The notes under the pieces are model-generated. The model was not told where the DNA came from. It saw nothing but the letters and a program-made list of their open reading frames with translations, and made no database searches. From Dendronalium phyllosphericum CENA369 (GTDB taxonomy: Bacteria > Cyanobacteriota > Cyanobacteriia > Cyanobacteriales > Nostocaceae), in the NCBI RefSeq assembly GCF_016056275.1, contig NZ_JAECZA010000158.1:1-64000 (forward strand): 64,000 nt of DNA, in the 5' to 3' direction. The position numbers and the translations under genes were made by a program. Below are positions 1 through 64,000 of this stretch, in pieces. The stretch's first letter is position 1, and every line of letters begins with the position of its first letter.

Positions 1-126
1 GGTACAAGCTACGCTCATTGGGTAAGCACGAGTACGATGTGTCGTGCATTGCAAAAACAAAAACTAACAGTAAAAAAAAGACGTTACGCAGCAGCCAAGG
101 GAAAACAGAAAGAATCCAAAATTTGA
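1..126 (+). CDS. IS630 transposase, 3' end of the N-terminal (orfA) frame
   Basis: Reading from base 1 gives a peptide containing STMCRALQKQKL followed by lysines, typical of the end of the helix-turn-helix half of cyanobacterial IS630 transposases. The frame ends at a TGA at 124-126. Its start is outside the window. A run of eight A at 72-79 lies where this frame and the downstream DDE frame overlap, so the two are probably joined by a -1 ribosomal frameshift into one transposase. Confidence 0.6.
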   Translation, partial: GTSYAHWVSTSTMCRALQKQKLTVKKRRYAAAKGKQKESKI

Positions 127-680
127 GAACTGAGTATTGGCAAAAAGTCCAACAAATAGACCCAGAAAACTTAGTTTTCATTGATGAAATGGGTGTTTTA
201 TTGGGTTTAACAAGAACCCATGCTCGAAGTCCTCAGGGAAACAGGGTGTATGATTTTAAACCATTTTATCGGGGAGCGAAGGTAACAGTAATCGGGGCAG
301 TAAGCATGAAACAAGTTTTGGCTGTGATGACGTTGAATAGTTCAATGGATGGAAATGCATTTAAAGTCTTTATTGAAAAGTGTTTACTTCCCCAACTCTG
401 GACGGGTGCTGTAGTTGTTATGGATAATGTCCCTGCACATAAAGTGGAAGGAATCGAGTCTTTAATTCAATCAAAGGGTGCAAATGTTCTTTATCAGTCA
501 CCTTATTCTCCTGACTTTAATCCCATCGAACATTGGTGGTCACAATTAAAAGCTTTTTTACGCTCCTTTTCTCCAACCTCTTCAAAAATGGTTGATGTTC
601 TCATCGCAACTGCACTTAATTTGATTAATCCAGAGCATTTAAAAAACTGGTTTACAAACTGTTGTTACTGTACCTCATAA
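18..680 (+). CDS. IS630-family transposase, DDE catalytic part (orfB)
   Basis: This encodes the catalytic half of an IS630/Tc1-mariner type transposase, which cuts and pastes the element at TA dinucleotides. The three acidic residues of the DDE triad are recognisable: D in VFIDEMG, D in VVMDNVPAH and E in DFNPIEHWW, with the usual family spacing. The TTG at 18 is only the first possible start in this frame. The natural product is more likely made by frameshifting from the upstream frame at the A-run 72-79, because the first codons here (to about residue 20) do not resemble the family whereas the alternative frame does. The C-terminus is intact and ends just before the element's right end. Confidence 0.8.
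   Translation: MGKHEYDVSCIAKTKTNSKKKTLRSSQGKTERIQNLRTEYWQKVQQIDPENLVFIDEMGVLLGLTRTHARSPQGNRVYDFKPFYRGAKVTVIGAVSMKQVLAVMTLNSSMDGNAFKVFIEKCLLPQLWTGAVVVMDNVPAHKVEGIESLIQSKGANVLYQSPYSPDFNPIEHWWSQLKAFLRSFSPTSSKMVDVLIATALNLINPEHLKNWFTNCCYCTS
72..79 (+). promoter_or_regulatory. A8 slippery site for -1 frameshifting
   Basis: Eight A residues lie at the junction of the orfA frame (codons at 73-75 and 76-78) and the orfB frame (72-74, 75-77, 78-80). In the orfA frame this reads as the classic A_AAA_AAA heptamer, and a one-base backward slip moves exactly into the DDE frame. Programmed frameshifting at A-runs is known for IS630 elements. Its use here is inferred. Confidence 0.6.
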
Positions 681-1019
681 ACCTGCAATACGCTGTATAT
701 CAGGGCGCGCTTCGTGAATTTGGGAATGAATTGCAAAAGCTGCCCGATTTACTGGTGCATTTCCTTTAACAACTTCCCCGTGACTATCCACCAAAATCAG
801 GTCAGAAACGCGGATATGACCGAAGTATTTCCCAAAAGGATTTACCCAAAAATGATCGGTAAATTCTGGGTCGCGGGCTGTAATATGGCCTGCTGTTCCT
901 TCACTAAAGCCAAAACGCGCAAATAGACGAAAAGCCGCAGCTAAGTGTTGTTTGCGGTAAAGGCGTTCATCTTCAACTCGTTCAAAAACTGGTGGTTGGG
1001 GTCTATCGAATTTCGGCAT
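675..1019 (-). pseudogene. class II aldolase/adducin family protein, C-terminus lost to IS insertion
   Basis: The product begins MPKFDRPQPPVFERVEDERLYRK and carries the N-terminal half of a class II aldolase/adducin domain: a glycine-rich segment (FGFSEGTAGHITARDP), WVNPFGKYF, and SDLILVDSHGEVV. The domain breaks off after IHEARPDI. The family would continue with the AAHTHS-type metal-binding histidines, which are missing; instead about seven codons of IS630 end sequence lead to a stop. About 105 of the usual 240-260 residues remain, so catalysis is very unlikely. An ATG at 1038-1040 overlaps the upstream cupin gene, but 1017-1019 fits the family start better. It was the last gene of the minus-strand sulfur operon. 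Confidence 0.8.
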
Positions 1020-1029
1020 GATTGTTTCT

Positions 1030-1677
1030 TTAATCCCCATAAGGTGTATTGGAATATCCAGAACGAAAAGACCGCAGACTTCGTTGTTCTGGATGATACT
1101 GGTTTCTCAAAATGCTGCCAGTATCATTTCCCATAACATGAATTGAGATGGATGGAGTAAATACCGTGGTAGCTTTCACAGAGTGAATATCTTTATCGGG
1201 AGGCAACAGACGGTAAATATCGCCACTTTTAACTTGATAACGATCGATAATTTCTAACTGAGCAAATCCTTGTAATTCACCTTTATCCAGACGACGGTAC
1301 ACAGTTTCTTCTTGTTTGCCTTGATACAAACCGACAAGCCCCCAAGATAAATGGTCGTGGACAGGAGTGATGGAATCAGGGGGAATCACTAAACTAAAAA
1401 TAGTTAGCGATCGCTCTTGAGAACGATAAAGCAACCATTGTCCGATATCTCCACCCAAACCACTGCTAGAATTTGGTTGAGCAAAATGCTGTGGTAGCCA
1501 ATCTCGTTTCTTGAGTAAGGCAGCAAAATAGGGTTCAAGGGTATCGAGAGTTGCTGTGCGATCGCCACTTGTACTAGCAATAATTTCTTTGGCAGTTGCA
1601 ACAAACTCAGAAAATCCCGGACTATCAACAAACCATTGGTCTGCTTTTAAGGGTTCGAGAATAGTTGTGTGAGGCAT
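1030..1677 (-). CDS. cysteine dioxygenase-like cupin (double-stranded beta-helix metal enzyme)
   Basis: This 215-aa protein is related to type I cysteine dioxygenases, mononuclear iron enzymes that oxidise thiols to sulfinates. The metal-binding cupin motif is visible in the middle (PVHDHLSWGLVGLYQGKQEE, with HDH), and a further histidine lies in DKDIHSV near residue 165, followed by the SISIHVMG strand. The N-terminal ~75 residues are helical. It lies between an alkanesulfonate monooxygenase-like gene and a class II aldolase remnant, so a role in releasing or oxidising sulfur from organic compounds fits. The natural substrate cannot be read from the sequence. Its 3' end overlaps the possible upstream start of the aldolase gene, suggesting coupled translation. 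Confidence 0.7.
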   Translation of the reverse strand: MPHTTILEPLKADQWFVDSPGFSEFVATAKEIIASTSGDRTATLDTLEPYFAALLKKRDWLPQHFAQPNSSSGLGGDIGQWLLYRSQERSLTIFSLVIPPDSITPVHDHLSWGLVGLYQGKQEETVYRRLDKGELQGFAQLEIIDRYQVKSGDIYRLLPPDKDIHSVKATTVFTPSISIHVMGNDTGSILRNQYHPEQRSLRSFRSGYSNTPYGD

Positions 1678-1731
1678 GAAATTTCAGATATAGAATTTAG
1701 GATGAGAACTTAGACTTTCTCGTCTTTTAAT

Positions 1732-2841
1732 CTAGGCAACAGTGGCTGTTTGTTTTTCTCGTCGCTGGATTTCTTGACGTACCAACGGAATTACATCTCG
1801 ACCGTAAGCGATCGCATCTTCAACTGGATCGAAACCACGAATCAAAAGTGTTGTCACTCCAGCTTGATAATAGTCAAATAACGATTCTGCCACTTGTTCG
1901 GGAGTTCCTACCAAAGCAGTCGTATTCCCAGAGGCCCCTGTAACCGCTGCAATGGGTGTCCACAAACGCTTATCGTAAATTTCGCCATCTTTGGCAAACT
2001 CCAGCAGCCGCCGCGAACCGACGGCTTGGGGTCTAGCTGAAACACCAGCTGGTAGTTGAATGCCTGCTTTCACCCGGTTTTCTTTCACACGCGAGAGAAT
2101 ATATCGGGCTTTTTCCCATGCTTTATCTTCCGTCTCAGCCAAAATCGGACGTAAGGAAACACTAAACCCTAAAGACTTTCCTGATGGTGCGGCGGCTTTG
2201 ACTTCAGCAATGCGTTGTTTAATAGCAGCGATGGGTTCTCCCCAAAAAGCATAGACATTACTGTGTTTTGCACCGACACCCACAGCCGCACCAGAAGCAC
2301 CACCAAAGTAGATAGGAAGATGAGGTTTTTGTAATGGTTTTACATCCGAAAATGCTTGTTTAACTTGGTAAAATTCACCCTCATAATCAAATGGTTCCTC
2401 ACTTGTCCAGACTTGCCGCACAATGTCGAGATATTCATCGGTACGACGATAGCGGGTATCGTGGTCAAGCCAATCACCATCCCGTTGTTGTTCGGCATCA
2501 CTACCACCAGTAATGATATGCACAGCAACGCGACCACTAGTAAAATGATCTAAAGTTGCCAGTTTGCGTGCTGCTAAAGTAGGAGCGACAAAACCCGGTC
2601 TATGGGCCAATAAAAACTTCAGTTTTTCTGTGACATTGGCCGCATAATTCACAACATTAAAACCATCAGGCCCTGTAGAACTGTATCCAACTAGCACCCT
2701 GTCAAATCCACCATCTTCATGGACTTTTGCAAACTTACGAACATAAGCAGTATCTATACTCCCCCCCGTCAGCGATACAGCAGCACCATGTAATTCTGAT
2801 GCTTCTCGCGTGCCAATCATGCCAATAAATTCAAGCGGCAT
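1732..2841 (-). CDS. LLM-class flavin-dependent monooxygenase, alkanesulfonate monooxygenase-like
   Basis: The 369-aa product has the bacterial luciferase-like fold of SsuD-type enzymes, which use FMNH2 and oxygen to split alkanesulfonates into sulfite and an aldehyde. Supporting segments are GGFDRVLVGYSSTGPD, FLLAHRPGFVAPTLAARK, TSGRVAVHIITGGSDAEQ, DHDTRYRRTDEYLDIVRQVW and PIYFGGASGAA, all in the family order. Length is typical. It sits 127 bases downstream of an SsuA-like binding protein and upstream of the thiol-dioxygenase-like cupin in one minus-strand operon. No flavin reductase gene is visible nearby, so reduced FMN would have to come from elsewhere. The exact sulfonate or related substrate is not known. 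Confidence 0.85.
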   Translation of the reverse strand: MPLEFIGMIGTREASELHGAAVSLTGGSIDTAYVRKFAKVHEDGGFDRVLVGYSSTGPDGFNVVNYAANVTEKLKFLLAHRPGFVAPTLAARKLATLDHFTSGRVAVHIITGGSDAEQQRDGDWLDHDTRYRRTDEYLDIVRQVWTSEEPFDYEGEFYQVKQAFSDVKPLQKPHLPIYFGGASGAAVGVGAKHSNVYAFWGEPIAAIKQRIAEVKAAAPSGKSLGFSVSLRPILAETEDKAWEKARYILSRVKENRVKAGIQLPAGVSARPQAVGSRRLLEFAKDGEIYDKRLWTPIAAVTGASGNTTALVGTPEQVAESLFDYYQAGVTTLLIRGFDPVEDAIAYGRDVIPLVRQEIQRREKQTATVA

Positions 2842-2930
2842 ACAGTTTTACTCCTACTTTTTAATTAACAAATTGGGGATTTCCAACAAATTAGATTATT
2901 CAATTGGCAAAGACGATTGTGAGATTCTTC

Positions 2931-2966
2931 TCCCCATCTCCCTCATCTCCCCCATCTCCCCCAGTT
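2931..2966 (+). repeat. short 9-nt tandem repeat (ctcccccat type)
   Basis: About four units of a C-rich nonamer (ctccccatc/ctccctcat variants) lie between the monooxygenase and binding-protein genes. The same nonamer recurs at about 32288-32333 and 34815-34850, always between genes. Confidence 0.6.
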
Positions 2967-2968
2967 CT

Positions 2969-3985
2969 TCAATTAGAAGTTCCCAAAGGACAGACCGCAG
3001 CTGCAATATCTACTCGTTGAGAAAGAATTTTTTGCTCTAATAGCCAGTCAGCAGTTTTTTGTAAATTGCTGATGTCTTCACTACTAGGAAAAACATAAGA
3101 TTCTCGACCTCGATTTTTAGTCGCCTGTTTAGCCACAGCCTCAGAAACTTTTAGCTCTTTAACCATATAAGTTGCGGCAGCATCAGTATTTTGATTCAGC
3201 CATTCTCCATCCTGACTCAAAGCAGTCAGAGCCGCTTTCACTGCTACGGGATTTTCTTTAGCAGCATCAGTGCGAACCACCATTACACCGTAGGTAGGAG
3301 CGGGGTGAGTAGTGGTAATTCTCCGCGCATGATATTCTAGTTGAGCAATGGAAATATAAGGCTCCCAAACTGCCCAAGCATCAACAGCACCTTGGTACAA
3401 AGCTGGTGCAGCATCATTTGGCGATAGATAAACTCGCTGGACTTTTTCTTTGGGAATCTTTGCTTTTTCTAAAACTTTTAATAGCAAATACTCTCCTGCA
3501 CCCCCTTGATTAACTGCGACTTTTTTACCTACCAAATCATCAGGTTTCCTAATAGAGGAATTACCACGAACTAAGATGGCACTGCTTAAAGAATCTGGTT
3601 GAGGACGCTGTAAAGAACCGATACAAAGAGGCTGTCCAGCAGCAATCCCAGAGATGGAAGGAATATCACCGCACCCACCAATATCTGCGCGATTTCCATT
3701 CAAGGCTTGCAAGAGTGTTGCACAACGGTCAAAGGGGCCACTCCACTCTACTTTGATATTTCGAGTTAGTAGCTGGCGCTCTAATTCGCCACGCTGACGT
3801 GCAATGGGAATCACCCCGCCTTTTTGATACCCCAATCGAATTACTTGGGGTTTTTCTGAAGTTTGGTTACTTACAGGTATTGCTGTAGAGTTAGTGGTAG
3901 TTTGAGTACAACCAGCAGCGAGCGAACTTGTAATTAAAAAGCTACCGATTTGCTGCCGTCTTAACTGTGAGAGAGGAATCATCAA
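2969..3985 (-). CDS. sulfonate/nitrate-type ABC transporter substrate-binding lipoprotein (SsuA-like)
   Basis: This 338-aa protein starts with a signal peptide ending in a lipobox (LAAGC, cysteine about residue 26), so it should be a lipid-anchored periplasmic binding protein. After that it follows the SsuA/TauA fold: IRLGYQKGGVIPIARQRG, the RCATLLQALNGNRADIGGCGDIPSI segment, LVGKKVAVNQGGAGEYLLLKVLEKA, and AVDAWAVWEPYI. These proteins deliver aliphatic sulfonates to an ABC importer. No permease or ATPase gene accompanies it. It follows the dehydrogenase gene by 15 bases and leads into the monooxygenase. Whether it binds sulfonates or another organosulfur compound is inferred from context. Confidence 0.85.
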   Translation of the reverse strand: MMIPLSQLRRQQIGSFLITSSLAAGCTQTTTNSTAIPVSNQTSEKPQVIRLGYQKGGVIPIARQRGELERQLLTRNIKVEWSGPFDRCATLLQALNGNRADIGGCGDIPSISGIAAGQPLCIGSLQRPQPDSLSSAILVRGNSSIRKPDDLVGKKVAVNQGGAGEYLLLKVLEKAKIPKEKVQRVYLSPNDAAPALYQGAVDAWAVWEPYISIAQLEYHARRITTTHPAPTYGVMVVRTDAAKENPVAVKAALTALSQDGEWLNQNTDAAATYMVKELKVSEAVAKQATKNRGRESYVFPSSEDISNLQKTADWLLEQKILSQRVDIAAAVCPLGTSN

Positions 3986-4000
3986 AGTAGTACCAATGAA

Positions 4001-4957
4001 TTAATAACCTGCTCTTTGATCTACAATGTTACGTAGAGGTTTACCCTGGCGATAACGTGCAAAATTGTCGAGAAAAAGAGCAAGCGATCGCTCCTTAACT
4101 CTGGGAGAATTACCAGAACAGTGAGGTGTAATAAAAACGTTGGGTAACGACCACAATGGGCTTTCTAGTGGTAGCGGTTCGGCGAATACAGTATCTAAAG
4201 CAGCACCCGCAATCTCACCATTCTGCAAGGCTTGGATCAGTGCAAATTCATCCACAATTGCACCACGAGCAATATTAATTAAATAAGCATTGGGACGCAT
4301 TAAGCGCAGGACTTCCGCATCAATCATGCCTTTAGTATCCCAGGTCAAAGGTGTGCCAATTACAACATAGTCAGCTTCGCCTAAAAGCGCTTTCCATTCA
4401 TCTGCACCTACTACTTTGTCAAAGTTAGATAGTGGTTGCGGGTGACGGCGACTGCCAAAAATTCGCATCCCAAAAGCTTTAGCACGGGAAGCAATTTCTT
4501 GCCCAATTCCACCTGCACCAATAATTAATAACGTTTTATCTAGTAATTCTTGAATTGACAGACCTTTTTGCCAACGGTGTTGAGTCTGTTGTTGGTGTAA
4601 TCTGGGTAATTGCTTGGCATGAGAGAGCATATAAGCAATGACGAATTCAGCAATAGGAATCGCATGAACCCCCGCACCATTAGTCAAAATCAGGTTGCGT
4701 TCGATATATTTGGGTGTAATGATGTGGTTTACACCTGCATTTGGGGCGTGATGCCAACGCAGTTGAGGCGCAGATTCTAGGACTCGATGCAACGTTGTCA
4801 GTTTGAGAAAAAACCAACTAAAGTAAACCTCAGCATCTGTAGCATCGCCATCCAAGTTGCCTTCGCTATCCACACGCACAACCACTATGTCCTCAGGTAA
4901 ATGCGCTTCAAGTTCTGTAGCAATGTCTGTTGGTAGAATAATTTTCAAAGCTGACAA
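4001..4957 (-). CDS. D-isomer-specific 2-hydroxyacid dehydrogenase
   Basis: The 318-aa protein is an NAD(P)-dependent D-2-hydroxyacid dehydrogenase. The dinucleotide motif GAGGIGQEIASRAKAFG lies near residues 146-162. The catalytic Arg is in NIARGAIVDE, the acidic residue in AEPLPLESPLW, and the histidine in FITPHCSGNSP. Segments such as WHHAPNAGVNHI and LTNGAGVHAIPIAEFVIAYML are family-typical. It is the first gene of the minus-strand sulfur operon and may reduce or oxidise a keto/hydroxy acid released when the sulfonate is cleaved; that link is inferred. The substrate cannot be predicted. Confidence 0.85.
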   Translation of the reverse strand: MSALKIILPTDIATELEAHLPEDIVVVRVDSEGNLDGDATDAEVYFSWFFLKLTTLHRVLESAPQLRWHHAPNAGVNHIITPKYIERNLILTNGAGVHAIPIAEFVIAYMLSHAKQLPRLHQQQTQHRWQKGLSIQELLDKTLLIIGAGGIGQEIASRAKAFGMRIFGSRRHPQPLSNFDKVVGADEWKALLGEADYVVIGTPLTWDTKGMIDAEVLRLMRPNAYLINIARGAIVDEFALIQALQNGEIAGAALDTVFAEPLPLESPLWSLPNVFITPHCSGNSPRVKERSLALFLDNFARYRQGKPLRNIVDQRAGY

Positions 4958-4971
4958 CTCCCTTAATATAG

Positions 4972-5005
4972 CTGGGGACTGGTGACTGGTGACTGGGGAC
5001 TGGGT
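4972..5005 (+). repeat. heptanucleotide STRR (ggtgact)
   Basis: Four to five imperfect units of the 7-mer ggtgact/ggggact lie just upstream of the dehydrogenase gene. Heptameric STRRs are a known feature of heterocystous cyanobacteria. Confidence 0.65.
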
Positions 5006-5213
5006 GAAAAGTCTTTTTGTGTCTAGGTTTGATTGTCTGTTGATGTCCTAACACTACTGGCGACGGCTATAGTTGCTTTTTCGGTAAATTTTCAGCAGTA
5101 CATCCAATACTTTGTTGCAGAGATTATTTTGGCAAAATTAATGCAAATATGACATTTCATCTTTTGGATTGAAGGTAGAAAATTAAGCCTAGGCGATCGC
5201 CTGTTTCTTTCTA

Positions 5214-5483
5214 ATACCTATTTCTTCTGCTTGTATCCAAATCTGAGTTTTGCTGATGAGTAAAAAAGCAGGTGCGATGCCTAAATTGAGAAAGTTCCAT
5301 CTCCGACATTCTCGCACCAGCCTCAACTACTGTAACTTGTAACTTATCCATCCCCAACACATTACAACCTAGTGCTTGGCTTAAAAAAGCACAGCCTTCA
5401 GTGGCAATGATGACTGCGTGCGATAATCTTGCCTTACCTTTGGCGATCGCACTCGATAATTTTACTACTATTTGTCGGTCGAT
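5214..5483 (-). pseudogene. possible gene remnant, family not recognised
   Basis: A 90-codon frame lies between two stops and has no ATG before codon 48. It reads like real protein (KLSSAIAKGKARLSHAVIIATEGCAF, then LGMDKLQVTVVEAGARMSE). Its length, lack of a start and isolation suggest the rest of a decayed gene. I do not recognise the family. It could also be chance, although an uninterrupted 90-codon frame in AT-rich spacer with alternating hydrophobic strands is suggestive. Confidence 0.3.
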
Positions 5484-5612
5484 TTACCGTATTTTATATA
5501 TAAAAAAGCTTTACATACTTTTTTCGGAAAATCAAGGACTATCTGCATAAATGTTAAAAGAGTTAGAAGTATGCCAACAGTGAATAGTTGTCTTTTCAGC
5601 AACACCTGAGAT

Positions 5613-6368
5613 TTAAACTGTTTGCAACTGAAGGTTTCTTTGGAACAGTTTTAGAACCTGTTGCCAAGCATCGGCCGCAGCTTCGGGATTATAGCTGGCG
5701 CGATGGTTGCAGAAAAAGCCATGCTCTGCACCAAAATAGCGGAAGATTTCATGAGGAATGTGATGTTTATTTAACTCTGCTTCAATCTGTTCTATATGTT
5801 CTAAGGGGATTCCTTTGTCTTCAGTACCAAAGAAGGCGTAAATGGGGGCTTTAATCTTTGATGTCCGAGCGATAGTAGGCTCACCACCACCGGGTGTAGA
5901 GTTGGTAATGCCGCCACCATAGAAGGAAGCAGTAACTTTAATGTCTGGCAGAGTGGCTGCTAGGTAAACAACATGACCGCCAAAGCAGAAACCAATAGAG
6001 CCGATCGCATCGTCTTGGACATTTGGCAAAGTTCTCAAATAAGCGATCGCGGCTTGAATATCACTCAATATTTCTTCTGCTGTGGTTTGCTCTTTATAGG
6101 CTCTACCACGCTGGATATCTTCTGGGGTGTATTTAGCCTCGAAACCGGGAGCAGTACGTTGATAAAGTGCCGGAGCGATCGCCACATACCCTTCCTTGGC
6201 AAACTTCTCGGCCACTTCCCGAATATGAATATTCACCCCAAAGATTTCCTGAATCACAATAACAGCAGGGAAAGTTCCCTCTTTTGCAGGTTCAGCTAAG
6301 TAAGCATCAATTTGCAAATCGCCGTTTGGGACTTTAACTTGAGTTGTGCGAATTTCTGTGCTTGTCAT
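5613..6368 (-). CDS. dienelactone hydrolase family protein
   Basis: The 251-aa protein is an alpha/beta hydrolase of the dienelactone hydrolase type, with no signal peptide, so cytoplasmic. The catalytic cysteine sits in SIGFCFGGH (about residue 130), the acid in FFGTEDKGIPLEH, and the histidine in FGAEHGFFCN. The QEIFGVN segment near residue 40 carries the conserved glutamate. Length matches the family. It stands alone on the minus strand, with a perfect 8+8 dyad (TACGGTAA/TTACCGTA) 61-86 bases upstream that may be its operator. True substrates of cyanobacterial members are unknown; carboxymethylenebutenolidase activity is only a family label. Confidence 0.85.
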   Translation of the reverse strand: MTSTEIRTTQVKVPNGDLQIDAYLAEPAKEGTFPAVIVIQEIFGVNIHIREVAEKFAKEGYVAIAPALYQRTAPGFEAKYTPEDIQRGRAYKEQTTAEEILSDIQAAIAYLRTLPNVQDDAIGSIGFCFGGHVVYLAATLPDIKVTASFYGGGITNSTPGGGEPTIARTSKIKAPIYAFFGTEDKGIPLEHIEQIEAELNKHHIPHEIFRYFGAEHGFFCNHRASYNPEAAADAWQQVLKLFQRNLQLQTV

Positions 6369-6736
6369 TTTCGGGTGTAGTTCGCAATCTTGTTGAGAGT
6401 GGATTGTTTTTGATACAGATAAGTATACTACGGTAAATTTATCGTATTACCGTAATTTATATGGAGTATCATTCCACAACCAAGTCAGAAAAGCAAGTCT
6501 TATCGGAAAGATTCCCAGCTCGTGATATTTGCACAAGGGCAAAGGGGAGCAAAAGACTAAGGGACTTCCAAATAAATATCCCATCGCTGGGGAGCAGGCG
6601 AGAGTTATTGTACAAGTTCTTTCCCCTGTGCTCCTCCGCCCCTCTGCCCCTTCTTCACTTCAAGAAGAGTGAGAAATGCGGGTTAATTTTGTACTCTCAA
6701 GTCAGCTTGTAAACTTTGTAACTAAAGATAAAACCA
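6369..6736. other. divergent intergenic region
   Basis: This region separates the minus-strand hydrolase from the plus-strand VOC gene. It contains the dyad at 6429-6454 and a C-rich tract near 6622-6655 of the kind common between genes here. Nothing else was recognised. Confidence 0.5.
6429..6454. promoter_or_regulatory. dyad operator candidate TACGGTAA-N10-TTACCGTA
   Basis: Two perfect inverted 8-mers are separated by ten bases, 61-86 bases upstream of the dienelactone hydrolase start. The half-site also occurs at 5485-5492 and 26485-26492. A dimeric repressor or activator site is likely; the protein is unknown. Confidence 0.5.
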
Positions 6737-7138
6737 ATGGAGGAAATCGAAGTGTGGCTGGATGCAATCGAACATATTCAAATAACATCATCTCCGGAAG
6801 CAGAAAATGCCATGCTGTTTTTTTACAGCCAAGTTTTGGGACTGACAGAAATTACTAAACCGGAGGCTCTCAAAGCTAATGGTGGAGCATGGTATGTACT
6901 GGGAGATATTCAGATACACGTCGGTATAGAAAAGCAAGCTAATAACCAAATATCTAGGCGGCACATATGTTTCCGAGTTTACAGCTTAGAAGCATTCGCC
7001 AAACATCTCCAAGCTCATGGAGTAGAAATTATTAGCGATCGCCAATTTATAGGCGGATACAATCGCTTTTTTATCCGCGACCCTGGAGGGAATCGCATAG
7101 AGATAGCAGAATTCGCCCCAGACAAAACAAACTCTTGA
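6737..7138 (+). CDS. VOC (glyoxalase/bleomycin-resistance) family protein
   Basis: The 133-aa protein has one vicinal-oxygen-chelate domain with paired beta-alpha-beta-beta-beta modules. Visible family features are IEHIQITS at the start, FYSQVLGLTEI, WYVLGDIQIHVGIE, RRHICFRVYSLEAFAKHLQAHGVEI and the closing RFFIRDPGGNRIEIAEF. The likely metal ligands are the H in EHIQ, the H in IQIHVGI or RRHICF, and the E near the end. Members bind, isomerise or sequester small molecules. It precedes an ABC exporter by 64 bases, so a resistance-type role is possible. The start at 6737 is the only ATG that keeps the full first strand. Confidence 0.8.
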   Translation: MEEIEVWLDAIEHIQITSSPEAENAMLFFYSQVLGLTEITKPEALKANGGAWYVLGDIQIHVGIEKQANNQISRRHICFRVYSLEAFAKHLQAHGVEIISDRQFIGGYNRFFIRDPGGNRIEIAEFAPDKTNS

Positions 7139-7202
7139 CTTTCAGGTAAAATGTGCGATCCTAATAGTTAGAATATCTAATTATTAGAAATACATTAAAG
7201 TC

Positions 7203-8057
7203 GTGACAACACTTAGAGGCAACGCTGATTTATCAGAACCACTTGCTAGTAACCCTAAAGCAGCGATCTTAGAGACACAAGGACTGACACGTTACTTCGG
7301 TAAAGCGATCGCTGTAGATAATTTGAGTATCACCGTAGAACAAGGTGAAGTATTTGGCTTACTCGGCCCGAATGGGGCAGGCAAAAGCACAGTAATTAAG
7401 ATGTTGACCGCACTACTACCAGCAAGTGCAGGCAGAGCGACTATAGCTGGCTATGATGTAACTCATCAAGCTGCGGCTGTGAGGCGGCTATTTGGCTATG
7501 TACCCCAAGCTTTGTCTGCTGATGGTAGTCTTACAGGCTACGAAAATCTCTTAATCTTTGCCAAGCTATACGACATTCCTAGTAAGCATAGGCAAAGGTG
7601 CATCCGAGAAGTTCTAGACTTCATGGGTTTGCAAGCAGCGGCTCATCGTCTAGTACGTAACTACTCTGGTGGCATGATCCGCAAGCTAGAAATTGCTCAA
7701 TCTATCATGCACCAACCGCGAATTTTGTTCCTTGATGAACCGACTGTAGGACTAGATCCAATTGCCCGCACGCAGGTATGGCAACTCGTGCAACAACTGC
7801 GTACAGATTATGGCACAACCATATTTTTAACCACTCACTTTTTAGAAGAGGCCGATAATTTGTGTAACCGAGTAGTCATCATGCAGCAAGGCGAAGTTGT
7901 GACAAAAGGCACACCTAGCGACTTAAAAGCTTCTTTGGGTAAGCCGAATGCAACTTTGGATGATGTGTTTATTCACTACACAGGAGATTTATTAACATCA
8001 GGAGTTAACTATCGTGATACAGCAAGAACCAGACGTACAGCCCAACGGTTGGGTTAA
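7203..8057 (+). CDS. ABC exporter ATP-binding protein (DrrA-like)
   Basis: The 284-aa protein is the ATPase of a two-gene ABC-2 exporter. The Walker A is GPNGAGKST (about residue 58), the signature is NYSGGMIRKLE, the Walker B is ILFLDEPTVGLDP and the H-loop is LTTHFLEEADNL. The C-terminal LDDVFIHYTG segment is typical of daunorubicin-resistance (DrrA) and related exporters. It starts at a GTG at 7203. The permease gene begins inside its last 44 bases, so translation is probably coupled. The substrate is unknown; a drug, lipid or secondary metabolite is typical for this family. Confidence 0.9.
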   Translation: MTTLRGNADLSEPLASNPKAAILETQGLTRYFGKAIAVDNLSITVEQGEVFGLLGPNGAGKSTVIKMLTALLPASAGRATIAGYDVTHQAAAVRRLFGYVPQALSADGSLTGYENLLIFAKLYDIPSKHRQRCIREVLDFMGLQAAAHRLVRNYSGGMIRKLEIAQSIMHQPRILFLDEPTVGLDPIARTQVWQLVQQLRTDYGTTIFLTTHFLEEADNLCNRVVIMQQGEVVTKGTPSDLKASLGKPNATLDDVFIHYTGDLLTSGVNYRDTARTRRTAQRLG

Positions 8058-8868
8058 GGCAAAACCAACTCAGCGAGCCAATTTTATCTCTGCAATTATG
8101 CAGATATTTTCCAAAACCCTTGTAATTGCCGAAATGGAAGTGCGGAAACTCAGGCACGATCCCACTGATTTAATAGTCAGAGCCGTGCAGCCATCATTGT
8201 GGCTGTTAATTTTTGGGCAAGTATTCACCCGGATTCGGGCAATTCCGACAGGCGACTTACGCTATTTAGACTTCATGACTGCGGGTATTCTAGCCCAAAG
8301 TGTATTGTTTGTCGCAATTTTTACGGGTGGGATGACGCTGATCTGGGAGCGAGACTTAGGAGTTGTGCATAAATTCTTGGCTAGTCCGACACCTAGAGTA
8401 GCAATGGTATTAGGTAAATCTTTGGCTTGTGGAGTCAGGTGTTTATCACAGGTATTTGTCATTTATGGATTAGCTCTACTATTAGGTGTCAAACTCAACC
8501 TTTCTCCTCTAGCTTTTATTCAAGTGCTATTAATTGTCATGCTGGGAGCAGGTTGTTTTTGCACTTTTTCTTTAATTATTGGCTGTCTAGTGAAAACTAG
8601 AGAACGGATGACAGGTATAGGGCAATTGTTAACTATGCCGTTATTTTTTGCCAGTAATGCCATCTATCCGATTTCAATCATGCCCAACTGGTTAAAGTTC
8701 CTATCTCACATTAATCCCTTGACTTATGAAGTGGATGCATTACGCGGCACAATGTTAGTAAATGGAACTAGTCTTTATGCCTATGGTTGGGACTGTGCAA
8801 TTCTCTTGTTAACATTAATCGGCTTAACCCTAATCTGCGGACGACTTTATCCACGGGTAGCAATGTGA
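8014..8868 (+). CDS. ABC-2 type exporter permease (DrrB-like)
   Basis: The 284-aa integral membrane protein has an N-terminal cytoplasmic segment and six predicted membrane helices. The ABC-2 signature region MTGIGQLLTMPLFFASNAIYPISIMP lies near residues 192-217, followed by HINPLTYEVDALRG, which is strongly conserved in DrrB-type permeases. It starts at a GTG (8014) inside the ATPase gene, overlapping by 44 bases. It pairs with the upstream ATPase to form the exporter, probably as a dimer of each. The following MarR gene is 19 bases downstream, so all are likely one operon. Confidence 0.9.
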   Translation: MIQQEPDVQPNGWVKAKPTQRANFISAIMQIFSKTLVIAEMEVRKLRHDPTDLIVRAVQPSLWLLIFGQVFTRIRAIPTGDLRYLDFMTAGILAQSVLFVAIFTGGMTLIWERDLGVVHKFLASPTPRVAMVLGKSLACGVRCLSQVFVIYGLALLLGVKLNLSPLAFIQVLLIVMLGAGCFCTFSLIIGCLVKTRERMTGIGQLLTMPLFFASNAIYPISIMPNWLKFLSHINPLTYEVDALRGTMLVNGTSLYAYGWDCAILLLTLIGLTLICGRLYPRVAM

Positions 8869-8887
8869 TTAGGAGAATAAATAGCCT

Positions 8888-9364
8888 ATGAACGGTAAAC
8901 CTTTGCCAGGCGCAACTTCTGAAGAATGTGCCGCCAGCGTAATGGATACAATTCCTTTAATGATGCGGTTTATCCGAGCGGATATGCGAGCTTGCAGTGC
9001 TGCTTGTTTATCTATACCACAGTTGCGATCGCTAGCATTTCTCAACCGCAATCCCAGTGCTTCATTATCTGATTTGGCAGAGCATCTAGGTGTCACCTGT
9101 GCGACAGCATCAGCAACCACAGAACGGCTAGTACAACGCAACTTAGTGCAACGTATAGACGATCCCCAAGAGCGGCGGCGAGTTCTCCTCAATCTGACTG
9201 AAGATGGAAAGCATCATTTAAAACAATCCCAAGACCAAACTCGCGCTCATATTGCCGAGCTTTTCACAGGTTTTACAGAAGAACAAATTTCCCATATAGA
9301 ACAAGGGTTAGCTCTACTAAAAAATGTCTTCGAGCAAACGGAACTTAAACCCCCCCAACACTAA
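8888..9364 (+). CDS. MarR-family transcriptional regulator
   Basis: The 158-aa protein has the MarR winged helix: ASLSDLAEHLGVTCATASATTERLVQRNLV is the helix-turn-helix with recognition helix, and RIDDPQERRRVLLNLTEDG is the wing with its DxR-type turn. Flanking helices form the dimer interface. MarR proteins usually repress neighbouring efflux genes until a phenolic or drug-like ligand binds. Its location between a DrrAB-like exporter and an MFS exporter supports local control. Its 3' end overlaps the MFS gene by 41 bases. Confidence 0.85.
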   Translation: MNGKPLPGATSEECAASVMDTIPLMMRFIRADMRACSAACLSIPQLRSLAFLNRNPSASLSDLAEHLGVTCATASATTERLVQRNLVQRIDDPQERRRVLLNLTEDGKHHLKQSQDQTRAHIAELFTGFTEEQISHIEQGLALLKNVFEQTELKPPQH

Positions 9365-10586
9365 GTCTGCACAACACGATCCTTTTGCAGCGCTGAGATT
9401 TCGAGATTATCGTCTATTTACCATTGGGCGCGTACTTTTGTTCGTTGGGTCGCAAATGCAAACCGTGGCCATTGGCTGGGAACTCTACGAACGCACCGAT
9501 TCAGCTTTGGCCTTAGGTGGTGTCGGGTTAGCACAGGTCTTGCCAATGATTGCGCTCACCTTGATTACTGGTCATGTCGCGGATCGCCGCGATCGCAAAT
9601 TGACAATGTTGCTGTCAGTGCTGCTATTGGCTTTGTGTTCCCTAGCTTTAGGAGTACTTTCCTGGACTAAAGGCGCAGTAGTGTTAATTTACACCTGCTT
9701 GGTATTGACAGGTGTTGCCAGGGCTTTCTTAAAGCCTGCTAGTGATGCTTTGATGTGGCAATTGATACCTGTCAGTGCCTTTACGAATGCAGCAACTTGG
9801 AATAGTAGTAGCTTTCAGTTAGCCGCAGTCATCGGCCCAGCCTTGGGAGGATTTGGCATTGCCTTTTTAGGAAGTGCTACAGGAGTGTATGTACTGGCTG
9901 CGATCGCGGGATTGATGTGTTTTATCTTAACAGCGGCGATTTCCAAACAACAAACAATTCGTTCCACAGAACCAATCTCACTCAAAGCACTCTCCGCAGG
10001 CGCTAAATTTGTCTGGGAAAACCAGCTGATTTTAGCAGCCATTACCTTAGATATGTTTGCAGTTTTGTTAGGAGGTGCGATTGCCCTACTACCCATCTTC
10101 GCCAAGGATATTTTGCATGTAGGGCCATTAGAGTTGGGTTATCTGCAAGCAGCCCCCTCCATTGGGGCTTTATTTATGGCGATTGTACTGGCGTATTTAC
10201 CGCCGTTACGCCAAGCTGGCCCAGCCTTACTCTGGTCAGTAGTTGGCTTTGGTGTTGCGACAATTATCTTTGGGTTATCTCGTTGGTTTTGGCTATCACT
10301 ATTGATGCTAGTGCTGAGTGGCGCACTAGACACGATTAGCGTTGTGATTCGCCATACCTTAGTGCAAATTAGAACGCCGGATAATTTACGCGGTCGGGTT
10401 GCAGCCATCAATAGTGTATTTATTAGTGCCTCCAATGAATTAGGAGGCTTTGAATCAGGCTTGACAGCTGCTTTATTTGGCCCAGTCATTTCTGTAGTTG
10501 GTGGTGGAATTGGCACGATTGCAGTGGTAGTTGCTGTAGCTGCCATCTGGCCGGGAATTGCCAAACTAAAAGCATTACAAGACTAG
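9324..10586 (+). CDS. MFS exporter (EntS/MFS_3-like)
   Basis: The 420-aa protein has about twelve membrane helices and the motif-A-like loop GHVADRRDRK between helices 2 and 3. The N-terminal DPFAALRFRDYRLFTIGRVL and the late TPDNLRGRVAAINSVF are typical of the MFS_3 group that includes enterobactin exporters and macrolide efflux proteins. It begins inside the MarR gene (41-base overlap), which implies translational coupling and control by that regulator. The exported compound is unknown; siderophore, metabolite or drug export are all compatible. Confidence 0.85.
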   Translation: MSSSKRNLNPPNTKSAQHDPFAALRFRDYRLFTIGRVLLFVGSQMQTVAIGWELYERTDSALALGGVGLAQVLPMIALTLITGHVADRRDRKLTMLLSVLLLALCSLALGVLSWTKGAVVLIYTCLVLTGVARAFLKPASDALMWQLIPVSAFTNAATWNSSSFQLAAVIGPALGGFGIAFLGSATGVYVLAAIAGLMCFILTAAISKQQTIRSTEPISLKALSAGAKFVWENQLILAAITLDMFAVLLGGAIALLPIFAKDILHVGPLELGYLQAAPSIGALFMAIVLAYLPPLRQAGPALLWSVVGFGVATIIFGLSRWFWLSLLMLVLSGALDTISVVIRHTLVQIRTPDNLRGRVAAINSVFISASNELGGFESGLTAALFGPVISVVGGGIGTIAVVVAVAAIWPGIAKLKALQD

Positions 10587-10735
10587 GAGTCTGCCAACCC
10601 AAAAATGTTAGGTGGAGGTTGGGAAAAGGGGAAAGAGGAAAGGGTAAGGGATAAAAAACCTTTTCCCCCACCAAAATTAATTAAATGCTCTACTTAGTTC
10701 CTATAAGCAGGTATCAGAAATTTAAGGATTGAGTT

Positions 10736-11485
10736 ATGACAGGAAAATTAGAGGGTAAAGTAGCAATTATTACTGGAGCTTCTTCAGGTATTGGTGAAGC
10801 CACTGCGATCGCCTTAGCAGCAGAAGGAGCAAAAGTAGCGATCGCAGCTAGAAGAAGCGATCGCTTAGAAGCATTAGCAAAACGCATTGCAGCCAGTGGC
10901 GGTCAAGCATTGCCCATCGTGACTGATATCACCGACGAAACACAGGCGAAAAACTCTATCCATCAGGCAAATGCAGAGTTGGGACGAATAGATATCCTTG
11001 TTAATAACGCAGGTGTAGCGCTGACTGGTAATATTGATGGCGGCAACACTTCAGACTGGCGACGGATGTTTGATGTCAATGTTCTGGGATTGCTTTACAC
11101 AACTCATGCTGTCTTACCTATTCTTAAAGCCCAAGGTGTGGGGCATATCGTCAATATCTCATCAGTCGCAGGTCGGATAGCTCGTGCAGGTGTGGGTATA
11201 TACAACGCAACGAAATGGGGTGTAAATGCAATCTCAGAATCCTTGCGCCAAGAAGTGTTAAAAGATAATATCCGCGTTACAATCATCGAGCCAGGTTTAG
11301 TAGAAACGGAAATCAATAATCATACTACCGACCCTGTAGCAAAAAAAATCAGTGAAGAACGACTGAAAGCGATCGCACCATTGCAAAGCGAGGATATTGC
11401 AGCCGCGATCGTTTATGCTGTAACCCAGCCACAGCACGTTAATGTGAATGAAATTCTGATTCGACCAACTCAGCAAGAACGGTAA
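10736..11485 (+). CDS. short-chain dehydrogenase/reductase (classical SDR)
   Basis: The 249-aa protein is a classical SDR. The cofactor motif TGASSGIG lies at residues 14-21, the NNAG motif near 88, the catalytic serine in VNISSVAGR and the Y-x-x-x-K in YNATK near residue 155. An arginine pair after the second strand (AARRSDR) favours NADP. Length is complete. It is probably transcribed from its own promoter in the 149 bases after the MFS gene. Substrate not predictable; oxidoreduction of a small alcohol or ketone. Confidence 0.88.
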   Translation: MTGKLEGKVAIITGASSGIGEATAIALAAEGAKVAIAARRSDRLEALAKRIAASGGQALPIVTDITDETQAKNSIHQANAELGRIDILVNNAGVALTGNIDGGNTSDWRRMFDVNVLGLLYTTHAVLPILKAQGVGHIVNISSVAGRIARAGVGIYNATKWGVNAISESLRQEVLKDNIRVTIIEPGLVETEINNHTTDPVAKKISEERLKAIAPLQSEDIAAAIVYAVTQPQHVNVNEILIRPTQQER

Positions 11486-11511
11486 AGTTGCTGAATGCTG
11501 AATTAGTTGTC

Positions 11512-11539
11512 GTAGAGACGCGATTAATCGCGTCTCTAC
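11512..11539. repeat. 28-nt perfect palindrome, possible bidirectional terminator/dispersed repeat
   Basis: GTAGAGACGCGATT is followed immediately by its exact reverse complement. It sits between the convergent SDR and secreted-protein genes. A partial copy (agagacgcgattaa) lies at about 32244-32257. Such palindromes recur in Nostocales genomes. Confidence 0.7.
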
Positions 11540-11621
11540 ATGCCACCGCAATCGAAGGCACTTTTTTGCTAATTATTCCTAATTTTAATTAGGATTTTTC
11601 CCCTCAATTACGAATTACGAA

Positions 11622-11912
11622 TTAGTAATTATTATCAGCTTCTAGTTTGTCTTGATTTACCCAACGATTGACAAACTCATTGTTGTTTTTTTGTACTTTG
11701 ACTTGCACTTGCTTAGAGCCTAATTTGACTACTTCAGCAGGGATTCTTTGGATGCGATCGGAGTCAGCGCGAGCTTTATAAAGCCAAATAACTTTTTGTC
11801 CTACGAAATAGTGAGGATTTGTAGTTAAGGGTGCTGTTACATCTGCCCAAGAGGATGTAGCAATTACTAAACTTATTAAAACTATTAAAACGATTTTGAG
11901 AAATTCTTTCAT
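11622..11912 (-). CDS. small exported protein of unknown function
   Basis: The 96-aa product starts with a clear signal peptide (MKEFLKIVLIVLISLVIATSSWA, cleavage about after residue 23). The mature ~70 residues contain YFVGQKVIWLYKAR and AEVVKLGSKQVQVKVQK, which look like a small SH3-like beta barrel. No catalytic motif is seen. It lies 32 bases downstream of the pyrophosphatase-like gene on the same strand and may be cotranscribed with it. I do not recognise a named family. Confidence 0.6.
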   Translation of the reverse strand: MKEFLKIVLIVLISLVIATSSWADVTAPLTTNPHYFVGQKVIWLYKARADSDRIQRIPAEVVKLGSKQVQVKVQKNNNEFVNRWVNQDKLEADNNY

Positions 11913-11944
11913 AAGATGGTTGAGGCGATCGCCACCAATTAGTG

Positions 11945-12307
11945 TTAAATTGCAATAGACTTAGGACGAATTAATAATATTGCTGACTGAGAGCCTATAT
12001 TGTGAACGTTCAAGATGGTTTGACTTTCATCAGATGTGCAGTCCAAAAGTATTTTGATTTCTGTATCACGCTTTTCCAAATCTACACTACAGATAATGGC
12101 AGTTACTGTTTTACCAGATAAACTGCCAATCCAGATATCGACATTAGAACCATCTCCAGCTTGAGTATCTTGCAAATATCCATAGTCAAATGGGTAAACA
12201 AAGGATGGATACTTTGGATGTGGGGTTCCTCTTGGACGTTCTATTTTGAGATTGCTAGCGGCTACTAATCGATCTAGTTTGTCCCAAAAGTCATTGCTAT
12301 CGTTCAT
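11945..12307 (-). CDS. inorganic pyrophosphatase-like protein, short and with an altered active site
   Basis: The 120-aa protein matches the core of family I inorganic pyrophosphatases: IERPRGTPHPKYPSFVYPFDYGYL and AGDGSNVDIWIGS. In true enzymes the second segment reads like GDGDPLDVLV with several metal-binding aspartates; here the second aspartate position is Ser or Asn, and the chain is about 50 residues shorter than usual. The later catalytic lysine/aspartate helix is not evident. It may be a non-catalytic paralogue or a specialised hydrolase. It is 15 bases downstream of the MDR oxidoreductase gene, so the two are likely cotranscribed. Confidence 0.65.
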   Translation of the reverse strand: MNDSNDFWDKLDRLVAASNLKIERPRGTPHPKYPSFVYPFDYGYLQDTQAGDGSNVDIWIGSLSGKTVTAIICSVDLEKRDTEIKILLDCTSDESQTILNVHNIGSQSAILLIRPKSIAI

Positions 12308-12322
12308 TGCAACTTATAACTC

Positions 12323-13270
12323 TCAATTTGAGACGTGCAGTACAGCTTTACCTGGAAAGTTTCTATCGAGTAGTTGTTGCGCTACATTAGCTATTTCTGT
12401 CCAAGAAGTTTCAACATCAATCACAGGACGCAGTCGCCCTATTTCCACTAAATTCAAAAGCCTTTGTAAGCCTACTGCGGCTGATTCTCGTCTCAACTCG
12501 TGGAATAAAATCAGACCGTATAAACTAGCACCACCTGTTGCAAAAAAACGTTGGGCATTGAATGTCACCTCTGCTCCCCCGGAAACTCCAAACAGGACTA
12601 CTATCCCATCTTCTGCTAACAACTCAAGGGCTGTTTTGAGGATATTTCCACCGACTGACTCGACAATTAAGTGATAAGGGCCGTATTCGCTAGCTGATGA
12701 AAGATCGTCACCAATGATTACAGAATCAGCGCCAGCATCTTTCACAAATGTCTCGTATTCTGGACGGCGAATATGGGCTGTTATTTGTGCGCCGCTGAGG
12801 CGTGCTAATTGAATAGCGAAGTGACCCACACCACCAGATGCCCCTGTAATCAAAACTGGACGACCTAAAACTGAGCCACCTTTGAGCAGGGCATGATACG
12901 CAGTTAAGCCGGCGACAGGTAGTGTAGCAGCTTGAGCAAAGGAAACTGACAACGGCAATGCTGCTAGTGAGTGAGTTGGAACTGATACTAATTCCGCCCA
13001 TGCACCAGAACGAAGTAAACCGACGACTCGCGTTCCGGCGGCAGGCCCGGAACCATCAGCAGCAGGGGTTTCGACAACACCTGCTAAATCCCAACCCGGT
13101 CGCCAACCTGCTTCAGCGGTGGTAGCGCGTCGGACTTCTCCTCGGTTCAGGGAAATTGCTGCTACTCGAATCACAGCTTCGTTGGCAGCAGGGGTGGGTG
13201 CGTCTACATCGCTCAGTACTAAACGCTCCGATACACTAGGGTTAACAACAACAGCACGTATTTTACTCAT
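12323..13270 (-). CDS. zinc-type MDR oxidoreductase, quinone reductase-like
   Basis: The 315-aa protein is a medium-chain dehydrogenase/reductase. The catalytic-domain segment SLNRGEVRRATTAEAGWRPGWDLAGVVE and the nucleotide motif ITGASGGVGHFAIQLARLSGA (about residues 140-160) are clear. Catalytic zinc cysteines are not seen, which places it with NADPH:quinone oxidoreductases rather than alcohol dehydrogenases. It is the first of a probable three-gene minus-strand unit with the pyrophosphatase-like and small exported proteins. Substrate unknown. Confidence 0.85.
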   Translation of the reverse strand: MSKIRAVVVNPSVSERLVLSDVDAPTPAANEAVIRVAAISLNRGEVRRATTAEAGWRPGWDLAGVVETPAADGSGPAAGTRVVGLLRSGAWAELVSVPTHSLAALPLSVSFAQAATLPVAGLTAYHALLKGGSVLGRPVLITGASGGVGHFAIQLARLSGAQITAHIRRPEYETFVKDAGADSVIIGDDLSSASEYGPYHLIVESVGGNILKTALELLAEDGIVVLFGVSGGAEVTFNAQRFFATGGASLYGLILFHELRRESAAVGLQRLLNLVEIGRLRPVIDVETSWTEIANVAQQLLDRNFPGKAVLHVSN

Positions 13271-13328
13271 TTGATTAAACTTAATTGAAGAAGAATTTAA
13301 AATTCAGCAATCAGAACTTTCGTCGTGA

Positions 13329-13417
13329 GAAAAGTTGAGCTACTGCGCCCTTCAAGTTCCCCAGCAGCCTTTACAAGTGGCGTTCCTGGGCAGGGTTTCC
13401 CTCCCGCAGAACTTTTC
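13329..13417. repeat. hairpin repeat, long member
   Basis: GAAAAGTT at 13329-13336 is complementary to AACTTTTC at 13410-13417. Near the right arm is GGGTTTCCC, as in the related hairpin at 58700-58740. Confidence 0.45.
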
Positions 13418-13556
13418 GCGCTTTTGTAGACTGCGCTCATCAAAGATTTAGCTCTTATCTTAAACCTAATTCAAACGAGCAATTATCCCTAGTGGTTTGC
13501 CAAGGAAACTTTGCTTGGTTAAAAATTCTTCGCGTCCCCATATCCTCGCGTCTCCC

Positions 13557-13595
13557 GAAGTTTGCTCAACGGGGGGAACCCCCGCACGCAACTTC
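13557..13595. repeat. hairpin repeat, member 2
   Basis: GAAGTT pairs with AACTTC and an inner GGGGG pairs with CCCCC across an AA loop. The loop-flanking words TTTGCTCAA and CACGCAA recur, in reverse orientation, in the hairpin at 58700-58740, where the outer stem is different but still paired. Confidence 0.55.
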
Positions 13596-14195
13596 TCTTC
13601 GTGTCAGCCTTTATCCAGAAATTTTGGGTTGGTCGAGTACTAGCTAGATTAGCTTTTGACTAAATTAAGTTCACTTAAAATTTTCTTTTGATGCCTGAAG
13701 CTACTACTAGATAATGAAATATACCTTAATAAAGTCATGAAACTTTGATATTAGCTGAATTTAGGAAAATATACTCATAGCATTTTTGAAACTCATAAGT
13801 ATCTTCAATAATACTTAGAGCTATAATGCTTAGTATATAAGGGTTTGACGGCTCAAAGAGTAGAAAAAAAAGTAGTGCTATCTCTTAACTGCTTTTCTAT
13901 GAGGCAGATGAAAAAATCAAGCGCGCTAACAAGAAATTCTTGAGACTAAGGAATAGCTAACTTCAATGAAGTAATTCTCGATCGCTAACAGAAGAGCCTC
14001 TGACCTTAATTGATAAGCATTTCAGCCAATTAGACGATTATCAAAGATTAAAAAGCCGCACAATTTACATCAAGTACATAGATTTAGTGTTCTTCAAATT
14101 CTTCAATTTATGGAAACTATTGATTTCCCAAAAATAAAGTTTTACCTTGCTATTTAGTCAGCTATTCCAGCAACTGCGAAACAAGGAGAAAGTTT

Positions 14196-14603
14196 ATGAT
14201 GACGACTGAATTGATACTCACCGAAATGGAAGCTTGCAAACAAATCTGCATCGAATGCCAAACTACTTGCATTGATACTCTCAAATACTGCAAGAGTCAG
14301 GGCGGTAAATATATGGATATGGGTATGATGTCGATGATGCGGGACTGTGCAGAAATGTGCATGATGTGCGTCAACATGATTAATGATGGTTCCGAGTTTA
14401 TGGGAAACACTTGTAGTTTGTGCGCCCAAATTTGCGATCGCACCGCTATAGCTTGCGAACAAATGGGTAGCGATGCCACAATGATGTTGTGTGCCACTAT
14501 TTGTCGCAAGTGTGGTGAATATTGCAATTCAATGGGGCTAAATTCTGCTTCCTATTTCCGCAGATCGAGTCTGGTGACAGAAGATGCACTACTGTCTAGC
14601 TGA
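14196..14603 (+). CDS. four-helix-bundle copper-binding protein (Csp-like, DUF326)
   Basis: The 135-aa protein is very rich in Cys and Met with CxxxC/CxxC spacing on helices: ACKQICIECQTTC (residues 13-25), CAEMCMMC, CSLCAQIC and CATICRKCGEYC. This is the pattern of Csp copper-storage proteins, whose cysteines line the inside of a four-helix bundle and bind many Cu(I) ions. There is no signal peptide, so it is predicted cytosolic (Csp3-like). A Met-rich stretch (MDMGMMSMM) lies at about residues 47-55. It is monocistronic, with a strong ribosome-binding site and a long leader. Role in copper buffering is inferred from family. Confidence 0.85.
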   Translation: MMTTELILTEMEACKQICIECQTTCIDTLKYCKSQGGKYMDMGMMSMMRDCAEMCMMCVNMINDGSEFMGNTCSLCAQICDRTAIACEQMGSDATMMLCATICRKCGEYCNSMGLNSASYFRRSSLVTEDALLSS

Positions 14604-14684
14604 TTTACCCCCAGTATTGAGTCTTTTAATTTATCGCAGACTGATAGTTCTAACTGAAATTTATACTTGCCCTAATGTCTTGCG

Positions 14685-14764
14685 TTTTTCGTCACTCAAA
14701 AATATTTTTGGGTGACGAAAAACTTAGAAAAACATCAAGTCAAAGGTCAATAAATATCTTATGT
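14685..14764. repeat. dispersed 80-nt hairpin repeat, copy A
   Basis: TTTTTCGTCAC pairs with GTGACGAAAAA around an AT-rich loop, followed by a conserved tail ending in AAATATCT. A second copy lies at 46373-46447, similar in both hairpin and tail. Between convergent genes it would serve as a bidirectional terminator. Confidence 0.65.
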
Positions 14765-14817
14765 AATAGTAGGAATCAATAAAATCATTGCGACTTTTGA
14801 ATTTTGACTTTTGCCTT

Positions 14818-16356
14818 TCACCCAGAATAAGTACTATTTATATTGGTTGGTAATATGCAGGCAAATTCTAGCGATCGCTGTTGTATAGGAATAGTAATAA
14901 TAAACTCTGCTCCCCTAGCGGGTGCTGAAATACAGTGCATCTGTCCTTGATGTTTTGAGACAATTTGATAACTAATACTCAATCCTAAACCTGTTCCTTT
15001 ACCAACAGGTTTTGTAGTAAAAAAAGGATTGAAAAGATTTTGCCAGACATCTTCAGTCATTCCAACACCATTATCTGCGATCGCAATCGAAACAAAGCAA
15101 TTGTCAATAGCCGTAGTCCGAATCAAAATTTGAGGTTCAGCTTTTTTGTCGGTAATTTGTTTTTGATTGTACTCTTCCAAAGCATCAATAGCATTAGCAA
15201 TCAAATTCATAAACACTTGGTTGAGTTGTCCGGCATAACATTCTACTAATGGTAAATTTCCATACTCTTTAATAACTTTAATACTCGAATGATTTGTACT
15301 AGCTTTGAGTCGATTGTGCAAAATTAGCAGCGTACTATCTAAGCCATCGTGAATATTCATCGGCTTCATTTCTATTTCATCTACACGAGCAAAGTTTCGC
15401 AACGACTGAATAATCTCGCAGATGCGTTCGGCTCCCATCTTCATAGAAGACAATAGTTTAGGTAAATCATTAATTAGAAATTCTAAATCTATCGCTTCTG
15501 CCAATTCCTGAATTTCTAATGGCGGTAGAGGAATGTATTTGGCATACAAGTCCAAAAGGTCGAGTAAATCTTGAGCATATTGATTCGCATGAGTTAAGTT
15601 TCCATAAATAAAGTTAACTGGATTATTAATTTCATGAGCAACTCCTGCTACTAATTGTCCAAGGCTAGACATTTTCTCACTTTGAACTAACTGGCTTTGA
15701 GTTTCTTGCAGTTGGCGAAAAGCAATTTCTAGCTGATTAGCTTGTTCTCGATAACGATTTTCTGATAGTTGTAAAGCTTGTTCTGTTAAAATCCGCTCTT
15801 GAACTTCCTGTTTCAGTTGCCGATTTGCGTGTTGAAGTTCTTGCGTTCTTGCATCTACTCGTTTTTCTAATTCAGCAGTTAACTGCAAAAGTGCTTGCTC
15901 TGCATTCAGACGTTCCTGCACTTCTTGTTCTAAACGTAGAGAATGCTGTTGTAGCCGCTTAGTCAAATTTCGCAGACTTAGGTGAATATTGACACGAGCT
16001 AAAACTTCTTCATGCTGCAATGGCTTAGTAATATAGTCTACCGCCCCAAGAGTCAATCCTTTGACTTTATCTACTGTTTCAGAAAGGGCTGTCATAAAAA
16101 TTACAGGAATATCTTTTGTTTTTTCCTTGGCTTTTAAATGACGGCAAGTTTCAAAGCCATCTATTCCTGGCATAATTACATCTAATAAGATTAAATCGGG
16201 CAAAGCGTATTCTAATTGTTCAATTGCATCTTTTCCATCTTCAGCCACTAAAACTTGGAATCCAGAATCTGCTAAAAACTCAAATAGTACTCCTAAATTG
16301 GTGGGAGTGTCATCAACAATTAAAATTATATTCTTTTCTGTATTTTCCCGATTCAC
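14818..16356 (-). CDS. response regulator-histidine kinase hybrid
   Basis: This 512-aa protein has a receiver domain first (residues about 8-125, phospho-acceptor Asp59 in [10 protein letters not shown]), then a long coiled coil (about 130-230), then a histidine kinase core with H-box [11 protein letters not shown] (His about 243) and an intact ATPase domain: NLIANAID N-box, DNGVGM, and [12 protein letters not shown]. It has no membrane segment. It starts 2 bases after the stop of the 1995-aa kinase gene, so both are one transcript. The likely circuit is phosphotransfer between the large kinase and this receiver, changing the activity of its own kinase domain. Confidence 0.9.
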
Positions 16357-16358
16357 AG

Positions 16359-19300
16359 TTAACTCCCAGCGCTTTTGAGAAACTCACGAATTTTTTTTAC
16401 TTGAAATCCCTTCGCTAATTGATACAGTTCTTGAGAGAAGGGAATATATTGAGAATTTAAATTTTCCAAGCGATTGGCTTCTTCAATGATTCCTTTGATG
16501 TCTCCTTTACTAGCTAAAGCTAACAAACTAGATATTTCTACATTGCTCGGAAATATCAAACTTTGTTCGATAATATTTTGACAATTTGCAATTTTTTGTG
16601 ATTCTTCATCATAAATCCATTCGCATTTTAAATATACTTGCAGTTTAGTTAATAATTCCGATATTCGCACTGGCTTAGGAAGAAAATCATTACAACCAAC
16701 TTCCTGACTTTTTTGGCGATCGAAATCAAAAACACTAGCAGAAGTTCCTATGACTATAATGTCTTTAATTTCTGGCGATCGCCTTAATCTTTGAGTTGCT
16801 TCTAAACCGCTGATTGTTGGCATCATCAAATCCATTAATATACAATCTGGCTGCCATTGTACCGCTTTCTTCAAACAATCTTGACCATCAACTGCTTCTA
16901 ATACTTCAAATCCAAATGGCGCTAGCATATTTACTAAAATTAACCGATTTTCTAATTTATCGTCGGCAACAATAATTCTGAGTTTACGACCTTGATAACC
17001 GATAATGTTTGACGTTACTGCTTTCACCGCCTCTAAAGATTGTTCAACTTCAGGCAACTCTAAATCAAAAAAGAAAATACTTCCTTTACCTAATGTACTT
17101 TCAACTTGAATTTCTCCTCCCATCATCTGCACCAATTTACGGCTAATAGATAGCCCTAATCCTGTACCTTCTACTTTGCGATTCTTTTCACCTACTTGAT
17201 GGAAAGGCAAAAATATTTGTTGTAATTGTTCTGGAGCCATACCGACTCCTGTATCTTCCACCTGAAACCGAATTTGATGATTGTGATAGCCAACTGTTAA
17301 AGTAACTTCACCCTTTTCAGTAAACTTGACTGCATTACCCAATAAATTAATTAAAACTTGCCGCAGTCGTTTTTCGTCTGCTCTCACTCCTTGAGGTAAG
17401 TTAGTTGTTGATTGATAAATTAAAGAAATACCTTTTTGTTGAGCGCGAATCTGACAAATTTCGACAATCCCTTCTAAAAATTTGGTAAAATGAAACTCTG
17501 TAAGATGTAGTTCCAATTTTCGCGCTTCTATTTTAGAAAGGTCTAAAACTTCATTAATTAAGTTTAAAAGGTGATCGCCGCACTGATAAATAGTATTTAT
17601 ACCATTTTTCTGGGAACTAGTTAAATCTTTATCTCGTTGTAAGATTTGGGCATAACCTAAAATCCCATTTAAGGGAGTGCGGAGTTCGTGACTCATATTT
17701 GCTAAAAATTCACTTTTCGCCCGATTAGCAGATTGGGCTGTTGCTTCTGCTTTTTGCAAATGCACATTTTTTTCTTGTAACTCTTGAGTTCTTTCTTGCA
17801 CTTTAGCTTCTAAAGTGGCATTAGCTGCGGCTAAATCGCTATAGAGACGAGCATTTTCAATAGAAATTGCTGCTTGCGAAGATAAAAGTTTTAAAACTTC
17901 TAATCTATCAGATGTAAATGCTTCGGTAGTCAGGTTATTTTCTAAGTAGAGAATGCCACTCAGTTTTCCTTGGTGGACAAGCGGCGTGCATAATAATGAT
18001 TTGGGTTTGCGCTCGACAATATAGGGATCTTTCGCAAAAATTCCTTCACAAATTGTCTGACTACATAAGACATTTTCCTGAGTTCTAGCTACATAATTAA
18101 TTACAGATATAGGCAATTCCTGGCTAGTCATTACTGGCTTTGATTGCATAACGATCGCATCATCAGATTCTACTGTTGCTTGGGCTTCTATTAGTAAAGT
18201 TCCATCTATTTTTAAAATTAGATATCCAGTTTGAGCGCCAGCATTCTCCAGTACAATTTGCATTAATTTAGCTAGCAACTTACTCAAAACAATTTCACCA
18301 GAAAGAGCTTGAGAAGCTTTCATCACTGTCATAAAATCGAGATTGTGAGTACCTTTGATGATTGTGGAATTTTCCTGAGTAAATTCTTGGTAATTCGTTT
18401 CTAGCTTTTGTGCGTTTGACGATATCGTAATTAATTTTCGATAGCGTATTTCTAAATCTTTGACTTTCGCAACAGCCCCCCAACCCATATAACTATAATA
18501 GGCATCTGTCATATAAATTTTAGCAATTTTCTCTCTGCTTAACGACAAATGATACTCAGCGGCTAATTCATTTGCTAAGGCTTCTTCTTGTATATATCCC
18601 TGCTTATTTGCTCCTATAATGGCTCGTTCATAATAATCAACTGCTTTCTCATACTGTTTTAAAATTCGTGCTTTCTCAGCTTCTACTAACTCATATTTAT
18701 GCTGAAAATTTACTGGAGCGTAATCTGCCCATCTTTCCATTTCTTGCTGATTAGCTGATACTTGACTAAGATACTCTTCTTGTTGCTTTGGCTCAACTTG
18801 GTTATACAAAGCCAATAAATTTAGAGAATAGTAAAAATTAGTTTGGGCAATGTGTATCATGCCCGCTAAACTGTGAGTATATTGAAATGCTAATTTAGCA
18901 TATTCAAGTGACATTTTAAAATTTTTAAATAAATAATATAGCTGACTCTTTAGAATATAATAAGAAAATAAAGCCATATGATTTTTAGTATTAATCAATA
19001 TATTTAAGTCTGTTTGTTCGTTAAAAAATACTCCTATCAATAATTCTGGTTTTGCCAAATGACCTCTTAAATTATCAACTCCTTGTATCCAAATTCTGGT
19101 ATAATCTATATCAAATTTTTGGTTATATTTCCGAATCATGGCTAAATACTTATTTTGCTCTTGAGCAACTTTTTTTAAAGGTTCACCCATAAAAAAGATA
19201 GAGTTACAATAAAATGTAGCGCCACGACAAGCTAACTCTATATCTCCAGTTTCTAGAGCACTTTGAATACCCTCCTGAAAAGGCTCTATTGTATTTCTTG

Positions 19301-22300
19301 AATGTTCGTTCCACTGTCTAACAAAAAAATTATAGACTGCATATATTTTCGCTTTGAATTCTTTAGCATTAATTTTATCCAATAGCTTTAAGCTTAATTT
19401 ACCAAGTCGATATGCAGATTCAAGGTTAGAAGATACTCCACAAAGGATTAGCCCATATAGGGCATACCCATAAGCAGATGCAGGTGAATTACCGTATTTG
19501 ACACATAAATCAACAATTTTGATGATGAACAAAGGACATAAATGGGGAGCAGCAACAAAAACAGAAGGTATTACCGTTACTAATATCCGTAACGCAGCAA
19601 TTTTATAGCTATCGCTCATCTGCGGTAAATTTACTAACTCTTCAATACTCTTTCCAGATAAAATAGTTTCTGGATCGAGTAACTGTACCAAAATACTGGG
19701 ATCTTCCGGCATTTGAGGTAGGGGTTCTTCCAAAATATTTAAAATATCCAAAGCAGTATCTATTGCTGCTTGCATTTGATTTTGAGCAATATAAAACTGA
19801 ATTTGTGTCTCATACACTGGGACTTTTTCAAGTAAATTTTTAGCATTTTTTATCACAACACTACTAAGGTGTGAAGCCCTTTCAAAGTTAGTGTTGAGAT
19901 ATTCAATCGCTACTGTTTCTACATATAGTGCTAGTGTTAATTGATATTGACTTTCCCAGCTATCTGCTGTTAAGAGGTCTATACCAAAATTTAAATATTT
20001 GACAGATGAATCATAGGCTGTTGCTACTTTTGCTTTTTGACCTGCTATCAAATTTAATGTTGCTAGCTCACATTTTTCGGACTCAGCAGTAAGTAATTCC
20101 GCACCATAGTTGAGTTGATTAACTAGTGCGAAAATCTTGTCTTTGCGTTCCTCTGATGTGGTATTTTGTAGCAATAATTGACCAATTTTCAGGTGTGTTG
20201 CTTTCTTCTGTTCGTTAGGAATTAGAGAATACGCAGCTTGTTGCACGCGATCGTGCAAGAATTTATATGTGATTGTTTGAGATATATTAATTAATCTTCC
20301 TATTGTATCTACCCCGTTTTCTATTTCCTCTTGAGCAAACACTAGGGGGATTTTGTAGGAATTGTTTAAGGGCAAAATTAAACCTGCTTGCAGAGCTTTC
20401 CATAAATCTGCTGCTGTTTCCGACTGAGTTGTTTGATTAACAGTTGCTAAAACTTCTAAAGTAAACTTATCTCCGATACAAGCCGCTATTTTTAAAACAT
20501 TAATTGTCTCTGGTGAAAGCTTTTGAATTTGGCTGACCATTAACTCGACAACATTATCTGTGTTATTAATATCTTTTAGCTGCTCAATATCCCATTGCCA
20601 TATACCTTCCAAAAAATTAAAAACTAAAAAATTCTCTTGATAGAGATATTTGAGTAATTGGGTTAAGAAAAAGGGATTACCTTGGGTTTTGTGAAATACT
20701 ATTTTGGCTAGCGATTTAACTGTTAAGCTCCTGCTACGTAAAGTATCAGCAACTAACTGATTAACACAGTCAATATTCAAACTTCTGAGAACAATATTAT
20801 TAATAGTATTCCTAACTATCTGAATTTGCTCTAAGGTATAAACTAAAGGATGAGTCGCACTGACCTCGTTATCGCGATAAGCTCCAATTAATAATAAATA
20901 TTCGCTGTCCGAATCGGTCATAATTAGCTCGATTAACTTTAAAGAGGCTGAATCTGCCCACTGTAAATCGTCTAAAAATAAAACTAAGGGATGTTCTCGT
21001 TTAGTAAAGACATGAATAAACTGTTGAAATACCCGATTAAAACGATTTTGTGATTCTATTGCTCCTAATTGTAGTATCGCAGGCTGAGAACCAATAATCC
21101 GTTCTACTTCTGGTATCACATCTATGATGATTTGTCCGTTGTGACCAAGTGCTGTTAATAGTTTAGATTTCCAATTTTCTAATGATTCTAGACTTTCTGT
21201 TAACAGTTGTCGCATTAATTCTTGAAAAGCTTGAATTAATGAAGCATAAGGAATATTCCGTTTAAACTGGTCAAACTTACCAGAAATAAAATATCCTCTC
21301 TGGCGGACAATTGGCTTATGAATTTCATTTACCAAAGAAGATTTGCCAATTCCAGAGTATCCAGATACCAGCATCATTTCTATTTTGCCGTTACTAATAC
21401 GTTCAAAAGCATCTAATAAGATATTTACTTCTGCTTCTCTACCATAAAGTTTTTGCGGGATAATAAATTGACTGGATAAATCTAGTTGACCAATAGTGAA
21501 TTCAGTAATTTGACCGTTATTTTCTAACTGCTGGAGACACAATTTTAAATCTGCTTTTAATCCCAAGGCGTTTTGATATCTATCTTCAGCCGTCTTTGCT
21601 AATAGTTTCATCACAATTTCAGAAACTGCCAGGGGGATTTCTGAATTTATTTCATGAGGTGAAGCTGGAGTTTTTGCAATGTGTGAGTGAATAATTTCTA
21701 ACGAGTCTTTACTATCAAACGGTAGCAAACCAGTAAGCATTTGATAAAAGGTGACTCCCAAGGAATAAAAATCGGTGCGATAATCAACTGACCGATTCAT
21801 TCTCCCGGTTTGTTCGGGGGACATATAGGCTAGAGTGCCTTCTATTAAGTTAGGGTTACTCACAGTTTGATTTTCTCTAGATAACTGTGAGGCGATACTA
21901 AAATCAATAAGTTTAATAGTTAAATTGGTTGCATTAATAACAATATTTTGGGGCTTAATATCTTTATGAATAATTTGAAGCTCGTGAATACTTGCCAAAG
22001 CTGCTGCTAGTTGAATAGCAATTATTAAAAACTCTTTCAATGATAATTTATGTAAATCTATGAAATTTTTTAGCGATATAGCTCCAAAATCTTCTAAAAC
22101 CAATGCTAATCCGTTTTGATGCTTTTCTAAAGCTAAGGTATTGATGACTCCGGCAATATCTATCAAGCTGCTGAGGATTTTATATTCGTGTTTGAGTGTA
22201 GTTAACTCTTCTAAGGTAGGATATTCAGCTTTGAGAACTTTAATGATGACTGAAGTTTCATCTATCTGTTTAATAGCACGGTAAATAATACTGGAAGTAC

Positions 22301-22346
22301 CTTCGCACAAGGTTTCAGTAGGAATATAGCCAGGAAGCGTTAGCAT
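16359..22346 (-). CDS. giant Ser/Thr kinase-AAA ATPase-GAF-histidine kinase-receiver fusion
   Basis: The 1995-aa cytoplasmic protein combines, in order: a Ser/Thr kinase domain (1-270; Lys36, HKDIKPQN at 127-134, DFS replacing DFG at 148-150); an AAA_16 ATPase (from about 300; P-loop GYSGIGKSS about 329; Walker B-like VLFLDDLQWADS); a long helical repeat region (about 600-1300); a GAF domain (about 1345-1490); a coiled coil; a HisKA domain with FLANMSHELRTPLN (about 1548); a HATPase domain with [17 protein letters not shown]; and a receiver domain (about 1785-1905, LMDLMMPTISG with Asp about 1838). This architecture is known in heterocystous cyanobacteria. It heads a two-gene operon with the hybrid kinase downstream. 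The signal is unknown. Confidence 0.92.
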   Translation of the reverse strand: MLTLPGYIPTETLCEGTSSIIYRAIKQIDETSVIIKVLKAEYPTLEELTTLKHEYKILSSLIDIAGVINTLALEKHQNGLALVLEDFGAISLKNFIDLHKLSLKEFLIIAIQLAAALASIHELQIIHKDIKPQNIVINATNLTIKLIDFSIASQLSRENQTVSNPNLIEGTLAYMSPEQTGRMNRSVDYRTDFYSLGVTFYQMLTGLLPFDSKDSLEIIHSHIAKTPASPHEINSEIPLAVSEIVMKLLAKTAEDRYQNALGLKADLKLCLQQLENNGQITEFTIGQLDLSSQFIIPQKLYGREAEVNILLDAFERISNGKIEMMLVSGYSGIGKSSLVNEIHKPIVRQRGYFISGKFDQFKRNIPYASLIQAFQELMRQLLTESLESLENWKSKLLTALGHNGQIIIDVIPEVERIIGSQPAILQLGAIESQNRFNRVFQQFIHVFTKREHPLVLFLDDLQWADSASLKLIELIMTDSDSEYLLLIGAYRDNEVSATHPLVYTLEQIQIVRNTINNIVLRSLNIDCVNQLVADTLRSRSLTVKSLAKIVFHKTQGNPFFLTQLLKYLYQENFLVFNFLEGIWQWDIEQLKDINNTDNVVELMVSQIQKLSPETINVLKIAACIGDKFTLEVLATVNQTTQSETAADLWKALQAGLILPLNNSYKIPLVFAQEEIENGVDTIGRLINISQTITYKFLHDRVQQAAYSLIPNEQKKATHLKIGQLLLQNTTSEERKDKIFALVNQLNYGAELLTAESEKCELATLNLIAGQKAKVATAYDSSVKYLNFGIDLLTADSWESQYQLTLALYVETVAIEYLNTNFERASHLSSVVIKNAKNLLEKVPVYETQIQFYIAQNQMQAAIDTALDILNILEEPLPQMPEDPSILVQLLDPETILSGKSIEELVNLPQMSDSYKIAALRILVTVIPSVFVAAPHLCPLFIIKIVDLCVKYGNSPASAYGYALYGLILCGVSSNLESAYRLGKLSLKLLDKINAKEFKAKIYAVYNFFVRQWNEHSRNTIEPFQEGIQSALETGDIELACRGATFYCNSIFFMGEPLKKVAQEQNKYLAMIRKYNQKFDIDYTRIWIQGVDNLRGHLAKPELLIGVFFNEQTDLNILINTKNHMALFSYYILKSQLYYLFKNFKMSLEYAKLAFQYTHSLAGMIHIAQTNFYYSLNLLALYNQVEPKQQEEYLSQVSANQQEMERWADYAPVNFQHKYELVEAEKARILKQYEKAVDYYERAIIGANKQGYIQEEALANELAAEYHLSLSREKIAKIYMTDAYYSYMGWGAVAKVKDLEIRYRKLITISSNAQKLETNYQEFTQENSTIIKGTHNLDFMTVMKASQALSGEIVLSKLLAKLMQIVLENAGAQTGYLILKIDGTLLIEAQATVESDDAIVMQSKPVMTSQELPISVINYVARTQENVLCSQTICEGIFAKDPYIVERKPKSLLCTPLVHQGKLSGILYLENNLTTEAFTSDRLEVLKLLSSQAAISIENARLYSDLAAANATLEAKVQERTQELQEKNVHLQKAEATAQSANRAKSEFLANMSHELRTPLNGILGYAQILQRDKDLTSSQKNGINTIYQCGDHLLNLINEVLDLSKIEARKLELHLTEFHFTKFLEGIVEICQIRAQQKGISLIYQSTTNLPQGVRADEKRLRQVLINLLGNAVKFTEKGEVTLTVGYHNHQIRFQVEDTGVGMAPEQLQQIFLPFHQVGEKNRKVEGTGLGLSISRKLVQMMGGEIQVESTLGKGSIFFFDLELPEVEQSLEAVKAVTSNIIGYQGRKLRIIVADDKLENRLILVNMLAPFGFEVLEAVDGQDCLKKAVQWQPDCILMDLMMPTISGLEATQRLRRSPEIKDIIVIGTSASVFDFDRQKSQEVGCNDFLPKPVRISELLTKLQVYLKCEWIYDEESQKIANCQNIIEQSLIFPSNVEISSLLALASKGDIKGIIEEANRLENLNSQYIPFSQELYQLAKGFQVKKIREFLKSAGS

Positions 22347-22631
22347 TATTTCAGTTGTATAGAAAATTAATGAAAGTAAAATAGGTAGAAGTGATGGAAC
22401 TACTTAAATTTTAAGATTATCTTGATTTACAGGTTAATGGTTCCCAAATAAATTGATAAAGTTTTACAAGCTAAATAAAACTCAATCATTGATATAGAGG
22501 TAGGAGAAAAAAGTTTTTCAGCTAGTTCATCTTACATAATTATATTTATTTGCGCTTTTATACTTAAATAATTCTGCCAAAGGGATACTAGCTCGACTCT
22601 ATTTTTGAAATTTATGTCTCAGTTATAGCAA

Positions 22632-22663
22632 AGTGCTGAGTGCTGAGTGCTGAGTGCTGAGTG
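22632..22663 (+). repeat. heptanucleotide STRR (gtgctga)x4
   Basis: Four tandem copies of gtgctga plus a partial unit. The same heptamer recurs at 34718-34775 and just after 49558. Confidence 0.85.
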
Positions 22664-23069
22664 AAAACCCAGTTGCTTGGTGGCTTTGAGCTATTAATAT
22701 TGTCCTAACCTATATGACTACGGCTATAAAAGAATTATTGCAATTTATTGAAAAATTTGAAATTGAAAATTGCGGCGATCTGTGTATAAAATTTTTAATC
22801 AGCTGGGCTACTATACCAAGTCTGATTCAGCCATACTAAATGTCTGGACTACCTTGGTTAAGTACTCTAGATTATTTTGTCCAAATTTGAAGTTTAGTCG
22901 AATAATCAGTAACACAGGAGCTTATTTAGTTGTGATGAAGTTATTTTCAAGAGTTAGCGATCGCTCTTAACGCTCAAATTTCCAACTGCTAAGATGGTCA
23001 CATATACCGAAAGATTTATATCGAACCTAAATTATCGGATTCTACATCCACAACTCATTAACGAACTCC

Positions 23070-23097
23070 TACCCCCACAAAAAATGGGGGTATTTTG
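23070..23097 (+). terminator. hairpin with T-rich tail
   Basis: TACCCCCA pairs with TGGGGGTA around an A-rich loop, followed by TTTTGTTT. It resembles an intrinsic terminator, but no clear gene precedes it on the plus strand. Confidence 0.45.
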
Positions 23098-23235
23098 TTT
23101 GCTTACATTGTCCCCAGCCGAGCCAAAACAAATCCAAGCAACTACCGCAACTTCCTCACCGCGTCTTTCTAAGGCAAAAGATTGTGCAACTTAAAGGCAG
23201 ATTAGCCGATCGGGAGATCGGTAGAATCCAAAAAA

Positions 23236-23478
23236 CTAAGCTTCATCGCCAGTCTCATTGACTGGCTGTTGCAACGGTTTAACTACAACGCGACCGTTTT
23301 CAACTACAGTACAATTTTTAACCGCGCTCTTGCTGTGGTGAACTGGCTCGCCCTGACACTTGTTTTGGTGGGAGATGTTTTGCTCCTGCTGTTGGTTCAG
23401 GACAACAACACTACAAGCGCATGAAGGTAACGACATATTGGATACTTTGCTCTCTATATCTATTATCGCATTGCTCAT
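23236..23478 (-). CDS. small hypothetical protein
   Basis: An 80-codon frame encodes SLPSCACSVVVLNQQQEQ, then a Cys/His-containing middle (NKCQGEPVHHSKS) and a hydrophilic tail (NGRVVVKPLQQPVNE). Four cysteines and three histidines could bind a metal, but no known motif (e.g. SmtA) is present. There is no clear ribosome-binding site before the first ATG; Met15 is an alternative start. Family not recognised. Confidence 0.4.
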   Translation of the reverse strand: MSNAIIDIESKVSNMSLPSCACSVVVLNQQQEQNISHQNKCQGEPVHHSKSAVKNCTVVENGRVVVKPLQQPVNETGDEA

Positions 23479-23775
23479 TTAATTTGCATGAAAAATGTGC
23501 TGCCTATACTTTAATTCCAGACAGGAAGCTTGTTAATAATGTTCATAGGGATGTCAAGTAGAGTTAATGTAGTATAAGATACACAAAATATCTGATTGAG
23601 ATTTCAGCGCAAGTTATTGCGTATATCAAAGATTGTGAATGTAAGTACTTGCTTTAATGTACTCATAACTTTTTTGATATATGTAAATCTAGTAAATAGG
23701 AAAACGGCACAGATCCCGCCCCGTTTTCCTCCCCAGCCAAACTTATTTGGAGGGCGTAGATTGCGGGTTTTGCTG

Positions 23776-25455
23776 ATGAAAAAATTTTTGAAATATCTAA
23801 GTTTAGGTCTGCTATCTACGTTTTTGACAGCTACTCCTGGGCTGGGTGCTGAACGCATCAGCTTTTTTTACCCTCCCTTTGGCGAATTTTCGTTGTCTGT
23901 GAATTCGCTAGAAAAGTTTGCTAAAGAAGGCAAAATCAACGATGATTTGAGATTTTATGCCAGCCGCGCGACTCCCGAACAACTCGCTCAACTGCGGGAA
24001 CTACTCCAGCAGCGTTTCAAGATCACGCCAACTTTAGTATCTCAAGTTACCTACTCGCCTATAGGTGAAAGGTTAATGGAGCGTCTGGGAAATTTGGTGC
24101 TGACAGAATCTCGCAAAAATGGTTTCTATGCTTTGCGCGGTGCTTTGATTGTGGCTGCTGCTGATAAAGAAGGTTTGACAATTGTGAACTTGTTACGCAG
24201 GTATCCTAGCGAAACTGTGCGGTTGAATTTCACAGAAGGGCTAAAGATAGTTGGTGACTTGTCAGATTTGCTCAAAACAAGGGATAAAGTGATTGCTTTT
24301 GTGCAAAAAGAAGCCAGCGCTCAAGCTGCCAATTCTAATGCTAACTTCTCTCTACAACCAGATTTGCGATCGCCTGGAAAATTTCAATGGCAGAAACAAT
24401 CCTTGCAACTGAATGACGTTTCTCGCAATCGCCGTCTACCAGTCGATCTCTATTTACCTAAAGCCGCACCAGAGGGAGGATCTGCCTTTCCCTTAGTTGT
24501 GATTTCTCATGGTATCGCCTCAGACCGCTATGCCTTTGCCTACTTGGCCGAACATCTAGCATCTTATGGGTTTGCGGTTGCTGTACTGGAACACCCTGGT
24601 AGTAACGCCGAACGCATTCAGCAATATTTTGCAGGTTTAGCCGCCCCACCAGATGCCAAAGAATTTATCAATCGACCTTTGGATATTAAATATCTCCTCG
24701 ATGAACTCCAGCGCCGGGAAAAGTTCGATCCCGCCCTGCGAGGGAAACTAAATTTTCAGCAAGTCGGGGCGATCGGTCAGTCATATGGAGGTTATACTGT
24801 TTTGGCTCTAGCTGGAGCGCAAATTAACTTTAACAAACTCCGACGAGACTGCACTCCGAATAATTCATCGTTGAATTTGTCGTTGATTTTGCAATGTCAA
24901 GCAGCTGACTTAACTCAAAAAAATTACTCACTCAACGACAATCGCATTAAAGCCATCATTGCGATTAATCCTATTGATAGTTCGGTTTTGGGTCAAACCG
25001 GGATCGGTCAAATTCCAGTTCCGGCGATGCTGGTGGCTGGTAGCCAAGATATATTTGCTCCACCAGTATCCGAGCAGATTCGCCCTTTCACATGGCTTGC
25101 TAATCCTAATAAGTACCTAGCTATCATTGAAAACGCTACTCACTTTACTGCCATTGCAGAATCTCCCGCTAATAAAGGTGTATTACCTGTGCCAGCTGGC
25201 TTGCTCGGCCCTGACCCTACACCTGTATATTCTTATCTCAAAGCCCTAAGTGTAGCTTTCTTAGAAACTCATCTGCTCAACCGCCCGGAATACCGCTCTT
25301 ATTTACAGCCATCTTATGCTCAATTTATTAGTCAAGCTCCTCTCAATCTCAGTTTGTTAAAGTCGCTAACCGCAGATCAATTGGCTCAAGCAATAAATCA
25401 ACCTCTTCCTAAGTCAACCAAATCATCACCTCAATTGCTCCCTACCCCGCGTTAG
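23776..25455 (+). CDS. exported alpha/beta hydrolase with DUF1400 domain
   Basis: Starting at the ATG at 23776 gives a 559-aa protein with a good signal peptide (MKKFLKYLSLGLLSTFLTATPGLGA). The frame is open further upstream to 23596, but that extension would bury the signal peptide. Residues about 25-150 form the cyanobacterial DUF1400 helical domain (FFYPPFGEFSLSVNSLEKFAKEG). The hydrolase follows: LVVISHGIASDRYAFAYLAEHLASYGFAVAVLEHPGS, nucleophile GQSYGGY (about residue 335), an acid in the SQDIFAPP region, and histidine in ENATHFTA. It is likely a periplasmic esterase/lipase-type enzyme; substrate unknown. Confidence 0.88.
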   Translation: MKKFLKYLSLGLLSTFLTATPGLGAERISFFYPPFGEFSLSVNSLEKFAKEGKINDDLRFYASRATPEQLAQLRELLQQRFKITPTLVSQVTYSPIGERLMERLGNLVLTESRKNGFYALRGALIVAAADKEGLTIVNLLRRYPSETVRLNFTEGLKIVGDLSDLLKTRDKVIAFVQKEASAQAANSNANFSLQPDLRSPGKFQWQKQSLQLNDVSRNRRLPVDLYLPKAAPEGGSAFPLVVISHGIASDRYAFAYLAEHLASYGFAVAVLEHPGSNAERIQQYFAGLAAPPDAKEFINRPLDIKYLLDELQRREKFDPALRGKLNFQQVGAIGQSYGGYTVLALAGAQINFNKLRRDCTPNNSSLNLSLILQCQAADLTQKNYSLNDNRIKAIIAINPIDSSVLGQTGIGQIPVPAMLVAGSQDIFAPPVSEQIRPFTWLANPNKYLAIIENATHFTAIAESPANKGVLPVPAGLLGPDPTPVYSYLKALSVAFLETHLLNRPEYRSYLQPSYAQFISQAPLNLSLLKSLTADQLAQAINQPLPKSTKSSPQLLPTPR

Positions 25456-26518
25456 TTATAGCAAGTTGAAAAAGCTGGTAAAGTTGGGGAGGCATTACAA
25501 TCTTGGAGCCTCTCCTTGTTGTCGCAACTGCCATTGTTGATTGAGACGAACAAACTAAAAATGATCTGCTTGCTAATCCTAGTAAGCTTTGAGAAAAAAG
25601 TAGAGCGTTCATAGAAAACTCCATTTGAGAAATAAAATTTCACAACAAAATATGCTTGCATCAAATCGTTACAAGCAGACCGATCTAATAAATGTATTGC
25701 TGACGAATTATTCTTTAGGATAGTAACTTAGATATAGGTCAAAGCTGTGTCATAAGTATGTCAAGATGATTTGTAACTATTAGCAAGCTTGCGCTGTTGA
25801 GTCAATCTAGCACTGCTGATGTCCAGAAAAATCCTCAAATTGAAAAATAAAAATATTCAGCAAGATTGAGTAGTAAAAATTGCAGAGCTTGCTAAAATTT
25901 TTATCTATTTCTTAAAAATAAATAGATCGAGGATGGCATGGCTGGGAGTACTCATGAGATGAATTTGTTGAGAATGCTGACGACAATCGACTCTGCAATG
26001 TTTCCCAAACTATGTGTCTTTTTTACATCATAACTATGACTTAGATGTAACAATTATTAGGTTATTACAGATTTTTTTACTGATTGTCAAGAAATTTCGA
26101 TATTTATCTAGTGGTATTCATAAAAACTTATTAGCTAAATTATTTCTTATATATATACTTCTTCACAAGAAGTATTAAGAAATACTTATTAAAAAATATT
26201 GCAATAGCTTGATTTAATTGTTAACGTGTGTATGGCAGCGATACTGGTGAGTGCTCTAAACATAAGAGAGGTAATACCTATGAGCTATATCCATTCAGCC
26301 AATTGTGTGAAGCGTTGATTTTCAATCTGGGAAACGAGGTTAATCTGATTTGTATGAGCAAAATGCAGATTAGCCCAAGAATGTATCGTTGCCAAAGACT
26401 TACGTTTTAATTTCAATGACAATTGATTGTGTCTTACCCTGACCAGGATGCAAGTAGCTGTGGTTTGTCGGTAATAACTAAGAGTACGGTAAGACAGAGA
26501 TTTTGGAGGTAAAAACCG
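25456..26518. other. long AT-rich intergenic region
   Basis: More than 1 kb without a supportable gene. A TACGGTAA half-site lies at 26485-26492, just before the SDR ribosome-binding site. No tRNA, hairpin terminator or clear remnant was recognised; short frames lack starts or sensible composition. Confidence 0.5.
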
Positions 26519-27400
26519 ATGAATATTCAAGACAAAGTTGCTCTAATTACGGGGGCTTCCCGTGGTATTGGACGAGCGATCGCTTTAGCACTAGCGCAAC
26601 AAGGCATGAAGCGGCTGATCTTGACAGCACGCGATCGCCAAAAGTTAGCCGAGGTAGCCAGTGAAATTGAGGCTATGGGTGTGGAAGTTGCGATCGTAGT
26701 AGTGGATTTAAGTAAGCCAATAGAGGTAAACGTTGCTGTTGCCCAAGTTTGGCGCAGTTATGGCCCGATTCATCTACTGGTTAATTGTGCGGGCGTAGCA
26801 TACCAAAACTCATTTCTGCGAGCGAAACTGTTCCAAGTGCAAGAAGAACTTTCTGTGAATTTATTAGGCATGTACACCCTTACCAGCCTGATAGCTAAAC
26901 GCATGGCCAGCCAAAGGCAAGGGACAATTGTCAATGTATCGAGCTTAATGGGGAAAGTAGCTGCACCAACAATGGCGACTTATTCGGCCACGAAGTTTGC
27001 AATCTTAGGGTTTACCCAAGCTTTGCGCCGAGAACTAGCCCAATACAATATCCGGGTAATAGCATTACTGCCTTCCCTCACCGACACAGACATGGTGCGC
27101 GACTTAAAATTGTTTCGCTGGACGATCCCGATGACTCCCCAACAAGTAGCTAAAGCATTAATCGCGGGATTGCAAACAGATGCACCAGAAATTTTAGTCG
27201 GATGGCAAAGCCATTTAGCTGTGTGGTGTCAACGCCTTGCCCCGTGGTTACTAGAGATGATTTTACAGATGGCAACACCACCAGCGCCAAGCAAGCCGCA
27301 GCTTGACGAAAAACCGAGTTTATTAAATCGAATCCAGCGTTTCAATAATTTTTGGCGGCTATCCAGAATAGATTCATTGGTGTCTGCACTGAAGTTCTGA
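26519..27400 (+). CDS. short-chain dehydrogenase/reductase
   Basis: The 293-aa protein is a classical SDR with TGASRGIG at 13-20, the VNCAGVAY variant of NNAG, the catalytic serine in VNVSSLMGK and YSATK at about residue 153. The C-terminal ~50 residues beyond the SDR core contain a hydrophobic amphipathic stretch (CQRLAPWLLEMILQMATPP) that may associate with membrane, as in SDRs acting on lipids or retinoid-like substrates. A strong TTTTGGAGG ribosome-binding site precedes the ATG. The stop is followed by a repeat that may end transcription. Confidence 0.85.
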   Translation: MNIQDKVALITGASRGIGRAIALALAQQGMKRLILTARDRQKLAEVASEIEAMGVEVAIVVVDLSKPIEVNVAVAQVWRSYGPIHLLVNCAGVAYQNSFLRAKLFQVQEELSVNLLGMYTLTSLIAKRMASQRQGTIVNVSSLMGKVAAPTMATYSATKFAILGFTQALRRELAQYNIRVIALLPSLTDTDMVRDLKLFRWTIPMTPQQVAKALIAGLQTDAPEILVGWQSHLAVWCQRLAPWLLEMILQMATPPAPSKPQLDEKPSLLNRIQRFNNFWRLSRIDSLVSALKF

Positions 27401-27408
27401 GTGAGTAC

Positions 27409-27460
27409 AGGTAATTGTAAGGGCGAACGTAACAGCGCCCTTACAATTACCTGAAAAACG
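27409..27460 (+). repeat. dispersed hairpin repeat, copy 1 (terminator-like)
   Basis: GTAATTGTAAGGGCG pairs perfectly with CGCCCTTACAATTAC around a 10-base loop, followed by CTGAAAAACG. It lies after the SDR gene. A direct copy lies after the next gene at 29080-29141. Confidence 0.75.
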
Positions 27461-27591
27461 TTGTAAATCTTTGGAAGCGATCGCCTCGTCTGTGCTTGTT
27501 AAGCTCAAATCTTCGGAGTTAATTAGAATTCACGTCTGCACTCAAGATAAAGCGGTAGAGTGTAAACATAAAATTTCAGCTTTTATCCTTC

Positions 27592-29079
27592 ATGCTGTCC
27601 TTAAATACCATAGATTTGCCAGAAATTATTGATGGCTTGCCAAATATTTCTGGATGGGAGAAAGAAGTTCTCTCTGTCGTCAACCAAGATGCACCTATAT
27701 TCTTACCCTCAACCAATATAAAGTTAGAGGATGTGAATGCAGTATTTGCGATCGCCTTACACATGCACCAGCCGACTATACCAGCTGGATCTGGTGGTTC
27801 GCTGATCAGCCATCTGCAATATATGTTTGAACATCCCAACGAAGGGGATAACCACAACGCCGGGCCGTTTGCCTATTGTTACAGCCGCATGGGGGAATTT
27901 ATTCCCGAACTCGTCCATCAAGGTTGCAATCCGCGTGTGATGTTGGATTACTCAGGCAATCTGTTGTGGGGACTCAGGCAAATGGGACGCGACGATGTCA
28001 TCAATAACCTCAAGAGGATTACTTGCGATTCTACCTATCAGCCTTATGTCGAGTGGTTGGGTACAATGTGGAGCCATGCTGTTATTCCTTCCACCCCTAT
28101 ACCAGATATGAAATTGCACATTCTGGCATGGCAACAGTATTTTGCAGCTATTTTTGGCTGGGAAGCATTAGCGCGAGTTAAAGGATTTTCTCCACCAGAA
28201 ATGCATTTACCAAATCACCCCGATACCTTATTTGAATTTGTCAAAGCGCTTAAAGAATGTGGATATCGCTGGCTACTAGTGCAAGAACATTCTGTAGAAA
28301 CAATTAATGGTGAATCTCTCACCTCCAAACATTTACCACATCGTCTAATTGCTCGAAATTCCCAAGGCGAAACAATTAGCATCACAGCCTTGATTAAAAC
28401 CCAAGGTTCGGATACTAAATTAGTTGGTCAGATGCAGCCTTATTATGAAGCCAAAACTCTATCAAAACAAAAATTGGGTAGTATTTTTGTGCCACCAATA
28501 GTTAGCCAAATCGGTGATGGTGAAAATGGCGGCGTGATGATGAATGAATTTCCTAGCGCTTTCAAACAAGCTTGGTGGGATATGATGCATAACGGCGGAG
28601 GGAAATCTGGTGTTGTTGGGGTGTGCGGTACAGAATATTTAGAATTAATTGCGGCTGCTGGTTGCAAACCTGAAGATTACCCAACTTGCCAGCCAGTAGG
28701 ACAATATCAAATTTGGCAACGAGTTTCACCAGACAATTGTCAACCTGAAGCTGTAGAAAAAGCCATTGCAGAATTAAAGCAAATTAATCCCAATTTTCAT
28801 ATGGATGGCGCTTCATGGACGAATCATATCAGTTGGGTACAAGGATATGAAAATGTTTTATCACCAATGAATAAACTCAGTAGTTTATTTCATGAAAAAC
28901 TCGATAAATTAATCTCTACTGACACTGCTGAAAGCATTACTAGAAAATCTGATTATCGTCAGATTCTCTTACACAACTTGTTACTACAAACAAGCTGCTT
29001 TCGTTATTGGGGACAAGGCGCTTGGACTGACTACGCACGAGAAATTTATCAACGTGGTGAACATTTGCTGCAAGCTTAA
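27592..29079 (+). CDS. glycoside hydrolase family 57-like protein
   Basis: The 495-aa protein resembles GH57 enzymes, which act on alpha-glucans. The first conserved motif, HMHQP, is at about residue 58 (FAIALHMHQPTIPAG), followed by FAYCYSRMGEFIPELV, RVMLDYSGNLLWGLRQMG, a possible nucleophile Glu in PPEMHLPNHPDTLF (about residue 202) and GYRWLLVQEHSVE. The later WW-DMMHNGG segment is typical of the cyanobacterial subgroup. No signal peptide. Role in glycogen or another alpha-glucan is inferred from family only. The gene is bracketed by two direct copies of a hairpin repeat. Confidence 0.8.
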   Translation: MLSLNTIDLPEIIDGLPNISGWEKEVLSVVNQDAPIFLPSTNIKLEDVNAVFAIALHMHQPTIPAGSGGSLISHLQYMFEHPNEGDNHNAGPFAYCYSRMGEFIPELVHQGCNPRVMLDYSGNLLWGLRQMGRDDVINNLKRITCDSTYQPYVEWLGTMWSHAVIPSTPIPDMKLHILAWQQYFAAIFGWEALARVKGFSPPEMHLPNHPDTLFEFVKALKECGYRWLLVQEHSVETINGESLTSKHLPHRLIARNSQGETISITALIKTQGSDTKLVGQMQPYYEAKTLSKQKLGSIFVPPIVSQIGDGENGGVMMNEFPSAFKQAWWDMMHNGGGKSGVVGVCGTEYLELIAAAGCKPEDYPTCQPVGQYQIWQRVSPDNCQPEAVEKAIAELKQINPNFHMDGASWTNHISWVQGYENVLSPMNKLSSLFHEKLDKLISTDTAESITRKSDYRQILLHNLLLQTSCFRYWGQGAWTDYAREIYQRGEHLLQA

Positions 29080-29141
29080 AGGTAATTGTAAGGGCGAACG
29101 TAACAGCGCCCTTACCCGTGTACCTCATTTACCTGAAAAAC
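29080..29141 (+). repeat. dispersed hairpin repeat, copy 2
   Basis: It shares its first 36 bases with the repeat at 27409 (aggtaattgtaagggcg and onward), then diverges, and regains ACCTGAAAAACG at its end. The GTAAGGGCG/CGCCCTTAC core stem remains. It starts immediately after the GH57 stop codon. Confidence 0.75.
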
Positions 29142-29150
29142 GCTGTCTCA

Positions 29151-30509
29151 TCAAACTAAGGGTAATAATATTTCAAATTCAGTGCCTACACCTATTTCAG
29201 AACGGAAATTTAATTTCCCGCCATGCCTTGCAGTAATAATTCGGTAACTTACCGCCAAACTAGTTTCTTTATCAGCCCGTTTTTTAACAGAAAAAGACTC
29301 TAGAATTTGCTGTTGTGATTGAAGAGACATCCCCAAACTATTATCAGCAATGCAAATTGAAATCCAGCGAGAATCTGGTGCATTTAGTTTGGTTGCTTCT
29401 TTAGAGATGACTGCTGTATTAATCTCAATTCTAGGTTTTTTAACAGTTTTAGTAGTTTCTGGATGAAGTTGCTGTCGTGCTGCTTCATCGAGTAAAGCAT
29501 CCACACATTGAATTAAAATATTCATTAATACTTGATTTAACTGTCCGATGAAACAAGACACTGGTGGCAATTGTCCGTAATTTCTAATAATTTCAATTTC
29601 TCCTTTTAAACGGCTTTTTACAAGTAAAATAATACTATCTAAACCAGCATGTAAATCCATCGGTTTGGGAAAAACTTCATCAATATGACAGAAGTTTTGT
29701 AACCCGGCAACAAGCTGTTTTAATCTTTCTGCACCATTGCGAATACTATTAAGTGCTTTTAATAAATCCTGTTCTAAAAAGTCAAATTCAATTTCTTCTT
29801 TAAGTTGCTGAATAGTTTCAGAATTATGAGGTGAACCTTTTTCGTAAACTGCTAATAACTTTAATAAGTCTTGGCTGTAGTTAGAAACATAAGTTAAGTT
29901 ACCCCAAATAAATCCTACCGGATCTAAGATTTCATGTGCTACCCCATCAACTAAGCGCCCAAGACTAGCCATTTTATCATTTTGAATCATTTGGGCTTGG
30001 CTGCGTTCATATCGCACCTGAGTTTCTATTCCTTGAATTTGCCAAGAAGCAAGATTCAAGTCATGCATATCTAATAATCTATAGGTATTAGCAGATGTTT
30101 GTACTACAATTGGTTCTGCTAAAAATTCAGGCGATCGCCTCAAAGTATGTTGCATCGCTGCCAAAATAGACGTTGTATCGGGAAGCAGCAAAATAGCTGT
30201 TCGCGCATAGCTGTAGAGAACATCTAACGTTTCTTTGACAAACAACTCTTGCCCGTAAGGACGAATCAAAATTTCCAGCAGTCGCCGCCGCGAAATCATC
30301 CCAACGTATTTTCCTCGTTCTAGCAAAATTGCTCCTGGTAGCAGTGGGTATTTTTCCAAATAATTAGCAACTTCCGCACCAGTGCAACTAATTTCCACCT
30401 GAAAGTTGTACACTGGCAGTTCTTGGAGAGTTGATTCCAAACCGAGATCGCGATCGCTACCCACAGACAAAATTGGCGATGATATTAAGGAACTAAATTC
30501 TTGTGGCAC
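29151..30509 (-). CDS. CBS-domain histidine kinase with eroded ATP-binding motifs
   Basis: The 452-aa protein begins with a CBS-type domain (about 30-150; LERGKYVGMISRRRLLEILIRP and a second TTSILAAMQHTLRR half). A coiled helix leads to an H-box, RLVDGVAHEILDPVGF (His about 192). The ATPase domain keeps the N-box Asn (QVLMNILIQCVDALL), but G1 reads ADNSLGMS instead of DxGxG and the lid, which should read GKGTGLGL, is ADKETSLAVSY. The protein may be unable to bind or hydrolyse ATP normally. No response regulator is adjacent. It could act as a pseudokinase partner of the other kinases here, which share its core. Confidence 0.8.
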   Translation of the reverse strand: MPQEFSSLISSPILSVGSDRDLGLESTLQELPVYNFQVEISCTGAEVANYLEKYPLLPGAILLERGKYVGMISRRRLLEILIRPYGQELFVKETLDVLYSYARTAILLLPDTTSILAAMQHTLRRSPEFLAEPIVVQTSANTYRLLDMHDLNLASWQIQGIETQVRYERSQAQMIQNDKMASLGRLVDGVAHEILDPVGFIWGNLTYVSNYSQDLLKLLAVYEKGSPHNSETIQQLKEEIEFDFLEQDLLKALNSIRNGAERLKQLVAGLQNFCHIDEVFPKPMDLHAGLDSIILLVKSRLKGEIEIIRNYGQLPPVSCFIGQLNQVLMNILIQCVDALLDEAARQQLHPETTKTVKKPRIEINTAVISKEATKLNAPDSRWISICIADNSLGMSLQSQQQILESFSVKKRADKETSLAVSYRIITARHGGKLNFRSEIGVGTEFEILLPLV

Positions 30510-31164
30510 TGGATACCCTGATGTATAAAAAAGACTGGCAAAGAATAAGCTAATATTCTAGCCTCTGTTAGTATTTGTGCAATCAACAGAGGTTGAAGAG
30601 AGCGGGGGGAGCTGGGGAGGCTGGGGGAACTGAGGGAGCCGGGGAAACAAGAATAACAACTCACTACTGACAACTGACTATATTTATTTGATTTTTCACT
30701 TGCAGTTTGACAATTTTTATAGTAAAAACCAACCACAGCTTATATTATATTTTTTGAGAAATGGGCAAAATCACGGTTATTAGCAACCAATAGCGATCCC
30801 CAAATGTTTAAAAACTATGAATCCTTTGTAAAAATGCATAGAAGTTAACATATTAAGTAGCCTACTTACAGCAAGTATAAATATTATGTAATTAAACATA
30901 ATGCGACTAAATGCTTTCCCCAATAACTTGGAACTATTTTGGAAAGCGGATAATCTTAAAAATGGTTATCATCGGTAGATGCACTCAGGTAAAATGACAA
31001 TCTGTGACTAGCTAGCGTTATTAGTGCGTCAGCACCACTACAAACCAAATCCCTATTTGCTGTTTCAATAATGCTCAACTGTCCATACATGCTTTCGATC
31101 CCCATTTAGATAGAATGACTAGGCATATGCTAAAAACTTCAAACCGCTTTTGACTGCGAGGCCC
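30510..31164. other. divergent intergenic region
   Basis: About 650 bases between the CBS kinase and the permease. A G-rich imperfect repeat lies at 30600-30650. An inverted repeat GATAATC-N8-GGTTATC at 30949-30970 resembles Fur/Zur-type half-sites and lies about 195 bases before the permease ATG. No gene recognised. Confidence 0.5.
30949..30970. promoter_or_regulatory. possible Fur/Zur-type dyad
   Basis: GATAATC and GGTTATC (reverse complement GATAACC) form an imperfect dyad upstream of the UPF0718/UPF0703 gene pair. It departs from the cyanobacterial Zur consensus in spacing, so the assignment is weak. Confidence 0.25.
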
Positions 31165-32217
31165 ATGAATCAACTGAACAATGGTTTCACTATATTTCTG
31201 AGTCTGCTAGTTGAAGCGATGCCGTTTTTGCTTCTGGGGGTTTTCTTATCTAGTGTGTTGCTGTTATTTATTGATGAGCGCAAACTAGTAGAAAGAATGC
31301 CTAGAAATCCGCTATTGGGTGCTTTAGCAGGCAGTGCGATCGGCTTTTTGTTACCAGTGTGTGAGTGTGGCAATGTGCCAGTAGCACGGCGGTTGCTGAT
31401 GCAGGGAGTACCCACGCCTGTAGCGATTGGTTTTTTACTAGCAGCACCAACGATTAACCCAATTGTGATTTGGGCAACTTGGACGGCGTTTCGAGATCAG
31501 CCAGAAATAGTGGTTTTGCGAGTTGTATTTTCTTTAGTAATCGCCACAATTGTTGGTTTTGTCTTCAGTTTTCAAAAAGATTTGACTCCTATTGTCCAAC
31601 CTGCGATCGCTCGATATTTAAAGTTTAATCTACCCGCGCAGCCCGAAATCAAACGCCGTGGGAAGCGTTACCAAATAGAACCCCAAGCATCTACACCTAG
31701 TTTATTGCAATCTGGAACTTATATCTTAGGAGGAAAAGCAGGTTTACCCCAGCGGATGGATACTAGTTTAGGACAGGAAAATGTTATAGCCTCTTCTAAT
31801 AAACCTTTAGCAGATAAACTACGCCTACTAATGGATAACAGCATCCAAGAATTGCGAGAATTAGGAGGTGTGATGGTTTTAGGAAGTGCGATCGCTGCCG
31901 CTATTCAAGTTCTAGCTCCCCGTGAATTAATCCTTAGTCTGGGTGCTGGCCCCATTAGCTCAATTGTGGTCATGCTGATATTAGCTGTAGTAGTGTCAAT
32001 TTGTTCTACAGTCGATTCATTTTTTGCCCTATCTTTTGCTTCAACTTTTAGCAGTGGTTCCTTGTTAGCATTTCTGGTATTTGGCCCAATGATTGATATC
32101 AAAAGTGTTGGGTTGATGTTATCTATTTTTAAACCCCGGACAGTCTTTTACTTATTTGCTTTAGCAGGACAATTAACTCTTTTGTTCACTCTTTTCCTGA
32201 ACTTACATGTCCTTTAA
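31165..32217 (+). CDS. UPF0718 family permease
   Basis: From the ATG at 31165 the product is 350 aa with about eight membrane helices. The conserved cysteine motif LPVCECGNVPVARRLL (about residues 65-80) and SICSTVDSFFALSFA near the C-terminus are characteristic of the UPF0718 (DUF318) permeases. In many bacteria, including B. subtilis (ycgR/ycgQ), this permease is paired with a UPF0703/TIGR03943 protein, as here with the gene 134 bases downstream. The transported species is not established; metal-related roles have been proposed. The cytoplasmic loop about residues 155-215 is long and basic. Confidence 0.85.
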   Translation: MNQLNNGFTIFLSLLVEAMPFLLLGVFLSSVLLLFIDERKLVERMPRNPLLGALAGSAIGFLLPVCECGNVPVARRLLMQGVPTPVAIGFLLAAPTINPIVIWATWTAFRDQPEIVVLRVVFSLVIATIVGFVFSFQKDLTPIVQPAIARYLKFNLPAQPEIKRRGKRYQIEPQASTPSLLQSGTYILGGKAGLPQRMDTSLGQENVIASSNKPLADKLRLLMDNSIQELRELGGVMVLGSAIAAAIQVLAPRELILSLGAGPISSIVVMLILAVVVSICSTVDSFFALSFASTFSSGSLLAFLVFGPMIDIKSVGLMLSIFKPRTVFYLFALAGQLTLLFTLFLNLHVL

Positions 32218-32240
32218 TTGTTAGTTGTTAAAGAGTACAA

Positions 32241-32351
32241 GAGAGACGCGATTAACCCTTGTCTGTACAAGAGTCAGTTATTATTCTCCCCCTGCTCCCT
32301 CATCTCCCTCATCTCCCTCATCTCCCTCATCTGACAACTGACCAATGACTA
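32241..32351 (+). repeat. partial palindromic repeat plus 9-nt STRR
   Basis: A half-copy of the 11512 palindrome (agagacgcgattaa) is followed by four to five units of ctccctcat and then TGACAACTGACCAATGACTA-type heptamer relics running up to the next ATG. Confidence 0.7.
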
Positions 32352-33110
32352 ATGGCTAAATCGAAAATCCCAAATCTTTTATTACCTTGGCTGGATGTTA
32401 TCGCAATTACAGCTTGGGGTATTTTGCTGTTGAGATATTGGCTAACTGGCAAACTTAACTTGTTGATTCACCCAAGTTACTTTTGGTTAGTGATAGTCAC
32501 TGGTATAACATTTATACTTATTGGTTGCTTTAAAGGGCAAGAACTTTGGCGGCGACGGCAGCGTGACATTGTGCCAACTACCCAGCATATAAGTTTATTT
32601 GCCCCTGGTTTGGGTAGTGGCTTTTTGTTAACCGCAGCAATTCTGGGATTTATTATTACACCGCAAGTTTTTGCCAGTGACAAGGTACTGCGGCAGGATG
32701 TAGCCGATCTAGTATCAACTACACGCGTTAAACCCCAAGCCTTTCGAGCTTCTGTGCGACCAGAAGAGCGATCGCTGGTAGACTGGGTACGCACTCTCAA
32801 TGTCTATCCCGAACCCGATTCATATACAGGACAGAAAGTCAAAGTTCAGGGATTTGTCATCCACCCACCAGATTTAGGACAAGAATACTTGTTTTTAGCA
32901 CGATTTGTCCTATCTTGCTGTGCAGCAGACGCATATCCTGTAGGATTGCCCGTGAAATTACCAAATAATCAAGAAAAGTACGCACCTGATACTTGGCTGG
33001 AAGTAGAAGGGCAAATGACCACAGAAAATTTAGGAAATAAACGCCAACTCACCATTGCTGCTAACTCCTTAAAAAAGATTCCTCAACCTCAGAATCCTTA
33101 TAGTTATTAG
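32352..33110 (+). CDS. TIGR03943 (UPF0703/DUF1980) family protein
   Basis: The 252-aa protein has two N-terminal membrane helices (about 10-28 and 38-58), a third at about 80-100, then a soluble domain with VKVQGFVIHPPDLGQEYLFLARFVLSCCAADAYPVGLPV. The CC motif and the OB-like C-terminal domain are the mark of the family that partners UPF0718 permeases. The cysteine pair may bind metal. Together with the upstream permease it probably forms one membrane complex. Confidence 0.85.
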   Translation: MAKSKIPNLLLPWLDVIAITAWGILLLRYWLTGKLNLLIHPSYFWLVIVTGITFILIGCFKGQELWRRRQRDIVPTTQHISLFAPGLGSGFLLTAAILGFIITPQVFASDKVLRQDVADLVSTTRVKPQAFRASVRPEERSLVDWVRTLNVYPEPDSYTGQKVKVQGFVIHPPDLGQEYLFLARFVLSCCAADAYPVGLPVKLPNNQEKYAPDTWLEVEGQMTTENLGNKRQLTIAANSLKKIPQPQNPYSY

Positions 33111-33211
33111 TCAGCGGTCAGTAGTCAGTGGTCAGTAGCAAAACACAACTAACAACTGACAACTAATAACTGACAACTAACAACTAACAACTGACAACTA
33201 ACAACTAACAA
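33111..33211 (+). repeat. heptanucleotide STRR tract (aacaact/gtcagta)
   Basis: The whole 101-base spacer consists of degenerate heptamers: gtcagtagtcagtggtcagt, then repeated ctaacaa/ctgacaa units. The ATG of the next gene follows directly, with no separate Shine-Dalgarno sequence. Confidence 0.85.
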
Positions 33212-34714
33212 ATGTCTATTAATAAAGCATTTATCCAACCACTAGATCGCGTGGCGATCGCACTAATATTGCTGCTTTGTCTGCTGATTGGTTTTTTGAT
33301 AATGCAAGGTGATGTGGTAACAGCTCGCGTCCGGGATTTTAGCTGGCAAAATCAACAAATTGGAGCAGAAGATTTATCCTTTACTCTGACGTTTAGTCGC
33401 CCAATGGACACAAAAAGCGTAGAGGAGAACTTGAAAATCAATCCAGATGACGTAGAAGGTAAATTTAGTTGGGCAGGGCGACGGATGGTGTACACTCTCA
33501 AATCGCCGGCAACCTATGGCATCGATTATCAAGTGAATTTGCAGGGAGCGAAAGATAAATTTTCTGTTATGGAAGGTAAAAATAGGGTTATACAACCTTT
33601 CACAGGCAGCTTTCGCACGCGCGATCGCGTGATTATTTACATAGGAGCAGATTCAGAAAACCAGGGGCAATTAGTTCTCTACAACTTGACCCAAGGGCAA
33701 CTAAAAGTACTGACCCCCAAAGACCTCATTGTTATGGATTTTAAACCATTTCCAGATGGGGATAAAGTTTTATTTTCGGCTCGCAGTTCCAAGAGTCAAG
33801 ACTTACTAGAAGCGCAGTTGTACGCAGTGACAACAGGCATTGCAGATCAATCTGGACAAGCACAACCGGCGGCTAGAGTTGACTTGATTTTAGATAATAA
33901 AGAATATCAAAATCTGAAATTTGACTTGTCTCCAGATGGAGAAACTATTGTCGTGCAACGGGGAAACAAAGCTAACCCTAACGACTTTGGCTTATGGTTT
34001 ATGCCAGCAACCAGCGACAAATCAGGAGAAAAACCCACTCCTAAACGCTTGCAAAGCCAACCAGGAGGAGATTTTATCATCACTCCTGATAGTAAAGCTG
34101 TAGCAGTTGCCCAAGGACAAGGAGCGGCTATCTTACCAATACAAGGCGATGGTAATAAACCTTTAGATTTTTTACCGCAGTTTGGACTAGTGCAAGCTTT
34201 TTCTAAAGACGGTTCGCAAGCTGCAATGGTGAAATTCAACACAGACTACACGCGAGATTTATTTCTGGTGACAAACCAAGGCATCCAGAAATCCCTGTTA
34301 AAAACACCAGGTTCAATTATCGACTGCCAATTTTATCCCGCTCCCGCTTCTTCCACCCTTTACTGCTTGCTGACACAACTGATATCACAAACAGAATACG
34401 TAGAACAACCTTATGTAGTGGCAATTGACCTAAAAACTGGAGAACAGAAACCTCTGTTAGTGCTACCCATCGACCAGCGCAACGTACAAATGAGCATATC
34501 GCCCGATGGTTCGAGCTTGTTATTTGACCAAGTAAAGCCACAAGCCAACACAGATGCATCATCTGCAAAGACTTTAACAACAGATGATGGAGAAGCGATC
34601 GCAACCAGTAGCTTATGGTTCATGCCTTTATTGCCACTTAATGATGCCGCTATTAACTCAATCAGACCAGAAAAACTTCCTTTAGTGGGATTTCATCCCC
34701 GTTGGTTGCCCTAA
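33212..34714 (+). CDS. membrane-anchored Ig-like/beta-propeller protein
   Basis: The 500-aa protein has an N-terminal transmembrane anchor (about 14-31, VAIALILLLCLLIGFLIM), then an SbsA/Big_5-like Ig domain (about 42-130; DLSFTLTFSRPMDTKSVEENLKI and FTGSFRTRDRV), then WD40-like PD40 propeller blades: FKPFPDGDKVLFSARSSKS, FDLSPDGETIVVQRG, ITPDSKAVAVAQG, ISPDGSSLLFDQ. The propeller faces the periplasm. Such TolB-like propellers usually mediate protein contacts. It follows the UPF0718/UPF0703 pair on the same strand and may belong to the same unit. Function unknown. Confidence 0.75.
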   Translation: MSINKAFIQPLDRVAIALILLLCLLIGFLIMQGDVVTARVRDFSWQNQQIGAEDLSFTLTFSRPMDTKSVEENLKINPDDVEGKFSWAGRRMVYTLKSPATYGIDYQVNLQGAKDKFSVMEGKNRVIQPFTGSFRTRDRVIIYIGADSENQGQLVLYNLTQGQLKVLTPKDLIVMDFKPFPDGDKVLFSARSSKSQDLLEAQLYAVTTGIADQSGQAQPAARVDLILDNKEYQNLKFDLSPDGETIVVQRGNKANPNDFGLWFMPATSDKSGEKPTPKRLQSQPGGDFIITPDSKAVAVAQGQGAAILPIQGDGNKPLDFLPQFGLVQAFSKDGSQAAMVKFNTDYTRDLFLVTNQGIQKSLLKTPGSIIDCQFYPAPASSTLYCLLTQLISQTEYVEQPYVVAIDLKTGEQKPLLVLPIDQRNVQMSISPDGSSLLFDQVKPQANTDASSAKTLTTDDGEAIATSSLWFMPLLPLNDAAINSIRPEKLPLVGFHPRWLP

Positions 34715-35288
34715 AAAAGTGCTGAGTGCTGAGTCCTAAGTGAGGAGTGCTGAGTGCTGAGTGCTGAGTGCTAAGTTAGGAGTCAGTTGTCAGGAGCAGA
34801 AGTAATTATTATTTCTTGTCTCCCTTGTCTCCCTCATCTCCCTCATCTCCCTGCTCCTGTGCCCCCTCTGCTTCCCCTGCTCCCCTGCCCTCTACTCCCG
34901 ATTCTAATTCTCAAAATTAGTTATTTTTTGGCAGGAAAATGTTTGTTTAATTGTATACGGTGCTAATATCTCTCTAACGCATGAAGTTGTATTGGGAAGC
35001 TATTACCAATTAAATGTTTACCAACGCAATGCCGCGTAAATCCTTTGCTTGGCATCTGTACTGAAATCCGTAGATTGGTAGCATTTGAACTATTATCCCC
35101 GCCATTACTAAGGTTGACGGGGGATGACATCAGAATGTTATAACGTCATCAGGTCTAGATGCAAAACGGGGAACACTAATTAATGTGTTTAGGGTTTCAA
35201 CTTGGTTTCTAGAACCAACCCTGAGCGAACACATCAGCATTGCTAAAGCTAGCATTGCTAAACATTTTAAGTTGGTGGGTCAAGAGTG
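34715..35288. other. intergenic region with STRRs
   Basis: The STRR cluster fills the left third. The rest, to 35288, is unique sequence expected to hold the promoter of the coiled-coil gene; a duplicated word, gctaaagctagcattgctaaa, lies at 35239-35262. No RNA gene recognised. Confidence 0.5.
34718..34880 (+). repeat. STRR cluster: gtgctga heptamers and ctccctcat nonamers
   Basis: Two STRR types are side by side: about seven gtgctga/gtcctaa units at 34718-34775 and ttgtctccc/ctccctcat units at 34815-34850, with C-rich relics to about 34890. Confidence 0.8.
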
Positions 35289-36893
35289 ATGAATGAAGCT
35301 GACACCTCAAACAACAGGGCTGTGATGGAATTTCTCAATTCTGCTAATTCACTACAACCGGAGCAGGCAAGCTGTCCTTTTTACTCAGTCGTGCCTTCTG
35401 AAAATACGGCATCTCAATTGCCGCTCCTTAAACCAGCAGAAGATAAACAGCACGACCCGCCAGCTGCCGCATCATCCCCGACAATTCCAACTCAGCCAGA
35501 CTGGGTTGCAGAGCCTGACAACGAAAAACAAACACTCATTGATGCTGAATTTCAAAAGCTGCTGGCATTGAATCAGGAGTTGCGTACTGATAACAATGAT
35601 TTATATCAACAAGTAGAGCATCTTCAAGATGACTTAGCTGAGTCAGTTAAGGCTTTAGAGTGGCAAAAAAGGCGCTCTAGTGTCACCGAGTCGATGCTTA
35701 ACCAACAAGCTCAAGAACTGGCCGCAGCTCAAGAACAGATCCAATCTCTATTTCAACAGTTAGAAACTGCTACACAAACTGTTCAACGTCAAGAAATATT
35801 TATCGATACTTATAAAGCACAATTACAAATTAGCCAACAGCGCCTTGCTCAGTTAGAACGGGAATGTGCGCTCCTGCAAACTAACTATAACGAACAATCT
35901 CAGCAGGTCTTGCAATCAGACAATGCTTGTCGAGAGCTACGTACTCGGCTAATGCGCCAACAACGCCAGACGCTGCAATTTAAAGCGGCGTTGGAAAAAT
36001 GTTTAGATACAACTGTTCCTAGCTATGACTCTCTAGACGAAACAGCAAATAATACTCCCCAGACAGCCAGCCATCAAACCAGATTCTCTAAAAAAGCTCG
36101 GTCTTTATTTCCCAACGTCCAACCCATCAGACCTTGGTCGGCAGAACCAGAATCCTTTACTAATAAAATTGACTATCCTTGGGGTAAATCTTCACCACCT
36201 CCCTCATACGGCAGTAATTATCCCACTTCTAATCCATCATCTCCTTGGAACTGGCCAAATCAAGAAAACACGCCTACTCCCTCTCAACCACCTACCTTTT
36301 TAGAAACTGATGAACCGACAACATCAGAAGGCGATTTTCCAAGTACGCCGGAAAACATTTCATCTTTGGAATCGTCAAAACTAGATGAGCAGCTAGATAG
36401 TCTCATCCAAATGTTTTTTACCTCCCAGTCTGCAACTGCATCATCAGCATCGCCTAATGTTGCAATAAATGTAGACAGCGATCGCTCTGATGTCCCTGTC
36501 TGGGAAACTTGGGCAACAACCCTTGAGGATGATGAAGAAGCAGAGACTTCACCAGAAGAAGAATTGGTAGCATCTGAAGGAGAAGTCACGCACACCACTA
36601 GTTATGCTTCGTTAGCGGATGATTTTATCCTTTCATCAGAAAATAACTCATCGTTATCTTTCACTTTGCCTGTGACTAAGAAAACTAGTGAAGAGCCAGA
36701 GAATGATTTGTTAAAAACTTCACAAGTCAATCAAGTGGAATTATCAGAGACTGAGTTGCCTCAAGAATCCTATGATAATTCTACCTACGAGAATCAATCG
36801 CCTTCACCAGTAGTTTATCCAGAGCGCCCGCCCAAAGGACGTACATCTTTGTCATCGGTAGAGTTGCCAAATTTTCGTCCTAATAGTCAATAG
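35289..36893 (+). CDS. coiled-coil protein with long disordered tail
   Basis: The 534-aa protein (ATG at 35289; a GTG precedes it directly) has no signal peptide or membrane helix. Residues about 80-240 form a continuous coiled coil (LNQELRTDNNDLYQQVEHLQDDLAES, QQLETATQTVQRQ). The region after about 245 is rich in Ser, Thr, Pro, Glu and Asp with low complexity, so probably disordered. A short basic helix, CRELRTRLMRQQRQTLQFKAALEKCL (about 217-242), is the most conserved-looking part. It looks like a cyanobacterial scaffold or cytoskeletal protein. No enzyme motif. Confidence 0.75.
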   Translation: MNEADTSNNRAVMEFLNSANSLQPEQASCPFYSVVPSENTASQLPLLKPAEDKQHDPPAAASSPTIPTQPDWVAEPDNEKQTLIDAEFQKLLALNQELRTDNNDLYQQVEHLQDDLAESVKALEWQKRRSSVTESMLNQQAQELAAAQEQIQSLFQQLETATQTVQRQEIFIDTYKAQLQISQQRLAQLERECALLQTNYNEQSQQVLQSDNACRELRTRLMRQQRQTLQFKAALEKCLDTTVPSYDSLDETANNTPQTASHQTRFSKKARSLFPNVQPIRPWSAEPESFTNKIDYPWGKSSPPPSYGSNYPTSNPSSPWNWPNQENTPTPSQPPTFLETDEPTTSEGDFPSTPENISSLESSKLDEQLDSLIQMFFTSQSATASSASPNVAINVDSDRSDVPVWETWATTLEDDEEAETSPEEELVASEGEVTHTTSYASLADDFILSSENNSSLSFTLPVTKKTSEEPENDLLKTSQVNQVELSETELPQESYDNSTYENQSPSPVVYPERPPKGRTSLSSVELPNFRPNSQ

Positions 36894-36962
36894 TTATTTG
36901 TCAGTTGTCAGTAGTTGGTTGTGTTTTCTACTGACAAAGCCCCGTTGGGGCGCAGGGCTGTT

Positions 36963-37520
36963 TCATTGCACAAGGGCAAAGAGTTTGTCAATCTCATTAG
37001 AGAGAAATCTATGGGCAGTTCTAATGGAAATGTGACCATTTAGGCGGAGTATATTAATTGCGAGCGCTCGTAGAACAGAGAGATTAGCCAGGGGATTACC
37101 CAGATGTATAGTAGAACGATCTTCATTCAAAACTACATCCTTAACCCAATGAAGTCGATTTTCTATACCCCAATGACCGCGAATACCCTGAGCAAATTCT
37201 TGTGCCGTGCAAATAAGGCTACTGATGTAGCAAGCAATATCATGGTATTGTTTACCCCCTCTTGTCCCAACTCTTTCAACCCGAATTAAAGACTTAATCC
37301 CAATCCATTTTGGGTCTATCCCATCCAAATCGTGAAAAACTTCGACAGTTCGCTTTGTTAGTCTATCCCTTGTTTTTTCAGTGGCGATATAACGACTTGT
37401 TGGCTTTGTTTTAGCAGCAACGTTGTGGATATGACGATCAAGTTTTGGCTGATTTTCTTTCACAGCAATCACGTAATCGTTACCACTGTCTATAATCAAC
37501 TGGCAAGTTTTTTTTGGCAA
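36963..37520 (-). pseudogene. ISAs1-family transposase remnant
   Basis: The frame encodes the C-terminal ~185 residues of an ISAs1 transposase: LIIDSGNDYVIAVKENQPKLDRHI, YISSLICTAQEFAQGIRGHWGIENRLHWVKDVVLNEDRS and a complete C-terminus. The N-terminal ~180 residues with the first part of the catalytic domain are absent. A run of eight A at 37507-37514 separates this frame from a short stretch in another frame reading DSLHCQKK, which is what the family shows just upstream; so a one-base slip or deletion also lies at the break. The TTG at 37518 is not a natural start. Non-functional remnant. Confidence 0.8.
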
Positions 37521-38059
37521 TGCAAAGAATCAAAGCTGAATTATTGCCAACTGGAGGTCGAGGTTCATGATTTATATTAGGAATTAGCGTTGTTTCAGGT
37601 ATTGATTTTGTTGCTGAGAGCGAAAATAAAAGAATATATAATCAGTAAAACATCTTTGTTAACTTTACCAAAATAAAACGCTTAAAGGAAGAAAATATGA
37701 ATCAAATAGTCCAGCCACAGACAATCCTAGCGACCAGCCAAAAGTGTTAATATTAGACAAATTCGCTGACATTAGCAAATAAGAGCGAAGGGTATCCACA
37801 ACGCGAAAGGATTTTGGAGAAAATTCAGAATTATCAATCTCAGCTTTTTCAGCAGGCTCGAAATAAAGAAGGTTAGTTTTTACTTTTAAAAATCAGCTAT
37901 GATACCATTTCGCCCAAAGTTTGACACAGATGTAAACCCTGAAGGTTAGGGAGTATGTCAACACAGCAATACCACGCTTGATAATTTCCCCTTATTCTTA
38001 ACTTGTCATTAACGATCTGGGAATACTAAATGCACCAGAAATTGTGAGGATTTAGCTGT
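37521..38059. other. intergenic region upstream of the second giant kinase
   Basis: After the ISAs1 remnant there is a 17-codon frame at 37697-37750 with a ribosome-binding site (aaaggaagaaaat), interrupted by stops, and scattered coding-like words (ILEKIQNYQSQLFQQA at about 37812-37859). It may be a decayed small gene, but it could be chance. The right part should hold the kinase promoter. Confidence 0.4.
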
Positions 38060-41000
38060 ATGGTCAGTGCTGTTGTCAGTATTCTTGGATATTGCATCAT
38101 TGAAGAACTCTACAGTGGTTCTAGAACCCAAGTTTATCGAGCAGTTAGAGAATCCGACTTAGCACCAGTAGCGATTAAACTACTGAAAAATCCTTTTCCT
38201 AGCTTCCATGAACTCTTGTCGTTTCGCAATCAGTACACTATTGCGAAAAATCTCCATTCACCTTCCATTATTCAAACCTATAGCCTCGAACCTTATCAAA
38301 ATGGCTATATCTTAGTTATGGAAGACTTTGGGGGAATTTCTCTCAATGATTATTTTGCCCAAAATCAAAGTATCGCGTTTTTAAAAGAGTTTTTAGTAAT
38401 AGCGATCGCTTTGTGCGATACCTTAGATATACTCTACCGCGAGCGCATCATTCATAAAGATATTAAACCCAGCAATATATTAATTAATCCCGAAACCAAA
38501 CAAGTTAAATTAATTGACTTTAGCATTGCATCTTTACTACCACGAGAAACCCAAACACTAGTCAATCCTAATGTTTTAGAAGGGACACTAGCTTATATAT
38601 CTCCAGAACAAACGGGGAGAATGAATCGTGGAATTGATTATCGCACAGATTTCTATTCCATCGGTGTAACTTTCTATGAATTACTTACAGGAGAGTTACC
38701 TTTTCAAGCTAATGACCCAATGGAGTTAGTACATTCTCATTTGGCAAAACTCCCAGAAAAGTTAAGTAATCCCAAAATAGAACTGCCTTCAGTTCTGGGT
38801 GAGATTGTCATGAAATTGATGGCAAAAAATGCTGAAGATAGATATCAAAGTGCATTAGGATTAAAGTTTGACTTAGAGAATTGTTTACAGCAGCTAGAAG
38901 CAACGGGTGAAATTAAATCCTTTGAAATTGCACAGCGCGATGTGTGCGATCGCTTCCTCATTCCTGACAAAATCTATGGACGAGAAACTGAAGTTCAAAC
39001 CCTGCTGCAAGCATTTGATAGAGTTAGTCTTGGCGCAACAGAAATGATGCTCGTTGCTGGGTTTTCAGGTATTGGTAAAACTGTGGTTGTCAACGAAGTA
39101 CATAAACCAATTGTCAAACAACGCGGCTATTTTATCAAAGGCAAATATGACCAATTTCAACGCAATATTCCCTTCAGTGCTTTTGTGCAAGCATTCCGGG
39201 ATTTAATGGAGCAATTATTAGCAGAAAGTGATATCCAAGTTCAGCAATGGAAAGCTAAAATCTTAGAGGCTGTTGGCGAAAATGGGCAGGTAATTATTGA
39301 AGTCATTCCCGAACTATCAAGAATTATTGGCGAACAACCACCAGCGATAGAGTTATCAGGAACGGCGGCAGAAAATCGCTTTAATTTATTATTTCAAAAA
39401 TTTACCCAAGTCTTTACCAGTGCATCACATCCCTTAGTAATATTTTTAGATGACTTGCAATGGGCAGATTCGGCATCGCTGAAGTTAATGCAGCTATTAA
39501 TGGCTGATACAAGTCATCTTTTCATCATTGGTGCGTACCGAGATAACGAAGTCACTCTACGCCATCCATTAATATTGATATTAAATGAAATTGCGAAATC
39601 ACAAGCAAAGATTAATACGATTACTTTAGCACCCCTGAGTCAAGTGCAAGTAAATAAGTTAGTTGCTGACACGCTCAAATGTTCAGAAGATGTAGCATGG
39701 CATCTTTCTGTATTAATTTATCAAAAAACTAAAGGAAATCCATTTTTTACCACACAGTTTATCAAAGCATTACATCAAGATGGATTAATTCAATTTGATT
39801 TTGAGTTAGGCTGTTGGCAATGCAATCTATCAGAAGTGACAGCTCAAGCAGTTACAGATGATGTTGTAACTTTTATGAGTTTGCAACTGCAAAAATTACC
39901 GCGATCGACTCAAGATGTCTTGCAGTTAGCGGCTTGTATTGGCAACTCTTTTGATTTAGCAACTTTGGCGATTGTTTCGCAGCAATCAGAAATTGAGACG
40001 GCTGCGGCTTTATGGAAAGCTTTGCAAGAAGGGTTGATTTTACCAATTGGTGATGTTTATAAGTTTTATGTCGGGAAAGAAAATCAAGCACGTACATCGG
40101 AAAATAAACAGATTGTTACATACAAATTCTTGCATGACCGAGTACAGCAAGCAGCTTATTCCCTAATTCCTGATGACCAAAAACAGACGACTCATTACCA
40201 AATCGGACAACTGCTGCTGCAACAGATTTCCGCACAAGCAAGAGAAGACCGGATTTTTGAAATCGTCAATCAATTAAATTACGGCACGGCTTTAATTAGC
40301 GAACAAACTCAACGAGATGAACTAGCACAACTTAATCTGATTGCATCTCGCAAAGCCAAAAATTCTACCGCCTATCAAGCAGCACGTGAATATGTCACAG
40401 TGGCATTATCTTTGTTGGCAGAAAATACTTGGCAGCAGCAGTATGAAATGACCCTCACCTTGCATGAATTAGCTGCGGAAATAGCACTGCTAAATGGTAA
40501 TTTTGAGGCGATGGAACAGTTCATTGATACTGTTATTCAACAGGCACATTCTTTATTAGAAAAGGTTAATGTTTACTGCATTAGAATTCAATCTCATATT
40601 TTTCAAAGTAACTTGACCTCAGCGATCGCGATCGCTCAACCAGTCTTACAACAGCTTGGTGTTACCTTTCCCCAAACACCCACACCATCAGATCTGCAAC
40701 AAGAAATCCAAGAGATTGAGCAACTGATTGGAGATAGGCAAATTGCCGATTTGGTTAACTTACCACAGATGCGAGATGCCGAAAAACTCGCTATTCTCAA
40801 GATTGGCAATATCATCAGCCCAGCAGCTTACCTCACTGGCTCACCGTTGTACCCATTGCTGAATACTTTGTCCGTTAAACTCTCGATTCAGTACGGTAAC
40901 ACATCGACTTCTACTTTCGGCTATGCGAACTATGGCAATATTCTCTGCAATTTCTTCCAAGTCGTAGATACAGGAACACAGTTTGGTTCTCTGGCACTTC

Positions 41001-43825
41001 AGATTATCTCGAAACTTGATGCCAAAGCCACTAAAACAGAGGTTTTGATGCTCTTGGGGTTGTTTATTGTACACCGCAACTCTCACATTCAAGAAACACT
41101 ACCCCTTTTGCAAGAAGGTTACACCAGTGCCTTGGAATTTGGAAGCCTTGTATTTGCTGGGTACAATGGTCACAGTTTTTGTCTCAATTCTTTTTGGAGT
41201 AATCAATCCCTGACTACCTTAGAGCAGGATATTTACGCCTACTGCCATAGTTTGATGCAAATAAATCAATTGACAACCGCAAATTATTGTCGGATTTATT
41301 GGCAACCGGTTTTAAACTTGCTGGGTGTTGGAGAACACACCACATTTTTGTCTGGAAAAGCTCTTGAAGAAACAGAATTTCTCCAGCAGCTACAATCTGC
41401 CAATGATGGATATGGATTGTATATTTTCCATTTATATAAATTAATGCTTTGTTTCTTGTTTGGAGAAATTGAGCCAGCGAAAAATCATGCTATTGAAGTC
41501 AGGCGCTATTTTATGGCTGGTGCGGGATTAGTCAGCGAACCAGTATTTTATCTTTATGATTCGCTGCTGACTTTGGCACAATTGAATCCAAAATTAGACG
41601 AAACATCAAAAGTATTGCAGAGTGTAATAGAAAACCAAACCCGGTTACAGCAATGGGCGGATCATGCACCCATGAATCACCAGCATAAGGTGGATTTGGT
41701 AGAGGCAGAAAAATACCGGGTATTAGGCAAGAATTATGAAGCAGGGGATTATTACGATCGCGCTATTTCTCTTGCTAAAGCCAACAGCTACATCCAAGAA
41801 GAAGCCTTAGCTAACGAACTAGCAGCTAAATTCTACCTGGGTTGGGGTAAAGCCAAAGTTGCCGCAGGCTATATGCAAGAAGCTTACTATTGTTACGCCA
41901 AATGGGGTGCAAAAGCCAAAGTTGCCGATTTAGAAAAACGCTATCCCCAACTACTTGCCCCCATATTACAGCAAACCCGTTCGACCCTCTCAATTAACGA
42001 AACCATCATCCCCTTGGGGACTGTCACCCCCACCAGTGGAGCCACTTCTAGCAGCAGTGTCTCAAATACCCTAGATTTAAAAGCGATTCTCAAAGCTTCC
42101 CACACGATCTCCAGTGAAATCGAACTGGAAAAATTGCTTGCATCGTTACTAAGAATCGTCATCGAAAATGCAGGGGCTGATAAATGTGTATTAATGCTGT
42201 TACGAGACGATCGCCTGTTAATTAAAGGATCGATGTCCCAGGGAACACAGCCAGCTGTGTTGCAGAGAATTCCTATTGAAGATAGTCAAGATATTCCCCA
42301 CAAATTAATTTATAAAGTCAAGCACAGCAATCAAACTGTTGGCCTGGTAAATGCGACAGCAGATCCGCTTTTAGCCAATGACCCGTATATTGTGCGTCAA
42401 CAGCCGAAAAGTATCTTGTGTAGTCCGATTTTGCATCAAGGCAAGTTGATGGGCATTTTATATCTCGAAAATAATTTAGTCAGGGGGGCGTTCACCAGCG
42501 ATCGCATGGAACTCCTCAATCTACTTTGCGCTCAAGCCGCAATTTCCCTAGAAAATGCGCGACTTTATGAGCAAGCCCAACAAATGCTAGCAGAACTGAG
42601 TGCTAGCAAAGTCCGCTTTCAGCAGTTGGCGGATAATCTTCCTGGCATAATTTACCAGCTGCGTCTCGCTCCCGATGGTTCTGTTTCAATTCCCTACATT
42701 AGTCCGGGCTGCGCGGCTTTATATGAAGTGCCACCCGAAGATTTCTTGGCAGGCATCACACATTTTCGGATGCTGGAGCATCCAGACGATCGCCCAGCCC
42801 TCACCCAGGCGTTCATTGATTCTGCCGAGACTCTCACCGCTTTTGAGCAGGAATGGCGCATTATTACGACCTCTGGCACTGTGAAATGGGTGCAGGCGGC
42901 ATCACGACCGGAACGGCAAGCCGACGGTTCGATCGTTTGGGATGGGGTGATGATAGATATTAGCGATCGTAAACTTGCTGAACTTGCTTTGCAACAAGCG
43001 CAATTACAAATAATTCAAAGTGAGAAAATGTCTGCTTTGGGTAACTTAGTTGCGGGTGTCGCTCACGAAATGAATAATCCTTTGGGTTTTATTGCTGCCA
43101 GTCTTAAACAAGCTAAACCCACCCTTAATGATATTGTGGAACACTTAAAACTTTACCAAGAAACTTGCTCCGACCAAAGTGAAAAAATTCTAGACCATGC
43201 CCAAGAAATTGACTTGGAATATAGCTTAGAAGACTTGCCCAAAATACTTGATTCCATGACAATGGCGTGTGACAGGCTCAAAAATATCAGCACTAGTTTA
43301 CGTACTTTCTCTCGTGCTGATAAAGATTACAAAGTGCCGTTTAACATTCATGAAGGCATTGATAGCACTCTTCTCATTCTCAAACATCGTCTCAAAGCTA
43401 ACGAACAACGTCCGGCAATTGAAGTCTTGAATCACTACGGTAATTTACCAAAAATAGAGTGTTTTCCAGGGCAATTAAACCAGGTATTTATGAATATTAT
43501 CGCTAATGCCATTGACGCATTAGAAGAGTCGAATTTTGGACGAAATTTTGAAGAAATCAAAGCTCAACCCAACAGGATTAGCGTTACAACTTCACTAGAA
43601 AATAATCTAGTTAAAATCGCTATTACTGATAATGGCAAGGGCATAAATGAATCGGTTAAACAGAGAATATTTGACCATTTATTTACTACGAAAGCTGTCG
43701 GAAAAGGCACGGGGTTAGGGTTGGCGATCGCAAAGTCTATCGTCGAAGAAACTCACGGTGGAAAACTAAGTTGCAAATCTGTTCTGGGTGAAGGCACAGA
43801 ACTTTTAATTGAAATTCCAGTGTAA
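38060..43825 (+). CDS. giant Ser/Thr kinase-AAA ATPase-GAF-PAS-histidine kinase fusion
   Basis: The 1921-aa protein is a paralogue of the 1995-aa kinase. Order: Ser/Thr kinase (1-275; Lys40, HKDIKPSN at 132-139, DFS at 153-155); AAA_16 ATPase (P-loop GFSGIGKTV about 333; VIFLDDLQWADS); helical repeats (about 600-1300); GAF (about 1337-1495); PAS (about 1517-1640, QQLADNLPGIIYQL, WVQAASRPERQADGSI); histidine kinase with VAGVAHEMNNP (about 1666) and ATPase motifs NIIANAID, DNGKGI and [14 protein letters not shown]. Unlike its paralogue it has a PAS domain, no receiver, and an H-box of the HEMNNP type seen in the hybrid at 14818. It is monocistronic; the partner regulator is not nearby. Confidence 0.92.
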   Translation: MVSAVVSILGYCIIEELYSGSRTQVYRAVRESDLAPVAIKLLKNPFPSFHELLSFRNQYTIAKNLHSPSIIQTYSLEPYQNGYILVMEDFGGISLNDYFAQNQSIAFLKEFLVIAIALCDTLDILYRERIIHKDIKPSNILINPETKQVKLIDFSIASLLPRETQTLVNPNVLEGTLAYISPEQTGRMNRGIDYRTDFYSIGVTFYELLTGELPFQANDPMELVHSHLAKLPEKLSNPKIELPSVLGEIVMKLMAKNAEDRYQSALGLKFDLENCLQQLEATGEIKSFEIAQRDVCDRFLIPDKIYGRETEVQTLLQAFDRVSLGATEMMLVAGFSGIGKTVVVNEVHKPIVKQRGYFIKGKYDQFQRNIPFSAFVQAFRDLMEQLLAESDIQVQQWKAKILEAVGENGQVIIEVIPELSRIIGEQPPAIELSGTAAENRFNLLFQKFTQVFTSASHPLVIFLDDLQWADSASLKLMQLLMADTSHLFIIGAYRDNEVTLRHPLILILNEIAKSQAKINTITLAPLSQVQVNKLVADTLKCSEDVAWHLSVLIYQKTKGNPFFTTQFIKALHQDGLIQFDFELGCWQCNLSEVTAQAVTDDVVTFMSLQLQKLPRSTQDVLQLAACIGNSFDLATLAIVSQQSEIETAAALWKALQEGLILPIGDVYKFYVGKENQARTSENKQIVTYKFLHDRVQQAAYSLIPDDQKQTTHYQIGQLLLQQISAQAREDRIFEIVNQLNYGTALISEQTQRDELAQLNLIASRKAKNSTAYQAAREYVTVALSLLAENTWQQQYEMTLTLHELAAEIALLNGNFEAMEQFIDTVIQQAHSLLEKVNVYCIRIQSHIFQSNLTSAIAIAQPVLQQLGVTFPQTPTPSDLQQEIQEIEQLIGDRQIADLVNLPQMRDAEKLAILKIGNIISPAAYLTGSPLYPLLNTLSVKLSIQYGNTSTSTFGYANYGNILCNFFQVVDTGTQFGSLALQIISKLDAKATKTEVLMLLGLFIVHRNSHIQETLPLLQEGYTSALEFGSLVFAGYNGHSFCLNSFWSNQSLTTLEQDIYAYCHSLMQINQLTTANYCRIYWQPVLNLLGVGEHTTFLSGKALEETEFLQQLQSANDGYGLYIFHLYKLMLCFLFGEIEPAKNHAIEVRRYFMAGAGLVSEPVFYLYDSLLTLAQLNPKLDETSKVLQSVIENQTRLQQWADHAPMNHQHKVDLVEAEKYRVLGKNYEAGDYYDRAISLAKANSYIQEEALANELAAKFYLGWGKAKVAAGYMQEAYYCYAKWGAKAKVADLEKRYPQLLAPILQQTRSTLSINETIIPLGTVTPTSGATSSSSVSNTLDLKAILKASHTISSEIELEKLLASLLRIVIENAGADKCVLMLLRDDRLLIKGSMSQGTQPAVLQRIPIEDSQDIPHKLIYKVKHSNQTVGLVNATADPLLANDPYIVRQQPKSILCSPILHQGKLMGILYLENNLVRGAFTSDRMELLNLLCAQAAISLENARLYEQAQQMLAELSASKVRFQQLADNLPGIIYQLRLAPDGSVSIPYISPGCAALYEVPPEDFLAGITHFRMLEHPDDRPALTQAFIDSAETLTAFEQEWRIITTSGTVKWVQAASRPERQADGSIVWDGVMIDISDRKLAELALQQAQLQIIQSEKMSALGNLVAGVAHEMNNPLGFIAASLKQAKPTLNDIVEHLKLYQETCSDQSEKILDHAQEIDLEYSLEDLPKILDSMTMACDRLKNISTSLRTFSRADKDYKVPFNIHEGIDSTLLILKHRLKANEQRPAIEVLNHYGNLPKIECFPGQLNQVFMNIIANAIDALEESNFGRNFEEIKAQPNRISVTTSLENNLVKIAITDNGKGINESVKQRIFDHLFTTKAVGKGTGLGLAIAKSIVEETHGGKLSCKSVLGEGTELLIEIPV

Positions 43826-43838
43826 GTAGCAGCTACAC

Positions 43839-43916
43839 AAGCAAAGCTTGCCTCCTGCTGCTCAAAAGCTTTGATTTTGCGCTTTTTCCGTGCAGGCGGA
43901 CTTGCTTGTTGTAGCC
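43839..43916. terminator. long imperfect hairpin between convergent genes
   Basis: CTACACAAGCAA near 43839 pairs with TTGCTTGTTGTAG near 43903-43915 with one bulge, with smaller stems inside. It lies between the convergent kinase and binding-protein genes and may end both transcripts. Confidence 0.5.
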
Positions 43917-43954
43917 GGGAATTCTATTCGTCGGGGAGGGGTGCAAGATATGTG

Positions 43955-45058
43955 TTACTGTTTTTTAGCAAGCACTTCTTGAGGGGTAATTTGTGCATAT
44001 TGTTCTGGAGTTAAAAAATCCTCTCTGACATTTACCTTCTTTGGTATTAGTCCCAAGCTATACCATTTTTCAGCAATTCCCTGTTGTTTATCAATGATTT
44101 TATCGGTGATGGGCACGAGTGTGAAATCATACTTACTGTGCATCACTTCTAACGTAGCTGGATCTAGTTGAGTGGCTGGAGCAAGTAATTGTGCGAGTTC
44201 TTTGGGGTTATTCTTCGCCCAATTTTGGGCTTTTTGCAGTTCTTCTAGAAATACTTTTATCGCCTCTTGATTCTCTTGATAAAATTTACGGGTTGTCGAG
44301 TAATAGTTATTACTATCCCGCAAACCATTACCACCATCTGTCAAAACTCGTCCAACTTTCTGCTGTACATTTCTAGTCACAAATGGTTCCCAGATAAACC
44401 AAGCGTCTACTTTTCCTTGACTAAATGCTACATTGGCATCTGGAGGTGGTAAGAAAACAGACTGTATATCACTAAGTTTTAGCCCTTCTCTTTCTAAAGC
44501 TCTAACTATGAGATAGTGACCGATAGATGCTTTTTGAGAAGCAATTTTTTTACCTTTCAAATCGCTGACTCTTTTAATCTGAGAATTAGTGGGAACTAAA
44601 AGCGAAATTGATTTACCATCAGGAGAATTAGCGGCCAAATAGACAAGAGATGCTCCAGCTGCTTGAGAAAAAATAGGAGGTGACTCCGCTGTTAAAGCAA
44701 TATCAAGTCCCCCAGCATTCAGCGCTTCAAGTGCTTGAGGTCCGGCGGCGAATTCCGGCCATTCTACTTTGTAACCTAAAGGTTCTAATCGTTTTTCTAG
44801 AATATGTTTTTGTTCGAGAACAGCTAAGGCTGTAAGTTGTTTAGAACGAGAAATTCTAAATACTTTATTTGTAGTATTACTAACTACTTTAGATGAATCT
44901 GGTTGTTGTTGAGTATTATTTTGTGCAGAACTACAACTAAATAATGTAGTAGACAATACTAGACTATAGCCCAAGGTAAATAATGCGTAACGACGAGTAA
45001 TCTTTCGGCGTTTCCAAAACTCAAAGTTATTTTTTAAAGATTGCATTAATTGACTCAT
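43955..45058 (-). CDS. sulfonate-type ABC transporter substrate-binding lipoprotein (SsuA-like)
   Basis: The 367-aa protein has a positively charged N-region, then a hydrophobic segment ending in a lipobox (TTLFSCSS, cysteine about residue 42). The binding-protein domain follows the SsuA fold: VFRISRSKQLTALAVLEQKHILEKRL, EWPEFAAGPQALEALNAGGLDIALTAESPPIFSQAAG, LKGKKIASQKASIGHYLIVRAL, KVDAWFIWEPFVTRN. It differs from the copy at 2969 throughout, so it is a separate family member. It is the last gene of the reductase-GST-flavoprotein operon. No permease or ATPase is encoded nearby. Confidence 0.87.
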   Translation of the reverse strand: MSQLMQSLKNNFEFWKRRKITRRYALFTLGYSLVLSTTLFSCSSAQNNTQQQPDSSKVVSNTTNKVFRISRSKQLTALAVLEQKHILEKRLEPLGYKVEWPEFAAGPQALEALNAGGLDIALTAESPPIFSQAAGASLVYLAANSPDGKSISLLVPTNSQIKRVSDLKGKKIASQKASIGHYLIVRALEREGLKLSDIQSVFLPPPDANVAFSQGKVDAWFIWEPFVTRNVQQKVGRVLTDGGNGLRDSNNYYSTTRKFYQENQEAIKVFLEELQKAQNWAKNNPKELAQLLAPATQLDPATLEVMHSKYDFTLVPITDKIIDKQQGIAEKWYSLGLIPKKVNVREDFLTPEQYAQITPQEVLAKKQ

Positions 45059-45152
45059 ATTCTATTACCAAGCAATTCAAAATTAATGAAATAAGGTGGA
45101 TAAACCACCTTAAACAACCGCTGAGAGGTATACTGTGGCGAAAACTTGTAAT

Positions 45153-46340
45153 TTAGGAATATTGGGTAATTAAAGGTAATTCTGCATTAAGTACCCAATT
45201 GCCAATATCGCGCAATTTATAATCTACGGGGTCGTGGAGTGTGAAAGTACGTAAATCTCGCCAGTAACGGTCAAAGCCATATTTAGTACTCGTAGAACGA
45301 GTTCCCATTACTTCAAAAATACCTGTGGTGATATCTAAACCAACTTTAGTAACAAAAGCTTTAGCTGCGAAAACCGAAATTGCTACTTCTCCTCTCTCTT
45401 CAAGAGTCAAATTAGCTTCTTTCTCCCATGCCTGTTGTACTTGAATAGCAGCTTTATCGGCTAAACTAATTGCTGCTTGCAGTTCTGTCCACAAATTCCC
45501 ATAGTGATGCAAAATATAAGGGTCTTGTGTAGCACTATCAACACCAGATGTAATCCAAGGTTTGGTCTGATTAATAGTGTATTGTTTGGCAGTTGCTAAT
45601 GCTCCTTCAGCAATTCCTAAATAAATATAGGTTTTTGTTAGTTGAGCAATGATTCCCAAAAATGTACTAAAAGCACCATCAGGAGGATGAGGATATCCCA
45701 AAATGTCATCTTTTTTTACCAAAACATCATGAAAAGTGAATGTATCGCTGTCTGTGCGTCTTTGTCCAATATTGTCCCAATCTTGGTTAGAAGCAACACC
45801 AGTTCTATCTTTGGGAATTACGAATAATAACGGCAACTCTACACCATCTTGTAAAGCGGAGAAAACACGTAAATCTGCAATGGCGACACCTGTACCGAAA
45901 CTTTTCAGACCACTGACACGAAAGTGTTCTCCATCAGGTGTAATTTTCAGCCTTGTATCCCTAGTGTTGATTGCATTCGCCCAAAATAAATTTTTTTCGG
46001 CAGTCTCCCGATAATATCTTTCTTTTTGCTCTGGTGTTCCCGAAACATGAGCTAAGGCAGTTAAATTCAGATGGTTGCCATACAACTGTCCGATAGAACC
46101 ATCTGCTTTTGAAAGTTTTTGGACTATTTTTAAAGCTTCTGCCCAAGTCGCACCTATACCACCATACTCTTTTGGTACAACCAAAGGTAGTAAACCAGTT
46201 TCTCTTAACCGTTGGATTTCTACATCTGGCAGTCCTGCTTGGTTATCTCTTTCCACAGCGGTGGCTGCTAATTCGGTAGATAAAGAATTAGCAATATTAA
46301 TCCAGTATTTGGATTCTTCTTTAACTAACAGTTGCACCAT
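45153..46340 (-). CDS. acyl-CoA dehydrogenase-fold flavin monooxygenase (SfnB/DszC-like)
   Basis: The 395-aa protein has the acyl-CoA dehydrogenase fold but belongs to the monooxygenase-like branch (SfnB, DszC) linked to sulfur acquisition. Evidence: LPLVVPKEYGGIGATWAEALKIVQKLSKADGSIGQLYGNH, LKSFGTGVAIADLRVFSAL, IGQRRTDSDTFTFHDVLV, and the C-terminal RTFTLHDPVDYK, typical of this branch. A catalytic Glu of true acyl-CoA dehydrogenases is not evident. Preceded by a GST and followed by a sulfonate-binding lipoprotein in the same operon. A flavin reductase would be needed and is not seen. Substrate inferred to be an organosulfur compound. Confidence 0.8.
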   Translation of the reverse strand: MVQLLVKEESKYWINIANSLSTELAATAVERDNQAGLPDVEIQRLRETGLLPLVVPKEYGGIGATWAEALKIVQKLSKADGSIGQLYGNHLNLTALAHVSGTPEQKERYYRETAEKNLFWANAINTRDTRLKITPDGEHFRVSGLKSFGTGVAIADLRVFSALQDGVELPLLFVIPKDRTGVASNQDWDNIGQRRTDSDTFTFHDVLVKKDDILGYPHPPDGAFSTFLGIIAQLTKTYIYLGIAEGALATAKQYTINQTKPWITSGVDSATQDPYILHHYGNLWTELQAAISLADKAAIQVQQAWEKEANLTLEERGEVAISVFAAKAFVTKVGLDITTGIFEVMGTRSTSTKYGFDRYWRDLRTFTLHDPVDYKLRDIGNWVLNAELPLITQYS

Positions 46341-46372
46341 TATTTATTGTTCTCCTCTCCCGTTATCTTTAG

Positions 46373-46447
46373 TTTTTCGCCACCCAAAATCTGTTTGAGT
46401 GGCGAAAACTCAGAGAAATATTAAGCCAAAGGTCAGGAAATATCTAT
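46373..46447. repeat. dispersed hairpin repeat, copy B
   Basis: TTTTTCGCCAC pairs with GTGGCGAAAA. Compared with copy A at 14685 the stem changes from GTCAC/GTGAC to GCCAC/GTGGC, preserving pairing. The tail (AAGCCAAAGGTCAGGAAATATCT) also matches. It lies between the GST and flavoprotein genes, its tail overlapping the 3' end of the GST gene by four bases. Confidence 0.65.
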
Positions 46448-47109
46448 GCAGCAACAGGAGTAGCGAATCTCGCATATCGCTCGATGTAAAACTCCTTGCT
46501 ATTAGCGATCGCAACTACTGAATCGCGTTGTTTTAGAGCCTTTTTCCACTGACGTAGACGAGTAAATTCTTCTGGGATTGCAAAGTCTCGATAGTGCTTC
46601 AGTGCAGGCCAACGCTCAAACCAGGGGTAAAAGGTGAAATCAACCAGACTGACGGATTCACCAAACCAATAGGGGCCGTCTTTTGATAATTTCCCTAAAC
46701 CTTCATTTTCGATAAACTGCAAATGTTTGTATAGTTCTTGTTTAGCTGCTTGTTGCTGTTGGATATCGGGACTACGCAATAAAGTAGAAAAAGCCGGAAC
46801 AAACCTAGTATTGGCAAAATCAATCCAGATGCGAGCTTGGGCTTTATCAATGGGACTATTGGGTAAAAGCGGCGGATTAGGAAATACCTCGTTGAGATAT
46901 TCGTTAATTACTGCTGATTCCCAAACTCGATGATTGTTATGTGCGATCGCAGGTACTTTTCCATAGGGAGAAATATCTGTAAATCCCTGCGGCTTGTTTT
47001 GCAAATCAATCTCAATCAAGTCAAAGTCGATGCCTTTTTCTTGTAGTACCAAGCGCGAACGATGAGCATAAGGACAAACGACTGCACTATATACTTTGAT
47101 TTCAGCCAT
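46444..47109 (-). CDS. glutathione S-transferase family protein (Cys-type)
   Basis: Starting at the ATG at 47107-47109, which has GAGAGGAAC as ribosome-binding site, gives 221 aa; an upstream ATG in frame (47154) is less likely. The N-terminal thioredoxin-like domain has VVCPYAHRSRLVLQEKGIDF, with a cysteine in the omega/lambda-type CPYA position, then KVPAIAHNN and ESAVINEYLNEVFP for glutathione binding. The C-terminal helical domain is complete. Cys-type GSTs usually catalyse thiol transfer or reductive dehalogenation/deglutathionylation. It lies between the aldo/keto reductase and the SfnB-like gene. Confidence 0.85.
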   Translation of the reverse strand: MAEIKVYSAVVCPYAHRSRLVLQEKGIDFDLIEIDLQNKPQGFTDISPYGKVPAIAHNNHRVWESAVINEYLNEVFPNPPLLPNSPIDKAQARIWIDFANTRFVPAFSTLLRSPDIQQQQAAKQELYKHLQFIENEGLGKLSKDGPYWFGESVSLVDFTFYPWFERWPALKHYRDFAIPEEFTRLRQWKKALKQRDSVVAIANSKEFYIERYARFATPVAA

Positions 47110-47182
47110 GTTGATGTTCCTCTCTGAATAGGATTGGTTTCTTAGCTTTGGCAATTAAATCCAAACTCATAACTCAGCATTT

Positions 47183-48220
47183 TTATGGTGCTGGATTCTG
47201 ATATTTAAGATGAACTGCATCCAATTCTGCCAAAATATTTTTATCAAGAACTACATTGATACTTTCTATATTTTCTTTGAGTTGTTCTAGTGTAGTAGCA
47301 CCAATAATTGTACTAGCAACAAACCAACGACTCCGAACGAATGCTATAGCTAATTGTGCGGGACTTAGTTGATGGCGTTTGGCAATTTCTACATAGGCTG
47401 CTACTGCTTCGCTGACATTTGGTTTTAAATAGCGCTGACCAAAATTTTCAAACAAAGTAACTCTTGCTTTCTCTGGTTTACCGTTGAGATACTTACCAGT
47501 CAAATAGCCAAATCCCAAAGGACTATAAGCTAGTAAAGGAATGTTTTCGTAATAAACTGCTTCTGCAAGAGCGCCATCAAAAACTCGATTGAGTAAGTTA
47601 TAGGCATTTTGAATAGAGACAACTTTGGGCAATCCTAATTGTTTAGCTGTCTGGCTAAATTGTACAACTCCCCAAGGAGTCTCATTGCTTAAGCCAATAT
47701 AGCGAATTTTACCTGCTTTTATGACATCAGCAAAAACTTCTAGTTGTTCGGCGATAGGAACTGTTTCTCCTACTTGCAAAGGGTCAAAAACTGTTTGCCC
47801 AAAACGCGGTACGTAGCGATCGGGCCAATGAATTTGGTATAAATCAATATAGTCTGTTTGTAATCTTTTAAGACTATCATCTACTGCTTGTTTGATATTG
47901 TCTCGGTCAATTGCTTTGGCTCCACCACGCACCCATTTAAAACCTCGACCAGGCCCAGCAATTTTAGTAGCAACTATTAATTTATCTCGCTGTTGATGCT
48001 TTAACCATTCTCCAATGTAAGTTTCAGTTGAACCATAGGTTTCAGCGCTAGTTGGTACTGGGTACATTTCAGCCGCATCAATGAAATTAATTCCCTGATT
48101 AATTGCATAATCTAGCTGTTCATGGGCTTCTTCAATAGTATTTTGCTGCCCATAGGTCATAGTACCAAGGCAAATTTCAGAAACTTTTAGTTCGCTATTA
48201 CTTAGTTGATTGTACTGCAT
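47183..48220 (-). CDS. aldo/keto reductase
   Basis: The 345-aa protein is a (beta/alpha)8-barrel NADPH-dependent aldo/keto reductase of the Tas/YhdN-like group. The catalytic tetrad is visible: D and Y in FIDAAEMYPVP (about 49 and 54), K in LIVATKIAG and H in YQIHWPD. The C-terminal cofactor segment STIIGATTLEQLKENIESI is typical. It begins the minus-strand operon with GST, flavoprotein and binding protein. Substrate not predictable; a carbonyl product of the oxygenase step is one possibility. Confidence 0.88.
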   Translation of the reverse strand: MQYNQLSNSELKVSEICLGTMTYGQQNTIEEAHEQLDYAINQGINFIDAAEMYPVPTSAETYGSTETYIGEWLKHQQRDKLIVATKIAGPGRGFKWVRGGAKAIDRDNIKQAVDDSLKRLQTDYIDLYQIHWPDRYVPRFGQTVFDPLQVGETVPIAEQLEVFADVIKAGKIRYIGLSNETPWGVVQFSQTAKQLGLPKVVSIQNAYNLLNRVFDGALAEAVYYENIPLLAYSPLGFGYLTGKYLNGKPEKARVTLFENFGQRYLKPNVSEAVAAYVEIAKRHQLSPAQLAIAFVRSRWFVASTIIGATTLEQLKENIESINVVLDKNILAELDAVHLKYQNPAP

Positions 48221-48511
48221 TTTTCTAATTTATTAATTACTAATATCGTAATATTTGTATGTAAATAATATCAATCAATAATTAATCCTTATTCTGCAAG
48301 TTTTTATTTTTTGTAGAAGCACTAAGGATAAACTCAATATACTACGGCAATTACGTCAAAATAAAGTATTTTAAAATAAAGTTTACAAATCTATCTCAAA
48401 TAAATCTATTTAAGGACTTGACTAGGGCTAGCGATCGCTCACATTTTTAAATCGATATAATTTCCTATATGGCTTAGTTATTAGCCCATACCCTCCTAAA
48501 ATAACCAGAGT

Positions 48512-49558
48512 ATGACAAGCTTACAAATTGTAGACAAAAATTTTTCACAAGTTCCCATCATTGATGTTAGTGTGCTGGTTTACCAAACTGGGAACTCTTC
48601 TGGAGAAACACGACAAAATCGCTTGGAAGTTGCAGCCCAAATTAGACAAGCGTGCCAAGATTACGGTTTTTTCTATATCGTTGGACATGGGGTTGACGAA
48701 CAACTACAACAGCAGCTAGAACATCTCAGCCAACAGTTTTTTGCACAAGATATCGAAACTAAACTTCAGATAAATATGGCTGTTGGTGGTAGAGCATGGC
48801 GAGGATATTTCCCAGTTGGAAACGAGTTAACATCGGGTAAACCTGACTTAAAAGAAGGCATTTATTTTGGTGCAGAACTAGAAGAAAATCATCCACTTGT
48901 GAAAGCTGGCGTACCCATGCACGGTCGCAATCTCTTTCCATCGAATATGCCGCAATTTAGGGAAACGGTGCTTGAATATATAGAGTCAATGACCAAACTC
49001 GGACACATCCTCATGGCTAGCATTGCTCTGAGTTTGGCATTAGAAGAGTCTTACTTTGCTGACCGCTACACAAAAGACCCATTGATATTGTTTCGGATTT
49101 TCAATTATCCTCCCAATCCATCGTTATCTGAGGCTAAATCTGAATGGGGCGTTGGCGAGCATACTGATTACGGAGTATTGACTATTCTCAAGCAGGATAA
49201 TGTCAGCGGATTACAAGTGAAATCAAAGTCTGGTTGGATAGATGCACCTCCTATTCCTGGTTCGTTTATATGCAACATTGGAGATATGCTCGATCGCATG
49301 ACACAAGGATTGTATCGCTCAACACCTCACCGCGTTCTGAACCAGTCAAAAAGTAATCGTTTGTCGTTTCCATTTTTCTTCGATCCTAATTTCAACGTTG
49401 AAGTCAAACCCATTGAACTGAACGAGGTAGTAGTGAATGATGATAAAAGCGATCGCTGGGATAAAGCTAGCGTTCGTGAATTTCGCGGAACCTATGGCGA
49501 CTATCTATTAAACAAGGTGTCTAAAGTATTTCCAGAATTACGTCAAACAGTGTTTTAG
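48512..49558 (+). CDS. 2-oxoglutarate/Fe(II) oxygenase, isopenicillin N synthase-like
   Basis: The 348-aa protein is a non-heme iron oxygenase of the 2OG/IPNS superfamily. The N-terminal DIOX_N region reads VPIIDVSVLVYQT and CQDYGFFYIVGHGVD. The iron ligands are H and D in WGVGEHTDYGVLTIL (about residue 215) and the distal H in RSTPHRVLNQ; the R of SNRLSFPFFFDP would bind the 2-oxo acid. It is divergent from the aldo/keto reductase operon with 291 bases between. TACTACGGCAATTACG at 48340-48355 upstream resembles part of the dyad at 6429. Substrate unknown. Confidence 0.88.
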   Translation: MTSLQIVDKNFSQVPIIDVSVLVYQTGNSSGETRQNRLEVAAQIRQACQDYGFFYIVGHGVDEQLQQQLEHLSQQFFAQDIETKLQINMAVGGRAWRGYFPVGNELTSGKPDLKEGIYFGAELEENHPLVKAGVPMHGRNLFPSNMPQFRETVLEYIESMTKLGHILMASIALSLALEESYFADRYTKDPLILFRIFNYPPNPSLSEAKSEWGVGEHTDYGVLTILKQDNVSGLQVKSKSGWIDAPPIPGSFICNIGDMLDRMTQGLYRSTPHRVLNQSKSNRLSFPFFFDPNFNVEVKPIELNEVVVNDDKSDRWDKASVREFRGTYGDYLLNKVSKVFPELRQTVF

Positions 49559-49608
49559 AGTGCTGAGTGAAAGTTACTAACCTTCTGCCCTCTGCCTCCT
49601 GCCTTGAA

Positions 49609-49642
49609 AAAGGGTGTAGGGTGTGGGGTGTGGGGTGTAGGG
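49609..49642 (+). repeat. heptanucleotide STRR (ggtgtgg)
   Basis: Four to five units of the 7-mer ggtgtgg/ggtgtag between convergent genes. Confidence 0.75.
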
Positions 49643-49703
49643 AATATTCCTTTTTCATGCATGGTGATGAGAATTTTTTCATCGGGACTGCCTTCTGCCT
49701 TTC

Positions 49704-50927
49704 TTAGTAGACTGATGTCAATAGTTTATCTACTGCTACTCGGAATGCCGTTGCTGCACCAGCACTCATGTCACGAGGGGCGCAGATGCGATTTCTCACA
49801 TATGCGAGTGCGATCGCTCCCACAGCTGCGAAGATCGGATCGATACTGCTATTTTTACCACCTGTCCTTCCCCCAGGTAAGGTTGCGCCATTACCGTTAA
49901 TTAAATAATCGGCCAGTTGTCGCAGGTGAAAATCAACCGCTTCTTTAATTGTTGTAATATCACCATCTGCTGCTAAAGCTTGGACTCCAGAGTTTTTGAG
50001 AATATCTCCTATGGCAACTTCTCGGTTATCGCTCAGTCTTTCAGCTGCTTCCGCTCGATATTGAATTTTCTCACTATCTACTGCATCAAGAGGCAAGGGA
50101 TTTCCAATCGGTTCCACACCCCACCTGCGCCGCAAAAGTAAATTATTGGTAATATTATCTGACTTAACCCTTTGATAAGCAGGACGCTGATTGAGTGCGT
50201 CAAACCAAGCATTAATTCGAGGAAAGCGAGGATTTCCTTTGAGGTGATATCCCCGATACACAGGTAAATTAGCCGCTAATCTATCGAGATGAGGGCTATA
50301 CATAATATCTACTAAGCTAAACGTACTTACAAAGTAGGGGCCGGGATATTTGGCTAAAGCTTGCTCTAGTTCATCTAACTTAGCCTCAAACGCCGCTTGT
50401 AAGTTTGCCAACTCATGAGCATCTGCGGGTGCATCTCTGAGGAATTTGTAGACAATATCTCTAAACCCGTTAGTCTCAGCCTCCTCAACCAATTGTCTAG
50501 CCACAGCGTTTTCTTCTGGATCTTCAGGTAACAATGCAGGACTAGGAAACCTTTCTTCTAAAGCTAAGAGAATATCTTTAGATTCATACACTAACTTCTC
50601 TTCAATTTTTGCCGCCGGGACAAGGGTTGTAGGAACCAAGTCAACATACCATTGAGGTTTATTACTCAGATCGATAAACTCTGTCGCAAACGGAATTTCC
50701 TTTTCTTCCAGAGCAAACCAAACTCTTTCGCAGAAAGGACACCAGGAATTAGTATCTCGATAAAGCAGGACTGGCGGTGTTGTATCTGGAGGAATTTTGT
50801 GTAAACTACTGGGGATCGGTGCAGTAGAAGGAGATTGTCCCGGCCTCTTCACCCTACGCGCAGAGGTATTTTTTCTAGCAGTTTCTAACAGTTCTTCCCA
50901 ACTGGATACTGTGTTTTGAATAGACAT
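49704..50927 (-). CDS. glutathione S-transferase with long C-terminal extension
   Basis: The 407-aa protein is longer than usual GSTs (about 220). After a ~50-residue N-terminal extension comes a thioredoxin-like domain with active site SWCPFCERVWFALEEKEIPF (CPFC, about residue 64), followed by LVPTTLVPAAK and YESKDILLALEERFP. The helical domain includes FVSTFSLVDIMYSPHLDRLAANLP. The last ~140 residues (from about 270) form an extra domain found in plant/cyanobacterial GSTs of this kind. The CPFC dithiol suggests glutaredoxin-like chemistry. It starts 3 bases after the methyltransferase stop codon. Confidence 0.85.
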   Translation of the reverse strand: MSIQNTVSSWEELLETARKNTSARRVKRPGQSPSTAPIPSSLHKIPPDTTPPVLLYRDTNSWCPFCERVWFALEEKEIPFATEFIDLSNKPQWYVDLVPTTLVPAAKIEEKLVYESKDILLALEERFPSPALLPEDPEENAVARQLVEEAETNGFRDIVYKFLRDAPADAHELANLQAAFEAKLDELEQALAKYPGPYFVSTFSLVDIMYSPHLDRLAANLPVYRGYHLKGNPRFPRINAWFDALNQRPAYQRVKSDNITNNLLLRRRWGVEPIGNPLPLDAVDSEKIQYRAEAAERLSDNREVAIGDILKNSGVQALAADGDITTIKEAVDFHLRQLADYLINGNGATLPGGRTGGKNSSIDPIFAAVGAIALAYVRNRICAPRDMSAGAATAFRVAVDKLLTSVY

Positions 50928-50930
50928 TTT

Positions 50931-51587
50931 TTACCTCGCTTTACTAGGAATGCCAGAAAACACAAATAACTGTTGCTCTTTAGGTTTAGGCAAATTTTCA
51001 CCAAGGTAACGATGAATACCTATACCCATATCCTGAGTCGCAGTCAGCTTAAAGTTCACTTCCTCAAATCCAGATGTACGTAAAATTTTCCGCACATTGT
51101 CAGAGTAGGCAATACCGTTTGAGTGTCCGCGAGTCCAGATCACAAAAGTACCTTTTTTACTGAGAAAACTTAGGTTATCCAGAAGGCGATTAAGTTCGGC
51201 TTCATCAGCAAGATTGCCAAAGACACCACAGACGATCGCAATATCTGCCGGTATTGCTCCTATATAATTAGTGGCGATCGTTGCATCACCATTGATAAAC
51301 TCAATTTGCTTTGCCAAACCCAAAGATTCTATAGTTGCTCGTCCGCGTTCAACTAGATTTGAATTTATTTCAACAAGTCGTGCATAAACATCCTTCGCAC
51401 GGGGGTGATTTTCTAGGGTTCCGAGTAAATCTCGCCCATCACCCGCGCAAACACTCACTATCCGGATAGCTCCAATAGGGGATGCATTTAAACTATAAGC
51501 AATATACTCGCGCACGATTTCTAGACGCTGTTGCAACTTTGGCTCAGTGTTGTAGAGGTCGTGCCATTCATACCAATCTTTTGGCAT
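50931..51587 (-). CDS. class I SAM-dependent methyltransferase
   Basis: From the ATG at 51587 the protein is 218 aa (MPKDWYEWHDLYNTEP). In-frame ATGs at 51608 and 51686 exist, but their extra residues look random. Motif I is RIVSVCAGDGRDLLG (about residue 45), the acidic residue at the end of strand 2 is in ARLVEINSNLV, motif II region INGDATIATNY, and post-II ADIAIVCGVFGNLADE. The substrate is unknown; the immediately following GST suggests a shared detoxification or metabolite-modification role. Confidence 0.8.
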   Translation of the reverse strand: MPKDWYEWHDLYNTEPKLQQRLEIVREYIAYSLNASPIGAIRIVSVCAGDGRDLLGTLENHPRAKDVYARLVEINSNLVERGRATIESLGLAKQIEFINGDATIATNYIGAIPADIAIVCGVFGNLADEAELNRLLDNLSFLSKKGTFVIWTRGHSNGIAYSDNVRKILRTSGFEEVNFKLTATQDMGIGIHRYLGENLPKPKEQQLFVFSGIPSKAR

Positions 51588-52298
51588 AAGGGGTGATTCC
51601 CGTTTCATGCACACTGTGTTGTTACAAACTACGGTTACTCTATCGAGTAGCTGTAATTTTGGATGAAGGCAGAGTATCACAAACATTCACATAAAATCAA
51701 GTCTGATTCTGGATAAACATCCTTTCCAGGCTGATTATATGGATTTCACTTATTTCCTTAGCAATTAAAATTACTTTCTTTCCCAGTTCATTTGACTACG
51801 ATCTCGCTATGAACGCGTTGCTCCCGTTTAGACTTTACTGCGTTCCTAATTTTGAATGCGAGCGATATTTTTAACTTAGCTATAGGTATGATTGCTATAT
51901 AAAAATTTTTTCAGTTTATCTCAAATTTTAATTACTCAATTTTCTTTCTACTGGCTTTAACATTAGTAAGTAAATGGACATAATTAACTATAAAATATCA
52001 AGCTATAAAACCCTGTCGAAAACTAGCTTTTCACTCCTGTTTCCTACTTAAAATTTTTAATGGAATTCTCAGCTAAAATTAATCTAATTAATAGTGAATA
52101 CATTTAAATTATTATGTGAGAGGTTTTGTAGAGCAAAGAGGGCAATAAAATAAAAATATTTAGCAATCTTAATGAAATGGCTGCCGTTTTCACTGTATGT
52201 ATATAACAAAGATAATTTAAAATTAGCTATAAATAAAGATATAGCAATATAATTTTATTATTAAAGCATTCTTAATCGCTATAAATATAATTAAAAAA
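51588..52298. other. AT-rich intergenic region upstream of the two-component genes
   Basis: It contains a dispersed repeat (51966-52031) and one TTCTCAG heptamer at 52066-52072, the same word that clusters at 58.4-59.4 kb. The rest is very AT-rich with no recognised gene. Confidence 0.5.
51966..52031 (+). repeat. dispersed repeat, copy 1 (taagtaaatggacata)
   Basis: TAAGTAAATGGACATAATTAA, then TAAAAT, AAACCCTGTC and AGCT blocks in the same order and spacing as in the copy at 58625-58686. Confidence 0.65.
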
Positions 52299-53717
52299 GT
52301 GAAGCAAATTAGCAAAATTTGGATAAATCTAGATCCATTTTCATTACAGTTACGTCTAACGATTGGCATAGCTATATTTTCGGCTTTGGTATTAGGTAGC
52401 CTCGCAACTTGGATTAGTTGGAAAATGCAGCAAATCTTAATCGATAGTCATAAACAGAATATAGAACAAATCGCTAAACGTTTACCGCAAGATGTAAAAA
52501 TTTATAGTGAAATGATGCAATCGGAAACTGGGTTGCAAAAGGCTATTGATAACTTGACAAATACCAATATATTGTTATGGCTAAAAAGTCCTAAGAATAA
52601 AATATTAGCAAAATCTGCAACTTTAGATTCATTATCTGATTCTATGGTAGCTGAGTTAATGTCCCTAACCCAGATGCCGATTAAACCACAAGTTTACCAA
52701 GTTAACCACAGTTACTTTATTTTATGTGGTAGTTCTGTAGAAGTGCAAGGTAAGTTGCTAGGCGACTTATTTGTAGTCAAGGATATTACCCACGAACAGA
52801 CAATGTTTGTGCTAATGGTGCAGAGTTTAGGTATTACTAGTATTTTAGCAATTATTGCCTTAACAGTTGCGATCGCATTTTATATTAAGCATTCTTTAAA
52901 ACCTCTGCGTCAGCTAAATCAAATGACTGCTGTCATTTCCGTAGAAGATTTAGGGCAAGCACAACTATATCTTGATAATGCACCTAGCGAAGTCAAAGAG
53001 TTAGCTCAAACTTTAACAATGCTGTTATCGCGCCTGGCTCGATCTTGGGAACAAGAGCGAGAATTTGTCAGCAATGTTTCTCATGAGTTACGCACACCGT
53101 TGACAATTGTACATGGTTACTTGCAAAGCGTTTTGCGACGGCAAAATAACTTAACTCAAACTCAACAAGAAGCTTTAGAAACTGCTGCATCGGAAGCCGA
53201 ACGTACCATCCGTCTATTACAAGATTTACTAGATTTAGCACGTGCAGATAGCGGTTATTTGCACTTTCAAATAAAATCTTATGTGTTGAATGACTTAATT
53301 GAAGAAGTTGTGGTGATGGCAGAAAAATATAGCGATCGCGTAATTACCATTGAGTCAAAAACTTATCCAATTGAGGTAAAAGTAGATTACAGCCGTTTCA
53401 AACAAGTATTACTAAATTTGATAGATAATACTGTGAAATATTCTGAAGCTGGTACGCCTATAATTTTTAAATTAAATCAACTTCAAGACAAAGCAATTAT
53501 TCAAATCTGTGACAAAGGTTTTGGCATTCCTTTACAACACCAAGCACGCATTTTTGAGAGATTTTACCGCGTAGATGAATCGCGCAGCCATATAACAGGT
53601 GGGTGTGGTTTGGGTTTATCTATTGTCAAGACACTTGTAGAGGGTATGGGAGGTAGTGTGAACGTGCAATCAAAGTTAGGGGAAGGAAGTATGTTTACAA
53701 TTAGTTTACCTATATAG
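52299..53717 (+). CDS. membrane sensor histidine kinase
   Basis: The 472-aa protein (GTG start) has a transmembrane helix at about 17-39, a ~120-residue periplasmic sensor, a second helix at about 162-190, HAMP (KPLRQLNQMTAVISVEDLG), a HisKA domain with REFVSNVSHELRTPLT (His about 268), and an intact HATPase domain (NLIDNTVKYS, DKGFGIP, FYRVDESR, GGCGLGLSIVKTL). It is followed by an OmpR-type regulator after 315 bases, its likely partner. The separate spacer suggests each also has its own promoter. The periplasmic domain is not a recognised ligand-binding fold. Confidence 0.9.
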   Translation: MKQISKIWINLDPFSLQLRLTIGIAIFSALVLGSLATWISWKMQQILIDSHKQNIEQIAKRLPQDVKIYSEMMQSETGLQKAIDNLTNTNILLWLKSPKNKILAKSATLDSLSDSMVAELMSLTQMPIKPQVYQVNHSYFILCGSSVEVQGKLLGDLFVVKDITHEQTMFVLMVQSLGITSILAIIALTVAIAFYIKHSLKPLRQLNQMTAVISVEDLGQAQLYLDNAPSEVKELAQTLTMLLSRLARSWEQEREFVSNVSHELRTPLTIVHGYLQSVLRRQNNLTQTQQEALETAASEAERTIRLLQDLLDLARADSGYLHFQIKSYVLNDLIEEVVVMAEKYSDRVITIESKTYPIEVKVDYSRFKQVLLNLIDNTVKYSEAGTPIIFKLNQLQDKAIIQICDKGFGIPLQHQARIFERFYRVDESRSHITGGCGLGLSIVKTLVEGMGGSVNVQSKLGEGSMFTISLPI

Positions 53718-54032
53718 CTAGTGAAGGTAAGAGGTAATACTAATTCGTAATTAAGAAAGTCACATTTGGTTTAGGTTCTTATGTTTAGATCTGTATCATT
53801 ATTTGTGGAAAATAGTATAAGACAATTTATAGAGTCAGCTTTTCAATTGTAAAAGTAAAAAGACTTAATTTAATTAAATAAAATCTCGTATTCAGGGCTT
53901 TAAATCCTTGAGCAGAACGATAAATTCCTCACTATAAATAATCTAAAGCATAGGTGGTAAAGTCACAATTTAATCTAAGCTGAAGTACGGCAGCACTTTT
54001 ATTCTAGAATTACCTACTTGAGGAGTAAAAAT
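53718..54032. other. spacer between sensor kinase and response regulator
   Basis: A 315-base AT-rich spacer ends in AGGAG at 54021-54025, the ribosome-binding site that decides the regulator's start at 54033. Large enough for a separate promoter; no hairpin recognised. Confidence 0.5.
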
Positions 54033-54707
54033 ATGACAGCACACATACTTTTAGTTGAAGATGAAGTCAAATTAGCGCGATTTGTGGAATTAGAACTGAG
54101 TAGCGAAGGATACAAAGTTAGTATAGCCTATGATGGTATCACAGGACTGACATTGGCACGTGAGTCATCACCAGATTTAGCGGTTCTAGATTGGATGCTG
54201 CCAGGACTATCAGGTTTAGAAATTTGTCGTCGTCTGCGAGCAACAGGTTCTTCTATGCCTGTGATTTTGTTAACAGCAAGAGATGAAGTGAGCGATCGCG
54301 TGGCAGGATTAGATGCAGGAGCCGATGATTATGTAGTTAAGCCCTTCAGCATCGAAGAACTGCTAGCTAGAATCCGCGCTCATCTGCGCCGCACTCAAGA
54401 AACAGATGAAGACTTGTTGCAGTTTGAAGACTTAAGTTTAAATCGCCGCACTCGTGAAGTATTTCGGGGTAAACGAAGTATTGAATTAACAGCAAAAGAG
54501 TTTGACTTATTAGAATATCTTCTTTCACATCCCCGCCAAGTTTTTACTAGAGATCAAATTCTCCAAAAAGTTTGGGGTTACGATTTTATGGGTGATTCTA
54601 ATATTATCGAAGTTTATGTTCGCTATCTACGTTTGAAGCTCGAAGAAAATAACGAGAAACGTTTAGTGCATACAGTGCGTGGTGTAGGTTATGCACTACG
54701 GGAGTAG
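54033..54707 (+). CDS. OmpR-family response regulator
   Basis: The start at 54033 follows an AGGAG site and gives 224 aa (MTAHILLVEDE); an upstream TTG at 54018 would put the receiver's first strand out of register. Receiver domain 1-120: acidic pocket VEDE, phospho-Asp in LAVLDWMLPG (about 51), Thr in LLTARDE and Lys in VVKPF. DNA-binding winged helix 128-224 (ELTAKEFDLLEYLLSHP, NIIEVYVRYLRLKL, VRGVGYALRE). OmpR-type regulators bind 11-bp direct repeats; TTCTCAG repeats with that spacing occur at 59250-59267, so this protein is a candidate to bind them. Confidence 0.92.
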   Translation: MTAHILLVEDEVKLARFVELELSSEGYKVSIAYDGITGLTLARESSPDLAVLDWMLPGLSGLEICRRLRATGSSMPVILLTARDEVSDRVAGLDAGADDYVVKPFSIEELLARIRAHLRRTQETDEDLLQFEDLSLNRRTREVFRGKRSIELTAKEFDLLEYLLSHPRQVFTRDQILQKVWGYDFMGDSNIIEVYVRYLRLKLEENNEKRLVHTVRGVGYALRE

Positions 54708-54785
54708 TAAATCATCTAAAATTACACGGCATCTACTACTAGATATCTCTTTTTCATCACCAAGCTCTATAACCAGCATTTTTAG

Positions 54786-56273
54786 TTAGATGCTCTTGTT
54801 CCAATACTCTAAACCAGTTACAAGTATATCTTCCAACCACTGCTTAAAACGCTCTGTAAGATTGCTTTCTTCATCAGCATAGGAAAACTGAAATGGAGAG
54901 TCAGTTAAAGCTTGAATATCGCTAATATTTCGTTCACCTTCTTCTGCATTATCTCTATGATACGCACAGGCAGAACAAACAAGTAGACCACGATACTCAT
55001 GTCCAAGAACATGCAAAGACAATAAGATTGTTGTTGTTGATTCTACGTCGATTGTTAATTGTATCCAACTATGATATGGACGAAGATTTGCAAAGTATCC
55101 TAGCTGTTTAGCTGTTTCGACAACTTGATAACGATGATAATAGGATCTAGGATCGCCAGGGGGAGCCGAGACTATAAAAACCTGAGCATCATTTATGAGA
55201 TTTTGAACAGATAACCTTATTTCATTAGCAATATCTTGTAAACGAGCGGATGCAATTTCAAAAAGGTTTGTAGCGAAACTCTCGACTTTTTGACAGCGAT
55301 CCTGAATAGTTGCTGATTGATTTTGCTTTAGCTTGTCAGCTATAGAAGCTATAACAACTTGAGCGCGTCGCGCTTCTGACAAGATTTGTTCAGATAAACC
55401 AAGACTACGAATAAATGCTTGCTTTTGACTCCTAGAAAATAAGTTAATCAAATTTGATAAATCACCTCGATCTGCTTGCTCTGAAGCCGCAATATAAGCT
55501 CCTCTGTCGTCACGAGTCAGAACCAAAGGAAACCATCCAGCTTGGATGAAAACTAAGCTAGCGAGGCAGCGAGCAACTCGACCATTGCCATCTTGAAATG
55601 GATGAATTTGTGTAAAGCGATGATGCAGCCATGCTGCTTCAACTTCAGGAGGAATTTGTCTTGCTTGATGTTGATGATGCCATTGAATCAAATTATCCAT
55701 TTCAGAGGCGACTTGTTCTGGAGGACAATATTCGTGCATGGAGCCATCAGGTCTTTTAGGGTTATTAGGGAGTCGCTTCCAGTCACCTTTTATAAGATTA
55801 ACGCGAATGATTTGTCCTATGGGTGTTTCAGCTTCCGTATAATCTTGATTCTGGGTTAGAAGTTGATGCAACTGTTTGGTGTAGAAAGTCGTTAGAGTTC
55901 TCTGTCCACCTACAAAATCAAACAGCCCTTCAATTGCTGCTTCTTGATCCTGGATTAAAGATACAACTTGTCTAATTGGGCGATCTGTAGCTCCATTAGG
56001 AATTAAAGCCTCATTGATTCCTTGCTCAATCAATAACCGAGTGATTCCTCGGTCTAGCGTGTACAGTCGTTCGATTATTCCGGTTTCTATTGCAATCTCT
56101 CGGCGTAACCTCTCCATAAAGGTTTTGAACTCGCCAGAGGAACGAAGACGCTGTGCTTGTTCATTCCAAACAGTAACTAAAGGTGGCAACTCAGCACTAG
56201 CTAATTTTTCCCAGTTTAATGGTAAATCTTCTATTGGTTGCCACTGCATAAAAAACTGTGAAATAATCTGCAT
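54786..56273 (-). CDS. Fic-family AMPylase
   Basis: The 495-aa protein contains a Fic domain with the complete catalytic motif HPFQDGNGRVAR (about residues 218-229), so transfer of AMP (or another nucleotide moiety) to a Ser/Thr/Tyr of a target is expected. FTQIHPFQDGNGR is flanked by the N-terminal helical domain containing QEAAIEG, near which the inhibitory (S/T)xxxE(G/N) helix usually sits, but the first residue is Glu here, so autoinhibition may differ. The C-terminal ~200 residues contain coiled helices, then a beta-rich segment with PGDPRSYYHRYQVV and VCSACAYHRDN (possible metal-binding C/H), not a known partner domain. Convergent with the regulator gene. Start could also be Met9 (56249). 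Confidence 0.82.
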   Translation of the reverse strand: MQIISQFFMQWQPIEDLPLNWEKLASAELPPLVTVWNEQAQRLRSSGEFKTFMERLRREIAIETGIIERLYTLDRGITRLLIEQGINEALIPNGATDRPIRQVVSLIQDQEAAIEGLFDFVGGQRTLTTFYTKQLHQLLTQNQDYTEAETPIGQIIRVNLIKGDWKRLPNNPKRPDGSMHEYCPPEQVASEMDNLIQWHHQHQARQIPPEVEAAWLHHRFTQIHPFQDGNGRVARCLASLVFIQAGWFPLVLTRDDRGAYIAASEQADRGDLSNLINLFSRSQKQAFIRSLGLSEQILSEARRAQVVIASIADKLKQNQSATIQDRCQKVESFATNLFEIASARLQDIANEIRLSVQNLINDAQVFIVSAPPGDPRSYYHRYQVVETAKQLGYFANLRPYHSWIQLTIDVESTTTILLSLHVLGHEYRGLLVCSACAYHRDNAEEGERNISDIQALTDSPFQFSYADEESNLTERFKQWLEDILVTGLEYWNKSI

Positions 56274-56381
56274 AAATAGCCTAACATTCGTTAACCTCTT
56301 AAGCCATCTGTTCCATGAGGCGATCGCCTACACGTAAAGCATGAACCAGAATGATGAGAGTAGGGTTAACACAGAAGATGA

Positions 56382-56897
56382 TTACATATCATCTCTAGAA
56401 GCATTCTGAGCATAATCGGCTGCTGCTTGGGTACGACGGCGGCTCATTTTCTGTTCGTAAGCATCGTAAGCAATACACATCCAAATTAAAGTCATGAATA
56501 AAATATTTTTGTTAAAGCTTTCTGCTGCATTAGGAAACAAACTGCCAGCAGGAATAATGCCAAATGCCAGAATAATACTAAATGTCATTAGAATCAGTAG
56601 TAATCCTGTCCACCGCACCCAATAATTGAGAGCAAATAAAGCACCTAAAATGATTTCTGCTAAAGGTAGCAACCAGCCATAAGGAATGGCAATGAACCAA
56701 GGCAGTGGCCCTACACCTTCCCATCCCGGTGGAATTCCAGGGCCAATTATTTGCAGTTTCAGCGTCAGCACAGTTTGATAGAAACCATTAGGAACGCTGA
56801 AGTTAAGATAGTTAGCAATCCCAGAGAGGAAAAAGAAAACGCCCATCGTCACGCGATTGACAACAAAAGCAATCCGTAGGTTGAGTAGGTATTTCAT
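56382..56897 (-). CDS. DoxX-like integral membrane protein
   Basis: The 171-aa protein has four predicted membrane helices (about 12-35, 63-88, 90-112, 125-148) with the glycine/proline-rich PYGWLLPLAEIILGALFALNYWVRWTGLLL region typical of DoxX proteins. It lies 79 bases downstream of the NADH dehydrogenase gene on the same strand. DoxX-type proteins occur with oxidoreductases and quinone chemistry; a partner role in membrane electron transfer is possible. Confidence 0.7.
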   Translation of the reverse strand: MKYLLNLRIAFVVNRVTMGVFFFLSGIANYLNFSVPNGFYQTVLTLKLQIIGPGIPPGWEGVGPLPWFIAIPYGWLLPLAEIILGALFALNYWVRWTGLLLILMTFSIILAFGIIPAGSLFPNAAESFNKNILFMTLIWMCIAYDAYEQKMSRRRTQAAADYAQNASRDDM

Positions 56898-56976
56898 CAG
56901 TAAACTCCTAAAGATGAGATTGGGGTTTGAATAGTTTGCACAAGAAAGGATGGTAAATTAAGAATCTCTATGCTCT

Positions 56977-58404
56977 TCAATGAGAAGAGGGTGCAAGCTG
57001 GTCGAGCAACGTCGGTACGCCCGTCCAACTGAAGTTTTGCTGAAATTGCATCGGTTGAGCAGCCCGCCAGACTAGGGGAGTTGCCAAAATCAGTCCGGCA
57101 GCAATGGTTGCAATTCCAGATAGCCAAGGAGTTTGTCCTAACTGCATGTGGGAAAAAGGGCGATCGCGCTGAAATAATTCGTCGGTTAACCACTCAGTTG
57201 TGACTTTGCGATTATGTGCAGAGTTGGGTAGCAGTTGTAGATATGTTGCTTCCCTGATCAAATGACCGGGCTGGCCTTTTATCTGAACTTTATTAAACAA
57301 GTTAGCAACACCTTCATTGAGTCCCAGTTTCATCAAAGTGCCGCGCATTTGAATTTGCACGGGTACAGTTGAATTGCCTTGCCAAAGCCTCTGAAGATTG
57401 TGAGCGATCGCTTTTCCTTGTTGGTAGGCAACTTGGGCTGTGGGTGGTTGGGGATTATTTTTATCTGCGGCACAGTCTCCAGCCGCAAAGACTTCGGGAA
57501 AATCAGGAAGCTGCAATGTCGGTGTCACCACCAGCCGTCCGCGTTTGTCACGTCTTTGGGCTAAGATTGGTAACTCCATCAACAGCGGATTGGGAGTAGT
57601 GCCGGCAGTCCAAGCGATCGTTCCGGCTTGTAAAATCTGTGTTTGGTCGTTTTGCTGATATTCCACACCATCTGCTTGCATCTTGGTAACAACCGCATCG
57701 AATAAGAAATCAACGGGAACCACGCGACGTTTGAGCGCCCCCTGGACTGTACAGCGCAAATGGCTATTCACATCTCCTTTAAGAATTTCCCGACTGCGGT
57801 TGACTAGAACAACCCGAATTTCATCAGCATCGCCGCCCAATTCGTCATACCAAATCGGTAATAAATCTGCTAACGTACACGCTAGTTCAATACCAGCTGG
57901 GCCTGCCCCAATGATGGCAACAGTCAGTAACAACCGACGACGCTCAATATCTTGAGTTTGGATTGCTTGATGCAGTCTGTATCGCAAGTGTTTTCGTAAA
58001 GCGATCGCTTCTTCCCCAGAAGTCAACGGCATCGCATATTCTGCCGCACCGGGAGTATTAAAGTAGGTTGTTTTGCCGCCCAGTGCTAACACTAAGTTGC
58101 GGTAGTCAAAAACTTTTCCAGAAGTTACGGTAACTCTGCATTGATTGAGATGAATTGATTCCACCGTGTCTTGCACAAAAGTTACACTACTGCCAGCTAA
58201 AAGCTCTTGATAGTGGGGATAAACCTGTGAGCTATGCAATTCGCCGCTTAACAGTTCGTATAATAACGGTTTAAAACTGAAGCGATCGCGTTGCTCAATG
58301 AGAATAATTGGATGCGAATAATTTTGATGGCTGAGGTGCAGAGCTGTAAACAGTCCAGCAAAGCCACCACCCAGGATGACTGTGGTATGAGATGATTGCG
58401 GCAT
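56977..58404 (-). CDS. type II NADH dehydrogenase-like FAD oxidoreductase
   Basis: The 475-aa protein is a two-dinucleotide-fold flavoprotein of the NDH-2 family. FAD motif TTVILGGGFAGLFTALHLSHQ at residues 8-28; second Rossmann motif VAIIGAGPAGIELACTLADL (about 163-182); the ATP/FAD signature VFAAGDCAADKN (about 310); and YQQGKAIAHNLQRL. The C-terminal hydrophobic segment (PWLSGIATIAAGLILATPLVW) should anchor it to a membrane. It oxidises NAD(P)H and reduces quinone without pumping protons. Upstream there are three CTGAGAA/TTCTCAG words (58493, 58534, 58598). It forms an operon with the DoxX-like protein. Confidence 0.88.
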   Translation of the reverse strand: MPQSSHTTVILGGGFAGLFTALHLSHQNYSHPIILIEQRDRFSFKPLLYELLSGELHSSQVYPHYQELLAGSSVTFVQDTVESIHLNQCRVTVTSGKVFDYRNLVLALGGKTTYFNTPGAAEYAMPLTSGEEAIALRKHLRYRLHQAIQTQDIERRRLLLTVAIIGAGPAGIELACTLADLLPIWYDELGGDADEIRVVLVNRSREILKGDVNSHLRCTVQGALKRRVVPVDFLFDAVVTKMQADGVEYQQNDQTQILQAGTIAWTAGTTPNPLLMELPILAQRRDKRGRLVVTPTLQLPDFPEVFAAGDCAADKNNPQPPTAQVAYQQGKAIAHNLQRLWQGNSTVPVQIQMRGTLMKLGLNEGVANLFNKVQIKGQPGHLIREATYLQLLPNSAHNRKVTTEWLTDELFQRDRPFSHMQLGQTPWLSGIATIAAGLILATPLVWRAAQPMQFQQNFSWTGVPTLLDQLAPSSH

Positions 58405-58624
58405 AGATGTAAGATGTAAGAGTTGCTTTTGTGAACTGCTGTTAGTATTGCGGCATTTAACAACTCTTAAGTGATGAAAGAATAAAGCTTAACTGAGAAA
58501 TTAAAGGGAATTTGCGACATAGTTTTTACTATTTTCTCAGCAATAATTCAGCATTTATATAATATTGTCGAGCTTCCCAGGTTTAATAAGTTTGAACCTG
58601 AGAAGACGATTACTTAATTCTTTC

Positions 58625-58686
58625 TAAGTAGGTGGACATAATTAAATGTAAAATGCCAACCAGTGAAACCCTGTCATCAGCTGGCA
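58625..58686 (+). repeat. dispersed repeat, copy 2 (taagtaggtggacata)
   Basis: It matches the copy at 51966-52031 in several blocks (TAAGTA..TGGACATAATTAA, TAAAAT, AAACCCTGTC, AGCT). It may be a small non-coding mobile repeat. Confidence 0.65.
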
Positions 58687-58699
58687 TTTACCTTCTGGA

Positions 58700-58740
58700 G
58701 ACACTTGCGTGGGCGGGTTTCCCGACTTGAGCAAAGTGTC
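58700..58740. repeat. hairpin repeat, member 3
   Basis: GACACTT pairs with AAGTGTC, with an inner CGGG-TTTC-CCG stem. The flanking words TTGAGCAAA and TTGCGTG match, in reverse complement, the hairpin at 13557-13595. Confidence 0.55.
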
Positions 58741-58771
58741 GTCCTTCTGCCTTCTGCCTTCTACTTAGAAG

Positions 58772-59131
58772 TTATTTCACTTCATTGGGTTCAAACTTAG
58801 CCACTTTACCTTTTTTAATGGCAACAATCACATCATATGTTGAACAGTAAGAAAATGTGACATTGTTGGCTTTGTTATAAAGATTAACCACATGACCCGC
58901 TCCACCCGGTTGGATACCGATTGGCTCTAAATCACCGAAAAAGAAACGGCGCAGCTGATCGCCACTACCAATCTGACCTTTACTTTTAGTAAGTAATTCT
59001 ATTTTCTGTTGTACAGATAATTCTTGAGCTGAGGCCTGAACTAATGAAGGATTAATTACTTTTAATGGTGCGTCCCAAACCGTTAGAAAACCAGTCAAAG
59101 TAACAGTTGCAATTAAGGGTGCGAGTTTCAT
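58772..59131 (-). CDS. small exported protein of unknown function
   Basis: The 119-aa protein has an N-terminal hydrophobic segment (MKLAPLIATVTLTGFLTVW) and a likely cleavage site after about residue 34 (LVQASAQ), with a good ribosome-binding site (AGGAGTC). The mature part begins with a charged helix (ELSVQQKIELLTKSKG) and then a GDLEPIGIQPGGAGHVVNLYNKANNVTFSYCSTYDVIVAIKKGKV region with one cysteine. No recognised domain. It diverges from the EamA transporter, sharing a promoter region with repeated TTCTCAG words. Confidence 0.6.
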   Translation of the reverse strand: MKLAPLIATVTLTGFLTVWDAPLKVINPSLVQASAQELSVQQKIELLTKSKGQIGSGDQLRRFFFGDLEPIGIQPGGAGHVVNLYNKANNVTFSYCSTYDVIVAIKKGKVAKFEPNEVK

Positions 59132-59249
59132 TTTTGACTCCTGATGTTTGAGTTGTCTCGAACACCCAAACTATGCCAATAAAAACTGAGATATTCTTGA
59201 AACTAAATCATGATTTTCATGAATTTATACCTTAATAAAATTCATTTAG

Positions 59250-59316
59250 TTCTCAGTATTTTCTCAGACAGATATAGTAAACTCCAACTCCTAAGATAAT
59301 TTAAGTATTTTCTCAG
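59250..59316. promoter_or_regulatory. TTCTCAG direct repeats, likely response-regulator sites
   Basis: TTCTCAG at 59250-59256 and 59261-59267 (exactly 11 bases apart) and again at 59310-59316, in the divergent promoter of the secreted protein and EamA transporter. Eleven-base direct repeats are typical of OmpR/PhoB-type sites. Confidence 0.5.
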
Positions 59317-59388
59317 CGAAATCTCATACTGAATTAAACAAAGTCAACTTAGTATAATGAGCAATGTCTTCATTGTACTGATGTTATT

Positions 59389-60447
59389 GTGACTAGAGCC
59401 AGAAGACCACATCGCCTAACTCGTAAAATTTCTGGACAAACATATCTTTGGCTAGCAATGCTAATTTTTGGAGCTTCTAGTGCAGTCACTCGCAAGCTTA
59501 CAGAAATTGGTGCTCAACACTTCATAGGCGATCGCAACCCAATTTCTTTGTGTAATGTTTTATTCGTGGGAAATTTATGCGCCTTAATAGTTCTGATTTT
59601 AATTTATTGGCGACAGTGGAATAGAGCTACTTTGAAGCAACTATCAAAGAAGGATTGGCTCAGTCTCACAGCAGTAGCAATATTATCAGGAGCGCTGGCC
59701 CCTGGCTTAATTTTCCAGGCACTAGCACTGACAAAGGTGAATAATGTGATTTTGGTGGGACGCTTGGAACCACCTTTAACTCTGGCTTTATCGGTCTGGT
59801 TGTTGAAAGAACGGGTAAGTCTTTGGGAATTTCTGGGGGCAATTGCTGCTTTTGTTGGTGTTACCCTAACTATTATTCTTCAGCCTCCAGAGGCAGCCAT
59901 GATGAATATGGGAGGTTTGCAATTGGGCTTAGGAGAACTCCTAGTAGCGGCAGGATCTCTGGCTGTAGCTGTTTCTACAATTCTTGGCAAAAAATACCTT
60001 TCCCAGATTTCTCTAGGAATTTACAGTATCTTTCGTACTGCACTAGGAACAGTAATCTTTTTCTGCATTGCTTTAATCCTTTATGGCCGCGACCATTTTG
60101 CTGATGTCCTTTCACCATTCTTGTGGCAGTGGATGTTCCTTTATGGTGGATTGATTGTGGTATTAGGCCAGTCATTCTGGATAAAAGGTTTGAAAACTTC
60201 CAGTGTATCTGTGGCTTCCTTAATTAGCTCGTTTACTCCAATCGCAGGCATTTTGGCTGCTTATTTAATCTTAGGTGAAGCTCCTACCCTAGCCCAATAT
60301 GTCGGCGGTAGCGTTATTTTAATTGGCATATTCTTCAGCCAAGTTGGTATTTTGCGTCAGATGAATCGCAAAGTTGCGTCTGCTGGAGTGGAACTCACTC
60401 CAGCAGAACAACAGGTAGAAACTGGTATGGGATTTAAAGGGATATGA
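59389..60447 (+). CDS. EamA/DMT-family transporter
   Basis: The 352-aa protein begins at a GTG at 59389, follows a short basic N-terminus, and has ten membrane helices in two EamA repeats (about 15-155 and 175-320), e.g. AILSGALAPGLIFQALALTKVNNVILVGRLEPPLTLALSVWLLKERVSLWE and the paired SVASLISSFTPIAGILAAYLILGEAP. DMT proteins export amino acids, sugars or metabolites. The direction and substrate are not known. It shares a promoter region with the small exported protein. Confidence 0.85.
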   Translation: MTRARRPHRLTRKISGQTYLWLAMLIFGASSAVTRKLTEIGAQHFIGDRNPISLCNVLFVGNLCALIVLILIYWRQWNRATLKQLSKKDWLSLTAVAILSGALAPGLIFQALALTKVNNVILVGRLEPPLTLALSVWLLKERVSLWEFLGAIAAFVGVTLTIILQPPEAAMMNMGGLQLGLGELLVAAGSLAVAVSTILGKKYLSQISLGIYSIFRTALGTVIFFCIALILYGRDHFADVLSPFLWQWMFLYGGLIVVLGQSFWIKGLKTSSVSVASLISSFTPIAGILAAYLILGEAPTLAQYVGGSVILIGIFFSQVGILRQMNRKVASAGVELTPAEQQVETGMGFKGI

Positions 60448-60492
60448 ACTGAGGGAATTCCAACAAACAAATACCAAATTAACGCGTATTAT

Positions 60493-61881
60493 CTAATCTT
60501 CTACACTAATAGCAATTTTGCTGTAATATTCAGTTTGAGCGTAGACGCTAATAATGCTATCGCCAACTTCAAAGAATCTGCCTTCTCGCTCATCTTGAGA
60601 AAACTGTAAATTAGGATATTTAGCAGCAAGTTCTTGTGCTGCGATCGCTGAGACTGCAATCTCATCTGGCAAATTTCCAGTTGCACCAATGTAAAATACT
60701 AAGGGAGAAATTTTCTCTCGGTAGATTGTTTCTACATATTGTTCTAGCTTGCTATTTGCCGCTGTCAAAGCTGCAACTATTTCCTCTTTACCAACATACT
60801 TACCAGAGTGTTTATCCTGCAATACTTGCATTAAGCTCTCAGCACCTACTTTCGCAAGTATACTTGTAACAATACCATTTTCCTCAAGTCCAAGAAAGTC
60901 ATCAAAAATTGATTTCATCAACTCATCGACTTTCGTTATCTTGAAGCGAGATGATAATAGCTTGTGCCTAAAGGCAATATTGTCATTAAATCCCATCTCA
61001 AAACGCGGCTTTGTGAAAATTTTTCCCGTTTCTTTGTCATAAACCCGATACATCCGATCGAGAAATTTGTTAGCAACAGGTAACTTACCGAGATTGAGAA
61101 TTTCTTTACTGCCAATATCGATTTTATAGCTGACTCGTGAGTCAATAGTACCATTAGCTATAGCTTCTTGAAGATTGATGTATTCATTGGTTGTGGGGAA
61201 GTTGGTGTAAATATTTTTGGAAAGATAGTAGTTTTGTAACTCATCTATCTGCGATCGCACAAACACATCCGATCGCCCTTTTAAGCAAGCAGAAAGAATA
61301 CTAGAAAGTACTTTAATTTCTGCAAGCTGCTGGAATAAACCATCAATACTGCTGTAACATGCATTTATTGGTACTAGCGGTAATTTGTCTAATTCGATAA
61401 TATGTTCGGAGCGAAAGTCAAATTGTTCTGCTTCCAGGACACTTTTTGCTTTGAGCAATTCAAATAGCTTTTTACTACTAATTTTGACTTGTAAGGACTT
61501 GACATTTATTTTACCGTCGCTCACAATCGTATAGTTATTAAAACTATTTAAATCATTTACCAGCAACCCTGCAACCTCAAGAATTGGGGTTTTATCTTCA
61601 AGCTTTACAAGTTTGATTTTACGTCTAACAAGCATATTAATGGTAGCATTGTTGCGATTAAATTTAAAATCACCCATGCCAACATACTCTGCTTTATCTA
61701 TATTTTCTGTCCGCAACCAAGGCTGAATTAGTTCCCCATTTTCATCTCTTACACCTTTAAGTCGCTTGATACTTGTTCTGTGATAATTTTCTTGTAAATG
61801 CTTGATGTTGACGATTATGTAGTTGCGATATTCTGTAAAAATTTTGATGAGTTCTAGCAGGGAGATTTGATTGTTTGCCAT
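60493..61881 (-). CDS. protein of unknown function, downstream of a LexA/SOS box
   Basis: The 462-aa protein matches no family I recognise. It has no signal peptide or membrane helix. Features: basic helical N-terminus (LIKIFTEYRNYIIVNIKHLQENYHRTSIKRLKG), a mixed beta region with several NN/NI-rich strands (GDFKFNRNNATINMLVRRKIKLVKLEDKTPILEVAGLLVND), a large helical centre (FQQLAEIKVLSSILSACLKGR), and a helical C-terminal segment (ILAKVGAESLMQVLQDK). An AAGGAGACGAT ribosome-binding site precedes the ATG. A perfect LexA-type operator lies 158 bases upstream, so it may be induced by DNA damage. No catalytic motif was identified. Base composition is similar to the neighbours. Confidence 0.6.
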   Translation of the reverse strand: MANNQISLLELIKIFTEYRNYIIVNIKHLQENYHRTSIKRLKGVRDENGELIQPWLRTENIDKAEYVGMGDFKFNRNNATINMLVRRKIKLVKLEDKTPILEVAGLLVNDLNSFNNYTIVSDGKINVKSLQVKISSKKLFELLKAKSVLEAEQFDFRSEHIIELDKLPLVPINACYSSIDGLFQQLAEIKVLSSILSACLKGRSDVFVRSQIDELQNYYLSKNIYTNFPTTNEYINLQEAIANGTIDSRVSYKIDIGSKEILNLGKLPVANKFLDRMYRVYDKETGKIFTKPRFEMGFNDNIAFRHKLLSSRFKITKVDELMKSIFDDFLGLEENGIVTSILAKVGAESLMQVLQDKHSGKYVGKEEIVAALTAANSKLEQYVETIYREKISPLVFYIGATGNLPDEIAVSAIAAQELAAKYPNLQFSQDEREGRFFEVGDSIISVYAQTEYYSKIAISVED

Positions 61882-62372
61882 ATCGTCTCCTTATATATAA
61901 TGTCCAGGATTTAAGCTTCTTCGAGTTGTACCTAGTTTCGTAAAAATGAAATAGGAAGAAGTCCTATATGAATTTTCAACGACTACATATTTTGGGCGTT
62001 GCTTTGCAAACTTCGTATGACATACTTACTAACATTATAGTACAATTGTACTATAAATTTTTTAAGTTGCCAACACTATGAGGGAGAATTGCTAAAATGC
62101 TCTTCTCATAGAGTTTATTTATGAAACTGCAACATATTTTACCCCCCCGGCTAACACCGTCCCTTACCAAGGGGAGACTAGAGGGGGGTTCATAGGGCGC
62201 ATCTTTATACAGAATTGGTATCAACCAATGTCACAAGGCAATGCCAAAAGAGTCATCGGAAAAATCCATAACTCAACATGAAAAAATTTTTCCATTCCCT
62301 CTGGTTATTCACTTTTGCCAGCTAGTAGCCATATCGCGCAGGTCATCAAGAAAGCTTGACGATTTCCTCTTA
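61882..62372. other. intergenic region with SOS box and hairpin
   Basis: Contains the LexA-type palindrome (62036-62055) and, at 62141-62189, an ACCCCCC/GGGGGGT outer stem enclosing TCCCTT/AAGGG. That GC hairpin resembles common cyanobacterial intergenic repeats. No gene recognised on either strand. Confidence 0.55.
62036..62055. promoter_or_regulatory. perfect palindrome with LexA (SOS) box
   Basis: A 20-base palindrome centred at 62045/62046 contains AGTACAATTGTACT (62039-62052), which fits the Anabaena LexA consensus RGTACNNNDGTWCB at every position. It lies 155-174 bases upstream of the unknown 462-aa gene. Confidence 0.7.
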
Positions 62373-63392
62373 TTATTTGAGAAATAGAACTTTTAATAAC
62401 TCTGTTTGACTTGGCGTAATATCCCAATTCTTGATAGATAGTCCTACGATTTTTCTTTGAATATGGGTAATTGCGATCGCACTAGAAACTACAACAAAGA
62501 ATGCAACAACAAAATTGAGATTAATCCCAGCAAGTTTCAGGCAGTTTAGAACAAACGTATGCCAGAGATAAATCCACAAAGTATTCCCACCAGTAAATAT
62601 AAAAAATTTGCTTAATGCTTTGTTACCAGCGATTCTATCTGAGAATTTATCAACTACATAATACAGTAGTAACGATACACCTAATGCATATGAAACGTAA
62701 TATAATTGTGGAGGATATTTGTAACTGTGACTTGCTTTTATCTCGCCCAATGTTAAATACAGATAAATTCCAGTTGCCACAAAAACTATTAAACTAATTA
62801 TTGATATAACAATAACTTCTTTTTTGCTTAACTTGGTTAAAATAATTCCTATTCCCAGGAAAAAACAATAGGGAATAATGTAAACAATATAAGTGTTAAT
62901 AAAATATGTGAAATAAGGTATGTGCTTGATAGCTCCTAGAGTTATTTCTTGGATAAAATAAGTTCCTAGAAGAACTGCTAAAAACTGAGTTTTTGTAAGT
63001 ATACGGTTAATTTTCAGAATTAACGGTGCGAATATGGCGATTATCAAAAAAATACGGATAATCCAAACATAACCAACTGTTAACCCAAAGTTTCCTAAAA
63101 TTACTTTTTGCGTAAAATTTTCTCCTAATAAACTGAAGATAGCGAAATAAAATGCCAAGAAAAGCCATGTAGGGGCGATAAGTCTTGGTATTCGTTTTTT
63201 CAAATAGTTAAAATATGATGGTTGCTTTTTAGGATTTGTATAGGATAGCAGTGCGCCTGATGCGATAACCATCAGCCCTACATCAAAATTCCGCAACTGA
63301 TACAATACTGTAGGCGGATTAACATGGGCAAGAATGATACCCAATAATCCCATAGCTTTCAAAACATCAAATTTTATATCTCTATCTTGCAT
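62373..63392 (-). CDS. acyltransferase family 3 membrane protein
   Basis: The 339-aa protein has about ten membrane helices and the acyltransferase-3 (OafA/NolL-like) pattern. The N-terminal FDVLKAMGLLGIILAHVNPP carries the conserved histidine (about residue 23) and KKRIPRLIAPTWLFLAFY the conserved basic motif after the second helix. Length is typical for the membrane domain alone; no periplasmic SGNH domain follows. Such enzymes acylate sugars or other exported molecules. It has a weak ribosome-binding site. No glycan-biosynthesis genes are nearby in the window. Confidence 0.8.
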   Translation of the reverse strand: MQDRDIKFDVLKAMGLLGIILAHVNPPTVLYQLRNFDVGLMVIASGALLSYTNPKKQPSYFNYLKKRIPRLIAPTWLFLAFYFAIFSLLGENFTQKVILGNFGLTVGYVWIIRIFLIIAIFAPLILKINRILTKTQFLAVLLGTYFIQEITLGAIKHIPYFTYFINTYIVYIIPYCFFLGIGIILTKLSKKEVIVISIISLIVFVATGIYLYLTLGEIKASHSYKYPPQLYYVSYALGVSLLLYYVVDKFSDRIAGNKALSKFFIFTGGNTLWIYLWHTFVLNCLKLAGINLNFVVAFFVVVSSAIAITHIQRKIVGLSIKNWDITPSQTELLKVLFLK

Positions 63393-63528
63393 GGTGTATA
63401 AATTTACTTGTATGACGAGAGTTCAAGGTATGTAACATTGAAAATGATACTCTCGCAATACAATACCCCGATCGCGAAAAACGAGCAATAAGCTTGTTAT
63501 ATCTTTTTTATACACAATAAGTAATACT

Positions 63529-63848
63529 TATAGAACCCATTTGGGATCTTGGAAGAACGGGTAAAATGAGAAATAAATGCCGTACTCCAGCAGCTTAACC
63601 AACAAAGAGTGGGCAATCATTGAACCACTATTGCCGCAGAAAAAGATGCCCTTGGTAAAACGGGGTTTGTCCCGGTTACAACTCGTTGGGGGAAGAGAAC
63701 GTTCAAATGCTTGGATGGAACGATGTAAGAGTTTGGTCAAGAACGAAGAAGCGAACATTGCCTCATGCGACTGCCAAGCTCAATCTATGTTTTATCAGAC
63801 TCATGCTTAAGCGGTTAGCTCAGGCATAGATATCAAATGGGTTCTATA
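63529..63848 (+). mobile_element. internally deleted IS5-type element (MITE-like)
   Basis: TATAGAACCCATTTG at 63529-63543 is matched by its complement CAAATGGGTTCTATA at 63834-63848, with AT[C/A]T continuing the inverted repeat. Between them, an N-terminal transposase start and a transposase C-terminus are fused with most of the gene missing. About 320 bp, non-autonomous. Confidence 0.75.
63577..63810 (+). pseudogene. IS5-family transposase, internally deleted
   Basis: The first ~23 codons (SLTNKEWAIIEPLLPQKK) are the standard N-terminus of an IS5-type transposase. About 200 codons with the DDE core are gone. The sequence then jumps to GGRERSNAWMERCKSLVKN, the C-terminal region, and after a frameshift the +1 frame ends LCFIRLMLKRLAQA, which is the true family C-terminus (stop near 63828). 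So there is one large deletion plus at least one frameshift; no active protein. Confidence 0.8.
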
Positions 63849-64000
63849 TATCCTTGGACTCCATAAACCTGTCAGTTCACAGATAAGGGTACTCTACTGC
63901 CGAGGCAAGGTCGGATCGAGTTATGCGGAAACTTCTCAACGTCTCCCCTCTATCAGGTTTCTACGATGCGATCTGCTTTGCAGCAACGCTTCGCGATCGC
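63849..64000. other. right edge of the window
   Basis: No gene recognised. The last 35 bases (ATGCGATCTGCTTTGCAGC onward) resemble HIP1-rich repeats often seen between Nostocales genes. Confidence 0.4.

Follow-up and report, generated by a model that had tools for sequence, protein, structure and literature searches.

The TTCTCAG/CTGAGAA heptamers found in the window (the whole 64 kb stretch of DNA that we analyzed) are probably the cores of candidate operators for the response regulator encoded at 54033, and would define a two-component regulon. We put the chance of this at slightly better than three in four. Comparison between genomes finds a box conserved at the promoters of NDH-2, of a small exported protein, and of the kinase or the DM13-DUF4079-kinase genes, both within the family and in some further families of its order. 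Genes for the kinase and the regulator are repeatedly found next to the targets. The proposal of the preliminary description, that OmpR/PhoB-type sites tie together NDH-2/DoxX, the exported protein, EamA and the kinase/regulator genes, is thus supported by conservation, linkage and presence/absence. The last two point to the regulator at 54033. The features concerned are as follows.

52053..52083, minus strand: kinase-upstream box with heptamer 52066; 14.1 bits, the highest-scoring box of the window once training sites are set aside
52299..53717, plus strand: sensor histidine kinase, 472 aa (Pfam HisKA, HATPase_c)
54033..54707, plus strand: OmpR/PhoB-family response regulator (Pfam Response_reg, Trans_reg_C), the proposed reader of the box
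56382..56897, minus strand: DoxX/MauE-like membrane protein, downstream of NDH-2 (Pfam matches under the gathering score)
56977..58404, minus strand: NDH-2-like pyridine nucleotide-disulphide oxidoreductase (Pfam Pyr_redox_2)
58483..58501, minus strand: NDH-2 site B, ATTTCTCAGTTAAGCTTTA, with heptamer 58493; exact heptamer in 14 of 20 related loci
58521..58551, minus strand: NDH-2 site A, CTGAATTATTGCTGAGAAAATAGTAAAAACT, with heptamer 58534; exact heptamer in 17 of 20 related loci
58598..58604, minus strand: heptamer copy that is not conserved
58772..59131, minus strand: small exported protein, 119 aa (export predicted from the N-terminus)
59237..59267, minus strand: proximal box, CTGAGAA-4-CTGAGAA, with heptamers 59261 and 59250, upstream of the exported protein
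59297..59327, minus strand: distal box with heptamer 59310, closer to EamA and kept in near relatives
59389..60447, plus strand: EamA-family transporter (Pfam EamA), divergent from the exported protein, with which it has a common upstream gap

No curated NCBIfam NDH-2 model passed for the 56977..58404 protein, for which NDH-2 is an assigned name, and the exported protein matches no Pfam family above cut-off. A gene for a Fic-domain protein (54786-56273) lies between the regulator and NDH-2/DoxX.

An exact word search places TTCTCAG/CTGAGAA at 58493, 58534, 58598, 59250, 59261 and 59310, plus 52066, and none of these lies inside a listed open reading frame of at least 80 aa. This agrees with the preliminary description, which had six copies at the first six of these positions, all of them intergenic. 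The full 64 kb has 13 copies compared with 9.75 expected, and 13 of 100 shuffles reach that number. The total is therefore ordinary, and the signal lies in the clustering. The gaps 58405-58771 and 59132-59388, together 624 bp, contain six heptamers, where a first-order Markov simulation gives a mean of 0.16 and a maximum of 3 in 20,000 runs; the earlier estimate of less than one copy by chance in ~620 bp was thus sound. When any 7-mer is allowed, 2% of 1000 simulations reach six copies in 624 bp, and when any 7-mer with at least three G/C is allowed none of 1000 does so. Given the ordinary count across the window we rejected the bare heptamer as the element. The signal is carried by a longer sequence.

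The heptamers form the core of a longer, 31-bp box (CTGAnnnnnnGCTGAGAAnnnaCTnAA), whose units recur every 11 bp in 31 aligned sites. The consensus of this alignment is CTGAGAAAnTGCTGAGAAAAnACTnAAATTT, in which T2, A4, CTGAG at positions 12-16, T24 and A26 are invariant, and the aligned sites contain CTGA-N7-CTGAG or a near variant. The box therefore has the direct repeats with ~11-bp spacing of an OmpR/PhoB-type operator. As had been claimed, an interval of exactly 11 bp separates the heptamers at 59250 and 59261. Both are real, but they form one box rather than two separate sites. In the same way the OmpR/PhoB-like spacing of the proposed operator stands, but its unit is the 31-bp, 11-bp-periodic element and not the heptamer. 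The 59250/59261 pair is the only perfect one in the window; the partner unit of 58534 matches at 4 of 7 positions, and that of 59310 at 5 of 7. The orientation of the box relative to the gene varies between promoters, as does its distance. The sequences point to a real, conserved operator of PhoB/OmpR layout, a candidate site most likely read by the regulator at 54033.

Five of the six copies that had been linked lie within conserved boxes, but 58598 does not. None of the 20 NDH-2 loci has a copy at the corresponding distance, and around 58598 only 0 to 3 of 7 bases match at +/-11 and +/-22 bp. Since it is not conserved in the related NDH-2 loci it was rejected as a sixth site, and it probably lies outside the regulatory system.

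For NDH-2 the comparison was made with 20 related loci (L037-L056, the window not being counted), in 19 of which the DoxX gene adjoins NDH-2. A counterpart of site A is found at about -130 in 17 of the 20 (-110 in L055), and one of site B at about -89 in 14, with one-base variants in L039-L041 and L045. L052 has site B alone, and L050 and L056 have no exact copy of either site. In the alignment of the upstream regions CTGAATTATTGCTGAGAAA and AATTTCTCAGcTAAGCTTTA stand out as islands. Orthologues of this NDH-2 with at least 82% identity occur in only 9 of 100 genomes, including its own, so that the NDH-2 target is confined to near relatives. The relatives that encode it are mostly filamentous cyanobacteria (Nostoc, Calothrix, Anabaena, Fischerella and others).

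The exported protein is more widely matched, in 42 of 100 genomes (E<=0.001, including the window's own and two weak matches). At least one exact heptamer lies at -116 to -150 of the matched start in 23 of 30 exported-protein loci, and the exact 11-bp pair in 6 of the 30, the window being included in both counts. The general form of the box here is CTGAGAAAATGCTGAG. Several relatives keep the divergent exported-protein/EamA pair with a box between the genes, and the distal box is kept with small changes in L008-L011, L037, L044 and L096. Among 18 further exported-protein loci, eight score at least 24 bits (G021, G026, G035, G039, G040, G046 twice and G053), and none of these is from the training set. 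Nine stay under 2 bits (the second copies in G018 and G037; G051; G056; G057 twice; G060; G086; G094), and one (L242, in G088) gave no exported-protein match. G056 and G057 carry the regulator, yet have no box at their exported-protein relatives, which are divergent (44-56% identity). The absence of the box is therefore not paired with absence of the regulator in these two genomes.

The matrix was trained solely on NDH-2 and exported-protein sites, so the promoter region of the kinase provides evidence from genes on which it was not trained. In the window genome the kinase box sits 215 bp before the kinase. Twenty simulated windows gave one match of at least 14 bits. Genome-wide its 14.1 bits would not be outstanding, and its support comes from conservation. 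A scan of 57 loci retrieved around the kinase orthologue (805,638 bp, some widened to reach the exported-protein gene) gave 57 sites of at least 14 bits. Twenty-eight of them, in 27 loci, lie before kinase, DM13 or DUF4079 genes only (DM13 20, kinase 5, DUF4079 2, and both DM13 and DUF4079 1). Eighteen lie before exported protein, EamA or NDH-2 genes only, three before genes of both kinds, and eight near none. Sites of the trained type include the training sites themselves, and the untrained evidence is therefore the 28. The reversed matrix gave 2 matches, one of them upstream of DM13, and 50 column-permuted matrices gave a mean of 1.5 and a maximum of 5. The kinase was a target set beforehand; DM13 and DUF4079 were recognised after the scan from the genes behind the boxes. 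DM13 is present in 26 of the 57 loci and DUF4079 in 30. Of 120 matrix matches of at least 15 bits, 12 fall inside genes by a crude ORF rule.

In gene orientation the kinase/DM13-type site reads approximately AAATTTTCAGCAAATTCTCAGCTTAAATTAATTT. Of 55 oriented loci, 26 have a reverse-oriented site of at least 13 bits no more than 1.8 kb upstream of the kinase, a count from which L099 was left out as its match is the exported-protein box. In many relatives the gene for a DM13 lipoprotein stands in front of the kinase, and it is missing from this place in the window. The copy at 52066 had been placed upstream of the sensor kinase, and the same element is indeed found before the kinase or DM13 in relatives. 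In many relatives the box precedes the DM13 lipoprotein gene, often with DUF4079 after it. The DM13 orthologue of the window genome is elsewhere, on C143, with no box of at least 9 bits near it. G070 has a 22-bit site before DM13. In L115, L121, L123, L125, L163 and L184 (the last two from one genome) the box-bearing gap before DM13 is shared with a divergent gene for a cellulose-synthase-like, PilZ-containing glycosyltransferase. The preliminary description had staked its proposal on conservation of the heptamers in related genomes, and this is what we observe for NDH-2, for the exported protein (and EamA where it is divergent) and for the kinase operon.

It had also described a sensor kinase with an OmpR-type partner at 54033, and the Pfam domains confirm both. 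The regulator frame opens at TTG 54018 with ATG 54033 in frame, and PF00072 and PF00486 both score far above their cut-offs, placing the protein in the OmpR/PhoB family. None of the curated subfamilies claims it. NblR (NCBIfam NF045914) is the best, at 282 bits with a cut-off of 300; RppA follows at 241.6 bits (cut-off 250) and the CzcR/SilR/CopR heavy-metal family TIGR01387 at 239.3 bits (cut-off 279.2), and the score for PhoB is likewise under its cut-off. The best NCBIfam model for the kinase is cztS_silS_copS, to which it is alike in overall architecture, with 236 bits compared with a cut-off of 292.55. The modeled sensor region (mean pLDDT 73.9) matches among others the extracellular domain of WalK (7dud, E 3.9e-5) and, less closely, CzcS (5gpo, E 7.1e-4), with modest TM-scores. 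Unlike the CzcS/SilS/CopS kinases and WalK, the window kinase stays under the curated cut-offs, and sequence identity in the fold matches is no higher than 20%. From this model we read the sensor region as sCache/PDC-like. In the kinase alignment L083 was left out, and L071, which has an internal stop, was unused. For the modeled exported protein (pLDDT 78.9) the PDB search gave nothing at E<=0.001.

Which regulator reads the box is addressed by linkage and by presence/absence. Orthologues of the kinase occur in 58 of 100 genomes (E<=1e-100) and of the regulator in 68 (E<=1e-98), the window's own genome included. Of the 36 genomes that have both the regulator and the exported protein, 14, representing 14 genera, have them no more than 10 kb apart; for the kinase and the exported protein this is so in 14 of 34. 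These counts include the window, omit the weak exported-protein matches in G042 and G088, and use one location, the best, in each genome. Near NDH-2/DoxX the regulator is found in 5 of the 20 loci (L037, L044, L048, L050 and L053). In L044, L050 and L053 the kinase beside it is only ~45% identical, in L048 the kinase is cut off by the contig end, and in L037 no kinase was matched. L096 has both kinases, the usual one and a second, ~45% identical, beside the same regulator.

A sequence-only model of the box (R1) was run on 40 genomes, 31 with the regulator (E<=1e-98) and nine without a match at that threshold; of the nine, G060 alone was checked at a looser threshold, where its best match is its NblR. 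All 40 have some model match at E<=1, and thus the mere presence of a match means little. The best E-values are lower where the regulator is present (31 v 9, Mann-Whitney p 1e-4), and this persists within the same family (21 v 3, p 0.008) and when the training genomes are dropped (20 v 9, p 9e-4); kinship is ignored in all three tests. The nine regulator-less genomes have weak best boxes, with E 0.02-0.56, the 0.02 being that of G016. Weak values are also found in five of the 31 regulator genomes (G011 0.114, G020 0.252, G063 0.207, G070 0.286 and G072 0.185).

The most substantial alternative, which we nevertheless regard as unlikely, is that the operators are real but serve chiefly a different member of the OmpR family, for instance NblR or a further OmpR-type regulator of the window genome. 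The regulator at 54033 scores near NblR, its recognition-helix region is nearly identical to that of the NblR-type paralogues, about 20 regulators of the window genome match most of the NblR model, and the kinase adjoining the regulator differs in some relatives. Yet the window genome has a separate NblR (C110:67387, 407.7 bits), and NblR is above cut-off in all nine regulator-less genomes (in G065 barely, at 300.8 bits), where the best boxes are weak, which speaks against NblR as the reader. G060 has a relative of the exported protein as well as NblR, yet no box. Moreover the linkage is to the 54033 regulator and its kinase. NblR as the reader of the box is therefore disfavored.

Binding by a factor outside the OmpR family, for example a one-component repressor or an alternative sigma factor, with the kinase/regulator linkage reflecting shared physiology, seems to us distinctly less probable again. 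The variable distance and orientation of the box would suit such a factor, and at two places (59250 and 58534) TTCTCA lies 17-18 nt from TATAGT or TATAAT. However, five such promoter-like matches were found compared with a shuffle mean of 2.9 (sd 1.8), which is not clearly above chance, and heptamer-like units repeated every 11 bp are arranged as in PhoB-class sites. We give almost no credence to a chance cluster, a dispersed repeat or an RNA element with no regulator involved. The heptamer count across the whole window is ordinary and a dispersed repeat adjoins two of the regions, but the heptamers lie outside that repeat (about 51970-52050 and 58620-58700). The box is conserved across many genera, and boxes are recovered before untrained genes where control matrices give near zero.

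If the regulator at 54033 is indeed the reader, the kinase would sense an extracytoplasmic cue via its putative sCache/PDC-like domain and phosphorylate the regulator, dimers of which would bind the tandem 11-bp units. Bound regulator would then alter transcription of NDH-2-DoxX, the small exported protein and EamA, and by acting on the kinase's own operon would provide feedback. We expect activation rather than repression. Since the target set comprises quinone/NADH redox functions, a DM13 'electron transfer' lipoprotein and exported or membrane proteins, the response may be one of envelope or redox acclimation.

Among known systems the closest in layout are the Pho boxes of PhoB/SphR, which are tandem direct repeats with an 11-bp period read by an OmpR-family protein. 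According to PMC1906773 these consist of 8-bp repeats with a 3-bp linker, with at least three repeats for SphR, and the 11-bp period of the box therefore suits this class. The SphR motif given there, CTTAACCT, differs by eye from the CTGAGAA-based consensus, and the targets are other ones. RppA/RppB is similarly an OmpR-type cyanobacterial two-component system, but in addition to the regulator falling below the RppA cut-off the window kinase scores 178.7 bits where 400 is required, and the RppA motif AAMAWCTCYYWCCCC given in PMC13421787 differs from the box. This 2026 review lists RpaB, Rre1, RppA, RpaA, ManR and CopR, and makes no mention of NblR, NDH-2 or DoxX. Among the matches listed by open-access literature searches (motif, gene set, DM13, NblR binding; subscription papers lay outside) there was no account of the regulon, and in PMC10878165 and PMC7251215 the heptamer word is part of a primer.

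As proposed, the regulon would be new, with a mechanism of a known type. In its fullest form, which we advance tentatively and at a little under even odds, it would be an undescribed two-component regulon of one cyanobacterial family and other families of the order. An extracytoplasmic sensor would control the DM13 lipoprotein, DUF4079, NDH-2 with DoxX, the 119-residue exported protein without known fold match, and EamA, in an envelope electron-transfer/redox-stress response distinct from the RpaB, Rre1, RppA, ManR and CopR circuits. A cyanobacterial two-component system for which no study was found thereby gains a candidate regulator, a binding-site motif to search with and a list of predicted targets. 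The exported protein, DUF4079 and the DM13 lipoprotein, from families without known function, are placed in one testable response, and the motif can be used at once in reading existing transcriptomes.

Some observations concern sites elsewhere. In its own genome (8.38 Mb) the R1 model has 11 matches at E<=1. Seven are among the matches listed, three of these being the boxes of the window; the remaining four (C219 twice, C228 and C312) score 19.3, 11.1, 12.0 and below 9 bits. The 19.3-bit box is at G000:C219:112055-112078 (L221). Exact-pattern extras from the same genome (L006, L088-L090) have no site of at least 9 bits and were dropped; the exact-pattern matches L002-L005 were outside the matrix scoring. 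G022:C69:71000-86000 (L178, L179) carries several strong boxes in ~15 kb together with two exported-protein genes. Another small exported protein is encoded in the same region (L179:1701-2069), and its G009 relative (L217) has a box too. The dispersed repeat, with core GTGGACATAATTAAA, adjoins two of the regulated regions (at 51960-52070 and 58615-58730), and the alignment of its two copies in the window spans about 80 bp. Genome-wide the core occurs 22 times exactly and 15 times with one mismatch, the reversed pattern giving five.
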